Origin: Owenia fusiformis
Lineage: Eukaryota > Annelida > Polychaeta > Sabellida > Oweniidae
Length of the DNA: 64,000 nucleotides
Reading direction: 5' to 3'
NCBI GenBank assembly: GCA_903813345.2
Contig: CAIIXF020000010.1
Coordinates: forward strand, 30,810,828-30,874,827
Shown: positions 1 through 64,000 of the stretch, one piece after another
Layout of the letters: the number at the start of each line of letters is the position of its first letter
How positions within the stretch are numbered: position 1 is the first letter of the stretch
Translations under genes and position numbers: made by a program
The notes under the pieces: model-generated
Databases searched by the model: none
Told to the model about the DNA's origin: nothing
The model's input: the letters and a program-made list of their open reading frames with translations, nothing else

Positions 1-126
1 CATTTCCAGTATGAAGCATTCCATTTCAAGCATTTACAGTATGAAGTATTTCCAGTATGAAGCATTTCCAGTATTAAGTCTTTCCAGTTTGAAGTATTTT
101 CAGTATGAAGTATTTCCAGTATGAAG
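1..126. repeat. 16-bp tandem repeat upstream of an ADCK5 splice acceptor
   Basis: Eight units, seven of 16 bp and one of 14 bp, of the form (C/T)ATTTCCAGTATGAAG. They stop 21 bp before the real acceptor ATTATTCCAG at 138-147, which the unit resembles (TTTCCAG followed by a GTTGAA/TATGAA-like sequence). The array is cut by the left edge. It therefore supplies a series of CAG sites just upstream of the used one. Confidence 0.9.
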
Positions 127-147
127 TTCAGGTTGGTATTATTCCAG

Positions 148-3100
148 GTTGAACAATTATTCCAAGAAGACTTTGGCAAGAGCCCAAATGAAATGTTTAA
201 AAGTTTTGAAGAGACTCCAATAGCTGCAGCCAGTCTTGCACAAGTCCATAGAGCTGAGACGCATGAGGGGGAACAAGTTGCAGTGAAGGTATGACATTGA
301 TGGTTGAATAGTATTCTATTCGTATTATTCATAATGTTTCTCTAGTGAATGTAAAATTCTCAGAATTAGTGAGAATATGCCAATTAAGTTTTTCTTCAAC
401 GATATTCTGTGTGTGTGTGTGCATTCGGCATGTGATTTTTTAATGTATCTTTAACAGAAAATGATGGCGTAGATATTAAAGCATGTGATACAGTGGTGTC
501 AGAGTTTTATATATCACTCTTTATCTTGTGGTGTTACGTCACATAATGTCAGATTGCTAGAAATGTCACAAGCATTGAATAATCTTCAAACTTAATTTTT
601 CTATTATAAATATTAATAAAATCATGTTTATTTGAAATATATTATTCAGGTACAATGTATTTCTAGGTCCAATATATTGACTTGAGAGACAGATTTGCTG
701 GAGATATTCGTACATGTGAGATACTACTGGATCTTATAGGCTGGATGCACCCAAAGTTTGCATTTAGATGGGTACTCAAGGTAAGAATTGTTCAATTCCT
801 CAATGTCTGTCCACTTATTCAGTTCTTGTTAAAGTCTTCACCTTTTTTTGGACAGTCTCCAACAGTCAGCGTTTGGAATTTGCCGTCTGTAAAAAATGAC
901 AGGTGGTGACATTTTGCATGTTAATGCCTAGTTAATTTTTTGACATTCTGACAAACTGAGGCCTTTGATGTCCTCTGCTCGTAAAAAATCATCAAGAGGT
1001 ATGTGATTTTAAACACAAAATACAGTGCAAAAGAGAGGAACTAGTAAGGGGTAAATTACACAGACTTCAAGTTAACTTTCTTAAGTATATAGAAATGTTA
1101 GTAAATCAATTACTTTATTAAACTGTTAATAAAAAATAGTACAAAATGATGAACAGTTGAACTGGAGTATGAAATAATATATATTCCTCAAACCAAAAAC
1201 AGTCAGGTTCATTAAATCGGTGTTTTGTTTCAGGATCTTAAAGGTACTCTAGCAATGGAGTTAGATTTTATCAATGAAGGGAAAAATGGAGAGAGATGTG
1301 CGGAGGACCTTAAACACTTTAAATATATTTATGTACCAAAAATATATTGGGATAAAACTAGCAAGGTTAGTTCAGAAATTTTTATTGAAAAAGCACTGAA
1401 TTGTCATCATAGTGTGATGATGGACATGATTCTGTGTGTGTGTGTGAGTGTGGATTTTGCCACACAACACTTGTCATCAAAATTCCAGATTTCCATTTTG
1501 CAGATGCAAGAGCAGACTTGTGCCAAGATCTGATTAGGTTTTGGGCATGCTGGGTAAATAGTGTGGTGGTCACTTTGCCCTTCAAAATGCCATATTTATC
1601 ACTCTGTGTCTTGTTCAATTTTACTTGAATGGTACATATCATTAGCAATAGTTCAGTCAGAATGAGCCTAAATGTGTGCGTTCAGAGGGATTTTACGGGA
1701 CATAATTTTTCATGTTACTAGTATGATTTCACATATTTGTATGAATTATTAGATCCTAGTTATTCAGCTTTTAGATTTTGTGGCCATTTTAACCCCCATG
1801 GGCTATAATTTGGACCCCTACTATAAAATTAGGCAAGAACTCAAAATATACTCAGTGGAATGTTTTCAAATTGCTATGGTATATTGGTATGGGCTACATT
1901 AATAGATGATAAAAATGTCAAGTCACATGGTTAAGTGGTTGCCATGGAAATGGATAAAACATACCCTTCGGCTGTCAATTTTCAGGCCAATTTTTTCAGG
2001 TCATTTTGTGCATATTTTGTCACCAGTGTGTTCGGAAGGGTTGAAATGTGAATAGAAAACATCTATATTATGTTAGCAACAATCTTATGTGTAGATCAGT
2101 CCACAGAATCTCAGATTTTGGCCTTATATGGGTCCATGATTTATACAGGGGCCTATTTCAAGTGTTTCACTAGATTGATGACATCAGGCAAAACAGACAA
2201 ATAGAATTGTCAAACGACTGGAAATTATATATCAAACATGGAAGTACACTGTCTAAACAAGAAGAAGTCATTCGCTCAGGAAAAAAATCAAATTCAAATA
2301 TTATTTTGGCTTTTCCCTTAAATTCAGCAAAAATGGAGGAATGATTAGGGAAATCTGAACAGAAAATAAATTTATTCTATCTTGTCTTATGACTGACAAT
2401 GGGTTTTGACCAGTTCACTCTAGATCTGGGTTGTAAAAACACATTGAAAAAGTTTATAGTGCAAAATCGATAAAAGGCATACAATAATGTAGGATCCCCA
2501 GTTTAAACCATATTAATTTAATAATTTCAGAGGGTTTTAACCACTGAGTTTATAGACGGCTGTAAAATTAGCAACAAAGAAGCCATCAAAGAAATGGGTC
2601 TTTCATTGAGTGATGTAAGTACTGATATTAGCATAAAGAGTCATGAATAACCTGATGGGCTTTTTGTTTTTTCATATTTTAATTTTGATTGGTTGATGTT
2701 GTATTTTTAGTTCTAAATTGGGATTTTGGAGTCATTTGAAATATAAATATAAATAAATTACAATAACAGTCGAAGAATTCTCATTTTAGAGTTCGTGCAG
2801 TTTTACTTAAATTTTATTTTAAAAAACTCAAAATAGGAACGAGGTTAATGGTGTGTGATTACGATTATTGATTTAATTTATCCATTGTTGATAATAGTAA
2901 AATAAAAGTCGGTAGATTTTTTTCAAAATGCAATATTTTTCTTGCAGATTGATGAAAAGTTAGTCCAGTGTTTTTCTCATCAAATATTTCACACAGGGTT
3001 TGTGCATGCGGATCCACATCCAGGGAACAGTAAGTCACTTTTCACAATCGGGAGGGCATATTTCTAAAATAACTCGAACTTTGTTTTGTTCATTACATCA

Positions 3101-6100
3101 ATTGTTTTATACAATTTTAAGCCATTATATGAAAAAGAGCTGCATTTAATTTCTGAAATTTTAGTTCAAAAATGTTTTTGAAAAGTGCACCTGTTTTAGC
3201 TACTGTAATCTACCACTCGTCTGTCTGTCCATCATTCCATCAGAGTCGTATCATTTATTCTTCCCTCTATCCATCCATCAACAATTTTGGCGATTCTTCA
3301 TTTTATGGGAGCCATTAAAATGCTCGTAATTTACACCATCAGTCCAAGCTTCTACTTTTGCTTCATTTTGTAAAAATTGCTATCATTCCCATGCAAGCCA
3401 ACAATATGGTGCCATTTTCATCGTCAATATTTCAGCATCACATTTATTCTGATATATCTGAATCATATAAACCAGTGTAAGGTTTTTATTTAGCTTTTAT
3501 AAGTATGTATTAATATGGTGACCTCAGTTGATTTTATATCTTGTTGGTGGTGTGGAGATATTATTTAATTTTCAAACTATGTGGATTTTAATATGTATTT
3601 CTTACTCTTATTGTTGGAAACAAATAAATAACATAACATATGCTATTATTGTAGTATTTATCTGTAAAGACAATGATGGTACTGCTCAACTGGTGCTACT
3701 GGACCACGGTCTCTATGACTACTTACGACAACATGACAGAGTGGCGCTATGTAGACTATATAAGGCTATTATACTCAGGGACGAAGACAACATGAAACTA
3801 TTTGCTAATGACCTTGGAGTTGAAGGTACAGTACATGCCAGATTATTAATGCTATATTTACACTTATTGTTAAGGCTAGTCAAAGTCAAATATATCCATG
3901 CCTCTGTAACTTTTGATTGCAGAGATTTTTATTAGTATTTATTAATTTGTAACAAATTCAAATAACAAATGAAAATTCTGTGATAGATGATATTTTAATG
4001 AAAGGATTTCTTATATAAATATATTAAAAATATTTATATAAATATTGAAGGATTTAAGCCCTGGACTTTGTGCATTGTTTGCTGAATCATACCATGAAGC
4101 TGTTGTTTCCAAATCTTTGCATGACTGCGTAGCTGGAATGCAAAGTTTAGAAAACAATGCCTGAGGGGAATGAAGCAGCTACAATGCATTGAGTCTTGGG
4201 CTTAAATTATTTTCACACATTTCAAAATATTTTCTACAAAATCATCTAACAGGAACGAAATCACTAAAAGAACACATTTTCAATGAAAGTTTTTGCAAGG
4301 GTCAAGTTGGCAAGTCATCAAATCAAATGTGAAAAGTCCATTCATTACCATGATAACTGTTTACTAGTTACCATGAGTGTGTCATTGATTACTTCATGCA
4401 CTGCTGTCATGTGAAATACTGTTTTCGGATTGGCTGGAATCAGACACACCTTGCCTAGCAATGTGTGAATCAGGTATTTCAACTTCCTCCCAAAAAGTGA
4501 CTATATAATGGGACTTTAAACTTGTTAAATATCTGTATTTTAAACATTTGTTTTATTAAGAAATATGATAATTTTTAAATGAAACCATCAGTGAACAAGC
4601 ACAAAGTGCGACATCATTCAAAAAATATGAACTTGAAAACTGAAATCACAATTTTTGAAAAAATTAAGAGCACAAAAGCAACATTTTTTACAGGAATTTT
4701 CTGGGCAATACCTGAAAATACATTTTTAGGTAGTTTTCCTTAATGGTCTTATTCTTTTATTTCATTTAAAATGAAATTGCTTTACTCTTATGAACTGAAT
4801 CAGAAAACATTTTGTGGTTCAAGAAAACATTTATTTTGCGTCCCTATTTACAAAATTCTGGCAACTACCAAAGAAATATTGAAAATCTTTGTGAATATAT
4901 TGTCCAATATAATTGTATTTGTGCTTAGTATACCACCATTTTCATGTTCAAGTCTATAATCATGGATCATGTGTGCTTTATTGTAGCATTTCGAGCTATG
5001 AACATTTAAAAATTGTGAATTTAATCCCCAAAATGGCATTTTAAACAGGCATCAACCTATTTCATTTAGACTGGCATATATTCTGCATGATGACCATTCA
5101 GAAACCCTTTCGATTAAAATCCCAGCCCCCTCGCAGTAAAAGACTCCGGCGTTACACGGCAGAAGAATGGAAAGCCCTACCCCCTGAGGAAAAATCAGCT
5201 GTACGGGCAGAATTTAGAAAATTTGCTGATGAAATTAGTGATAAAATGATCAAAATAACAAAATCTATGCCAAAAGGTCTACTTCTGATTTTTCGGTAAG
5301 GAATGCAGGTAGATAGGAAATGCTGATGCTTGATTCCATCAGTTTACCCCCTCCCCTTTCTCTAAAGTAAAAGATAACTCGCATTGTATGTGTAGAAGAG
5401 AGGTGATGGGGGGGATTGAATTGATGTAAGACTTGCATATAAAGCTGTGCCTTGCTTTCACTTTACTTTGCCTTTCTCCCTCTTTTTGATGGCATTGTGG
5501 CCTTGTTTTAGTCTGAAAAAGAGGGAGGAAGACCAAAGAGTGTAAGCAGTTTAAAATTTCTCTCCCTCCCTCCCTCCTTTTTCAGAACTCTGATGAAAAT
5601 CTACCAATTCAGAAATTTACGTTTCAATTTTAGATTGGCTTCTATTTTGCCTTATGATTGTCCAGCGTCCGATACCTCTAAAAAGCAAGGTACCTTTTAG
5701 GATGAAACCTTTAAGTCGTCAGGAGTGGAAAGCAATGTCTGAAAAAGAAAAGGAGACTCTAAGACAAGAATTTGTTGATATTCATGATGGGGTTTTAAGA
5801 GTCATGAAAAACATGCCTAGCTCCCTGATGTGGATATTTAGGTTTGTAAATATAAACCACAGCCTCTTTACTGAAATGAGGTGGGCTAACTTCAACGAGG
5901 AATTTAAATCAACTGTCTAATTGTCTAGAAATGTCTGGACATATTTAAATTACATTGAGGGAAACACCGTGTATGGTATGGTATGGCAAATGATTTAAAA
6001 CGGACATATCTTTGACCATGACTTTGATCATACCATAAATACAGCATTTTTCATGAAACATGTTGTCTTCAGCTTAGAGATCAGAATGTCAAAAATATAA

Positions 6101-9100
6101 TCCAACTCTGAAGAACTATTGTTTCGGACCCCATCTCGACATACTTTTCAAAATGTCAGACTTACTTTCTGGAAAGATTGGACCATGGAGGATTGGCTGC
6201 CAGGGTATAATCCAACTCAATATTTTTAATCTCAAAGCAATTTGTTCATTGCTGTTTTCTATGGCAAATTTTGCTTGAATGTTTTGCAAGGAGAGTGTCC
6301 AATCTTCTAGTGACCTTGACTAGTGACCTTGACTAGTGACCTTGACCTTGATTGACTCTAAATGACCGAGGTATTTAATTTGTCTTTTTATAATATCAAC
6401 TACCAAAGGTATTCTTCCCAATATTTTGTATGATTGGTAGAGACAGGATTCTTATATCAAAGTAACATTTTATATGTCATTTGAAGAATGTAATCCTCTG
6501 TTATTGAAAATTGTATGTCGGATGTACGTTTGGCCCTAAAAGGGCATCAGTACTAATAAAATCCTATTATACTATAAATTCATAATCAGCGATCCAAAAG
6601 ATTTGGACCAGATCATTTCTTGTGTGTTTAGAACTTTCAGTTTAGAAATAAGACCAAGATGCCAGTTCAAATTCTGAAGTGAAAGAATGGCAGCTGTTTG
6701 ATTTTGAATTTTGTAATCACGTCATGACTCCATATTAGGTAGAGTATTGAGAAGGAACCTTGGGAGCCAACCTTCCTTTGACTGGACCTTGCTTTTCTCG
6801 GTTTTACCACATCAAAAGTTTTTTGTACTATGTTAGTAACTTCTGAAAGGGGAAACTTCTTTTAGATGAGATTAGGTAAAAAACTATCTCAATTATCTCA
6901 ACTATATCAAATCTATCTCATGTTATTTTTCATGTAGAAAACTTATTCTCACAGGAAGTTGTATCAAGTCCTTTTTGTTCCTTTACGTTTTTTGCCGTCC
7001 TCGCTCTCAGTATAGATACTTCCCATACTGAGAGTGAGGATGGCAAAAAACATATAGGACCAAAAAGGGAGAGTTCATCCATTTCTTCGAAAAACTTTCA
7101 TGGACTTTAATTGAAGGAAAACTTTTATTTTGACGAGTAATTTTAATCTAAAATCATTTGCCATATAAAACCTGGTTCTTTGGTTTTTCGTTTAGTGATG
7201 TTTATAGACTGCTTGTTCCATTTCAGCACTACAGTAGTTATCTAATATTTTAGAATTCAGCATGTGACTTTAACAATTATTTTCATTTTACATTTCCCTT
7301 CTCTGGGTGCTTGGTGTTATGTCTTGTTTCCTATTCTCTTTCCTCATACTTTTTCATTTCTCTGCAGGAAGGGCCTGATATTTCTGTATACTGTACTTCT
7401 ACTTAATTTGGCGGCTGTTTTAATTTGGAACATCTGCCAAATTGTTAAAGTGGGCCAAATTCAGTATCCGCCAAAGTCCCAAGGTTTTAGTACCATTAGC
7501 ACATTGTTATATTGCAAGTCCACCAAATTAAGTAGCCACGAAATGTTCAAAACAGCAAATCCGTAAAAAGAAGTAGGGCCAAATGAAATGGAAGTACAGT
7601 AATCATTTTTGCTTGCACCATTTTTAGATCCTCGGTTTGCCCTTGGCATGTTTGATTAGTTGACCCGAAAAAAAGAACCCTAAACCTTTATTCAAATATT
7701 ACTCCTCTTGGACTATTTTTCCTTTTAAAACAGAAGGTTGGCTGACAGCTACAAGGCTTCTCCTCAAGCAGACAACATCATTACATGACCCCACGAAATA
7801 TCTAAAAAATCAAACAAACAAGCATTCAATTTAAACAAACAAGCAAACAAACCAATCCTTTTGTTTTCCAGACTTTTTTGTGTTCTGTGAAATCCTAGTC
7901 CAAAGACCTATAGCACGAACATCATTTCATCTCCCTAGTCGTATGACAGAAGAAGATCTTGAATACATGGCCAAAATGGCAGCACAAAGATTTGACAAAA
8001 TAATGATTGTGTTAAAAGAAATGCCACGTCCTATGCTCCTTATGATCAGGTAGGTGGAGCCAAGCACAATCATGTGATATCCATCTTGCTTTTGATTGGT
8101 TAAACACAGTCATGTGACATCTATCTTGCTTTTGATTGGTTAAGCATTTTGTAAAGCTTTTGTTTATGTTGTTATATGGTAAGTGGGATGCTTAACTATT
8201 GTTTCAGTATAAGTAGAAGTTGCTTTTACTTTGGGATGTCATTAGAGATTAAAGTGTACATGGATATGGCAGGGTGACACCTTGTTTGAGTTGTTATAAA
8301 TGGGCATGAAAGGGTGGCATGGGGCACCATGTTGGGATTCTTATAAATGGGTGTAGAAGGGTGGTTCCCTGCCTGCAAAAATATATTTACAAGATTTCTG
8401 TATTACATGTTCATTGTTCATTTGCAATTGCTTTATGTTATTGTTATTGTCAATTAGATTTGTTAAGAATGTTACATCCTTTTCATTAAGTATCAGATTC
8501 TTTATTAATGAATACATTTAAACTGAAATACAATTTAAATGTGACTACTTTATTTTGGTGCTGTATGACCTGAATCACAAAAAGACAAGAAAATATTAAA
8601 TAAATGAAGCAGGCAACAATAACAGTGAATTATGTATTTTGTGAATAATCATGTCTACTTTGCTTTTCTTAACTAAATCAATTGTAAAATCATTTTATGC
8701 TTCAATAATGTATAAATGTCAGATAATCAATACCATATAAACAGAGAACATCCCTCAGTTTAATGCATGGACAGTGTATGTTTCAAAAATGATTTTAATC
8801 CAAGAAGGGTTTCATAAGCAGTGATGTTCTTTGGTTAATTTTACCAAAATCAATTATTGTTTTTAGGAATTTTTCAAATGTTTTCACGATTAACTTTTAA
8901 TTCAGCAATAATTTTGTCTTCATCAATAATTTTTTTCTCTTATGTTTCGCCTGCTATAAGAGAACCACTGTATAGGGATAATGGATTAAAATGTACATGA
9001 ATTTATTGAGGGTTTATTGCTCATGAACAGACAATAGTGGCTTGAAAGTGGTCATACTTAGAAAAATAGCTTGCATAAATGAAAATGTTATTTTATTGCT

Positions 9101-12100
9101 TTGTAACAACCTTGACAGATGCTCCTCGTCTGCTCGTAGAGCGTTGAGACTACACAGCCAATATAATTCGGCGTCGTTTGGGCATCAAAAATTCAGCGCT
9201 GTTCCGGCACCGGTTTGGCAAGGTTCCAGCACCGAAACATTTCGCACTAAAATTTGACACCGGACTAGTCAGTCCATTTGGTGTCGAAACAGCACCGAAA
9301 TTTGGCACCAAAACGGCGTTGAAAATCAGATTGCATTTTGGGGGTGTAATTTAGTTGACCTTGACAATAGGCAATTGTCCTTTTAAATAAAGTCCCATTA
9401 TCAAAGCTTTACTGATGGGGAGAAGTGGGAGGGGGTTTTGCTTTGCCTTTTTAATTGCTCTCAGTGGTAAAAAGTGCTTGACTCCACATCCCTGCCTGTC
9501 TAAGCTGGAAGAAGGGAATGTTATGGACGTTGTGTTTTTTCTACGTGTTCTTGTCTCCTGTATCTGTCAGAATTATACTCACTGGTCAATATCAGGTAAA
9601 AGGTATGGCTGTTATCTTTTTCAAAATGCCAAACAGTAAGTGTTAATATTTACATCAAATTAAACTAGCTTAGTTGCCATGAACACTTGGCTTTAAGATG
9701 TTGACCATTTTGATCAGTTTTTGCTTATGTGACACAGAAACTCCTCAGTCTGATAAATATTTCGTTTATCATGTGTGTATTACATGTCAAAACCTAGAAA
9801 TATCAAAATCAACTTATTGTTCGCTATTTTGAAAGAGAATGTAGTGGCCATTACCTTCTGATACTGACCAATGAAAAGTGTTCAATATGCTCCACCTTAA
9901 ATAATAATGTTATGTCACCACCACAAGTTGTGACATATGTAACCACCACAAGTTGTGACATATGTCACCACCACAAGTGGTGACATATTGTTATAGTCTA
10001 CAACTTTTTTGTGGATGTTGTTTAGATTATGTTCAAAAGTTAGCGGTTAGTGTTCACCATTTGGTGTCTGTAACAAATGGCAGGTGGTGACATTTGGCAT
10101 GTTAATGCCTTGTATTTAACTTACAGAATAAATAAGATTTAAAAATCAACAAAGTTATACATATTTAAGAATAAAATTACATCAAATGTACATATACGAT
10201 AAATTTTATTTGCTTTATTCTTTATATTGTTATAGTGTTGGATTCAATTGTTAAATGTTATAAAAAATTATTTAATAAAAGATAAAGTATTCAGTCATCA
10301 AGGTTAGTTTTAATGAAGATACTTTTTTCAAGTTTAATTTCATTTTTAGGAACCTCAACACAATACGAGCCATCAACAGAATCCATGGCCACCCTGTAGA
10401 TAGATACACCATCATGGCTAGAAGGTATGTAGTCAATAATTTGGGACACCCTGTAGATAGATACACCATCATGGCTAGAAGGTATGTAGTTAATAATTTG
10501 GGGCACCCTGTAGATAGATACACCATCATGGCTAGAAGGTATGTAGTCAATAATTTTGGACACCCTGTAGAAAGATACATCAACATGGCTAGAAGGTATG
10601 TAGTCAATAATTTTGGACACCCTGTAGATAGATACACCATCATGGCTAGAAGGTATGTAGTCAATAATTTGGGACACCCTGTAGATAGATACACCATCAT
10701 GGCTAGAAGGTATGTAGTCAATAATTTCGGACACCCTGTAGATAGATACACCATCATGGCTAGAAGGTATGTAGTCAATATTTTGGGACACCCTTTAGAA
10801 AGATACACCATCATGGCTAGAAGGTATGTAGTCAATAATTTGGGACACCCTGTAGATAGATACACCATCATGGCTAGAAGGTACGTAGTCAATAATTTGG
10901 GACACCATGTAGATAGATACACCATCATGGCTAGAGGGTAAAAGGTATGTGTCTTGGTCAACTTAACCTCATATTGTCTCTAATTAACCTCTTGACTACC
11001 TGGAGTGACGATATTTCTCATCACCTAAGAAATGATCTTGAAACCCAGACTTACCCAAAAATAGTTTAAAGATGTGTAGAAATGATCTCTGCCATCTAAT
11101 TTTACTAAGTTGAGCATCTAAAGTTGTATAGGCATGTAGTTCAATGTCAAAAGGTGGCAAAAATGAAAAATTCTCTGGTTTCAACCAATTTTTGAGCCTG
11201 GGATTCAAGAGGTTAAAACCCTATTATGAGTTTTTTTATGAAATCTTGAGAGTAACAAATCAGAGTAGCTTCTCAGAGGCAAAGCAGTTGTATGACTCAT
11301 GCCTGAGTCAAAATCGCTCTGATTCATTGGGCAGCACCCAGCTGGTTAGTATTTTGTTTCGATTTCTATACAGTTTTGAACAAAATACTCAGTCGGGCTG
11401 GCACCGGCTGATTAATCATAGAAAATGTGACCCAGACATAAGAGAGTACAGAAGCGAAGAGTATGAAATGTAAGAATTGGCAAAAATAATGGGAGATGTT
11501 ACAAACAATATACTTAAAATAGAAATCACATAAACAAAATGAATAAAGAGAAACAATAACATTTCTTATATCAAGGTACAAAGTAACGAACAATATCCGA
11601 AAACTCAGGCTAACACATGATATCAAGGCACAGAGAAAACAGAATATTTAGACAACAGATAATCTGCAATATCGAGGTATAGGGTACACTTTACTTCAAA
11701 TTTTGAGGCGCATTGTTACACGGTATAAATATTGATTCTAAAAACATTGCCTTTGTTCCTTTGCAGTGCAATTGCTGGGGCTTATAAGGAAGAGAGGCAC
11801 ACAGGTTTAATAAGCAAAGTACAATCATCCTGGGAGAGACTTGTCTTTGAATACAGACTACAGTATGTTTGTTATAAAGTAACATTTACAAAGTGGTCCA
11901 AAAAATTGGAACATTTGATCTTTAGCTCAAAATCGTTATTTTTCCTCTAAAATGCACCAAGATTTTTCAGAGTATTGTTCAGTCACTTATTTATCTGATG
12001 GAAAGTTTATAGGTGCAAACAACAAAGTTAATGAATCAAGCTAGACAATGTTTGATATGACCCCTCTTCTCCTGAATTACAACTTCAAGCCTGGCACTCA

Positions 12101-13865
12101 GTTTTGAAATCATTCAGTCAGTTAGCGGTTCGTTTGTTTTTGTCCAAGCTATCTTGATTAAAAATTCAGCATGACCAAACTTCTTATATGTTTGCCTTGG
12201 AAGATCAAATCTAGTAACATATTCAACATTTCTTTACCCAATTTGATTGGTATCAAGCCTATTTTGATGGCTATTGTTGGGTGTATTACTGATTGAATAT
12301 TCTCCAGAAATAGGTCAGGGCAGAGTCTGTTTTAACTGGTAAATGAAGACCCCCCTCCCCTTTATTGTTCTAATATGAATTATCTTCATTGAATATATCA
12401 ATATATGTATATTAATATCATAAAGAAGTCTCCCAGAACACAAATGATATATTTTATGTACTTAGAGTTGGTCTATGATAAATGATTGTAAATAACTGGT
12501 CAGTTTTCTCTTTACTGAAAAGTGGAAACAATGATTTTGTCACTTTAGTAGTGGGTTATACAATCGCTCACCTATGACATGTTCCTTCTCGCATACTCTT
12601 AAATAAAAGTATTAATTTTAGGTATTCTTTAAGTCTGCATCAACACAATAGTTTTCTCGTAAACCATAGATGTAAATACCATTATAAAATGTTTATAGCA
12701 ATCAGCATGCTCATTAAAGCTTTGAAACAAAGAATACTTGAAAAGTAGCAGCGGAATTGACAAGTGTATATTTAAGAAAAGGGGGCCTATGAAACATTGA
12801 CTAGTTTACTGCATCAACTTTGTGGTTTGCACCTATAAACTTTACATCAGATAAATAAGAGACTGAACTATGCTCAGTGAAATTTTGGTGTATTTTAGAG
12901 GAAAAATAAAGGTTTTGCATTCAATTAACAAATGTTCCGATTTTTTTGAACCACCCTGTAAATATATTGAAGCACTACATCACTTTTCTTTACAGTAGGG
13001 GGTAATAGGGGCTGTAAATAAAATTAAGTTATAGATATGTAGTTCTTTTCCAAATACTAAAGCTATACAATCTTCATTCACATTTTGAACGGAGTAAGGT
13101 ACAGACAATTTTTTTGCTTAATTTTGTTAACATACATGCCATATTGTCTCTCTTTTGTTTAGATCTGAGAAATTACGAACTTGGATGGTAGAACGATATG
13201 TGAAAGTATTGCAGTTTCTAGGATGGCTACCAAATTTAGATGAATTGAAGAAAATCATAGAGAAAAATGAACAGAAGTTAGTACTGTACCACTCTAAAAT
13301 CATATCATTGTCGACCCTAAAATTGTATCCTTGTCAACCCTTGAATCATTGCTTCTTCAACCCTTGAATCGTTTCTTTTTCAACCCTTAATCATTTCCTT
13401 TTTCAGCCCATGAATCATTTCCTTGTCAACCCTTTAATCATTTCCTTGTCTATTCTTGAATCATTTCTTTATTTTCTTGTCAAATCATTTCCTTGTCAAC
13501 ACTTCGATAATATTTTAGTTCCTATTCAAAATATATTGTCCTGACATACAGGGTGTGCTAAAACATTCATTTTTATTAAGTAATACTCTAGTGGCCCACC
13601 CTGTATGCATGAGGTACCATTCGCAAGAATAAAACTTGAGAGGAAGTAGAAGGAATCTTTCTAATTTGTCTTACATAGTGAATAGATCATACCATAATTA
13701 TTCTTACCTAACTATAACTATTATCCTATTTTGTATTGTATAAGGCATATATTGTATTGGATTGTATTGTCTTATTATACTAACCGTTTCTTCTAAATCT
13801 ATTTGCTTTAGAAATATTTTCTCAATAAATAATTGATTTTTACTTTCAGGATGGAAACTTTATGA
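148..13865 (+). CDS. ADCK5: ADCK5-type UbiB/ABC1 atypical kinase (5'-partial, multi-exon)
   Basis: Atypical protein-kinase-like protein of the UbiB/COQ8 family, which is mostly mitochondrial; the substrate of ADCK5 is not established. Exons read by frame and splice consensus: 148-288, 667-780, 1234-1365, 2531-2614, 2948-3029, 3655-3825, one of 5070-5295, 5634-5841 or 7872-8049, then 10350-10424, 11767-11862, 13163-13274, 13850-13865 (stop). All junction phases agree. Visible family marks are the Ala-rich loop [11 protein letters not shown] and the lysine of VAVK in the first exon, the catalytic-loop motif HADPHPGN across 2948-3029/3655, and [10 protein letters not shown] (DFG-equivalent) in exon 3655-3825. 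The C-terminal part (NLNTIRAIN, then HPVDRY) fits ADCK5 rather than COQ8 or ADCK1/2. The N-terminus with the KxGQ region lies left of the window. Exon triplication and a donor-containing minisatellite are described separately. Confidence 0.9.
835..935 (+). repeat. Dispersed repeat, copy 1 of 3
   Basis: Contains a shared block reading roughly GGCAGGTGGTGACATTT then GCATGTTAATGCC. Related copies lie at about 9985-10110 and 42955-43080. All start near a TTGTTAAAGTCT..TTTTTTGTGGAC-like stretch. Copies 1 and 2 are in ADCK5 introns and copy 3 is in the last RIIAD1 intron, all in the same orientation. No coding capacity; probably an unclassified short interspersed element. Confidence 0.6.
5070..5295 (+). 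CDS. ADCK5: ADCK5 alternative exon A
   Basis: First of three homologous cassettes following exon 3655-3825. The acceptor is the pyrimidine-rich stretch ending at 5069 and the donor is GTAAGG at 5296. It begins DWHIFC after the split Asp codon, continues IQKPFRLKS and ends [10 protein letters not shown]. Length is 226 nt, entering in phase 1 and leaving in phase 2, like the other two copies. It is the longest copy because of a basic insertion ([11 protein letters not shown]). The encoded segment follows the kinase core and contains [20 protein letters not shown], which is likely helical. It is closer to exon B than to exon C. Confidence 0.8.
5634..5841 (+). CDS. ADCK5: ADCK5 alternative exon B
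   Basis: Second cassette. The acceptor is the T-rich tract ending TTTTAG at 5633; the donor is GTTTGT at 5842. It begins [19 protein letters not shown] and ends [10 protein letters not shown]. At 208 nt it has the same entry and exit phases as copies A and C, so it can replace either of them but cannot be joined to either without a frameshift. The frame is open with no damage, which argues against a dead duplicate. Confidence 0.8.
6947..7073. mobile_element. Palindromic MITE, family P1, copy 1
   Basis: The left arm CACAGGAAGTTGTATC-AAGTCC and the inner arm pair CTCAGTATAGATACTTCCCA / TACTGAGAGTGAGG form a hairpin in an ADCK5 intron. The same family recurs at 37395-37533, where both outer arms are intact. 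Here the outer right arm has diverged after GGACCAAAAAGG. Non-autonomous; no ORF. Confidence 0.7.
7872..8049 (+). CDS. ADCK5: ADCK5 alternative exon C (probably the ancestral form)
   Basis: Third cassette. The acceptor is TTGTTTTCCAG ending at 7871; the donor is GTAGGT at 8050. It reads [18 protein letters not shown] through [11 protein letters not shown]. At 178 nt it is the shortest copy. The FCEILVQRP and MPRPMLL stretches look most like the ADCK5 family as I know it, so I infer that C is ancestral and that A and B are derived. Phases match A and B exactly. Confidence 0.85.
9140..9320. other. GCACCG-rich irregular repeat in ADCK5 intron
   Basis: A GC-richer island in the intron in which short blocks such as GGCACCG, CAGCACCGAAA and TTTGGCACC recur at irregular intervals. 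No reading frame was recognised. It may be a decayed minisatellite. Confidence 0.35.
9914..9988. repeat. Three copies of a 25-bp near-palindrome
   Basis: Unit GTCACCACCACAAGTTGTGAC plus ATAT, repeated three times in a row. Each unit is an imperfect inverted repeat (GTCACCAC against GTTGTGAC or GTGGTGAC). Immediately downstream is copy 2 of the dispersed GGTGGTGACATTT repeat, which shares the GGTGACAT core, so the triplet may be an expanded element end. Confidence 0.8.
9985..10115 (+). repeat. Dispersed repeat, copy 2 of 3
   Basis: Same family as 835-935 and 42955-43080: TTTTTTGTGGA near the start, then GGTGTCTGTAACAAATGGCA and GGTGGTGACATTTGGCATG. It lies in the ADCK5 intron before the minisatellite exon. 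Confidence 0.6.
10350..10424 (+). CDS. ADCK5: ADCK5 exon whose 3' end seeded a minisatellite
   Basis: The acceptor ends at 10349 (TTTCATTTTTAG). The exon reads [19 protein letters not shown] then TIMAR and stops at donor GTATGT (10425). The next exon (11767) supplies the third base of the split codon. The last 36 bases or so, together with the donor, are the founding unit of the 57-bp array that follows. Later donors would lengthen this exon in 19-residue steps. Confidence 0.85.
10389..10937 (+). repeat. 57-bp exon-end plus 5' splice site minisatellite
   Basis: About 9.6 copies of a 57-bp unit, encoding [19 protein letters not shown] and close variants. Each copy holds an exon tail followed by a donor. 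GT donors in the same context (GAAG|GTATGT, once GTACGT) lie at 10425, 10482, 10539, 10596, 10653, 10710, 10767, 10824 and 10881; a degenerate tenth (GTAAAA) is at 10938. Because 57 is divisible by three and the unit holds no stop, the frame stays open from the exon until TAA at 10939-10941. Variants between copies are few, so amplification is recent. The minus strand is also open, which is a by-product of the period. Confidence 0.95.
11300..11440. mobile_element. Palindromic MITE, family P2, diverged copy
   Basis: Inverted arms run from about ATGCCTGAGTCAAAAT on the left to ATGTGACCCAGACAT on the right, around a centre with TTTTGTTTCG..TTTTGAACAAAATACTC. The better copy of the family is at 16757-16902. 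It sits in an ADCK5 intron. Confidence 0.6.
11889..12958. mobile_element. Non-autonomous Tc1/mariner-like element with long TIRs
   Basis: About 1.07 kb flanked by TA on both sides (11887-11888, 12959-12960). Termini read CAAAGTGGTCCAAAAAATTG and, from the other end, CAGGGTGGTTCAAAAAAATC. Inverted similarity extends about 130 bp inward (for example TTTATAGGTGCAAAC near 12010 against GTTTGCACCTATAAA near 12826). There is no transposase ORF. It lies in the ADCK5 intron after exon 11767-11862. The CAGGGTG start and TA duplication fit Tc1/mariner. Confidence 0.75.
13550..13605. mobile_element. Small element with CAGGGTG / CACCCTG ends
   Basis: TACAGGGTGTGCTAAAACA on the left and GGCCCACCCTGTA on the right, about 55 bp apart. 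This looks like a collapsed mariner-type MITE in the last ADCK5 intron. Another single end of this kind is at about 27643-27671. Confidence 0.5.
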
Positions 13866-14280
13866 CATCACTGAAAATTAGCTTGAATTAATGGATATAG
13901 TTTTTCATCCTAAGCTGTGATACAGACTGGCAGACATTGTACAAGTGGACTAGTCAAAAATATAGCATAGCATACTGAGCAGTTATTCAAATGCTGAACA
14001 ATTATCTATTGCTCATAATCTGAAGAGCTATCTGCAGTACAGTGGATAATCTGAAAGTCAGATTTTTTATAGACACTACTGTGCTTCACAAGACTTTTTA
14101 TAAAAAGAAATTCATGAGAATGCTTACAATAGACCAATCCATAAATGACGCCATCAATTGGTCGGCTAAAATGTAATTCCTTCAGTTTTAGACCACAAAT
14201 ACATAGGATTATTAAACTTATTGTTGATTTTAACTTTTCTTTTCTTACAATTGTTGTACACAAACATTGCTACCTGTGAA
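13866..14280 (+). other. ADCK5 3' flank / 3' UTR region
   Basis: Follows the ADCK5 stop at 13863-13865. No further ORF and no clear AATAAA was seen here, so the transcript end is not placed. The reading frame on the minus strand between 14006 and 14263 resembles no family. Confidence 0.4.
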
Positions 14281-14957
14281 GTAAGATGTCATGATATCTA
14301 TCAGATGTGAATAGACCACGATTTATCTGGAAGGACTATTTGACAACATCATAATATGTACCCAATATTAATAGACCAGGATTCATTTGAAATGTCTATT
14401 TGACTACATCATTATATCTACCCAATATGAAAAGACCAGGATTCATTTGAAATGTCTATTTGACTACATCATAATATTTACCCAATATAAATAGACCAGG
14501 ATTCATCTGAAAGGTCTATTTGACTACATCATAATATCTACCCAATATGAATAGACCGGGATTCATTTGAATTGTCTATTTGACTACATCATAATATCTA
14601 CCCAATATGAAAAGACCAGGGTTCATCTGAAAGGTCTATTTGACTACATCATAATATCTACCCAATATGAAAAGACCAGGATTCATCTGAAAGGTCTATT
14701 TGACTACATCATAATATCTACCCAATATTAATAGACCAGGATTCATTTGAAATGTCTATTTGACTACATCATTATATCTACCCAATATGAAAAGACCAGG
14801 ATTCATCTGAAAGGTCTATTTGACTACATCATAATATGTACCCACAATATAAATAGACCAGGATTCATCTGAAAGGTCTATTTGACTACATCATAATATC
14901 TACCCACAATATAAATAGACCAGGATTCATCTGAAAGTCTATTTGACTACATCATCT
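14281..14957. repeat. 60-bp minisatellite
   Basis: About 11 head-to-tail copies of a 60-bp unit containing GACCAGGATTCATTTGAAA and TGACTACATCATAATATC. Copies differ at a few positions (ATTAATA, ATGAAAA, ATGAATA). The last two carry a CA insertion, giving 62 bp. No ORF of interest. It lies about 0.4 kb beyond the ADCK5 stop. Confidence 0.95.
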
Positions 14958-14999
14958 GAACACTTCGTTTGTCGAAGTGCCATTCGGATTAGACAGGTT

Positions 15000-16590
15000 T
15001 TACTGTAGATTAGGAAATTAGTGCTTTGACTGAAATGAATTTGAGTAAACGTAACTAAGAAACATAATTGTTCTCGGTCTGGGTGATTGCTACTGGATCA
15101 GTTTCAGTCTTGGAGAGCACCGATGAAATGTTACCGAAGTTGACCGAGCAAATAGGGTTGAGTTAGTGTGAGGGTTATCTTCGGCTATCTTCGGTTATCT
15201 TCGGCCATCTTCGATTGCGGTCCAAAAATCGTCACCCTTTTGGTGGCAAAACAATGCGGAAGATGACAGCGATTAGTAAACGCAAAACTCGCTCACTATG
15301 ATCGCTGTTATATATATATATGGTATCTACGCTTCTCGAACGAAGTATTGAGGACGACCCACTTACTGTACGAGAGTAAATGAATGGGGAATTGTCACCT
15401 GAGTAATTAGGTCACCTCAAATACGCTAGTTGAAAATTCATAATAATTATTCGAGTGCAGTCGTAACGTTGATATAAACAAATATCGTAAACGATGTTAG
15501 AAGCGGTAATTTTCAACAACCATTGATCTCCTTCCCAGCAACTCAAGTGTTTATTTTTCGCAGATCTATTATGCCAACATTGTAATGATTTTGAAACTTT
15601 TGCAATGGCTAAAACGTGGTCCCAAACCGAATTCGACCCACTAAAAAGGAATCGTTATCACTGACGGATCCAGGGGGGGGGGGATATTTTTGTGGGCCCA
15701 AAAATCTTGTAGGGCCTCCATTAGTGAGCCTTTTCGGGCATAACTTGGACATTTGGACCTTATCTTCGGCCGTATTGCCAAAACTGGGTCCTAAATTGTA
15801 AACATTTTTTCTGATCTGAAATGTTAGCTTCTGGATCCGCCAGTGGCATAAATGACATATCGTTGAATTCAGGAGAAAAGTGGCCTCATGGTACAAAGTA
15901 CACTTTTTGTTGCGTTTTTTGATAAGTATTGCATATGCAACTCGCATATTTACCAATACCCCCAACAAAATGTCCATTTTAAAAAAGCCCCCCCCCGCCC
16001 TTCACTTCACTAAACTCCTTCTCACACAGTTGTTGGCATCTTGGAGGTAAACTAGAGGGGTATGTTTATTTTAGAATTTTAATGTATCTCTACCGTTATT
16101 TTTATTTACATAAATCAATTTAGACCATCGTGACATAAGATGAGTCATGATAAATGCCCTTTGGGACACACGCTTAGATATGTGAAATGTGGTTTTATTA
16201 ATGTCTTCTGCATTTATATTTGTTAAAGTTAAATTTGATTGTATTTTTTCTTGAATTTTGACGCATAATTAATAACTTTTTGAGAAACGGGGGTCAATTT
16301 CTGAAATTTCTAATTTACGATGATACAACTATACAGGAAAAGTTTAAAACCTACATTCTGGATTATTCCCTAAACTTGTCGTAATCGATTTTGTCGTATA
16401 CTTTATCTAAACGTTAGTTAGTTAAATATTTATCAGAGTCTCACGCTGTAAAATATATCACATACAATAAATACAATTAAAATATAACATGTTTTGCACT
16501 TAAGTAATGATAAAACAAACAGCCCAGCCGTCACCGGCTTATGAGAGACTTATAACATTTCAATTTCATAGCATTGAAGAATAATTTTAA
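15000..16590. other. Non-coding, repeat-derived stretch
   Basis: No gene seen. It holds a short run of TCTTCGG(C/T)TATCT repeats (15177-15220), a (TA)n run (about 15310) and, at 15610-15830, a GGGCCCAAAA / GGCGGATCC-type repeat with a poly-G run. That repeat recurs at 36510-36760 and 61280-61500. Apparent ORFs inside it come from the repeat. Confidence 0.5.
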
Positions 16591-16599
16591 ATTATAAGA

Positions 16600-17050
16600 G
16601 TCTATTTGTCATCATGATACAAATTGTCTTTGCTAGTATGCGTTGCAATGAGGGGGTGCACATTATATTAAAGTATTTCCTTAATAATGAAAGGTTTTCA
16701 AAGTCAGGAATTGTATCTCTAGCTCTTTGAAAAAGGTTAAAACGTAATGTTTCATGTAATGCCTTGGTCACATTTGCTCCGATTTTCACTACGGCGCCCG
16801 GCCGATTGAGTATTTTGTTCAAAATTGAATACAATATTGAACAAAACACTCAATCGGCCGGGCGCCGGCCGATGGATCGGAGCATATGTGATCCAGGCAT
16901 TAGGGACAGTCAATTAGAAAGTTTTGCTCGTCTTCAATAGACTCATTTGAACAAGAACAAGTCCTATCCGCAGGGGGTGTGGCACTGTATCTCCCTGTTT
17001 CTATTTTTAATGGAAGTGTCCCTGATCGTATTCTGGTTATGTTACTTCTT
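16600..17050 (-). pseudogene. LINE ORF2 3' fossil, split by a MITE
   Basis: Read on the minus strand from 17040, the frame gives ITRIRSGTLPLKIETGRYS, then CSCSNESIEDEQNFLIDCP. This matches the C-terminal zinc-knuckle end of the intact LINE here (PLHIETGRF, CNICKSGEIEDEKHFIFDC). The match is broken at 16902 by a palindromic element and resumes to 16600 (RARDTIPDFENLSLL). It is a dead 5'-truncated copy of a related family. Confidence 0.75.
16757..16902. mobile_element. Palindromic MITE, family P2
   Basis: A near-perfect hairpin of about 146 bp with ends TAATGCCTTGGTCACAT and the inverted ATGTGATCCAGGCATTA. Inside are the inverted blocks CGGCCGATTGAGTATTTTGT and ACAAAACACTCAATCGGCCG. It is inserted in the LINE fossil, so it is younger than that fossil. 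TA at both ends may be the target duplication. Confidence 0.85.
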
Positions 17051-18748
17051 TGTTAAATGTCAAAGTAACACTATGATTAAGTTTTATTCAATGTTTTATC
17101 TCATTATGCACCTGTAATTGAGTTGTAACACCTGTAACCACTTGTTCCCGAATTATAGGAGATAAGTTTCTCATTTCAAGAAATCGTAAATTTTCTACAG
17201 ATATAAGGTGTCCAAATAAATGTATAAGACTCAGCATTGGTTTATCGTAAATATGGCAACACATGGAAACATGAAGGAAATGAAAACAAGAAGCGACCTT
17301 TTGACCAACAGAGAATATGAAAGAAAAAAATCATATTTTATTTATATTTTGGTATTTAGCACCATGCATTATTTCAAATATTTGCATTTGCGGCCATTAA
17401 AAAGAGAAAAAACAGTGAGATTATCGCCGTTTAGAATGAAAAATTGGTTTACTTTTAGTTATCATTTGAGCAAAGTTTAACGGGTTTTCAATCCTAGCAT
17501 TTTTGTCTTTTTGTTGCCAATATTCTTCACTAATCGTCGTCCTTACAGCAATTGCATATTAAATAAATTGAGCTCCCAGAAGAGTGTTAGTTAGTATATT
17601 AAAGTTATGTGCGATCGAGTTGGTTTTTCAGAATTTACATTTTTTTAATATTGACTCATTTTCTGCTTTATTATTCTTTTCACTACTCGATCAATAGAAA
17701 GTTTGCTAAGCGAATAAACTGCCTTATATGGTAGTACTGTTTCCGATTCTGAGAAGAGGGAAATGTTTAATTAAAGGTCATGTTGTATCACTAGTATAGT
17801 ATTTATACACACACATGTAGCTGAACTTAGATAAATAGTCATTCTTGTAGCCAGGGCTCATTGTCAAAACACTAATAGACGGGGCAGGTTTCAGAGAGGA
17901 TTTATGTCTGACACACCAGTAACCCAAGTCAGACCGTGCAATTGCTTCACTGGTACGTTGTTTCTAAACTATATATATATGAAAGACAACACGTTTTCTG
18001 TAAAACCTACGTGCTTATATGCTTTTTTATTTTTGAATTGTTTAAACGGGGGCGACATAAAGACAGTATTCTACTTTTATAAACCAAGGATACATGACAC
18101 ATAAAGTTTTTAAAGCTTTTTTTGTAATATGTGATTTGATTTCAACTTCTAAGGAATCTAAGCATCACCGTTAGTAACTACTCACATTTAAATTGATAAA
18201 TAGGCTATGTAAGAAGGGAAACTATTGCAATTTTTTTTGATTTGCATAGAATTCAAGTACAAACCAATAACAATATAAGTAAATCTTCACAGGGTGTTTA
18301 CCAAATTAAGTGTGACAGTTGAACGCGTGGGGTAAGGTACAACGCAAGGGTGATGCAATTTGAGCTAACTGCATGATGTTTTCGTCTGTACTTAAACGTA
18401 ATAAGATACACTTTTATGAATTTTAATAATCTTAAGAAGTTGACAGAGAGATCTATACTAGCTAGTCGAAGATGACTTTTTAAAATCCCGTTTATGCTAT
18501 ATCTGGAAAGTGTGGAGGTTCAATATAGTTCAATATAATCAAGTTGAATTAGTAATACTTTGATTGTTTCGTTTCAGTTTTAAATTAATCTGATCCCCCT
18601 GCCCCTTGGTGCTATGAAAAATATGTTGTCTACATTAGGGTTAACTAATTAGGGTTAACTGTGAATTCACAAATGTAAGTTCAATAGGACAACCTACATT
18701 TTTTTAGCAAAATCGTGAACATATTTAAATTTTCAACCGACTTTGATT
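17051..18748. other. Non-coding stretch
   Basis: No gene, RNA gene or clear element recognised. Short ORFs at 17220-17480 and 17904-18104 have no family features and compositions typical of AT-rich chance frames. Confidence 0.4.
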
Positions 18749-19160
18749 GTATGTATGTAAAGGTTGTTACACTGCTTCAAAGGCAAGCAGGTGAACCTGA
18801 AAAATAAGAAATCTATAGACCATTGTGCCATAATATATAGAAAAATATATTCATATTGCACACGAATGACATTTTTATATTTCAGATTATTTAGTGTTTA
18901 GTGCAATAAGCCTGTGCCCTCTTGTAATTTGAGGTTTGTCCGCCATGTTATTTTTTGAGAATTAACATGGTAGAGAAGCATCAAAATATAAGAAGTTACA
19001 TTATGAGCCAATTTACAAGCAATCCAACATATACAAATTGTCATGCGTGTGCAATATGAATATATTTTTCTATATATTATTGCGCAATATTATTTAGATT
19101 TCTTATATTTCAGGTTTAACTGCTTGCCTTTGAAGCAATGTAACAGACTGTATGTATATT
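18749..19160. mobile_element. Foldback element with about 115-bp inverted arms
   Basis: Left arm 18749-18872 and right arm about 19036-19160 are inverted copies. Matching landmarks include CTTCAAAGGCAAGCAG / CTGCTTGCCTTTGAAG and TATATTCATATTGCACACG / CGTGTGCAATATGAATATA. The loop of about 165 bp has no ORF. Confidence 0.85.
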
Positions 19161-19995
19161 TATTTAATTAAATGCCTCGTATAGAATACCCAGCCTATTT
19201 TAGGCTTATGGGGCACATTGTACAATACATTTGAAAACAATATTATGATAAGATTATTAAACGAAGCTTGCTCTTTTGAGCAGCATTCAGGAATTTTCCA
19301 GTACTGAGTATTGCGCACTAATCTAAAATCATGTAATAAAAGTTCTTGTTTTTGTAAAATACGTTTAACAGACAAAAATAAGTCATCTCGTAAATTGTTA
19401 TATGATGGGCATACTTGTAAAAAGTAGAACTCGTCCTCAATGATATATAATGTATAATTGTCGTGTTCATGAGTAACTCGACCATTGATAATGCATTGGC
19501 ATTCATCTTTAAGAAGGTCCAACAGATAATCTCCGTATTGTTGGATTTAGTATCAATCGAAGTACGTTCAGGTAAAATGTCAATATTTGAGTTAAAATCA
19601 TCTTTATTCGCTATTCTTGAATTGATGAAGTCTCCTCAGATGACTAACAAGTTGCGTAGAATTATCAGAAAACATATACAATTGTGTCTATGATGCATCA
19701 TAAAATTCCTGCGCAGAGTTACCCCTACACGATTGTTCAGGAGGAAGATAACATACGCATAAAATAATTGAGTAATCATAATTTTTGTTGAACCATATTT
19801 AGCTCTGGTTGATATATTAACTCTATTTTGACCAAACCATGAATATTTATTTATATCAATTACATCGACATTTTTCAGGTATGTTTCACTTAATGCTAGT
19901 ATATCCATATCCACGTGATCAATTATTTGTGAACGCACATTTGAGGTCTTTTTGGTAGGCCACCCATTAATATTCCAATGCCCTATAGTAATAGG
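19160..19995 (-). pseudogene. Internally deleted LINE fossil (EN start joined to C-terminus)
   Basis: On the minus strand, from about 19990, the frame reads HWNINGW then DHVDMDILALSETYLKNV and YSWFGQNR. This is the start of an AP-endonuclease domain, parallel to HWNINSW, VDPDVVCLVETKL and WKWFGQNR of the intact LINE at 55644. Further down (19522-19160) comes the C-terminal end EDEFYFLQVCPSYNNLRDDLF-like sequence. Most of EN and all of RT are missing, so the copy is dead and belongs to a related family. Confidence 0.75.
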
Positions 19996-20735
19996 CTGGG
20001 TGTTCTACGCAATTATCTGGGGGAGGATCTGGTTGTGGTTTGGTTTCTATTTTAGCACTATGCCTAATTTTTGAAAAATTGTCTTTTTGAAGACACAGGG
20101 TTCAATTTTGAAAATAGGTCCAGATTTTCAAAAAAACGAGTAGAATCCAATTTTTTAAAATTTTGGGGGCCAACGTTTTTTCAGAAAATTATATTTGACA
20201 CCTTCTCTTGTGAAATTTCAAACCTGATTTCAATTAGAGAACTCGGAACACTTGGATTGTCAGAATAGTTGGGCAAGAGTCATAACACTTGGGTAGCCAA
20301 GAATAGTTGGGCTTCCACATATGTACGTTTTCGTGAAATTAAATAGCTGGGCTTGCTATATTTTGCAAAATGTTTTTCGAGCAAATATGTTTTAAATATA
20401 CTTAACTTCCGTCGTTGAACCGAGCCTACAGACGGATCTTGTGCAATTAACATTTGGTGAAAAACCAGTGTCATTAAATATGTGTTTACTTTGTAAACAT
20501 TGTTTATAAATAAATGTTAGTAAGGCCAGCCATAGCTTCGGCTCCGCCCACACTGTCACTCTGTAATTGTCAATCACTGAACAGTTGTTCCGCAACGTTT
20601 CAAACAATTGAACATCCATTCTATCTTAAGATATCATTCATTCAGTTTTTCCATGGGCTCTGGTTTTTCGAAGTAGCGAACGACACAACGAGATTCAAAC
20701 ATTTTTCAAAGTTGATTATTCATCACAAACACAAA

Positions 20736-21690
20736 TATTATGCCACCTAAGAAACGACGTATTTCCTATCCTTCATCAGAACATATGAAGGAAGAATCGT
20801 CATACATAGGGATAAAGATTAAGAAAAAGATTTCGCTCTCCACAGCGTTATGAATGATGACGCTAAAGACGGAATTACACCATCCGAGAAGCAGGATGAA
20901 ATCGAAATTGGCCCTATCGTACCTCCCGTACCAGTAATATCTGAAGAAAGAAGAATTTTCAAGGATCTTGAAAATAAGGTCGAAAATCTTACTGACGTCG
21001 TGAGTTCCATTGTTAACCAACAGAATACTGTATACCGTTCGCTGCTGGCTCAGCTGAGCAAATAGAGAATTCGGCGGCGATAGAGCCTAAACCACGAGAT
21101 GGATTATCATCAGCAGGCCTCGGTTCCAAAGGTATTCACCCGAATTCTTTACCTATTGTAGACATTATTTCACCTGGGGTAAGAAAGGCGATACAATCCG
21201 GGAAAATGTCAACTTAGCATGTTTGCTAGTGCCGTATTACGAACTTTCGAAAACACCAGCATTAGATACGGATGATGACGGAAAACTTTGTCTGAAGCCC
21301 ATCAACATGGACAATGACCCAAAGCTTAAAGTCTCTCTTAACATCGCCGAATCTATCACAGCGTTTGACAAGTATAAAAGGGGATGTGTTAAAAATTCCC
21401 AGGAAGACGAGATGAGCTTGATAGATACCAGCATGGTATTTTAGAACTTTAGAACTCCTACCCCGGCCCGAAATTCTATGAGTACCATAAGCGTTTCAGT
21501 TCCCAGGCATGCGCGGCCTGGATAAACCTGCAAATAAAGGTCGATTGGGGCTGCAGAAATTCGGATTTATGGCAACTTGTACTGAACAGTAAGATCGGCG
21601 TCAACGTCAAGACACATGCTAGCTCTTCGTCAACAGGAAGCAACATGCTCAACCGCTCAAATGAGATGAGAGGTTATTTTATTCTAGTCT
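20736..21690 (+). pseudogene. Frameshifted gag-like retroelement fossil
   Basis: Starts MPPKKRRISYPSSEHMKEES, then in shifted frames EKQDEIEIGPIVPPVPVIS (20850 frame), ISPGVRKAIQSGK shifting into NVNLACLLVPYYELSK near 21210, and YEYHKRFSSQACAAWINLQ near 21480. The order (acidic spacer, a short coiled coil ENKVENLTDVVSSIVNQQ, a K/G-x-x-V-N/D-L-A-x-LL block, then a W-rich helical domain) recalls gag-like ORFs of invertebrate DIRS/YR retroelements. Assignment to DIRS is tentative. Stops and frameshifts make it non-functional. Confidence 0.5.
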
Positions 21691-21779
21691 TGTTTTATGT
21701 AAATATGTTATCTGTATGACTTAAATTAATCATAAAAATGTATGTCAGTATCTCTATTTGATTGTTATGTTATTTATAA

Positions 21780-22110
21780 ATGGTTAAACAGTTAAGTCTA
21801 ACTCAGATAGGAATTAAAGAGGATGATAAATGTAGTTACTGTCCACTAAGAGACACTTTAAAGCACAAGTTTTGGGAGTGTAGGCGGGTTCAGATTATTT
21901 GAAAGCTATTAAAGAGAATTTAAAGAAATTATTAAATGTAAATCTTGATTTTAATACCCATGATATGGTGTTCGGAAGATCTGTAAATAATGAAAACATT
22001 TTGCTAAATATGCTATCACTAGCAATCAATCAAGTACTATATATATGCAAAACAATTTAATGAGGTAAATCCCAACTTGGACGAGACTCAATTCGAAAAT
22101 ACCATGTGTT
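21780..22110 (+). pseudogene. LINE C-terminal zinc-knuckle fossil
   Basis: The plus frame reads LKQLSLTQIGIKEDDKCSYC, then PLRDTLKHKFWECRRVQII before a stop. The CxxC..H..C arrangement, together with TLKHKFWEC, is typical of the C-terminus of L1/Tx1-like non-LTR ORF2 proteins. It continues in altered frame with INQVLYICK. It is a different family from the intact LINE in this window. Confidence 0.6.
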
Positions 22111-23053
22111 TATATATACCATGTTTTCATATATACGAGAACTTTTGGGTATGACTGTTGCGAATGTCTGAATGAATGGAGGTGGTGTGAAAGTGATGTA
22201 ATATTTTATCTTTGTCTTTTAAAATGGATTATTGTGATATTGTTTGCCTATCTAGGTTGAAAATAAGATTTTATCATGTTTTATACACTCGATGTAGTAT
22301 TAATGTGCCATTGAATTCAATGAAAACTAACATTTCAAAATGTTCATTTCTCTAAATTACTTCTCTACGCTTATAGTTAAATTCTTGCTTATTTTTTAAT
22401 CACTTTTCTTATTTTTTCAACAGAAAAATAGTTTAGGATGTTTGTTATGCTTTGATGTGAATCATTAATAAATTATTGATTAACAATGTATGTGCGTGAA
22501 AATCACAATTTTCAGTCATATGCCAAGCAGTTATGTCATACGGAATTTATTTTCCCGATACTTTGTCATTGTGTTTGGAAGGAATTATAAGCTTGAATAG
22601 AGAATCTGGCTTTTGAGAAAAGGGAAAATAATACAGTTATACAAAGTAGGATTAGGAAAACAACAGTCAAATAATTCTAAGTGAAAATGTCTTACTTGAG
22701 TACTAAGCAAAACATTAACCGGTTAATAGTGAGCGACCTGGAATAGCGACTACCCTGCGCGCAGAGTCTAGTTATAAACTACCTGAAGACGAAGATCTCT
22801 TTTGAGAAGCGACGTCGAAAGCTTGCAAATGGTCTAGCGACAGCCTTCTTCAGATATTAAACATGAAATGGATTTATCAAACTTAAGGCTTCTGCTTAGT
22901 CATATATAGGTCGTATGAAATATAAGTTTGAGTTCTTGCCCAGAAAGACAGACGTACAGATGGGGGAATTCCCTACACCTCCCAGTCTTTGTTCGATGGG
23001 ATAAAACAGAACTATTCATCTAATAAGTAAAAGAGACCGACTTGGGCAAGACT
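22111..23053 (+). other. Upstream flank / putative 5' UTR of the glycosyltransferase
   Basis: No ORF of note. The 300 bp before the ATG are stop-rich. TATA-like stretches occur, but no promoter can be singled out in such AT-rich DNA. Confidence 0.3.
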
Positions 23054-24310
23054 ATGATCAACATGAAATTGTACACACGTATTCTCATTTTAAATCTTTC
23101 TGTAGCAATTTTGATTTACATATACAATTATAATATTAACGGAATTTCAACAAGAAGGAAGAATTCGAAAGAGCAGGAGAATGGGCCCGACTCCGTAGAT
23201 TTCCCCCATCAGGAAAAACAACACTTTCCAATCGAGGAAAAATTAATTTGGACGAAAACGATGACATGCAGCGTGGAATCTGGATATAAAAATTGCGTTG
23301 ATTGTTCTAATGGTACATCAGGGTATGACAAAATAGACCCCAATCCTGGAGTCAACTGTTCCTATAGCATCTGCCAGAAGATAAATAAAGGAAGACAACC
23401 TGTTATGTATAGGCAACCTAAATACATTATACCATCGATTGAAAGTCTGGTAACAATTGTAGTTAAAACTGCTAATCGCTTAAATCTCGTCGAGCGGTTA
23501 ATACGCAGTGTATGGAAGTTCTATCCCAATGTGAAATGTATTGTCGTTGACGACTATAATGAGTTCTTTGAAAAGAGACCTGGGCTTAAAAACTTCTTCA
23601 AAAACTCATCAAATGTAATCTACCATCAGGCGCATGAGAATGCTGGTATAAGTTACGGTCGTAACCTTGCATTAAAGTTTGTAAGAACAAAATATGTTTT
23701 CTTATGTGATGATGATGCGGTCTTCAATAGTGAGACAAACATTCCCAAGCTTCTTGATTTGTTGGAGCATACCGATTTATCATTCGCTGGAGTAACACAT
23801 AAAAACAAACCTAACCTCTTTTTTGGTGCCGTAATGGTTCGCCCAACAGAAGCACAAAACACATCAACGATGAGATCTAATGAAACGGTGGACCTTCTGC
23901 AATATTCAGCTATGTATTATGAAAGATTAGCGTGTTTTGGCCAGTGTTACGTCACAGATATAATATTGAATGCATTTCTTGCTCCCTTAGAGGATTTGTT
24001 AAAGATGGGAGGTTGGGATGCAAATTTAAAAACACAAGAACATATAGATTTTTTTCTGAGAGTACGCAAATACGGGCTTAAAGTTGCCGTCTGTTTAGAT
24101 GTAAATTTAAATCACAGGTCTCCTCGAAACAATCCCCTTCGTCAGAAGAGATTACAGAACAAAGATATTTACTTCAACATTATCAAACATAAATGGAATT
24201 TTTCAAAATGGTTTTTCTGTAAGACAAAAAGATTTTCCAGTTACCAAAACAGGAAATTTCCAGATGATTGGACTTGTAAGCAGACTCATATGTTTGACAC
24301 AAAACTATAA
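23054..24310 (+). CDS. B4GALNT-like (GT12/GT-A) glycosyltransferase, type II membrane protein, intronless
   Basis: 418 residues from ATG 23054; an in-frame ATG three codons on (23063) is also possible. A short cytosolic N-terminus is followed by a membrane anchor at residues about 8-26 and a Cys-containing stem (Cys 72, 81, 84, 102, 107). The catalytic GT-A domain starts near residue 132 (SLVTIVVKTANR), with VVDD at 164-167, the NAGISYGRN block at 196-204, the metal-binding FLCDDDAVF (Asp 219-221) and GGWDANLKTQEHIDFFLRVR at 319-338. These are the marks of beta-1,4-N-acetylgalactosaminyltransferases of the B4GALNT1/2 type. Expected role: Golgi addition of GalNAc to glycolipid or glycoprotein termini. 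N-glycosylation sequons occur at 86, 101, 184, 269 and 276. One uninterrupted exon suggests a retrocopy or a lineage-expanded intronless family. The acceptor cannot be told from sequence. Confidence 0.8.
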   Translation: MINMKLYTRILILNLSVAILIYIYNYNINGISTRRKNSKEQENGPDSVDFPHQEKQHFPIEEKLIWTKTMTCSVESGYKNCVDCSNGTSGYDKIDPNPGVNCSYSICQKINKGRQPVMYRQPKYIIPSIESLVTIVVKTANRLNLVERLIRSVWKFYPNVKCIVVDDYNEFFEKRPGLKNFFKNSSNVIYHQAHENAGISYGRNLALKFVRTKYVFLCDDDAVFNSETNIPKLLDLLEHTDLSFAGVTHKNKPNLFFGAVMVRPTEAQNTSTMRSNETVDLLQYSAMYYERLACFGQCYVTDIILNAFLAPLEDLLKMGGWDANLKTQEHIDFFLRVRKYGLKVAVCLDVNLNHRSPRNNPLRQKRLQNKDIYFNIIKHKWNFSKWFFCKTKRFSSYQNRKFPDDWTCKQTHMFDTKL

Positions 24311-24429
24311 AACAGCAACTCCACAGTGCACTCCATGGAGTAGCAAATCCCACCGAACAAAAAAATGTCTAATACAAAGCAGCCACCTTGAAAATTTTGA
24401 AAAATTATGATTGCTAATACCATGCTTTT

Positions 24430-26450
24430 CACATGCTCATGCGTCTGAATGTGTGAGCAACCTTAAGTTGTGTCCTCTGCGTCACAGATGTAACTGTGTC
24501 CACACCATGTGTATTTATATGTCTATACATCTGAACGAGTAAGCAACTCCTGATATTGTTTTGTGTATGTAACAGGGGTATTTTGGTTCACACGATTCAT
24601 TTTACATGTCCATGTATCCGAATAAGTTAGCAACTAATTACAAATGTATATGGTTCTTTTGTGTGACAGAGGTAGCCTTGTAATTAACATGTATTTTACA
24701 TGCCCATGGTTCCGAATAAGTAAGCAACTCATGATAATGTTTTCTTTTGTGTAACAGAGACACATTGGTTAATACCATGCATAGTACATGCCCATGCTTC
24801 CGAATAAGTAAGCAACTCATCATAATGTTTTCTTTTGTGTAACAGAGACACCTTGGTTAATACCATGCATTTTACGTGCCCATGCTTCCGAATAAGTAAG
24901 CAACTCATGATAATGTTTTCTTTTGTGTAACAGAGACACCTTGGTTAATACCATGCATTTTACGTGCCCATGCTTCCGAATAAGTAAGCAACTCATGATA
25001 ATGTTTTCTTTTGTGTAACAGAGACACCTTGGTTAATACCATGCATTTTACGTGCCCATGCTTCCGAATAGTAAGCAACTCATGATAATGTTTTCTTTTG
25101 TGTAACAGAGACACCTTGGTTAATACCATGCATTTTACATGCCCATGCTTCCGAATAAGTAAGCAACTCATGATAATGTTTTTTTTTGTGAAACAGAGAC
25201 ACATTGGTTAATACCATGCATTTTACATGCCCATGCTTCCGAATAAGTAAGCAACTCATGATAATGTTTTCATTTGTGTAACAGAGACACATTGGTTCAT
25301 TCCATGCATTTTACATGCCCATGCTTCCGAATAAGTAAGCAACTCATGATAATGTTTTCATTTGTGTAACAGACACATTGGTTCATACCATGCATGTTAC
25401 ATGCCCATGCTTCCGAATAAGTAAGCAACTCATGATAATGTTTTCTTTTGTGTAACAGAGACACATTGGTTAATACCATGCACAGTACATGCCCATGCTT
25501 CCGAAAAAGTAAGCAACTCGTGATAATGTTTTCTTTTGTGTAACAGAGACACATTAATTCATACCATGCATTTTACATGCTCATGCTTCCGAATAAGTAA
25601 GCAACTCATGATAATGTTTTCTTTTGTGTAACAGAGACACCTTGGTTCATACCATGCATTTTACATGCCCATGCTTCCGAATGAGCAAGCTAATGTTTTG
25701 CTTTTGTGTAAAAGAGACACCTTGGTTAATGCCACGCGTTTTACTTATGAATGCATCTATATGAGATAGAAACTTATGATATTTATCCTTTGTGTTACAG
25801 AAGTACCTTGGTTAATACCATGCATTTTACATGCCCATGCTTCCTATATTAATGCCACGCGTTTTACTTATGAATGCATCTATATGAGATAGAAACTTAT
25901 GATATTGATCCTTTGTGTTACAGAGGTACCTTGGTTAATACCATGCATTTTACATGCCCATGTTTCCTATATTAATGTCACGCGTTTTACTTATGAATGC
26001 ATCTATATGAGATAGAAACTTATGATATTGATCCTTTGTGTTACAGAAGTATCCTTGGTTAATACCATGTATTTTACATGTCTACGCATCTGAATGAGCT
26101 AGCAACTTAGTATCTTGTGTAACACATGTAGTCTTGTAAATACCATGTATTTTCCATGTCCTTGTATCTGAATATGGTAGATACTCATGATAATGTTTTG
26201 CGGAACAGAAGTACCTTGGTTAAATGGTTAATACCATTAATTTTACATGTCAATGCATCTATACGAGTTCATAGCTCAGAAAATTGTTTATTTTGTGAAA
26301 CAGAAGTACCTTGGGTAATACCATGCATTTTACATGTCAATGCATCTATACGAGTTCATAGCTCAGAAAATTGTTTATTTTGTGTAACAGAAATACCTTG
26401 GGTAATACCATGCATTTTATATGTCAATGCTTTCTTTATGAGTTAGCAAC
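24430..26450. repeat. 88-bp minisatellite downstream of the glycosyltransferase gene
   Basis: About 22 copies. The central ones (24720-25680) are nearly identical, with an exact 88-bp step. Unit landmarks are CATGCTTCCGAATAAGTAAG, CAACTCATGATAATG, TTTTGTGTAACAGAGACAC and TTGGTTAATACCATGCATTT. Edge copies are diverged, as is usual for arrays that expand in the middle. Inside, 25725-26040 carries a compound unit of about 118-120 bp (CACGCGTTTTACTTATGAAT plus part of the 88-mer), repeated about three times. Minus-strand ORFs here are repeat artefacts. Each unit contains an acceptor-like TTTTGTGTAACAG. Confidence 0.95.
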
Positions 26451-26454
26451 TAAT

Positions 26455-26870
26455 GATCACTGTTCCACGACTAGTTACTTTGACGGAACGTCAATGTAAC
26501 AAATGGATGAACTTCCTGGATACGAGTTTTTTGTTTTCTCGATTTAAACATACGTATAAGTCATTTTGCGGATTATCATTTAACACAAAGTTAGACAATA
26601 TAGTCTAGCTTTTAGAAATGCTCTTGGTTTGGTATTTGATTTTTAATAAACTTGTAATTCATGCATTTAGACCATCGCTTTTGTTACATTGACGTAAGTA
26701 GTCAAAGTAACATACATTTGTAATATAACGGACTTTCGTCAATGTAACAAAAGCGAGGGGCTATATATGCATTGCAACTTCATTTACAAAACAAAATCCA
26801 AATCGAAGAAATTCATTAAAACTAGATTATATTTTCTAGCTTTGTGCCAAATTATAATTTCGCTCTAAGG
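26455..26870. repeat. Dispersed repeat, inverted partner of 41210-41385
   Basis: Shares GTTCCACGACTAGTTACTTT, GACG..ACGTCAATGTAACAAA-type blocks and TGGATGAACTTCCTGG with the reverse complement of 41270-41385. TTCTAGCTTTGTGCCAAATTA also recurs near both (26852, 41219). A second TTGTTACATTGACGTAAGT block lies at 26682-26700. No coding capacity. Confidence 0.6.
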
Positions 26871-28425
26871 TATTTTCTGATCTCTTGAGTTCCTTTGAAG
26901 ATTCAGAAAAATGCAACAACAAATACTCCAGTTAGTTGATGGATACTCTAAGTGTTTTAAGTTGCTTTTACTTGTAAATCAACTAAAGTAAGACATAATA
27001 ATAAACATAATTTTGCAGATAAAAGCTGTCATTCAAATTGATGTGTGGATGCTATGATTATGTTGTATAAACATGTCCCAGTTAATATATTTCTATAGCT
27101 CTATGACTGTTATAACGAGGTAGCTCTTTTAAATACTCTAATTAGTTATTTCCATAACTGTATTTGTGTGTGAATTGTGATATATTTAATGATGATGATA
27201 AATATATATTGCTAATGTGGCGATTCAGAAAGAGAAACCTGAAATATTTTGTAAATTATTAGTCTCATGGGGAAATAACGTTGAAAACATGAAGTTTTAC
27301 CTTTGAAAGCCGATTCTTATGAGTCAGTGGTATTATCCCTATGGAGGTTTCATTATACTTTCAAGGAGTTATGGCATGAAACGTGCGAATTCGTACAAAA
27401 GAGTCCTATGTTTAGTTAATGCTGAAGGAATGATGTTAATACTAGTATGTATAATTTGGTAGATATACTGAGAGATGGTGAAAGAGTGTTGATATATATG
27501 AAATACTATGTGCGAGTGTGCTTGGCAACTAGTATGTGTGTATGGGAATTGGAGAAGAAGAACTGGATTTGTTTTGTAAAATCAAAATTGGAATTATTAC
27601 ATGTTTTAATCAAGAAAATCAATATTTATTTTTGAAATACGAGTGTCCCATTTTTTGGAACACCCTGTATACCGGGTTTTAAAATTAAGTGCCCCAGATT
27701 GAAAAGTGGCCAAGTGGGGCTTTTGAAAACTACGATTTTCATCCCATTCTTTGCTGATTTGCAAATGTCAAACGGTAAAATCGGGCGGAAGGTCTGGTGG
27801 GCGTCCCGAAAAACTGATGTTTCGACTACTAGGAAAGTTTATATAACGCATTAGTTTTTGGACATTCTGGGTAAATGTTAATTTTGAATTTTCCGTCCTA
27901 AAATCTTGTCTCCCGAAGCTTGTCTACAGGTTTCAAGTCAAACCGTGTCTGAAATTGAGTAATATTTGAAGATTTTCATATGTGTAAAAGTTGTTCTTGT
28001 GCAATTAAAAAGAGCGTGAATACAGAAAATACTATCTGAAACTGTGATGCCATGTAATTATTACACTAGCAAGAAAGCACATTCCTTTCGAGAAAAATTA
28101 AATTAAAAAGAACTATTTTATAAAGTGCCTTTTGTTCGACATTCTGAAAAGAAAACGAAATGAAATATGTATAAAAATATTTTTCTATATTGCGATCTAT
28201 CGAAAACACAATTCAAGGTGTTCTTGAGAGTTACCCTTAAAACAACAAAACTTTCAAAAGTTTCAAATCTTTCTACAGTAGTTTGTCATGAGTCAGAGTG
28301 TTTGAAATTGTTTTTTGGGATCATTCGCCTAATATAATATATGTATGTTATTATCTCTAAACGATTGCTTGACCTGTATGTTGACAGGTGGTAAATGTCA
28401 AAACTATTTTGTTTTTTATTTCTAG
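26871..28425. other. Non-coding stretch before the cGLR-ZF gene
   Basis: No gene recognised. At 27643-27671 there is a mariner-type end (TTTTTTGGAACACCCTGTAT). The last bases contain the pyrimidine tract and CTAG at 28408-28425, used as an acceptor just before the start codon. A 5' UTR exon probably lies in or upstream of this stretch. Confidence 0.4.
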
Positions 28426-28429
28426 CTGT

Positions 28430-31053
28430 ATGATGGTGCGTTTAAAAAATCTCGTTGACAAAACAGTTGAGAAAGTTGACATTAGACGTAAGTACTCAGC
28501 GAGACAATTGGATATGCAGACAGCATATATAGAAAAGCTCGTTTCGGACATCAGAAGGAAAGTAGGTCTACGGGAACCCGCATTGGCAACTAATGAACAG
28601 ATCAACCGCGGAAGCTACTATGACGGTACTAAGATTCTTGACCCAGATGAGTACGATTATGAGCCGATTCTGGATTTGTCTAAACATATTACTAACGTAA
28701 CTGAACCGATGCCTGGTTTGAAGGAACAGGGGTACAAAACCATTCTATTTCGAGAAAAGGAATTGCATAAACATATACACGAACAATATTTGGTACGTAC
28801 ATTTCCAAACGGAAAAGATGCTGAATTGAAATGTCGAGAACTGCTTGCTAAGATACGTCAGAACGTCAACAGGGTGCTAGAGGATATGCATAAGGAAGGA
28901 ACTGTGATGTTTATTGGTGAATGCGACCACACTAAGGATCCTAAGGATTACGACAAAAACACAAGAGAAATAAGCACTCATAATGCACCGCATGGCCCAA
29001 GTGTGTGGCTTAGGGTTGGTGCACCTCTGGGAACCACAGACATTGATATGTGTTTCTGCCTTAAATGGAAGCCACATGAGCTGGGACCAAGTGTTATGGT
29101 CCCTACGAATAAAGGATGGCTGGAATCAGTAGTAAGTCTGCCAGACAATAGCATATATAAACTGACACCAGTCCACAAAAATTTACTTCTAACAGTCAAG
29201 TATGTAACACACTTAACTAGTGCATTAATGTCCTCGAAGTTCTCTTACAGTGTTTCATCGTATATCTTAAAAGCCGTTATCCTCCACCACCAGACAGAGT
29301 GCCGTTCGGACAATATCGACAAATGCTTTATTGCTATCATCTATGACATGATGTTGAAACCAAATGAAGAATTTGACGAGCATGAAAATGTTGTGTTTTT
29401 AACCAATCGACATATCGAAATTCCTGATATTGTTTACAGAGAAAAAGCTTTGCAAATAAGTGGTGAAAAGCGAGTATCGTTACTGATCTCAATGTTGTGG
29501 GTTGTTCAGCACGTTAAGCTGAATAGCAATACGGACTGGTTTGATGCATTTCTTCGCAATGACAAAGGTGAAATCAAAAAGAACTCAACGTTAAGGTCTC
29601 TAAATGAAAGTTTGAAGAAATTCTTTAAAATAACTGACACGGGCAAGGTTGACTTTGAGTGGCAACATGACAAAATGAAGACAAGCGTTAGAGTAACTGG
29701 TGTGAATTCCAAAGAGGATAGGCTAAAGTCGGGACGCAAAGGAGTAAAAAATCAAAGGTAACAACACGCTAATATTCTCCGCATAATAGGGTCAAGATTA
29801 AGAACATTTTAAACTTCAAACACTAAAGCTGAATTTCGTAAGTATCCTAACATTTATACTTCATGAACAGAAATCTTTTCAGTAGCGGTCGTTTCGATAA
29901 TATTCTCCTGACATATGATAACTGTTAAGAACAATTCGAACTCCAAATGCATAATCTTATAATGAGCGTATAAGAATTTCTTAGGTATCCTGAAAATGTA
30001 TGAGCGTGTAAAGTGCAGAACACCTCATTTATATGGAAGATGGTCAATTCAAGTAGAGGTCGTTTCGGCACCTAAACTTACATATACATATAGTATGGAC
30101 ACGTCTATAACTATATATTGTAAATATATATCGATCTATATGCTTGCTTTAAACGTTTCATATTCTGTTAACGTGTCTTCATGTGTCTATCTAGGTCTGA
30201 GACGCACACTTCCGACCAACCGGCTTACGGGTTAGTACCAAAGACTGAGAATTCAAGGAAGAAGAAAAATGATGAAAATGTAAGTTACAAACATACATGC
30301 AGTATAACCAGAAAAGTGTAACATTCGAAATATTAATTTTTATAGTTCGATCAAGTTACAGAAGCCGAAATAAGTATTTTGATTTTTTTTCATTTATTTA
30401 ATATTTAAATCATGTAAACATATTAACATACAGTAATAAAGACACCCCAGGGGGTGAATGGCTTATCACAAGCTAAACTACTTAGGATGGTCATATATTG
30501 TTATGTTCTAAATAGATTTATTTTTGAGAATTAAGCGTTCGTCATTAATACATCTGTGGAACTATCTTGTATTTTTCAGAAATATGGCTCAAAACCATCT
30601 GCACAAGACCAAGCGCAGCTCCCCGAACCAGCAGCGTTACAAGTACCTGTAGCCAGCTCTCAACGCAAAGGCCAAACACCCACCAAGACCTGTAGTAAAC
30701 GAAGTCCACCAGAAAAAACTAAGAAGCAAGCAAAATGTGAACAAACAAACGATAATAAAGAGAAGGTTGTCAAACATTTGGCAACACCCACCGTAGAAAA
30801 GAAATATGAATGCGCCAAATGCATGACCGCATTCAAAGCAAAGTCAACGTTACGTAATCACGAAGAGATCTGTCAACGGACCGATAAACCATTCCATTGT
30901 AAGGTTTGTAGGAAGTCCTTTAAAGCAGAACGTTACTTAAAAGAGCATATTAAAGGCCATGAGAATCCCGAACAATACGAATGCGACATATGTGGGGATA
31001 AGTTTCCCTATCGTGGAACTCTACAGGGTCATAAACGAAGCAAACACAAATAA
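28430..31053 (+). CDS. cGAS/Mab-21-like nucleotidyltransferase fused to three zinc fingers (cGLR-ZF)
   Basis: Three coding exons, 28430-29757, 30195-30279 and 30580-31053, join in frame (phases 2 and 0) to 628 residues. Donors are GTAACA and GTAAGT; acceptors are CTATCTAG and ATTTTTCAG. Residues about 1-430 are a Mab-21/cGAS fold: Gly61-Ser62, then Glu74 and Asp76 in DPDEYDYEP. The Ser-to-Glu distance is twelve, as in human cGAS Ser213/Glu225. A third acidic residue is Asp206 in TTDIDMCFCLKW, so all metal ligands appear present and an active cyclic-dinucleotide-type synthase is plausible. The cGAS zinc-thumb pattern is not evident. A basic linker (443-546) leads to fingers C549-C552-H565-C569, C578-C581-H594-H598 and C606-C609-H622-H627. 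Expected role is an innate nucleic-acid sensor making a cyclic dinucleotide; this is inference. Confidence 0.85.
30580..31053 (+). CDS. Zinc-finger exon of the cGLR-ZF gene
   Basis: The exon begins after ATTTTTCAG at 30579 and ends with TAA at 31051-31053. It encodes a Pro/Gln/Lys-rich linker followed by a C2HC finger and two classical C2H2 fingers with the usual aromatic and Phe/Leu core positions (for example FHCKVCRKSFKAERYLKEHI). The inter-finger linkers (QRTDKPF, ENPEQY) are near the TGEKP length. The short feeder exon 30195-30279 (85 nt) ties it to the nucleotidyltransferase exon in frame. The alternative, a separate small zinc-finger gene, is less likely because there is no in-frame ATG near the exon start and both junctions fit. 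Confidence 0.8.
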   Translation, partial: KYGSKPSAQDQAQLPEPAALQVPVASSQRKGQTPTKTCSKRSPPEKTKKQAKCEQTNDNKEKVVKHLATPTVEKKYECAKCMTAFKAKSTLRNHEEICQRTDKPFHCKVCRKSFKAERYLKEHIKGHENPEQYECDICGDKFPYRGTLQGHKRSKHK

Positions 31054-34000
31054 CTAGCGACGTTTGTTAATCTGATGCACTCTTCAAGATCGTGCCTTGC
31101 TGAGGAAAAGTACTAATATACCTTTCGACGAGGGGTGATCTAAAAGTTTCATGTACAATGTTACTTACATGTGAAAGTTGTATTGGCACTTGACACGTGT
31201 TTAGCAAGCTTCTTCATTATGCCTCGGTTATATTTGCTTAAGGCTACATGTACCTAACGGAAAACATAGTTTCGATCGAACAAAATCTACGGTCTTCTTA
31301 CGGTCACCGTAAAAATGTACAATACCCCATGATCTTCCAGTATTCAGAATTAACATTCCAAAACCATAATATCACAAACCATTGCGCAATATCCTAAATA
31401 TGATCTAACGCAACTTTGATTGACAACGTAGTTTTGATTTTAAACAAAATATAATGACGTAGACGTCAGAATTCGCGACGTCAGATAAAATATGAATTTT
31501 GTATCACATGATCAGTAGGCTATAGATTGACATGGGGGCAAAAATGCCCAAATAGGTTATATTTTGTCGTTTTGGGGAAGCCAATGAGTTTCTGTTCATA
31601 AAAAAGATTGAATTTTCCATCTTATGGTTTCGAGGAATGAATGAAGGTACATACCAAGGGTACAGTCAGAGTTTGGTCAGTTATGTGTCAATTTTTGATG
31701 TATTTGTCCACTTTGAATGATTTTTGAGCTAAAACTACCTTAAAAGTCCCAATTCTCAAGGCCAAACTCAAAACTGATCAAAATTGTCATCATTTTTCAA
31801 ATCAGGAGGATGTTCAATGGAATAAAATCGCCTACTAAGTAGGCCAAATTTGCCCAGTTTTCTGGTTTACGGTTCAGTGATTTTGGCTAAAAATTGCAAT
31901 ATGCAATTAAATACCCAATTTCTTGACACGAAATTGTAAAATGTCACCATCAGGCAGTAGAATTCATGGTGTAAATGAAAAAACTACTGTAGTCAATTAA
32001 AAGGAAAATCATTGGGTCCTTGGAAAAATTACCCCAGGGTTAATAAAGTAGCCATATTTTTCATAATTGCTGTCAGAATATTCTTAAACTGCACAAAACT
32101 ACTTAAGAGACTCTCGTAAATTGGAAAAACGTCATTTCCACCCAAAAATCATCCAACCATGTGGCTAAAATGCCCCAATACGTCACATAGTCCCATTGAC
32201 AACGGAAGTATTTAATAATACTGATCTTCCTTACCACAAGTAAGATCTCGAAAAAACTTTCCAGTACATTGAAATTTCCCCCAAAATCACATATTTTTGA
32301 TTCTGATTCACTTTTGTTCATTTAATTAATATCTGTCTTATTATTAGCCACGCTTGACAAAACAATAATTTGAATTGAAATATCAAATTAAATGTAAAAG
32401 CCTATAATTTTTCCAATGTACTGGTCCACAAATCCTAAATATAAAGAAACATCATTATGCTACTCGCATATGCATTTTATTTTATTTATGCTGGTGGTTT
32501 CACTTTATAAGGAAAATATTCTTGTTCTTTTGCGACATGGTTTTTTGTTGGTCCATGCCAAGTAAGAATAAAGAATTCATGGATACCATTTTTGTTTTGA
32601 TATACAATACAAAATGTTCTATGTTTACCAGGCAGGTTTCCTGAATGGAAGTTCTGCTGGACAAAATGTTTACTAGTCTGTATCTCCTTTATATAAAGGG
32701 CAATAAATATGTATAAGGGTTATGTACTGGGAGGTTTTGGATACAGGGTTTATCCCAAGGGAAATATGTGTATCTCACGAGGGACCGCAGGGACCGAGGG
32801 AGATACACATATTCCCCGCGGGATAAACACTGTATCCAAAACCGACCGTACATAACTGGTGTATCTCATACTTGAGTGGGTTTGGGGTAGATATAACCTT
32901 TACCACCTTTTTCAAATGACAAGATAGGCCTATACTGTAAAAGCACAATTTATATTTAACATTTTCATAATATTCCTTCAGTTCAATACAATAGAATTGT
33001 AACATTTAAACTTTTTGAAAAATTTAAACTTTTGAAAAAATATCCGGGAGCGGGATGGATATATTATATCTGCCCGCATTTGGCCTAGAGCGGGACATAT
33101 ACACTATATCCTGCCCGCTCCTCAGATATGATATATATTCCCGGGTGATATCTACCCCAAACCCACTCAAGTATGAAATACACATACATACACACTAGTG
33201 TACGATTTTTACGTATGTATACATACAGTATACATGCAATATCGTGTCCAAAACTGTATTTTATAATTTACTTTGATGTAATTCTATTTTTTTTTTGTAA
33301 TTAAATGTTTATTTTAATCGTTTAAAACAATACAGTATTGATTACACTGAAACAGCCCTATCCGAGTTATATTACTAGATTAGTATTTAATTTCTACATT
33401 GCACGCAGCTTTTGATTAAATATTAAAAATGTTCTCGTTTAACTACATAAAGGATGTTCAAAGTTGCATTTTATAAATCTGTGAACGTGACATTATGTAC
33501 TAATTAAAATCCAATACATGTAGAAGTATTTATAAATACACATCATGTATCACATATAGTCTTTGTTTGTTTTATAAGTTAATTCTTGGCTTTACTTTGT
33601 AATTGTCTGTCTGTCAAAGACATATAGGCCTAGATAGCCAATACTTTCATCTTTTTGTAGACTTAATCCCCGTTTGGATTCAAGAAAAGGAGGATTGGCT
33701 CCCAGAATGCAATATCGATATTTTCCAACAATAAAAATGTCGTTATTGTCTGACACCGACTAAAAGTTCAAAATCAGCAGCTAATATCTTGATCACTTCT
33801 TGTGCATTTTTTGAATTTCGAAATCACGACATCCTCAAGGGTTTGTTTAATTCCCGGGGATTAGAATGTGTACCGGACGAAACGAAATAATATCGAGATT
33901 ACATTCCCTTATCTCGTTCCAAGACTATCTCTACGTATACGTTCTAGAGGATGGTTGGAACAAGATAAACATTCCCAAGTTGGGGGCCCATTCCTTGGCG

Positions 34001-34241
34001 ACATCAGATGGAGACAATCCCCCCTCGGATTTGGCTAAAGTTATACTGTAATAGACCTAACCATGGACGTATACCAACTGAATTGTTCAGCTCCGAAAGT
34101 GGCCTATTGCCGAGCATTTAACATGTTTTGCTTATTTTCACTTTTTAAACAGAAGTGAGAGTTTAAGTCTCCGTATGCTTGGTAACATACCCGGGGTAAT
34201 ATAGAACATATTTGACGTTTGATTTGAGTACCTAGTCGTTT
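31054..34241. other. Intergenic, palindrome-rich, no gene seen
   Basis: Contains the 3' flank of cGLR-ZF and then AT-rich non-coding DNA, with the nested palindromes listed separately at 32723-33185. ORFs at 32103-32321, 32775-33005 and 33866-34051 show no family features. Confidence 0.4.
32723..33185. mobile_element. Nested inverted repeats (two hairpins sharing one element)
   Basis: Inner hairpin 32723-32854: GGTTTTGGATACAGGGTTTA matches inverted TAAACACTGTATCCAAAACC, with GTGTATCTC / GAGATACAC inside. A second pair, 32866-32897 (CATACTTGAGTGGGTTTGGG) and 33152-33177 (CCCAAACCCACTCAAGTATG), encloses about 260 bp with its own dyad (GGGAGCGGGATGGATATA / TATATCCTGCCCGCTCC). Probably a composite MITE. 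Confidence 0.75.
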
Positions 34242-36880
34242 TCATGATGATGGTCCCCACGTCCCTCTGAACATGTACCAAAGACCATCGTCAAGTTTCT
34301 TCCAAGTATTCAAAACGCTGAAAATAAGTATTGCACATTATCATGGTGATAATAAATCTGAGAAATAATATCATAGCCGTCCTATATACTGTATAGGTCT
34401 AGCATTACTCCAAATGCACGGCAAATTAAGGTATATGTCTATATTTGACAAAGGCTAAAAAGGTCTAAGCACGGGGTCAAATATTGCAGCTGTTGTTGCC
34501 AATAGTTTGAAAAGTGTGAGTTAAAAATCCTAATCAAATAACGGTAGCAAGAGATCTAAAATACATTTGGTATGCGAAATCTACCTTCCAGTTTCAATCT
34601 CTTTCTCTTCTCCGTCTTGAATGCTGTATGTGGAGACTGTGATTGCGATGTTCCCGTGTATATCTAATGTAACGTAACCCGTATGTAGACACGTGACCCC
34701 TGCTTCAATGAACTGTCTAAACACTCTCCTGCCATCTATAAAAGAAAAGGTGCTGTGACTGGAATTCAGACCAAAACAGGCAATATAAAGAAGGTGATTT
34801 GCGATAGATGGCGAACCTGTGCGACGTTACACTTTTTAGCTAACAGGCATGTAGGTGTTTGGAGAGTTTTAAACCGGCGAACTATGACTCTGATACAGCA
34901 TATGAGAAATGATTTGACATTTCAAGTTTTCAGCCGCCTAAGGACCACATAGACTAGTTCTAATCTTGACAACGCAATTACATATCACACCTTTAGTGGA
35001 TTATACAGACTATTGTAATGACGTTATCTTAAAATATTTATTACAATCAGACGAAAACTATTTTCAAATTAATAAGTATCAAGGAAACGAAGTCGGTGAC
35101 CCGTCTATATTTCCAGAGGCTAAGGTCGATAGAAATAATTTTTAAATAAAGATGGCATGGTAATCGATCTGTGTTTACGTACGGTATCTATAAATAGAGA
35201 AAAAGATAATACTGGATTCTGTTGGCGCTGCCATCTTTATATCGGCCCAGAACCTATGTATATCTCCAAATGTCGGGACATTTATATTTTCTAATACACA
35301 CCTTCGTGTCCCTTGTGTATTGGCTGTTTGGGAGGTAGAATGACACAATCTGTTGTGTAAAGATTTACGACGTCCTCTAGTCGTTTTTCCTTCATAAGAC
35401 TAAACCAGGCTTCAAGTCTACCTTTTAATGCAGCTGTAACGCAATGTAAAACAATGATTTAATATTTCGATGTATCTGTAAGACAATAATATTTTGTTGA
35501 ATGCAGCTGTATAAACGCATGTACAAATGCAACTGTACTGTAACAAATGGACAATAGAATATTCATGATCAGTTAGTTGATCCATGGGCTTTGAAAGCAA
35601 ACAATAACTATCCTTCACTGCAGATGTAAGACAATAACAATATTTTATTCAATGCAGCTGTATCTCCGCATGAAGAATATTTCAGTCTTTCGGTGCAGCT
35701 GTACTGTAACAAGTGGACAACAAATTTATCACTACGTAAACAATGTTTTTTATCTTTCAATGCAAATTTAAGACAATAACAACATTTCAATATTCAATGC
35801 AGCTGTATCTCCGCATATACAATATTTCAGCGCAGCTGAACTGTAGGAAGTGGACAATAAATAATCAGTTAGTTGATCACTACACAAACAAGTGGACAAC
35901 AAAGTTTTTTATCTTTCAATGCAGATGTAAGACAACAACAACATTTTATTCAATGCAGCTGTATCTCCGCATGAAGAATATTTCAGTCTTTCAGTGCACC
36001 TGTATTGTAACAATATGGACTATAGAAATAATAAATTAGTTGATCACTACATAAACAATAGGTTCCATCTTTCAATGCAGATCCAAGACAATAACAATAT
36101 TTCGTTCCGATCAAAACTATTTAATTTTATCTTTGAATGTGCCCCTTGCACTTATTCACCTATACACTAAATAGTCAATTTAAATTTTACAATCGAAATA
36201 CATGTAACTACCAGATGTAGGATTCAAATCAACTGTTTTTTCGCCGTACATGATGGCTGGACACTCGTGTTATCATGAAGACTAACACAAGCTCGCATTA
36301 ATTAATCGAACAGTAGACTACACCAATTCAAGGACGTCTATCTCTGTGTCCTTGACTTCACCTCGGTCGTCTACAGGGGCAGATCTAAAAACTAACAATT
36401 TCACACATTTTAGTCTGAAAACCCCTAACTGTTGCATGGTTGTGCTATCGTGTTATTAACATTTTTAATTTTTCTGGATGGTTCGGCTTAAAATTACAAA
36501 ATACCTGTAATGCTCAAAAAGGCCCAACTAATGCTTAACGACCCACTTAGTTTTTTTGGGCCAATTTTTTCTCGACCCATTCTGGGGGGGGGGGGTAGAC
36601 TGTTGGGGTTACCAAGTAAGGATCTGGCGGATCGAGGGGCATTGGGCCGACCAGCCCCTCTCCTCCCACTTGGACGAGCCCAAAAATTTTGTAGGGCCTC
36701 AATTAGTGGGCCTTTTTGTTCATTACATGTACTTTGACTTTGGGCCTTATAAAAATTATAAAAATTGGGAATTGATTTTTCAAAATCGCATCCCCGTCGT
36801 CATACACAGACCTATTACAATGTAGCTTAATTCCTACCTTCATCACTTTGAATATCTGCAGTTGACAGTTTTGCACCCAT
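34242..36880 (-). CDS. SnoaL/DUF4440-like (NTF2-fold) small protein, 4-5 exons
   Basis: Exons on the minus strand: 36880-36838 (MGAKLSTADIQSDE), optional 36256-36212 (AIMYGEKTVDLNPTS), 35433-35302 (ALKGRLEAWFSLMKEKRLED and onward), 34735-34585 (DGRRVFRQFIEAGVTCLHTG and onward) and 34317-34242 (stop TGA). All junctions keep frame, giving 148 residues with the optional exon or 133 without. The pattern of helix, VVNLYTTDCVILPPKQPIHKG, GNIAITVSTYSIQDG and final TWKKLDDGLWYMFRGTW is that of DUF4440/SnoaL-like NTF2-fold proteins (cone-shaped ligand pocket; bacterial relatives include steroid isomerase-like proteins). The biochemical role in animals is not known. It shares a promoter region with RIIAD1. 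No single exon exceeds 151 nt, so it is easily missed. Confidence 0.75.
35434..36110. repeat. About 150-bp tandem repeat abutting a splice acceptor of the DUF4440-like gene
   Basis: Units contain AATGCAGCTGTATCTCCGCA, AATATTTCAG, CAGCTGTACTGTAACAA and AATGCAGATGTAAGACAATA. The block ATGCAGCTGTA recurs at 35501, about 35652, 35797 and 35952; the step is 73 bp first, then about 145-155. Read on the minus strand each is TACAGCTGCATT, which equals the real acceptor plus exon start at 35433 (TTACAG|CTGCATT). The array therefore multiplies copies of the 3' splice site within the upstream intron. Confidence 0.85.
36212..36256 (-). CDS. Optional or alternative first exon of the DUF4440-like gene
   Basis: A 45-nt segment open in frame and phase 1 on both sides, with donor GTAGTT. 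It either inserts AIMYGEKTVDLNPTS between exon 1 and exon 35433-35302, or supplies its own start (ATG at 36251-36249) if transcribed from an internal promoter. The acceptor CAG at 36257-36259 has a weak pyrimidine tract, so the second reading is as good as the first. Confidence 0.45.
36510..36760. repeat. GGGCCC/poly-G dispersed repeat
   Basis: Same type as 15610-15830 and 61280-61500: GACCCACTTAGT, a run of G, GGATC(T/C)GGCGGATC, then CCCAAAAATTTTGTAGGGCC and TAGTGGGCCTTTTT. It lies in intron 1 of the minus-strand gene. ORFs here are accidental. Confidence 0.6.
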
Positions 36881-37220
36881 AATCACAGTTTGAATTCTTC
36901 CACTGTAACATAAATATTCCCGGGGAAGAAGTATGAGGGGATACTTCTGAGTTATCAAACAGTTAAGCTTAGCGTCTAACTCCTGATCCAGTTTTGAGTC
37001 TTTGACTGAAGTTAAAAGTTAGTAGAAAACATTATGTGAACTAAGCTTATTGGATGCATTTGAACTAAAAATAGTCCAAAACACTTGAGTTAAAAAGGGG
37101 TCAATGTAATAAATCATTTATAAGCCTAATTTCAAAGTCGGCGTCCTGTACAGATTGATCGGTGCATTCGTCCAACTCCGTTAATTTCCGGTAATTTCCG
37201 CAATCGTCAAGTAAACAAAA
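36881..37220. promoter_or_regulatory. Putative bidirectional promoter, DUF4440-like gene / RIIAD1
   Basis: 340 bp separate the two start codons of divergently oriented genes, with no room for much else. No TATA box is placed with confidence. The assignment rests on geometry only. Confidence 0.5.
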
Positions 37221-40200
37221 ATGGCTGCCCAACCAAAAACTGATCCTCCTCACGGAATGGAGCCCTACGACCTCGGGGGACCAGGAGACCTTGGAGCATT
37301 GAGTCCGGAACAACAGGAGAAACTTAATAAATTCAAAGTAAGGTCAATTATTTGGGTTTTTTTCGTAGTTTTTTTCATGACAGATAGCCTAGACCACAGG
37401 AAGTTGTATCGAGTCCTTTTTGGTCTTTACGTTTTTTTCACTCTCCTCACTCTCTGAAGTAGTATCTATACAGAGAATGAGAACGCCAAAAAATCATAAA
37501 GGACCAAAAAGCACTTGATACAACTTCCTGTGAGATAGAGTTTACTGAACACACTCAAAAGCCAGCTGACACACCGTTAGAATATACCGGCTTGTGAAGC
37601 GTTTTTCCCCAACTTCCAGCTGGTGCGCTGGCATAAGTAACGGTATTTAGGAAGATAATTGAATATTACTTGCCCCTTTTTTGACGCGTGGTGTCAACAA
37701 GTCCTATTTGTTGTGTAATTTGCAGTTAAATTGGAGAAATTTCTGTTCCGGCGCGCACCATCTTTTAATTTTGGCGCATGCGCTCATAAACTTCTCTTCA
37801 TTGCAATGCCAACGGAACTTCCCAGAGCTGACTTCTGTCAGCTCGGTAGAGTAAGATAGAGTAGACTAGGCCTACATGTGGCCTAGTCTTGGTTTACTTA
37901 CTGCGAAAGCTATGTGGATTTTGATATAATAGCTTTCCCACGGCGCACTTGGGCAGCTGAATAATAGTGACCCTTGAAACACGAATTAAGTCGATCAGTG
38001 GCTTACTTTTGGTCTCTAACTGTGTCTTCCATCGGTATCATCAATCCGTGCAAGTATTGGAGCTTCTTTTCTGATCAAGACTTGTAAATCGTTCGTCGAG
38101 TGAATGTTTTTTTCGACCCATTTCCAATATGGCGGTTTGCTAGGAGCGAGATACGCAACGAACGAAATGAATTTTGAGGAGTTAGGTTCGGACAACCTCC
38201 GGAGATTTACGAAAATGTCCGAGCAGAAAACGCCATATTGGAATTTAGCAGAAAAAAAGATTCACTCGACTAACAATTACAAGTCTTGATTGAAAAGGAA
38301 GTACTTCAGCGCTCCAATACTTTTACGGAAGGATGATAATGATGTATGACATAGTTAGAGAACAGAAGTAAGGCGCTGATCGACGCTGATCTACTCAATT
38401 CATGTTTCAGAGGTCACGATTATTCAGCTGTCCATTTCCCCGTTCGAGAGGCATAAATTGAAAATCTAACATGGCTCTCGAAGTGAGTATGTCTTGGTCA
38501 TTAGCCACAAAATCTGATTTCAAGTTCTGTTTTAACTAAAATGCATTGCATATCATCATATAATCAGTACAGTAACCCATCGTCCCCATGCTGAATACCA
38601 CATTTACACTCCAGTTACCCCCATAAATCTGGGAGGCAACACCCTAGAGATAACAGACATAATCATGTCTCTTCTACACTTCGATGTGATGTTTAAATTG
38701 ATGTAGGCGTGTACACCTCTCTTTATTTTGATGTGAAATAAGAAGCTATGATATTCGACCAGAAAAGAACAATATTATTCGAAGCATATTTCGACTCGCA
38801 ATTTTGAAGTCGCCCTTGATGATGTTAATAAACTGGGGGTCATTAACAGAACTTTCCCAAAGTTACGAATTCGTTATTCGTAACTTTATGAAATTCGTAA
38901 ATATTTAAAAAGTTACGAATGACTTACGAATTCGTAAAGTTACGAATTGGCCATTAACAGAACACTTTCGTAAGTCATTCATAAGTTTTATCGTTCGTAA
39001 ACGAATTTCAAATTGTGACGTCATCATTTATCATTATTTAGCACAAATAGAAATATGATATCATTTGATATCATTGCGCGCTGTGATTAAACCTGTCTCC
39101 GCGATTTCAAAGATTCCCAGCTCAGGAACATATTTGCTTATTATGTAAGAATAGGTGGATATTTTAGCTTGAAACTTAGCAGGCATATAAAGAACAATTT
39201 CTTTTTGCCAACCTGTATACCTTACATAAGTACTGTATGAGAAATATGCCATTCGCAAAGTTATGAAAGGGTCTGAGGTGCTATTAAAGTTACGAACGAA
39301 AGCATACGTGACGTCATTTTTTCGTAACTTTGCGAATCGTTCGTAAGTTTATGAAAGTTCTGTTAATGCACATTTACCAAATTCATAAAATTAACAATTG
39401 ACTTGCGAATTCGTAACTTTGCGAAAGTTCTGTTAATGACCCCCAGGATACCAATGTCAAAAGTCACTCAAAATTATGCACAGGACAATATATAAATAAC
39501 TACTAAATGCAGGCAGGGACTTTTAATTCAATTGCCAAAAAGTTGAGTATCTAAAAGCATTGGTATCTACTTAAGGGATGTAAGTCATCTTGTATGTCAT
39601 CTTTGAACGCTGGGATTATTCCCCCTCAAATCAACCCACATTTATGGGGGTAACTGTAGTTGGAACTTTTTTCCATAAACTTGGGGAAATGGTCCTATTG
39701 TTGCATAGGTACTTAGAAAAAAACTACTGAAAGTTTCAATTATGATATATCTTCAATTTAGATCAACCTTTCTTAAAAATTTAAGTTTGACTTATCACAT
39801 ACCAAAACCATCTCTTTTTTCTGGTCTTGCACACAATGCATTGGGAGCTCCATTATTTTTCAAAAGTAGAAATTCAACAGATACGTCAAGACCTGGTCAA
39901 ACTGCTTTAGAATTCCTATTTCTAATGAAAAATATGACCAAACATACTTGCCCTTGATATAATTTTATCCCATACACGTATATATATTTATGATATTTTG
40001 CAAATGCGTGGAAAAAAGCGATATCTGTGGAATACGGAGGATATTCCACAGATATCACTTTTTTCCACGGATTTGAAAACTCCCGCAAATGTGACATGCA
40101 TTGTTACATGAGCTTGGTGATTTCTTGACGTCACAAATATGGAAATGATTAATGTTTTGGCTATACAGTTCAAATGACAAAATAAAACTGAATGATGTTT

Positions 40201-43200
40201 TGAAATGCTTTGTTAGGTCATGGACGTCATTGGTGTAGGGCTATATTTTGAGTTGGTACGCACACTCGGGGATGTCTGATTGCGTGGCTGAAGGCCGCGC
40301 ATCGCGGGGGTTCCGGGGGTATGCTCCCCTGCAAAAACTTTTTTCAATGACTTTATTTGATGGAATCTAAGCATTTTTATCAACTTTAATGTTGACAATG
40401 GTAAACATACAGATATGGTAGGAAGCATCAATAAATTCGCAAATAAATTAATGCATTTAAACACATTTTTAATTTTTTCAAATTCATTTGGTACGCCTGT
40501 GCGTACTTTGCGTAAAAGGCGCTACGACCATGGACATATACCAACTACGTCCATGGTTAGGTGAACTATGGGATAAATAGAACATCCTATGTTTTTCTCG
40601 TGATATCATTTTAATCCACTCGTTGATATTATAACTGCACTAATTCGCTACGCTCACTCGTCCAGATATTGATATCAACTGGTGGATAAAAATGATATCT
40701 CTCAAAATCATAGGATATCCTCTACATATTATAATTATACTGGTATATCTTACATTTTCACAATTTCTGGCCCTCAAATTGCTGCGCTGAAAAAAGGCAT
40801 ATTCTTTAAAATTCTGAAAGAAGTTCATTATGTTCAGTTCTGAAACCAAATCATTCCATGTTTTTTGTTTCGTGATGTCTCTAAAATGCAGTGACACTTA
40901 CTATTTCAGTGTCAGGGGCTCATTAATAGAAACTTTGTAGAGTTACGAATTCGGAAATCAATTGTTGTAGCCATGCATATAATGATGTCACAGTTAGATA
41001 AAAAGGACTTTATGAATTCCTAACTTTACAAAGATTCTGTGAATGACCCCCTGTAGTTATTATACTATTACATCATTATTTATATGTTTTTCTGATTTTA
41101 GATTCAAACCAGATTAGAAAATGAAAAATATTTGCGGAAACACCCCGAAGTTGAATGTTTACTGGCAGGCTTCCTTGGGTAAGTAAATCGCAGAAAGTTA
41201 TTAAAGCAAAACTATACTTTCTAGCTTTGTGCCAAATTATCATCTGCAACTTGACTTATAAGTAGGTTTAAATAGAAAAAACAAAAAACTCACAACCAGG
41301 AAGTTCATCCATTTTGTTACATTGACGTTCCCTCAAAGTAACTAGTTGTGGAACAGTGCTTAGGTGATTATAGCTCAATCTTTTTAGCTGTCAGTTGTTA
41401 AAATGTCATTTTCTTAAATAAACCCATAATAATCTCATTATCCTAAACCACCCATTACTGCTCCATATTAACATATAGTATACATATTGGAATGTACTTG
41501 TATATTGTTTCATTTTCAGAGAGATTTTGACTCACAGACCAGAAAATGTTAGAGAATTTGCAGCAGGTAATGTTATTATACAGTATGACACTAATGTTGC
41601 TGGTTGTGGCTTTATGCATAGTTGTATTCTGTCGTCTCTTTTTGTTACTGTTACCTGTAATTAGACCCTACTAAAGGGGCCTCTGACTCTTAACTAGTTA
41701 AGAAGCACTGGTGAAATGTATTGCAAGTATGATACAGGCCCGTGGCCAGTTTTTACCAAGGGATGTGGTTTATTTTCAAAAATTCCAGGGGGGTTTAAAT
41801 TTGACAACTTTGGCCAAAAATCACTTGACAATTGCTTAGAATTGTGAAAAACCAAAGGTTTTTGAAATATTGGCCCAGGGAGGTTTGCTCAACCCCCCAC
41901 CCCCAAACCCCCTGGCTACGGGCCTGATGATGTGATATGATCTCCAAAGCAACTTAAGGCACTGCACCTTGTTAGAAATTAACAATACATCTCATACCCA
42001 GTTTAAGGTCCATGTTCATCCATTTACTCCTTGGTACCTACCATTCTGCCCCTGATTCCACCCCCTTTACATCCTTTCATTCACCTGATGATCAATGTTT
42101 GTAAAGCTAAGTCCACACCAACGGCGCTTTGATAGCGCTTTAAAGCAGCGTGCAAGGCCGCTTTGCAAGCAGCTTTACAGAGCCATCAAAGCGCCATTGG
42201 TGTGAACTTAGCTTTCATGTACAGCATCCCAGTAGAGATTCTTCTAGTTTTTACTGCTCATTTAAGAAAGGGCACCTGGGGTCTAAAAGGAGACAGGCTG
42301 GTTATGGTTACATACATTAAGTTTACTAAAAGGAGGCATCCTTATCAGATTAGCACCCCATCCTTTAGTTATTTTTCGATAACATTACTGCAAGTACAAA
42401 TATTCATTCATTAACATTCCCACCCTAATCCCTATGTCAGCTTTGTCCTTTCAGAATTTCCTTTCGAATCTTTGCATCTTTTATCTGTTCATTTTAAAGT
42501 CTTTAAATATTTGTTTGCATAGTTTCACTAGCTTCTTTTCGGTAAAGTATTTTGATTTATTTTGCAATTAAGTTTAGTGATTCCTTTTGTTTTTACTTTT
42601 TACTGTAAACTGTGTTGTTTTCTGTTAGTTTTAGTGATTCATATAGATTTGTAGTGATTTATGTTTTTCTTGTAGTTTAGTCAATAACGTTGATTAATAA
42701 TATATGTTTGTAATAAGCTACAATGTTTTGTGCCTTTTCACTAACTATGGACCAACAGAGCATTTTACGAGAAATGATTTGAGCGATAAGGTTGTTGAAA
42801 GACTGATTGCTAAATCCTTAAGCTGAATCTCCCATGGAAATAAAGTTAGTATACATGGTTGTTTTCTTCCCTTTATAAGTGGGTGCAAAATTCACAATTT
42901 ATTCCAAATTTAGCCAAACCTTGACTATTTTCATGATTTTTCTCATTCTGGTGACATATTGTTAAAATCTCCTACTTTTTTGTGGACAGTGTTTGGCAGT
43001 AGGCGCTTGACTTTGGTGTTTGGCTTTTGGTGTCCGTAAAAATGGCAGGTAGTGACATTTTGCATGCCAATGCCTTCTTTTCAAATTCAAAATGGGTGTA
43101 AATAGATTTTCAGGTAGGTGCGAGCTTTTTTTCAATAATTCAAGTGGGTGCAGGACATGCAAGTTGTTTTCCTACTGGAGAGATCACTGGTTTAAATTAC

Positions 43201-43945
43201 TTAATGGGAAAAATGATAATCAAAGTGGCTAAAATGAAATGCTTTAAGAATAGAACAGAGAATTTGACTAATTGAATTTTCCAGCTAACATATACTTTAT
43301 CTCATTGATTTGTTTTCATTCACATTTTCTTAAGGTATGCAGATGAATGTCAAAGTGCACTTTAAAATGCCACTACTCTATTTTTCAAATCTATAACTTT
43401 AATACTATTTTAGATAAAAGTTTTTATTAACCCTTGTCAAATTGAATTGCTTTCCTAAAATTTATATTTAAGATATTTTTGCATAACTGCAATAATTTCT
43501 TTCAAATAAGATTGATATTGGCTTCTAACATTATGGGTGGAAAAGCAAAACATGTTAAACATGTAAAAACTTCTATATTTACTTTACATAACTTTGCATT
43601 ATGTTTTCATTTTTTATAAAGTATAAATATGTGTATATTTGATATATTTATTAATGTAATGTTCATGTTTGTATATACAGAAGAACCTGCTTAAGTGGAA
43701 CACCCTTGGGGCCACAAAAAAGTGTTCCACTTGGGAGATGTTACACTTACAGAAGTGTTCCACTTAGCAGTTTTAACTGTACTTGATAATATCAACCCCT
43801 TTCAATTTAATTTTTATGCTTTCTAACTTATTTTTCAGCCCATTTCACAGATGAAAGCCTCCCCGAGAAAGTCACAAAACAACTGCAAGATCGGCAGAAT
43901 CTCTTGAAGAAAAATAGAACTTTACAGAAAATGACGCCATCTTAA
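37221..43945 (+). CDS. RIIAD1: RIIa-domain protein RIIAD1
   Basis: Four exons: 37221-37337, 41102-41178, 41520-41566 and 43839-43945 (stop TAA). Phases are 0, 2 and 1, and all join, giving 115 residues. After a Pro/Gly-rich N-terminus come LSPEQQEKLNKFK, IQTRLENEKYLRKHPEVE, CLLAGFL and EILTHRPENVREFAA, then HFTDESLPEKVTKQL. This is the RIIa (PKA regulatory-subunit dimerisation/docking-like) domain as found in the small vertebrate protein RIIAD1, here with a slightly longer basic tail (NLLKKNRTLQK). RIIa-domain proteins dimerise and dock amphipathic helices, often in cilia and flagella; the actual partner is unknown. The start is the first ATG, preceded by AAACAAAA. Intron 1 (3.8 kb) is packed with MITEs. 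Confidence 0.9.
37395..37533. mobile_element. Palindromic MITE, family P1, copy 2
   Basis: Outer arms CACAGGAAGTTGTATCGAGT and ACTTGATACAACTTCCTGTG are inverted copies, with a second dyad inside around GTAGTATCTATACAGAG. Same family as 6947-7073. It lies 58 bp inside RIIAD1 intron 1. Confidence 0.85.
37953..38431. mobile_element. Foldback element with about 200-bp arms
   Basis: Left arm 37953-38145 and right arm about 38231-38431 are inverted copies. Outer ends are CAGCTGAATAATAGTGACC / GGTCACGATTATTCAGCTG and inner ends TTTCCAATATGGCG / CGCCATATTGGAA. The loop of about 85 bp carries no gene; the ORF at 38104-38289 reads across the hairpin and is spurious. Confidence 0.8.
38660..39640. repeat. 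Dispersed repeat family D1, copy 1, interrupted by a TIR element
   Basis: Shared landmarks with 50990-51370 and 63020-63310 are CACTTCGATGTGATGTT, TTTATTTTGATGTGAAAT, AGAAGCTATGATATT and AATATTATTCGAAGC, then GTATGTCATCTTTGAAC near the far end (39590). The family D2 element at 38833-39446 sits inside this copy. Confidence 0.65.
38833..39446. mobile_element. 614-bp element with about 41-bp TIRs (family D2)
   Basis: Both ends begin CTGGGGGTCATTAACAGAAC, and the inverted match runs on through CAAAGTTACGAATTCG with one difference. The interior repeats TTACGAATTCGTAA-type palindromes and GTTCGTAAGT blocks. No ORF. A shorter diverged relative is at 40913-41053. Non-autonomous DNA transposon. Confidence 0.9.
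40007..40069. repeat. 63-bp near-perfect hairpin
   Basis: CGTGGAAAAAAGCGATATCT and its inverted partner AGATATCACTTTTTTCCACG enclose GTGGAATACGGAGGATATTCCAC. It is in RIIAD1 intron 1. A looser hairpin with ATATCA / TGATAT blocks follows at 40560-40720. Confidence 0.8.
40913..41053. mobile_element. Short diverged copy of the D2 TIR element
   Basis: Ends CAGGGGCTCATTAATAGAAA and, inverted, CAGGGGGTCATTCACAGAAT, with AGTTACGAATTC beside the left end. It lies 49 bp before RIIAD1 exon 2. Confidence 0.7.
41210..41400. repeat. Dispersed repeat, inverted partner of 26455-26870
   Basis: Carries CTAGCTTTGTGCCAAATTAT, AACCAGGAAGTTCATCCATT, TTGTTACATTGACGTTCC and AAGTAACTAGTTGTGGAACA, which recur inverted at 26455-26560. 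It is in RIIAD1 intron 2. Confidence 0.6.
41728..41932. repeat. CAGGCCCGTGGCCAG palindromic repeat
   Basis: Opens CAGGCCCGTGGCCAGTTTTT and closes CCCCCTGGCTACGGGCCTG, with G-run and C-run inner arms (AGGGGGGTTTAAA, AACCCCCCACCCCC). A related CCCGTAGCCAGCTTTTTGTA occurs at 61170. It lies in a RIIAD1 intron; no ORF. Confidence 0.7.
42114..42214. mobile_element. 101-bp MITE with 30-bp TIRs
   Basis: AAGCTAAGTCCACACCAACG plus GCGCTTTGAT at the left and the inverted CATTGGTGTGAACTTAGCTT at the right. The centre is rich in AAAGC/GCTTT blocks. It lies in the last RIIAD1 intron. Confidence 0.85.
42955..43080 (+). repeat. Dispersed repeat, copy 3 of 3
   Basis: Same family as 835-935 and 9985-10115: TTTTTTGTGGACAGTGTTTG, then GGTGTCCGTAAAAATGGCAG and GTAGTGACATTTTGCATG. 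Confidence 0.6.
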
Positions 43946-44650
43946 TTCCTGCTTGATTAAAATAACAGTATTACGACAATACATGGAAATAGGAAGTCCA
44001 GTTCTGAACAGTTTCATACAAAAGCTTTCTGCTGAATGCAATTAAATAGCCAAATTAAGCAAGTTACAATTATGCTTAACAAAAAATGGATTCACTTGCG
44101 TGTTGTCACATCTACTGGCGCCATCTAGTTTTAATCGTAAATAATGTTGATTGAGCTATAATCAACTAGGACTGGATACATTTTACTTACATATTGTTCA
44201 GTTACTGTAAATTGCTTTAATTTAGCGCTACTTAATTTGGCAGATAGAGAAAATTTGAAATTTTGGCTACTACTTAATTAGGTGGATTTACCCAATCAAT
44301 ACAATATGCATATAGAAGCCTAGCTAACTAGGAAGTTATTTGGCCAGATTACTCTTAGATGATACGGGGAAGTTTTACCTTCATATATGGGCTTCATTTT
44401 AAGAAATAGGGTCACAAATCAAAATATTCAAATATTTCATTTTCAATATGCAAATTCTCAATGAGACTTAAGAGGCTATAATATCCCAGGATTTTTATAA
44501 TTTTTATTTACAGTACCTATACTTGAGTATTACATGCAGGCCAAAATTGAAGATCATGTACTTAAAGTATATTTACTATTGCTTGTAAGCTTGTATTTAA
44601 AGCAAGATATTTAAATGCTTATTGTTATGCATTTCTTCTATTGAATAAAA
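43946..44650 (+). other. RIIAD1 3' UTR with candidate poly(A) signal
   Basis: Non-coding sequence after the stop. AATAAA at about 44644 (in TTGAATAAAATATT) is the first clear polyadenylation signal. A TTAGCGCTACTTAATTTGGC block at 44221 resembles one in the ADCK5 intron near 7400, another dispersed repeat. Confidence 0.4.
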
Positions 44651-45604
44651 TATTTAAAAATGTATTTAACAACTTACTCTAATTTTGTTGATGAAAGCTT
44701 TTCTATCAAGGTCCCTTGTGTCTTGAAGGCTTTGATGCTATGAATTTTCCACCAAGCTGAAACATAATCTACCCCAAAAGCCAGAGTTAAGAACAGAAGG
44801 CCATGAATAGGATGAATAAATAGTACCCCACACACAATTTTGTCACCTACTTTGATGTATTGTAGAAAAATATCCAAAAAGAGTTTGATTATGAAATTCG
44901 GCATACTTTAACTTGAAACATTTTGTGACACTCAAATTTTTTTATTTGGAAATCTAAGTAATATTGACAAAAAACTAGCAATTTTAAAATATCCATGTTT
45001 TAACAAAATTCTACGGGAATTTCAAGTTTTGCAGTTTCAAAGAGAGTTCAGATCATTTTGATTACATTTTGATTGCAAACTTATTGCATTTCATATGGTT
45101 TGTTCTCTTAGGATATTGTTACTCTGTGTTGGAGATGTTTAACTCCTAAATAGGAATATTGTAAGACGTGTGGTTTTATCATTGTTTAAGAGTGAAGATC
45201 CCTATTAATACTTCCAATAAATGGGCAGGTGCATGTATCATATGATTTGTTGGCTTTAAGTCTAAAAAGCTTTATCAGGGCACTGAAAGACATCCCTGCG
45301 TGGATTCTATCCCATCCTACCACGACTGCATTTTCTACTTTCTCACTAGATTAAAAAATCTTTTCCAATAGCTCGCATCTCATAAAATCTCAAGAAAATG
45401 CTTGTATTTTGTTTAAAACAATTAAGGCTTTATTAACAGTAAGGTTGCATGTTAAAAAGTTCGTTGGCCTACGATTAGGAGGCCATATTCGTCCAATGAC
45501 TCACAGGTGGCCACTGATGGCTTACCTTTTGTTGGAAAACATGAAGTGATTCACATGGATTAAACATGTGACCTTTCAGGAGTAACATCATAACATTGTA
45601 ACAT
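44651..45604. other. Non-coding stretch
   Basis: No gene or element recognised. The minus-strand ORF at 44674-44904 has a hydrophobic stretch but no family resemblance. Confidence 0.4.
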
Positions 45605-48600
45605 TAAACAAAGGCCAGAGGAGCCATGTTGTCAACAATGTACAATTGTAAATGTATAAGCAAAGGCCAGAGGAGCCATCTTGTCAACAATGTACAATTG
45701 TACATGTATAAACAAAGGCCAGAGGAGCCATCTTGTCAACAATGTACAATTGTACATGCATAAACAAAGGCCAGAGGAGCCATCTTGTCAACAATGTACA
45801 ATTTTACATGCATAAACAAAGGCCAGAGTAGCCATGTTGTCAACAATGTACAATTGTACATGTATAAACAAAGGCCAGAGGAACCATGTTGTCAACAATG
45901 TACAATTGTACATGTATAAACAAAGGCCAGAGTAGCCATGTTGTCAACAATGTACAATTGTACATGTATAAACAAAGGCCAGAGTAGCCATGTTGTCAAC
46001 AATGTACAATTGTACATGTATAAACAAAGGCCAGAGTAGCCATGTTGTCAACAATGTACAATTGTACATGTATAAACAAAGGCCAGAGGAACCATGTTGT
46101 CAACAATGTACAATTGTAAATGTATAAACAAAGGCCAGAGGAGCCATGTTGTCAACAATGTACAATTGTACATGTATAAACAAAGGCCAGAGTAGCCATG
46201 TTGTCAACAATGTACAATTGTACATGTATAAACAAAGGCCAGAGGAGCCATGTTGTCAACAATGTACAATTGTACATGTATAAACAAAGGCCAGAGTAGC
46301 CATGTTGTCAACAATGTACAATTGTAAATGTATAAACAAAGGCCAGAGGAGCCATGTTGTCAACAATGTACAATTGTACATGTATAAACAAAGGCCAGAG
46401 TAGCCATGTTGTCAACAATGTACAATTGTACATGTATAAACAAAGGCCAGAGGAACCATGTTGTCAACAATGTACAATTGTAAATGTATAAACAAAGGCC
46501 AGAGTAGCCATGTTGTCAACAATGTACAATTGTACATGTATAAACAAAGGCCAGAGGAACCATGTTGTCAACAATGTACAATTGTAAATGTATAAACAAA
46601 GGCCAGAGGAACCATGTTGTCAACATTGTACAATTGTACATGTATAGACAAAGGCCAGAGTAGCCATGTTGTCAACAATGTACAATTGTACATGTATAAA
46701 CAAAGGCCAGAGTAGCCATCTTGTCAACAATGTACAATTGTACATGTATAGACAAAGGCCAGAGGAACCATGTTGTCAACAATGTACAATTGTACATGTA
46801 TAGACAAAGGCCAGAGTAGCCATGTTGTCAACAATGTACAATTGTACATGTATAAACAAAGGCCAGAGGAACCATGTTGTCAACAATGTACAATTGTTTA
46901 TGTATAGACAAAGGCCAGAGGAACCATGTTGTCAACAATGTACAATTGTACATGTATAAACAAAGGCCAGAGGAACCATGTTGTCAACAATGTACAATTG
47001 TACATGTATAAACAAAGGCCAGAGGAGCCATCTTGTCAACAATGTACAATTGTAAATGTATAAACAAAGGCCAGAGGAACCATGTTGTCAACAATGTACA
47101 ATTGTAAATGTATAAACAAAGGCCAGAGGAACCATGTTGTCAACAATGTACAATTGTACATGTATAGACAAAGGCCAGAGGAACCATGTTGTCAACAATG
47201 TACAATTGTACATGTATAAACAAAGGCCAGAGGAACCATCTTGTCAACAATGTACAATTGTAAATGTATAAACAAAGGCCAGAGGAGCCATCTTGTCAAC
47301 AATGTACAATTGTACATGTATAAACAAAGGCCAGAGGAGCCATCTTGTCAACAATGTACAATTGTAAATGTATAAACAAAGGCCAGAGGAACCATGTTGT
47401 CAACAATGTACAATTGTAAATGTATAAACAAAGGCCAGAGGAACCATGTTGTCAACAATGTACAATTGTACATGTATAGACAAAGGCCAGAGGAACCATG
47501 TTGTCAACAATGTACAATTGTACATGTATAAACAAAGGCCAGAGGAACCATGTTGTCAACATTGTACAATTGTACATGTATAGACAAAGGCCAGAGTAGC
47601 CATCTTGTCAACAATGTACAATTGTACATGTATAAACAAAGGCCAGAGGAACCATGTTGTCAACAATGTACAATTGTACATGTATAAACAAAGGCCAGAG
47701 GAACCATGTTGTCAACAATGTACAATTGTAAATGTATAAACAAAGGCCAGAGGAACCATGTTGTCAACAATGTACAATTGTACATGTATAGACAAAGGCC
47801 AGAGGAACCATGTTGTCAACAATGTACAATTCTACATGTATAAACAAAGGCCAGAGGAACCATGTTGTCAACATTGTACAATTGTACATGTATAGACAAA
47901 GGCCAGAGTAGCCATCTTGTCAACAATGTACAATTGTACATGTATAGACAAAGGCCAGAGGAACCATGTTGTCAACATTGTACAATTGTACATGTATAGA
48001 CAAAGGCCAGAGTAGCCATCTTGTCAACAATGTACAATTGTACATGTATAGACAAAGGCCAGAGTAGCCATGTTGTCAACAATGTACAATTGTACATGTA
48101 TAAGCAAAGGCCAGAGGAACCATGTTGTCAACATTGTACAATTGTACATGTATAGACAAAGGCCAGAGTAGCCATCTTGTCAACAATGTACAATTGTACA
48201 TGTATAAACAAAGGCCAGAGGAACCATGTTGTCAACATTGTACAATTGTACATGTATAAACAAAGGCCAGAGGAACCATGTTGTCAACAATGTACAATTA
48301 TACATGCATAAACAAAGCTCAGGGAAGCCATGTTGTCAACAATGTACAATTGTAAATGTATAAACAAAGGCCAGAGGAACCATGTTGTCAACATTGTACA
48401 ATTGTACATGTATAGACAAAGGCCAGAGTAGCCATCTTGTCAACAATGTACAATTGTACATGTATAAACAAAGGCCAGAGGAACCATGTTGTCAACATTG
48501 TACAATTGTACATGTATAAACAAAGGCCAGAGGAACCATGTTGTCAACATTGTACAATTGTACATGTATAAACAAAGGCCAGAGGAACCATGTTGTCAAC

Positions 48601-49127
48601 ATTGTACAATTGTACATGTATAAACAAAGGCCAGAGGAACCATGTTGTCAACATTGTACAATTGTACATGTATAAACAAAGGCCAGAGGAACCATGTTGT
48701 CAACAATGTACAATTGTACATGTATAAACAAAGGCCAGAGTAGCCATGTTGTCAACAATGTACAATTGTACATGTATAAACAAAGGCCAGAGGAACCATG
48801 TTGTCAACAATGTACAATTGTTTATGTATAGACAAAGGCCAGAGGAACCATGTTGTCAACAATGTACAATTGTAAATGTATAAACAAAGGCCAGAGGAAC
48901 CATGTTGTCAACAATGTACAATTGTACATGTATAAACAAAGGCCAGAGGAACCATGTTGTCAACAATGTACAATTGTTTATGTATAGACAAAGGCCAGAG
49001 GAACCATGTTGTCAACAATGTACAATTGTACATGTATAAACAAAGGCCAGAGTAGCCATGTTGTCAACAATGTACAATTATACATGCATAAACAAAGCTC
49101 AGGGAAGCCATGTTGTCGACAATGTAT
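45605..49127. repeat. 52-bp satellite array, about 67 copies
   Basis: A 52-bp step holds throughout. The unit contains AAAGGCCAGAGGAACCATG, TTGTCAACAATGTACAATTG and TACATGTATAAAC. The core TGTACAATTGTACA is a perfect 14-bp palindrome. Variant sites (GAGGAACC / GAGGAGCC / GAGTAGCC, CATG / CATC, AACAATG / AACATTG, TATAAAC / TATAGAC) alternate in blocks. A rare variant (AATTATACATGCATAAAC with AAGCTCAGGGAAGCC) occurs near 48293 and again near 49074, 781 bp apart, or fifteen units, which points to a higher-order block duplication. No spacers, so it is not CRISPR. The period is not divisible by three, so there is no long ORF. Confidence 0.97.
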
Positions 49128-49261
49128 TGAATGGGATCATGTTAGAAGCTGTGCAGAAGATGGAAGATGAAGCCATGCAAAATGAAGATGAAGAAGATGA
49201 GGCGACTGAAGCAACGTTACAGTTACGTACACATTTAAAGAGTCATAATAATCTCAAATAA
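49106..49261 (+). CDS. Possible terminal exon with acidic tail, unrecognised
   Basis: After AAACAAAGCTCAG the frame reads GSHVVDNVLNGIMLEAVQKM, then an acidic run (EDEAMQNEDEEDEATEA) and LRTHLKSHNNLK before TAA. The first twenty or so residues could form an amphipathic helix. The coding look (charged, low in Cys and Phe) is unlike neighbouring AT-rich noise. The first 20 bases are also the last, diverged satellite unit, so either the satellite grew from this exon's acceptor or the frame is accidental. No upstream exon was found. Function unknown. Confidence 0.3.
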   Translation, partial: SHVVDNVLNGIMLEAVQKMEDEAMQNEDEEDEATEATLQLRTHLKSHNNLK

Positions 49262-50099
49262 ATAGGAACTAATTTTAAATAGTACAATTGTCAATTATAT
49301 TGATATAAACTTGATTTAAATAATATTACCAGCAAATCCACCTTACTTTTAGGGATACTTTTAGGATTTGAATTTCTTATTGTAACATGAATTCCAATAT
49401 ACCATGGTAATCTTTCCAAAAGATATTTCAATTCAAATATTTACATAACAGTCATAGACAGATTTAAACGTTTCTATGTCATTTTCCGATGTCCATTATT
49501 GAGGGGTTTAACCATAAGCAGTCATCATGTGTGAATAACCGGGGAATTAAAAGGCCTGTCATTATTTCAGATCAAGGGTGTTTGACACGGGGTCATGCAT
49601 AAGGTCTGGTACAGATGATTGCGCTTCCCAATGAAATGAACATTCACATTTTAAATTGTAGTATAAAATGGTAATCATAACACTACTCAAGTAAAACGGG
49701 GTTTTCCATCTTTCTATATATTACGAAACCTTCACTCGGAGCCAAACAGTAACTGAGTATACTGTTAATTCATGAATTATACTTTACGATTCCTTTTCAG
49801 AATATGAAAGTTAGTCACGGGTCCTTTAAAAGTACATTAAGTGCAGCATATGCCAGCGGCCACGAAGTCAATCCTTTGGGTCTATTTCATCATTGACATT
49901 AAATAGTTGTCAAGAATTTATGACATAGGTGTCATAGTTTGTCTATTTATAATCAAGTTTATGAAAGATTCCTTTATTTATTATGAAAATAACTCATTGG
50001 CACTCTTGATGCACTAAGTGCAGAATGTGTCAGTGAACACTGAAATAAAGACTAGGGATTTCTGATTAATGTAGACAAGATACTTAACGATATATGACA

Positions 50100-50278
50100 T
50101 ACAGTAAAACCTGTGTACATTGAACATTTATTTCTAAGAAAAAACGTTCAGTGTTGGTAGGTGTTCAATACAGAGAGGATAATTTATATATAAGTCAGTA
50201 AAGAAAGTGCAGAGGAAGGGTGTCCATTAGAGACAGGTGTTCACAAGAGAGATATTTTCTTAGACAGGTTTTACTGTA
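50100..50278. mobile_element. 179-bp element with 15-bp TIRs
   Basis: Begins TACAGTAAAACCTGT and ends with the inverted ACAGGTTTTACTGTA. The same terminal sequence appears singly at about 14990-15006. Non-autonomous. Confidence 0.8.
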
Positions 50279-50989
50279 CACCGTGAACGATCTTTGTTTC
50301 TCCACTTTCTTATACGGTTGAATTTGCTCTTCTTACACTTGTAAAGAATCGAGAGTGTCAACTTTACGCCTGCTCAATTTTCGTTCACTAATTCGACTCA
50401 TTGCAATTGTTCTGTAAAGTTTGGAATAAAATATCTTTACTTCTTGCATTTCTATCAATTTAGAGTGCGGGCTCAAGGGAAACCACTCAGTGGACTTCGT
50501 TGGAATCCGTGCACATGATAGGGGACACCGGTCTACACAAAAGTTACTGATTGGTTACCCAAGAGTTCAAATTTCATTTTTAGGGCCCCGAATATTTAAA
50601 AACAACACACTGTATATATTTTTGTATTTTGATTTTATTTATCTTATTATATTAAGGGCAATATTTACATACGAACAAAGTTCTCACTCAACGTTGTATT
50701 GATGAATACTGTTTTTTCATTAATATTTTGGCACATTTATGAATCTATTATACCTCAAGTCTGTAAATTACTTATTGAACACTCTTTTCTTTAAGTTGGA
50801 AAGTTTGGAGTCAAATTTGGAAATCGGGGTTTACAAAAGGGGAATGTAAGCCTTGCGTAACATTTGAAATCATCTTATCATTGAACACACCATCTTGGCT
50901 CGATGTCATACATTTTCCTTCGAAGTTAAGCAGCCCTAACACTCAATCGGATTTCCTATGCACACCATTATGCAATTTACATTAAATAT

Positions 50990-51370
50990 ATGGTGTTTCA
51001 AGAGGAGGGAAAGCCCCAGAGTTTCAAGATGACAGACATAATTACCTCTCTTGCTTACCACCTTCGTTCGTTCGAATTTTTATCGGCTAGTTATCAAATA
51101 CTACACTTCGATGGGATGTTATAATTGATATAGGCATATTCCGTACACCTTTCTTTATCTTGATGTGAAATGAGAAGCTATGATATTGGTTAACACGCCA
51201 GAAATGAACATAATATTATTCGAAGCGTATTTCGAAAATTTTGAAACCGCCATTGATGACGTCATTTGTTTGTCGACTTTTGACCAATCAGCGACCGTGT
51301 CATCTCAATACAGATTTACATTATAAGCGTATGTCATCTTTGAACCCTGGTGTTTCTCCCCCTCTGTGGT
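50990..51370. repeat. Dispersed repeat family D1, copy 2 (uninterrupted)
   Basis: Contains CACTTCGATGGGATGTT, TTTATCTTGATGTGAAATGA, AGAAGCTATGATATTGG, AATATTATTCGAAGCGTATT and GCGTATGTCATCTTTGAACC. It gives the outline of the family without the inserted D2 element seen in copy 1. Confidence 0.65.
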
Positions 51371-51439
51371 GTTTCAGTGGTCCTTTTTCTATATAGCTTT
51401 GAAATCTCGTTAAAGTCTCGCATTTAATGAGATTTTCAT

Positions 51440-51476
<37 letters not shown>

Positions 51477-53535
51477 GACCTTATTTACAAAAGGTGGAGT
51501 GGAGTATAGTACCAAGTTTGGTCAATAGAGGGAACATTAATCTGTCCCCGGGAGGATTTTCCCCGGGAATGTTACTATAGGTGAGTAGTTTAATCAACAA
51601 ACGGCATCCTTTTCAATCCCATCATGCATATCTTTCTTCAAATATGTACGTTTTCTGATTGGTGAATTTCTACTTGGGAAAGCACCTAATTAGTTTTGAC
51701 ATAGAGCTCAATTCATTATCAAAGAAATTGTGATCGAGCTAATTTGTGCGTCCCGCGGTTAGCTAACAGCAATCAAAATTATATGTACACCCCAGCAATA
51801 GTTTGGCGATTGATAAATGAGAAATACGTTTTTATATATGAAGTGACTATAGGATTGATAAACCTGGTAACACGAAACTACATCATATCCCATTGTCTTT
51901 GTGTACAGACATATAAAACAGTTTTATATGTCTTTATTGTAACCTCAGGATTGTATGTTACATTTGTAAAGTGAAAATCAAAAAACAATCATTCAATTTG
52001 TCACTAGCGGTAATTTAGAAGATGTACAATGTATTATGATTGGTATCAAACCCAGGGGCTCCAAGGGGGAAAAATGAAACATTTATTCAAAGTTGATGAG
52101 GTCCCCATAGAGGTCTCGCAAAAGCAATGTAATATTTGACATTTATCATTTAGAAATAACATAGTGTTACTACTTGGTGTTACTACAGCTGTACCATCGA
52201 TTCTGCGAATAAGGTACGAATGAAATTGTGGTCCAATTGTTTTAAGGGATCGAGTCCCTCTGAGCAATGTTACACTCCCGGGGTTACAATTCACATTCAA
52301 TTTTCAACATTTGCAAAAGCAAAAGGGGAACGCCGCATTTGCAAAAGTATTGATATTATCATTTTTCTCATGCGTCGGACAAGAATATAGTCTGGTTCCA
52401 GTGAAGATAACCCACTGACGCGGGCGGTCCTGATAAAATCAAGAGGGGCAAACCGATGAAAGACAGACAATTACAAATGAACGGGTATTTTGAAAAAAGT
52501 ACTGGCGAATGGACACCTTTTCTATAATTTATTTTAACATTTGTTTTTAAAAGGATACATTATTTTCCAATATCATACGACATACATCCCTCTATATGTT
52601 TGGTAGCCTCAACTCCAAAACGGGTTCCTTTATTTTCTGCACCTACGAACTGTCCCAATATTTTCGAAGAAGATACCAATTTTGTGTTCAATAAAGTTAA
52701 ATTCAATTTTCTATTTATTAACTTATATTTTTGTTAGAACTTCGGATGGATGCATATTCTGTACTTTACATGATTTGTTGCAATTTCCTACTTATTGTAA
52801 ATGGCAAAACTTAGAAAAGTGAGGAATTGGACATCTGCAGCCCTAGAAATATTTTTTTCTCTTTACAATTCAAACATGAAAGGCGTTACCACGTAGCCCA
52901 ATAGAAGGGGCTAAAGGTTGCTTTTGCGCAGGCGAATGTGCTTCTGAAATTAAACACTTGTATTTATTGTTTCACAACTATTTCTATAGTTACTTTGACG
53001 TAATGTTACGAAATAGATTATGTAGGCTTTTCTCATTCTGTAAGATGTTTTCTATTTTAAACAGGTGTCCTGAATGTCATACGTTAAGCTACATATGATA
53101 ATTTTGTACCAAGGAACATAATCTAGTCGGGATTTAAAAACGCCTCTGGTTTGGATTTTTGGTTTAAATGAAGCTGTAATTTATTCATTTAGTCACTCGC
53201 TTTTTAACCTTGGCGGAATAACACAGGCAGCCAGGATTAAATCAAATGACATAAAGAAACGATCGCACGTAATCAGATCTCATCATTTTTAGTTCAAATT
53301 AATAAAGTGGGGCATTGTACAATTAAGGACAGATTTCGAAGCATGTCTTTCATGGGATTAGTTGTGAGTGCTCGGCAGTGTTCGCCATGTGTGGTAAAAA
53401 CCCCCCTTAAAATGAAGGATAACGTTTTCTGCATCGGGTCCGTCACAAAGCTCGAACATTCTTAACGATATGTTATTCGAGAATACAATGTACCATCAGA
53501 GTTTGTGAATTGTTGATAGAAATTTGTGTTTACAG

Positions 53536-53680
53536 AGAAACATCTCTCAAGCAGATATTCCAAGACGCAATTTCGCAAGATTCTGAAAATATCTCCAAAG
53601 TGCAAGAAAATAATGCAGTGAATGCATCAGTTAAAAACATTAAAAATAGTTTTCATAGCATACCGTTAATCGAGTGATTG
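53536..53680 (+). other. Candidate exon, unrecognised
   Basis: Preceded by TTTGTGTTTACAG, the segment is open as ETSLKQIFQDAISQDSENIS, then KVQENNAVNASVKNIKNSF and a stop after PLIE. It is hydrophilic and helix-like. No partner exon or homology is evident, so it may be a chance frame. Confidence 0.2.
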
Positions 53681-54488
53681 AGTGATCATAACTAATATAT
53701 TTCAGAAAATAAACATATTAACGAACAAATAGTTCAGACGACCTTACTTTAATGAAGTAGACGGAACTTCAAAAAGGGTTAGAATCTGTACTTCTATATC
53801 GTTCCTCATTGTTGGTGGTCCAGGATATGTTCAGCAGAAACCTTATGCTGATCGGGAAGGGGGGAGTATATTTCGGGTGGTCAACGATTGTGTTGTGTGG
53901 TTGCCCGGTTGATTGTTGTCTCTATTTAGAGAAGCTTAATTGGATAAGAGTGACTAAGAGTGACTAAGAAGTCATGTAAATTTTTACTCCTGAAAAGTTC
54001 ACAAAATCTTCATAAATAAGTAAAGTTGTATCTAAAGGTTCTGCATAGGTATCTATGAATATATGGAGCACGCAAATGTGATATTTTGAAAAATAAACTT
54101 GGAGTATGCAAAGAGATATATGCACAAACTGCAGGATATTTAGACAGAAGCTGAATACTACAAACATACAATATAAAATACATGCTGGATAAATTAGCTA
54201 CAGCCAGCACTACAAAATATTTACCTTGCAAGGGACAACCTTGGATTAGCCCTATATTGTTGCAGCTTGACTTATTAACTGTAAACACCTGTGAACACTT
54301 GTACTAAAAGCTACACACCATATCACTAGAGGTTTATTGTGCGGTTGATTGTGATACTAACACTGATCACTAACTCTTCATCACTACGCATTTTACCCTG
54401 AACTGTTCATCATTGATTGATCGATCTGTTGATTATTGAATGGTTAATTGCGAACTGTGACCTCGACTGAGATATAACTGCATCCAGA

Positions 54489-55613
54489 ATGCCGGGTCAC
54501 TCTCCTACCGGCACAAAACAGCCTCGCAAAAGACGCCGTAAGACAAGGAATATTCAGAGGCGTAAATCCTACTCTGAAACTCCGACATCTTGGGATGATA
54601 CCACTGACTATTGTGATTCGCCAGTTAACGAAACAGTCGACAAATGTTCGGCTTCACCAGAGACATTTACCCCTTCACAACCTGCAGACTCAGCTCCAGT
54701 GAGTGCAAACTCAGGTCACAACCAGGAAAGCTGCCAGACAACAACTGATCCAAAACCATTTCACCAACCTGCACCAAACAAGCCAGATCCCAATTCACTA
54801 CAGCAATCTTACACGGAATCTCTCCAGAATGAAATTTTGAACGACATCAAAACAAAATTAATAAAAGCTGTAAAAGATGACTTGGTGAAAGTTGTCAAAG
54901 CAGAGATCATTTCAGAATTTAAACAATGCATTATACAAAGCATGAATGAGCTTGAACAAAGGTTGAATGACAAGATGAAGATAGAGCTAGATTCATTTAA
55001 AGAGGGTGCCTTACTGTTTGAGCATAGTGTGACAAAACGCGTTTCTGAAATTGATGGTAGGATGAAAAATATTGAAGAAAGTAAAATAGAAATATGCCAA
55101 CCCCCTTTCCCACCTGAAAAAAGCGTGATCATTAGGAATGTGCCCCAGAAATCGGATGAAAATGTAACGAGCAAAGCTGTCATGGTTGTGAAAGAAGGTC
55201 TTGGACTAAACCCAGACATGATAGTTAAAGTAGAGAGGACCAAAATGCGAAACAACAAACCAGGAGTGATAAAAGTCCAAGTGAACTCAATGGAAAATAA
55301 AATAAAAATCTTGAAGCACAAAAAGGCTCTGATGGAAAAACCTAAGTTCAAAACTGTGTACATCAATGGAGCAAAGTCTCATGAGGAGCGACTCATAGAT
55401 ATAAATACTAGAGAAATGCTCAAGATCATACCTGGTGGTGACAAGTTGATGGTTACAGGCAATGGACGACTTAAAAAGAAACAAGACAATACAGCACATA
55501 AGCATGATGAACACACAACCAATTATGAAGAAGCTTGGGAAAATGTTCCTTCATCGAGATCCCGAGGGAGAGGCCGACCACCTCGTGGGAGAGGTCATGC
55601 TTGGAACAGTTAG
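54489..55613 (+). CDS. LINE ORF1 (nucleic-acid-binding gag-like protein)
   Basis: 374 residues from ATG 54489. A basic N-terminus (RKRRRKTRNIQRRK, residues 13-26) precedes a Ser/Thr/Pro-rich region and a likely coiled coil at about 110-200 (NDIKTKLIKAVKDDLVKVVK and onward). An RRM-like domain follows at about 205-300 (SVIIRNVPQKSDENVTSKA, VKVERTKMRNNKPGVIKVQV). A C-terminal RG-rich tail (SRGRGRPPRGRGH) ends the protein. The arrangement is that of ORF1 proteins of L1/CR1-type elements, which trimerise and coat the element RNA. It ends with TAG, and the next codons stay open into ORF2 in the same frame. Confidence 0.85.
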   Translation: MPGHSPTGTKQPRKRRRKTRNIQRRKSYSETPTSWDDTTDYCDSPVNETVDKCSASPETFTPSQPADSAPVSANSGHNQESCQTTTDPKPFHQPAPNKPDPNSLQQSYTESLQNEILNDIKTKLIKAVKDDLVKVVKAEIISEFKQCIIQSMNELEQRLNDKMKIELDSFKEGALLFEHSVTKRVSEIDGRMKNIEESKIEICQPPFPPEKSVIIRNVPQKSDENVTSKAVMVVKEGLGLNPDMIVKVERTKMRNNKPGVIKVQVNSMENKIKILKHKKALMEKPKFKTVYINGAKSHEERLIDINTREMLKIIPGGDKLMVTGNGRLKKKQDNTAHKHDEHTTNYEEAWENVPSSRSRGRGRPPRGRGHAWNS

Positions 55614-55643
55614 GATAAAAACCAGCCCTGTTGTCTAAAAATC

Positions 55644-58600
55644 ATGCATTGGAATATAAATTCATGGACTAAGCAAAATGGAAAAATAAGAGCAGATATC
55701 ATTAAATCAGTTGACCCTGATGTAGTATGTCTTGTTGAAACAAAACTCATTAACAACGATGAAATTACCTTGCCAGGCTGGAAGTGGTTTGGACAAAACA
55801 GAAAATCGCTAAAAAATACAGCCAAATGTGGATCAGGGGGTGTTGGAATTCTTATTCGAGAATCCCTACTTTCAGACTGTAGCATTAAAATCGTAGAAAA
55901 TTCATTTGAAGGTATTTATGCAGTCAAGCTACATCATACAAACACTGACAGTTCTATTCTCATAGTAGTAGCATATCTCCCACCTGAAGGTGGCGCAAGA
56001 GGACGAGATTCCCTTGGCTTTTTTGACACTCTGCTGCAAATAACATATGATTATGCAGATGTGGACAAGTTAATAATATCAACTGATGTAAATGCCAGGA
56101 TAGCAGATATGCTTGACTTTATGCCAGATATTGACAATATTCCCCGAAGGAAAAACATTGATATTTCAAAAAATAAACATGGTGAATGTTTCATAGATTT
56201 TCTCTTAGAATCCAAATGCTGTGTACTGAATGGTCGTTTTGATCCACTTCAGGATGATTTTACATTTTTGTCAACAAGAGGCTCTTCTGTTGTAGACTAT
56301 ATGGTTACACCAAATGTGATGCTATCAGACTTCCTTCATTTTGAAGTTAAAACAGTTGCTGATGCATGCAATGACTTTGATATACATCCTGATAGTAAAA
56401 GAACTAAATTACCTGACCATTCTATGCTAATTTGTCAAGTGAGGTTATCAGATGTAAAATATGACTATGTAGTTAGTAGTACTCCAACAAATAGTTCCTG
56501 TGATCTTGATGTAGATGATATTACAAATGTACGGTTTAATTTTAAAAACATTCCCAAAAATTTTTTCTCTAATGATATCATGGAACAAGTAAATTCAGTT
56601 ATCACCCGAATACAAAGTGAAATAGAAAACCAGGATGATATAAATAACATGTACAGTGAAATATGTGCAATGTATTATGATGCTATGAAGCAATCTTTGC
56701 CCTTCTTTGACAATAGTAGATTAAAGAAAAGATATAGATTTACACCAAAACCATGGTGGGACCAAAACCTAGATGAGCTTTGGAAAAAACTGTGTGAGTG
56801 TGAAAAAAATTATAAATCACACGCTCGTATATCTGGTAAACAAGATAGGAATAAAAGAGAGTTGCTTCAGAAATATAAACAAGCACAAATAAACTTTGAC
56901 AAAACAGTTAGTAGAGCTAAAAGAAAATTTAACCTCTCAAAGCGCCTATTAATTGAACATCTAAACACAAATGACCCTAAAGAATTTTGGAAAGAAATTG
57001 AAAATTTAGGCCCATCAAAAAAGTGTAAAACTAGTATTCCAAATGAGGTGATTGATAAAGATGGAAAAATTTTATCAGGGGAAAAGGATGTTCTAAATGT
57101 ATGGCGTGATCAGTTTGAATCATTATATAAGAAATCTGAAAACACTGAGTTTGACGATGAATTTTATCAAGACCTTCTTAATCTGAAAAACGACATGGAA
57201 GATAATAGGTTTTTTGATGCTGATAATCAAGGTCCTGACAATCAGGAAGAACTGAACAAACTAAATGAGACAATCACAATGGATGAAGTAGGGACTGTAA
57301 TCAAGAATATAAAGAAAGGTAAAGCCATAGGAATTGATTACTTACCCGCTGAAGTATTCCAAAATGATGCATCTTTAACGCTACTTATAGCACTCTTCAA
57401 TAAAATATTTACAACTGGCCTTTACCCAGAACAGTGGAAAAAGGCCATTATAAAACCAATACCTAAGAGTCGTATAAAGGACCCACGAATTCCCCTTAAC
57501 TATAGAGGCATTAGTCTCCTATGTACAATGGCTAAGCTATATAGTTCGGTTATAAATACTAGACTTTCCCAGTTTGCTGAAACCAAGATTGTTGACGAAC
57601 AAAATGGATTTAGGAAATTAAGATCTTGTGTGGACCATCTATTTGTTATCACAACTATCATAAGAAATAGAAAAGCAAAGGGCCAATCTTCTTTTATATG
57701 CTACATCGACCTGGAAAAATGTTTCGATAAAATTAATAGAGATTGTTTACTTCTAAAGCTTAGAAAACTTGGTATAAATGGGAAAATATATCAGACACTG
57801 AGTAGCATGTACGCTCACACACAGAGTACAGTTAACGTCAATAATAAACTAACTGACTGGTTCACTACAGAAACAGGATGCCGCCAGGGGGACAATATTT
57901 CCACAACAGCATTCTCTATATTCATAAACGATTTGGCCCAAGAATTAAAATCAGCTGGGTTGGGTATTAAGTTTGGTGATGATATAATTTCATGTTTGTT
58001 ATTTGCCGATGACATTGCTATATTGTCTGAAAATGAGAAGAACTTGCAGGAATTGTTAAATCTAGCTTATAATTGGTGCCATAAATGGAGAGTTAATGTT
58101 AATATTGATAAATCCAATATAGTGCATTATCGTAAAAATAGTACTCCCAGATCAGATTTCAAATTTACATTTGGAACAAAGCATTTAGAAACCGCCACGC
58201 AATATAAGTATCTTGGATGTATATTAGATGAAACACTTAACTTCACTACAACTGCCGAAAATCTAAGCGCAGCAGCAGGCCGAGCTTTGGGGGGCCTCAT
58301 CACAAAATTTAGGAAACACAATGGACTTTTCTATACAGCATACACAAGACTTTATAACACATGTATACTCCCAATTTTGAATTATGGGTCCGGCGTTTGG
58401 GGAAACAAAACTTATCAATGTACTGACAATATCCAACACAGGGCAATGAGGGCATTTCTAGGTGTGCATAGATTTGCATCTATCCCAGCAATGTACGGTG
58501 ATTTGACATGGATGACACCATTAGACACTAGAAAATTAGATATTATACGTCTTTGGAACAGAATTACATTCATGAATAATAATCGTATCACTAAAAGAGT

Positions 58601-59165
58601 GTTCATGGAAGATTATCAAAATGGGAAAGCAAGTTGGTGCAGCGACTTTAAAAAACTGTGCATTGATTTAAATTTTGAAGAGCACTACCGTGATCAAACA
58701 TATATTGACTTACGTATGGCACGAACCAGACTAATGAAGAAACAAAAAGAAAAATGGCATCAGGAAATTCTTGAACAACGTAAATTACGTACATATGTTA
58801 CTTTTAAAACAGACTTTAAACCAGATCAATTCATTTTATGTGACTTGCCAAGAGGCACTAGATCACTGATTTCACAATTTCGGTATGGAATTCTACCTTT
58901 GCATATTGAAACTGGCAGATTTGTAAATACCAATGTAAATGAGCGTTTTTGTAACATTTGTAAGTCGGGTGAAATCGAAGATGAAAAGCATTTTATTTTT
59001 GATTGTAGTGCATATAGGAAAAAAAGAAATGAGTTCTTTGAAAAATTGGAAATAGAGAGTCTGACTTTAAGTGACATTTTTAAAAGTAAAAGATACACTA
59101 AGATGTTTGGTCAGTATTTAATTGACATAATGCAGATCAGGAAAGACTTTATTTTTAAACAATAA
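55644..59165 (+). CDS. LINE ORF2: AP-endonuclease plus reverse transcriptase
   Basis: 1173 residues, intact. The endonuclease spans about 1-265: Asn4 in HWNINSW, Glu32 in VETKL, STDVNA (146-151), SVVDY (215-219) and the terminal PDHS (257-260). The reverse transcriptase lies in the middle: GIDYLPAEVF near 565, YRGISLLCTMAKLY, QNGFRKLRSCVDHLF, YIDLEKCFDKI, GCRQGDNIS, catalytic FADD at 787-790, then the thumb. The C-terminus has a CCHC knuckle, C1103-C1106-H1116-C1121. There is no RNase H. This fits the CR1/L2/Jockey broad group; the clade is not resolved by eye. All catalytic motifs are present, so the copy may be retrotransposition-competent. Minus-strand frames across it are shadows. Confidence 0.92.
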   Translation: MHWNINSWTKQNGKIRADIIKSVDPDVVCLVETKLINNDEITLPGWKWFGQNRKSLKNTAKCGSGGVGILIRESLLSDCSIKIVENSFEGIYAVKLHHTNTDSSILIVVAYLPPEGGARGRDSLGFFDTLLQITYDYADVDKLIISTDVNARIADMLDFMPDIDNIPRRKNIDISKNKHGECFIDFLLESKCCVLNGRFDPLQDDFTFLSTRGSSVVDYMVTPNVMLSDFLHFEVKTVADACNDFDIHPDSKRTKLPDHSMLICQVRLSDVKYDYVVSSTPTNSSCDLDVDDITNVRFNFKNIPKNFFSNDIMEQVNSVITRIQSEIENQDDINNMYSEICAMYYDAMKQSLPFFDNSRLKKRYRFTPKPWWDQNLDELWKKLCECEKNYKSHARISGKQDRNKRELLQKYKQAQINFDKTVSRAKRKFNLSKRLLIEHLNTNDPKEFWKEIENLGPSKKCKTSIPNEVIDKDGKILSGEKDVLNVWRDQFESLYKKSENTEFDDEFYQDLLNLKNDMEDNRFFDADNQGPDNQEELNKLNETITMDEVGTVIKNIKKGKAIGIDYLPAEVFQNDASLTLLIALFNKIFTTGLYPEQWKKAIIKPIPKSRIKDPRIPLNYRGISLLCTMAKLYSSVINTRLSQFAETKIVDEQNGFRKLRSCVDHLFVITTIIRNRKAKGQSSFICYIDLEKCFDKINRDCLLLKLRKLGINGKIYQTLSSMYAHTQSTVNVNNKLTDWFTTETGCRQGDNISTTAFSIFINDLAQELKSAGLGIKFGDDIISCLLFADDIAILSENEKNLQELLNLAYNWCHKWRVNVNIDKSNIVHYRKNSTPRSDFKFTFGTKHLETATQYKYLGCILDETLNFTTTAENLSAAAGRALGGLITKFRKHNGLFYTAYTRLYNTCILPILNYGSGVWGNKTYQCTDNIQHRAMRAFLGVHRFASIPAMYGDLTWMTPLDTRKLDIIRLWNRITFMNNNRITKRVFMEDYQNGKASWCSDFKKLCIDLNFEEHYRDQTYIDLRMARTRLMKKQKEKWHQEILEQRKLRTYVTFKTDFKPDQFILCDLPRGTRSLISQFRYGILPLHIETGRFVNTNVNERFCNICKSGEIEDEKHFIFDCSAYRKKRNEFFEKLEIESLTLSDIFKSKRYTKMFGQYLIDIMQIRKDFIFKQ

Positions 59166-59289
59166 CTAGTTATTTTAAAATGTTAAAATGTGTCTCATAA
59201 GCCCAGATAGGGCTGGTTGTATGATATGATACAAGTGACACTTAAATAAAATAAATAAATAAATAAATAAATAAAATGGATATACTGAT

Positions 59290-59540
59290 ATCACAGTTTC
59301 ATAGATTGTGTTTTGATTGTTTGATTTAATCGAGTATAATTAATTGAGTATTTGGTTAAGTCTAGTTGTGTTTATCTTGTTGGCTGTATTGTGTTGGTTT
59401 ATAATTGGGTTGTGCTCGATTGTGTTGTAGCAGTTTGACATCGCAGTCGGAATTGTGGTTCTTTGTCTGGTTGAATCTGGTTGTTATGTGTTTTGGCGCA
59501 TTGGGTTACGTAAGTTTTATAATGGGTATTACACCCCAGT
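59290..59540. repeat. TG-rich repeat, related to 61940-62240
   Basis: Shares TTGTGTTGTAGCAGTTTGAC / TTGTGTTGTGTCAGTTAG..TTTGACA, GTGTTTTGGCGCATTGGG-like and TTTTATAATGG blocks with 62030-62140. It follows the LINE tail directly, so the LINE may have inserted into or beside it. Confidence 0.5.
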
Positions 59541-60029
59541 CACATTTGTCGCACGGCGGCCGCAAGTCGACCGCAGATCAATTAAATCGGTGAATTTCTG
59601 CGGCGAGCGTAGAAAAACTACAGGCCGCAGGGAAGGCGTAGAAATTTTAACTCGGAGTTAGGTCTTTTTCAAAAGTTCGTCACTCAAAAGTTCAAATATT
59701 ACATGCTCGATATCTCAACATTTTGAGAAGTATAGCCAAAAACGATTATTTTATTCAACTCAGTAGAGGTCAAAAAGATACTGAGGATAATATCAGGTGA
59801 AAATGTTAAAATTTGTTGAAGTTATTCACTTTTTTGGGCTTCGTGTCCAGCTGTTTTTGCAGTTTTTTAAGCAATTTGGGGGGGTACATTAGAGATACAT
59901 CCCCTGGATCTTTCTTTCTGGAAATGAGGCGGAAAAATGTGTTGCCACAAGTCTACAGAGGTTACCTATGTGAATCATTTCGTTTTCAGATAATAAATCT
60001 ACCATACTCGAAAAATAAGACAATGTCAA

Positions 60030-60812
60030 TTTAGAACTAACGTGCGTGATGCATGGTGTCAAACACCATCACGCACGTTATTCATGAGCTCCAGGCTGAT
60101 TATTTTTACAAAAAGGCAGATGAGTGTTTTTTCGAAAGGAGGATACACCGAGCTCTCATTGTGTTCAATGCTATATGAAGTATATATGGAAAATAATTTT
60201 TATGCTCAGTTGCGTGCATTATCGTTTTTCGTGTCAAACTCGTCACGCACGTTAGAAAGCCTATTTTCATACAAAATACGCGATCACATGTGTAAATGAA
60301 ATTGTATTTTATTTACACATTTACGCGATGTTATAGATCCAGTGGTAAGTTTCAACTCTGAAGCGGCAATATGGTCTTTATAAGTTGCTCGAAGATTGGT
60401 GTCAAACTTCGTTACGCACGTTAATCCGCCATACTCTCGCATTAACGAATTACTTAAATTTCTCGCTGATATAAAACGATTTTCACACACACCTAAATGT
60501 AAGAAAGGGAACATTCATCTGGAATCAGCAAATATTGAGGTTGTTTTCGTCATTAATCTGTTTTTTGACACCATAGCTTAATTTATATGTGATAAAAGTG
60601 TTCGTGTCAAGCAATTACGCACGTTATAAAAGATGTACATCTTGTCCTTATGTTAATGGTTATGTCAATAGTCTTGTCAGGAGTGCCAAGCACTGATTTT
60701 TATTGCTTTGTCTAATCTCAGTTTCACAGTTCAGAAAATTTCGTCAATTATTGTATGCAGAAAATAGAATAGAACCAATAAAATTCTAACGTGCGTGACG
60801 TTTGACACCAAT
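60030..60812. repeat. Six-site array of TYACGCACGTTA next to GTGTCAA
   Basis: The 12-mer T(C/T)ACGCACGTTA occurs at 60069, 60243, 60412 and 60615 on the plus strand and inverted at 60038 and 60787. All are flanked by GTGTCAA(A/G) or its complement. Steps are 174, 169, 203 and 172 bp. The first two sites form a hairpin (TAACGTGCGTGATGCATGGT / CACCATCACGCACGTTA). Sequence between sites is not obviously repeated. Function unknown; probably sub-terminal repeats of a DNA element. Confidence 0.75.
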
Positions 60813-61164
60813 GGACAAAGTGATTGAGCGTCGGTTCAGATGGACTCAATTCTTCTCGACTTCACTGAAAACAAATTCTTTATGCATGGTTATTTGAATT
60901 ATAAATGATCTTTGATCGACTATTTAGACTATTTATTCCATAAATGATATTGCATTGATAGAAATTGCTACAGTTTCGTTCCACATAGACCATTCGCAAT
61001 TTAGATTCGTCCCGGCTGAGGCCATTTTGGCTAGCAGAAGACGTAAGTATTTCGTATAATTCGACGTATTTTCCCCATAACTTGTATTGCTTTCAACATA
61101 TATTCAGTTCCAGTTACAAGATATGTTGGTCTCATGAAGTCCATTAGCATTTTACTATTGTTAT

Positions 61165-61510
61165 TCATACCCGTAGCCAGCTTTTTGTAAGGGGGGGCTC
61201 GAACCCCCCCCCCCCCGCAACCCCCCCCCCCCAAAAAAAAAAAATTCCCCATGCTAAACCAAGCCCCTTTGTATTGTAAAAGACAGTGGCGGATCCGGAA
61301 GCTAACAAGGGGGGCCCACACTTCAAGTCATGAAAAAACTTTTTAGGGCCCTAAAACCAAAATTTGTGCCAAAATTAAAATTTATGGCCAGCTTTTTGAA
61401 AATTTGGCATAACATTGAAAAATAAGGCCCAAAAAGGTCAAGTAAGGCCCAAAAGGCCCACTAAAGAGGCCCTACAATATGGGCCAACATTATTTTCTTG
61501 GCCCATCCTA
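61165..61510. repeat. Poly-G/C tract and GGGCCC-type repeat
   Basis: CCCGTAGCCAGCTTTTTGTA leads into long G, C and A runs (61188-61245), then GGCGGATCCGG, AAGGCCCAAAAAGG and AGGCCCTACAA. Related to 15610-15830 and 36510-36760. Apparent Gly-rich ORFs come from the homopolymers. Confidence 0.65.
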
Positions 61511-61899
61511 TGAAATACAGTACTTGATGTCCCATATTTGACCCCTTAAAAGATGAATTCACGCTAGATAATTGGGTCAAAATGTATTTTCCTCACTAAA
61601 CACCACTTTTGCAATTGGTTTGTCTCAATTATAAGGCTCGAAGCAATCAACAAAATGAAGTCATTTAAAAAATTACTTCAAAACCATTTTTATTTATTTT
61701 TTATTATGTACCCCCTCCCCGCCTGATAGGGGTGGGGGTCAGAGACTAAAAAATCCACGAAGACCACCCCGGATCACTTGCCACGAAATCATTTTCCACT
61801 CAGATCAAGTGTTTCTACAACTGTGCCAAGTTTGTTGCTTTCCTGGAAAGATGAACTATAAAGGGTTCATTTCTGGACATCTGACTGCGCTATATTATA

Positions 61900-62240
61900 T
61901 TGGTCGGGTAGCAGGTTGTGCCAATTCCGGTGAGGTATTTGACTGTGTCCATCTGTGTGACTAGTGTTATCTCAAGTTGGATGAGGATTTGTTGTGTATA
62001 TTGGTATGTTAGAGGTTGTATATTGTTGGTTGTGCCTAATTGTGTTGTGTCAGTTAGTTTGACAGTCGGTTTTCTTTAAGTGTTTTTGTCTTGTATTGGT
62101 TCCGTGTCCCATTGCGTCATGCTAATTTTATAATGGATTGTGTTCTGTTGTTGTCATGCAGCGCTGGTTGGGTAGCAGGTTGTGCCAAGTCGGATGAGGT
62201 ATCTGGTTGTGTCTGATTTTGTTATTTAGTTGGCGTTGTT
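61900..62240. repeat. Duplicated TG-rich unit, about 260-bp step
   Basis: TTGG(T/G)(C/T)GGGTAGCAGGTTGTG then GATGAGGTAT(T/C)TG recur at about 61900 and 62165. The stretch between resembles 59290-59540. No coding capacity. Confidence 0.55.
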
Positions 62241-62884
62241 TACAGTTAAAGAAGGCTTTTATCGCACCTAAAAAAGGTATGATATTGCCGTCAGCTTAAC
62301 GGGAGGACGGCGTGCGGTTGAGGTCTCATGCACTTTCTTGTTATCACGATTCCAGGAAAATCATGAGACAGATTTACTTTAAATTTCACACATATTACAT
62401 GGTAAGAAGTTCTTGAGCTGATTAACCTTTCGGCGGCCATCTTGCATTCTGGTTGTCAACTTGGAAGTTTTTAGATATACAGTCAATGGTGTATATTTTT
62501 ATGTTAAGTCAATACACACTTAGTGCAATCTTAATATTCTCAAAAGAAAATTCTACCTATAACAAAATTGTTTACGTATTTTGTAGCATAATGGAGTCAC
62601 TGCATTTATGAACACTATCTAAGCCTATCTGAGTTATGACTCATAAAATTAAATATTCTACAAAGTATACTTTTCACTGAATTAGTTAGTGTAAACCTAG
62701 AAATCGTTTATTTTGAAAGTGATTAAATAAAATTAATAAATGACCCTCTTTGGGATGAAAAAGGTTAATGCCTATTTTTGCATTACCAAAAATTCGAATG
62801 GAGGTGGGATTTTAAAAGCTTAGACTACCGACGAATTGGAACCTGAAAGCAAACGAGGCCATTTATTTGACACTAGTTCGCAAT

Positions 62885-62925
62885 ACCATGGGCTTTCAAC
62901 TAGTGAAAGCCCATGGCAATAATAA
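62885..62925. repeat. Short perfect hairpin
   Basis: CCATGGGCTTTCAACTAGTG and the inverted CACTAGTGAAAG-type CCCATGG arm form a stem around ACTAGT. A similar CACTAGTT lies just upstream. Confidence 0.6.
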
Positions 62926-63019
62926 TAGCCGCAGATTGAGATGCGTTCAAAATTACGTACTTCAAAAAACGTACTGCGAAACAAAAATTATCGAAATATC
63001 GTATTCGTAAACGTAATGA

Positions 63020-63310
63020 AATATACGAATACGGGTACGTTTCAGCTAACCCAAGAGGTGGGGAACCCCAAAGGCTTAGACGATACCAGACATAATTACG
63101 TATTTTGCTTGCCACCTTCCTATGACATTGTTTAAATTCTCCAGAAATGAACATTGGCCTAATATTATTCGAATCATATAAAAATTCTGAGGCTGCCATT
63201 TTTGTAGATTTTGACCATCAGAAACAAATTTACATTATAATTAAGCGTATGTCATCTTTAAACTCTGAGATTATTCCCGGGGGTTTCACTCCAATATCCC
63301 CCTATTTGGT
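63020..63310. repeat. Dispersed repeat family D1, copy 3
   Basis: AGACATAATTACGTATTTTG, CCAGAAATGAACATTGGCCT, TAATATTATTCGAATCATAT and GCGTATGTCATCTTTAAACT parallel 51030-51350. The most diverged of the three copies. Confidence 0.6.
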
Positions 63311-63389
63311 TAACCTGTTGTGCGAAACCTCTTCATTATATCTATGATTCTGTTCCCAGAATTGACCATTTATCCAGTTCGCGAAACTG

Positions 63390-63670
63390 CGTTTAGTAGA
63401 TTCGTTCATAATGCCGGGACTCCTTAAGATTCGGCGGCGATTTAAATATAGCGGCTATTTACTTCTTAAAACTAGTCTTTCTTAGAAGAACTAAGAAAGA
63501 CTAGTTTTAATGAACGCATGTCCTTTAAATGACAAAGATTCCAAAGCTATTTAGAAATTCCTCTAACCCTTAGTAGATTTGTTTGGATTTGGCGGCGTTT
63601 TAAATATCGCGGTTATGACCAGGTTACTCAGATGAACTAAGAATGACCAGTTTTGATGAAGGCAGATATT
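63390..63670. repeat. Imperfect direct duplication, about 170-bp step
   Basis: TAGATTCGTT..TTCGGCGGCGATTTAAATAT with GACTAGTTTTAATGAACGCA (63398-63520) is echoed by TAGATTTGTT..TTGGCGGCGTTTTAAATATC with GACCAGTTTTGATGAAGGCA (63573-63665). The first copy also contains a hairpin (AAACTAGTCTTTCTTAG / CTAAGAAAGACTAGTTT). Confidence 0.7.
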
Positions 63671-64000
63671 TGCTATATTGGAACTTTTAATAAATCTTGG
63701 CAGATTATTATTTAATGTCAATTTATAGAGTTCTATATACATTACACTTAGTTTTTTTAGTTTCTAAACGTATCATTCAACTATGCCATAAAGGAGATTG
63801 AAGATCCGTCTAAATGTATATTTCCTAAATGTATTTTCATTGCATGTTTTACTGATCTTTAAACTGCTTTTGAATATTTTTAACTTAATGAAAATATATA
63901 CGCTAACAAAATTAATTAAATACACGCTGTGTTTTGAACTTTTTTGTAAAATTGTCCTTCCCTGCCGTGGGAAGCCACGCCTTCTCCATCCCCACCTCCG
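63671..64000. other. Non-coding to the right edge
   Basis: AT-rich, without gene features. The last 45 bases turn GC-richer (CCCTGCCGTGGGAAGCCACG), which may be the start of another element or exon beyond the edge. Confidence 0.3.

Follow-up and report, generated by a model that had tools for sequence, protein, structure and literature searches.

Does the cGLR-like reading frame in this window (the whole 64-kb stretch of DNA that was analyzed) belong to the same gene as the zinc-finger exon that follows it, and if so, where did the fingers come from and what might they do? The question matters since the core is regarded as the part with which cGLRs read nucleic acid, and fingers that are added and kept under selection would let recognition and catalysis be separated and swapped. 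At this locus an innate immune sensor appears to have acquired a domain through exon capture, and the case looks clean: the likely donor family, the finger-less relatives, and a duplicated pair all sit within one genome. In the published survey of animal cGLRs, 87% lack any extra domain, and the extras that it names are ankyrin, TPR, and death domains, along with multi-cGLR fusions (PMC9980059). The word “zinc” is absent from the main text of that survey, a check that does not extend to its supplementary Table S2. The first-pass annotation of this locus did not know the combination of a Mab-21 core with zinc fingers as a described family. The listings of our literature searches, those on annelids included, contain no description of this architecture, and the claim stands to that extent, with the supplementary domain table of the survey outside its scope.

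The gene has three plus-strand exons of 1328, 85, and 474 nt, whose coordinates are collected in Table 1. Both introns are bounded by GT and AG, and the joined frame runs in phase through 628 aa to a stop codon. The predicted protein carries GS at residues 61-62, DEYD at 73-76, and DIDMC at 204-208, followed by a flexible basic linker of about 130 to 150 residues with the Lys-rich segments RKKKNDEN and KRSPPEKTKKQAK. Three fingers end the protein, a C2HC finger at residues 549-569 and C2H2 fingers at 578-598 and 606-627. The acceptor TTTCTAG ends four bases 5' of the ATG and is kept, in another phase relative to the ATG, in the paralog described below, which suggests a non-coding 5' exon upstream of exon 1.

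Table 1. Features of the cGLR–zinc-finger gene, in window coordinates.
Feature	Position	Strand	Evidence
Splice acceptor AG (28424-28425) and 4-nt leader ahead of the ATG	28424..28429	+	Same acceptor and CTGT leader in paralog L009
Exon 1: cGLR nucleotidyltransferase/Mab-21 core and start of linker, residues 1-442 plus 2 nt	28430..29757	+	Pfam Mab-21, 24.4 bits; profile alignments to solved cGAS and cGLR1; dN/dS 0.25 (residues 1-400)
Active-site segment, Gly61-Ser62 through Glu74 and Asp76	28610..28657	+	Aligned to the cGAS and cGLR1 motif; invariant in 13/13 Mab-21-family sequences, window included
Third acid, Asp206 in DIDMC	29039..29053	+	Invariant in 13/13; aligned to VDL of cGLR1 (8gjy)
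Intron 1, phase 2, GT-AG	29758..30194	+	3' part still alignable to the paralog
Exon 2: 85-nt linker exon without any Met	30195..30279	+	65% identity over 23 residues in the paralog; flanking phases equal
Intron 2, phase 0, GT-AG	30280..30579	+	Splice-site reading in window and paralog
Exon 3, part 1: Lys-rich linker, residues 472-544	30580..30798	+	dN/dS 0.59 (bootstrap 0.30-1.19), residues 472-545
Exon 3, part 2: C2HC-C2H2-C2H2 module and stop codon	30799..31053	+	zf-C2H2, 35.8 bits; dN/dS 0.13; module common to the genome's ZNF loci

We assessed the identity of the core by profile searches and alignment. The exon 1 product passes the Pfam Mab-21 profile (PF03281) marginally, its 24.4 bits standing against a cutoff of 24.1, and a six-frame search of the genome with the same profile returned 32 matches that include the paralog at 27.3 bits and do not include the window gene. 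A Glyco_hydro_85 match of exon 1 fell under its cutoff and was rejected. The window protein was aligned with 12 Mab-21-family sequences from the genome, namely, the seven nearest relatives from the core search and five chosen from the top Mab-21 matches (L021, one of the aligned sequences, has MID51 as its closest PDB relative); L026, a sixth such choice, was left out because the frame that opens at its first Met does not contain that part of the core. The alignment has 13 invariant columns. Gly61, Ser62, Glu74, Asp76, and Asp206 are invariant in all 13 sequences, a conservation whose scope is these 13. A profile built from the 13, window protein included, matches cGLR1 (8gjy) at profile positions 8-335 (E value, 3.5e-33), with the GS/E-x-D segment and the third Asp aligned to their counterparts in 8gjy. 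Part of this score comes from the five added sequences, which stand nearer to cGAS or MID51 than the window protein does. The eight nearest sequences alone give a profile whose best PDB match, to cGAS, has an E value of 2e-4 and covers the first motif only. A single-sequence AlphaFold model of the exon 1 product reached a pLDDT of 35. By alignment, not by structure, the active site is intact, and the catalytic residues that the first-pass annotation had named are the ones found here.

The best evidence that exon 3 belongs to the cGLR gene comes from a diverged paralog (L009) that repeats the exon trio with the same order and phases. This paralog is the best core match after the window gene itself, is 74% identical, and lies 2.5 Mb away on the same contig with an open frame of 647 aa. 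It also contains a counterpart of exon 2, and a finger exon with 68% identity to exon 3 sits 2.5 kb past its core match; among the matches listed, the finger match that ranks next is 45% identical and covers the fingers only. The splice sites agree between the two genes, and exon lengths modulo 3 are 2, 1, and 0 in both. We estimated selection between the two copies by the Nei-Gojobori method with a codon bootstrap. The core has a dS of 0.53 and a dN/dS of 0.25 (0.17 to 0.36), the fingers have a dS of 0.71 and a dN/dS of 0.13 (0.05 to 0.29), and the linker has a dN/dS of 0.66 (0.42 to 1.05). By this measure the fingers are the most constrained part of the protein and the linker is relaxed, and the zinc ligands are kept in the fingers of both copies. 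These values fit one joint duplication, with core and fingers both constrained since. The fusion is very probably real and under selection, and the matching exons and phases of the paralog, together with selection, indicate that the three exons are probably spliced in vivo. Both the in-phase joining of three exons and the anatomy first read from this locus (a cGLR core, a basic linker, one C2HC finger, and two C2H2 fingers) are borne out, the former by the frame, the GT-AG sites, and the paralog and the latter by the Pfam scores, the finger positions, and the paralog.

To see how restricted the fusion is, we searched the genome (498 Mb in 525 contigs) with the core. The search gave 112 exon-level matches that resolve into at least 93 cGLR loci, a lower bound given that 95 of 159 candidates were scored. 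The loci are most numerous on contigs C4 and C10, with 19 of the 93 on each, and close groups lie on C4 at 22.3-22.4 and 24.8-24.9 Mb. We scanned the 4.5 kb downstream of the three nearest finger-less relatives and of another 20 cGLR loci, a procedure blind to fingers split by an intron, and saw no convincing C2H2 finger; each of the two positive controls gave three. A pattern match at L046 was rejected as a hydrophobic chance match, as was a single finger (L011) as a tail of L004, since it lies 5.0 kb past the L004 core in another frame of 571 aa. We also compared the 93 loci with 75 finger places, taken from the matches listed among at least 205 (150 of 2,218 candidates scored) after dropping repeats within an array. 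Only the window gene and its paralog have one of these finger places on their own strand at a distance of up to 20 kb; one on contig C9 is 9.2 kb off on the opposite strand and was not taken as a fusion. Among the at least 93 loci, only this pair was seen with a tail, and 23 others were inspected directly; further fusions may exist among the roughly 68 loci outside direct inspection. Two of the finger-less relatives, L003 and L004, both begin with MGCSLSKS, which we take to resemble a myristoylation/palmitoylation signal, so these proteins may be located at membranes.

The fingers themselves point to a donor. The exon 3 product contains three stretches that match zf-C2H2 (cutoff, 25.2 bits), and a structure model of this product alone has a pLDDT of 54, with low-confidence strands and helices for fingers 1 and 2. 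Among the matches listed, its best other matches are eight genome loci (L013-L020). Like the cGLR tails, the frames of these ZNF loci end in C2HC-C2H2-C2H2: the third-last finger is C2HC in 9 of 10 modules (the eight loci and both cGLR tails), L020 being without the Cys and L019 being broken by a stop inside its C2HC finger. A motif resembling FKxxxYLKEH is present in all 10 modules, those of the two cGLR tails among them. In 12 more finger segments taken from that search, neither this motif nor a C2HC third-last finger occurs. The ten modules rank highest in similarity to the window module and the 12 others come from the next listed, as segments of 261 to 357 nt, and because the ten were picked by similarity to the window module, the contrast speaks for kinship and is not independent proof of the route. 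At L013, L014, L018, and L020, a phase-0 acceptor resembling the one of exon 3 can be made out by visual inspection. Unlike the cGLR tails, seven of the eight ZNF frames hold more fingers upstream, L015 and L017 have a readable acceptor in another phase (none could be read by eye in L016 and L019), and no cGLR core match lies within 20 kb of any of the eight among the matches listed. Since exon 3 resembles the terminal frames of this lineage ZNF family, the tail was probably captured from the terminal exon of one of its branches. The finger motifs are common to the family and may thus be structural or protein binding rather than ligand selective.

Set against known systems, the window protein shares with animal cGLRs (cGLR1, 8gjy, and those covered in the main text of PMC9980059) a Mab-21 core, the GS motif, three acids, a large lineage expansion, and STING domains in the genome, and it differs from them in its additional C-terminal C2H2 module. 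Its catalytic motif can also be aligned with that of vertebrate cGAS. However, in vertebrate cGAS a zinc ribbon is built into the fold at 390-405, as described in a review (PMC10855445), while the zinc sites of the window protein lie in a separate tail. No Cys-rich insert precedes KYVTHL in the alignments of the window core, although placement against cGAS is weak there (the second segment scores -1.1 bits). The first-pass annotation had argued from this missing zinc thumb that the fingers may have taken over ligand grip. We find that argument weak because fly and shrimp homologs aligned in PMC12928593 are likewise without the ribbon; the review states that the ribbon is conserved among vertebrate cGAS and cGLRs, though the fly protein CG7194 lacks it (PMC10855445). 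The crustacean Mab21 proteins are similar in being invertebrate Mab21/cGAS relatives without a zinc ribbon, but they are reported to lack essential catalytic residues (PMC12928593), which the window core has by alignment.

Charge bears on the further suggestion that the fingers form a second ligand-binding arm. The full-length pI is 9.27 for the window protein and 8.93 for the paralog, against 5.70 to 6.99 for six finger-less relatives, bulk pI being a crude proxy for a binding surface that cannot separate a grip on ligand from a tether. The cores alone have pI values of 8.06 (window) and 8.76 (paralog) and the tails values of 9.76 and 9.00, and the net charge of the tail is +24 over 213 aa in the window protein and +9 over 223 aa in the paralog. 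In the survey, nucleic-acid-sensing cGLRs have a pI above 8.5, and some acidic cGLRs probably answer other ligands (PMC9980059). L022 (pI 9.27) and L024 (pI 9.54), distant cGLRs that have no fingers, are as basic as the fused pair, so fingers are not needed for a basic cGLR. A second arm is plausible and draws some support from charge, a support that these two distant proteins weaken.

The mechanism that we infer spans the capture route, enzyme activity, nucleic-acid binding by the tail, and signaling to STING. A cGLR gene would have taken over the last exon of a lineage-specific C2H2 zinc-finger gene, so that its product, 628 aa long, would combine a catalytic cGLR core, a flexible basic linker, and a C2HC-C2H2-C2H2 module. 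The fusion gene would then have duplicated, with both copies retaining the fusion. The fingers and the basic linker would bind nucleic acid, probably double stranded, and hold it against the core, and the loaded core would make a cyclic dinucleotide for the STING proteins of this genome, in which we found 14 exon-level matches to STING ligand-binding domains. We give an even chance to the central proposition, that of a catalytic cGLR with a captured tail that helps bind nucleic acid and contributes grip or selectivity. A more speculative extension, which we consider unlikely, is that the near-neutral to acidic cGLR clade dropped sensing by the core and one gene regained it through a captured nucleic-acid-binding module, such that the ligand would be chosen by swappable fingers and not by the enzyme groove.

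The most basic alternative is that two genes have been read as one, with exon 1 a single-exon cGLR ending at 29761 and exons 2 and 3 a separate zinc-finger gene. The exon structure is read here from genomic sequence, and the finger-less relatives L003-L005 each consist of a single long open frame, with no finger seen in the 4.5 kb that follow. In both copies the frame of exon 1, continued into intron 1, runs into a stop after a single codon (29757-29761, and the matching site in the paralog, L002), a point in favor of two genes, although any phase-2 GTAA donor brings such a stop. Retention of intron 1 would accordingly give a finger-less form. Exons 2 and 3 of the window copy have no Met codon before finger 1, the first Met being residue 553 inside that finger, so they could not make the whole module alone. 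This argument is limited to the window copy, as exon 3 of the paralog has Met codons of its own. Two independent genes are nonetheless hard to reconcile with an exon trio preserved in phase in a diverged paralog and with a same-strand finger within 20 kb being peculiar to this pair among the 75 finger places and 93 cGLR loci compared, and we regard this alternative as very improbable.

If the fusion is real, the tail could instead position the enzyme, by nuclear import, as a chromatin tether, or by keeping it away from self DNA, with no part in sensing an activating ligand. Such a tether or localization role is the main rival to a grip on nucleic acid. The Lys-rich linker segments would suit it, the related ZNF loci resemble ordinary C2H2 proteins, and the most constrained fingers beside a relaxed linker would also fit a fixed docking surface. 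All of this is read from sequence, though, and a higher pI is expected under either view; we consider positioning somewhat unlikely, if a serious contender. A less probable alternative still is that the core is a pseudo-enzyme or a sensor of something other than nucleic acid and that the protein acts through its fingers, by analogy with the shrimp Mab21 proteins, which are reported to signal without the canonical nucleic-acid-sensing route. The core is divergent and its Mab-21 score marginal, and the six finger-less relatives are near neutral to acidic; some acidic cGLRs, according to the survey, probably answer other ligands (PMC9980059). However, by alignment both copies carry the catalytic residues, as do all 13 family members aligned, unlike the shrimp proteins as described, and the core is under purifying selection, which makes this reading quite unlikely. 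A catalytic enzyme whose captured tail helps to hold nucleic acid remains our preferred reading.

The rest of the window holds several other features. Two adjacent long frames of 380 and 1183 aa lie at 54471-59165 on the plus strand. The 380-aa frame has no Pfam match. The 1183-aa frame encodes an endonuclease domain together with a reverse transcriptase (Pfam RVT_1, 130 bits), so the region, with its long open frames, resembles a non-LTR retrotransposon. A repetitive stretch at 10272-10979 is open on both strands (235 and 220 aa), and its open frames are thus no sign of a gene. No Rfam family matched in the window at gathering scores. Minisatellite arrays with units of 88, 123, and 87 bp occupy 24538-26430, about 2 kb upstream of the cGLR gene, and a 427-aa frame at 23027-24310 on the plus strand contains a family 2 glycosyltransferase domain (PF00535, 56.6 bits).
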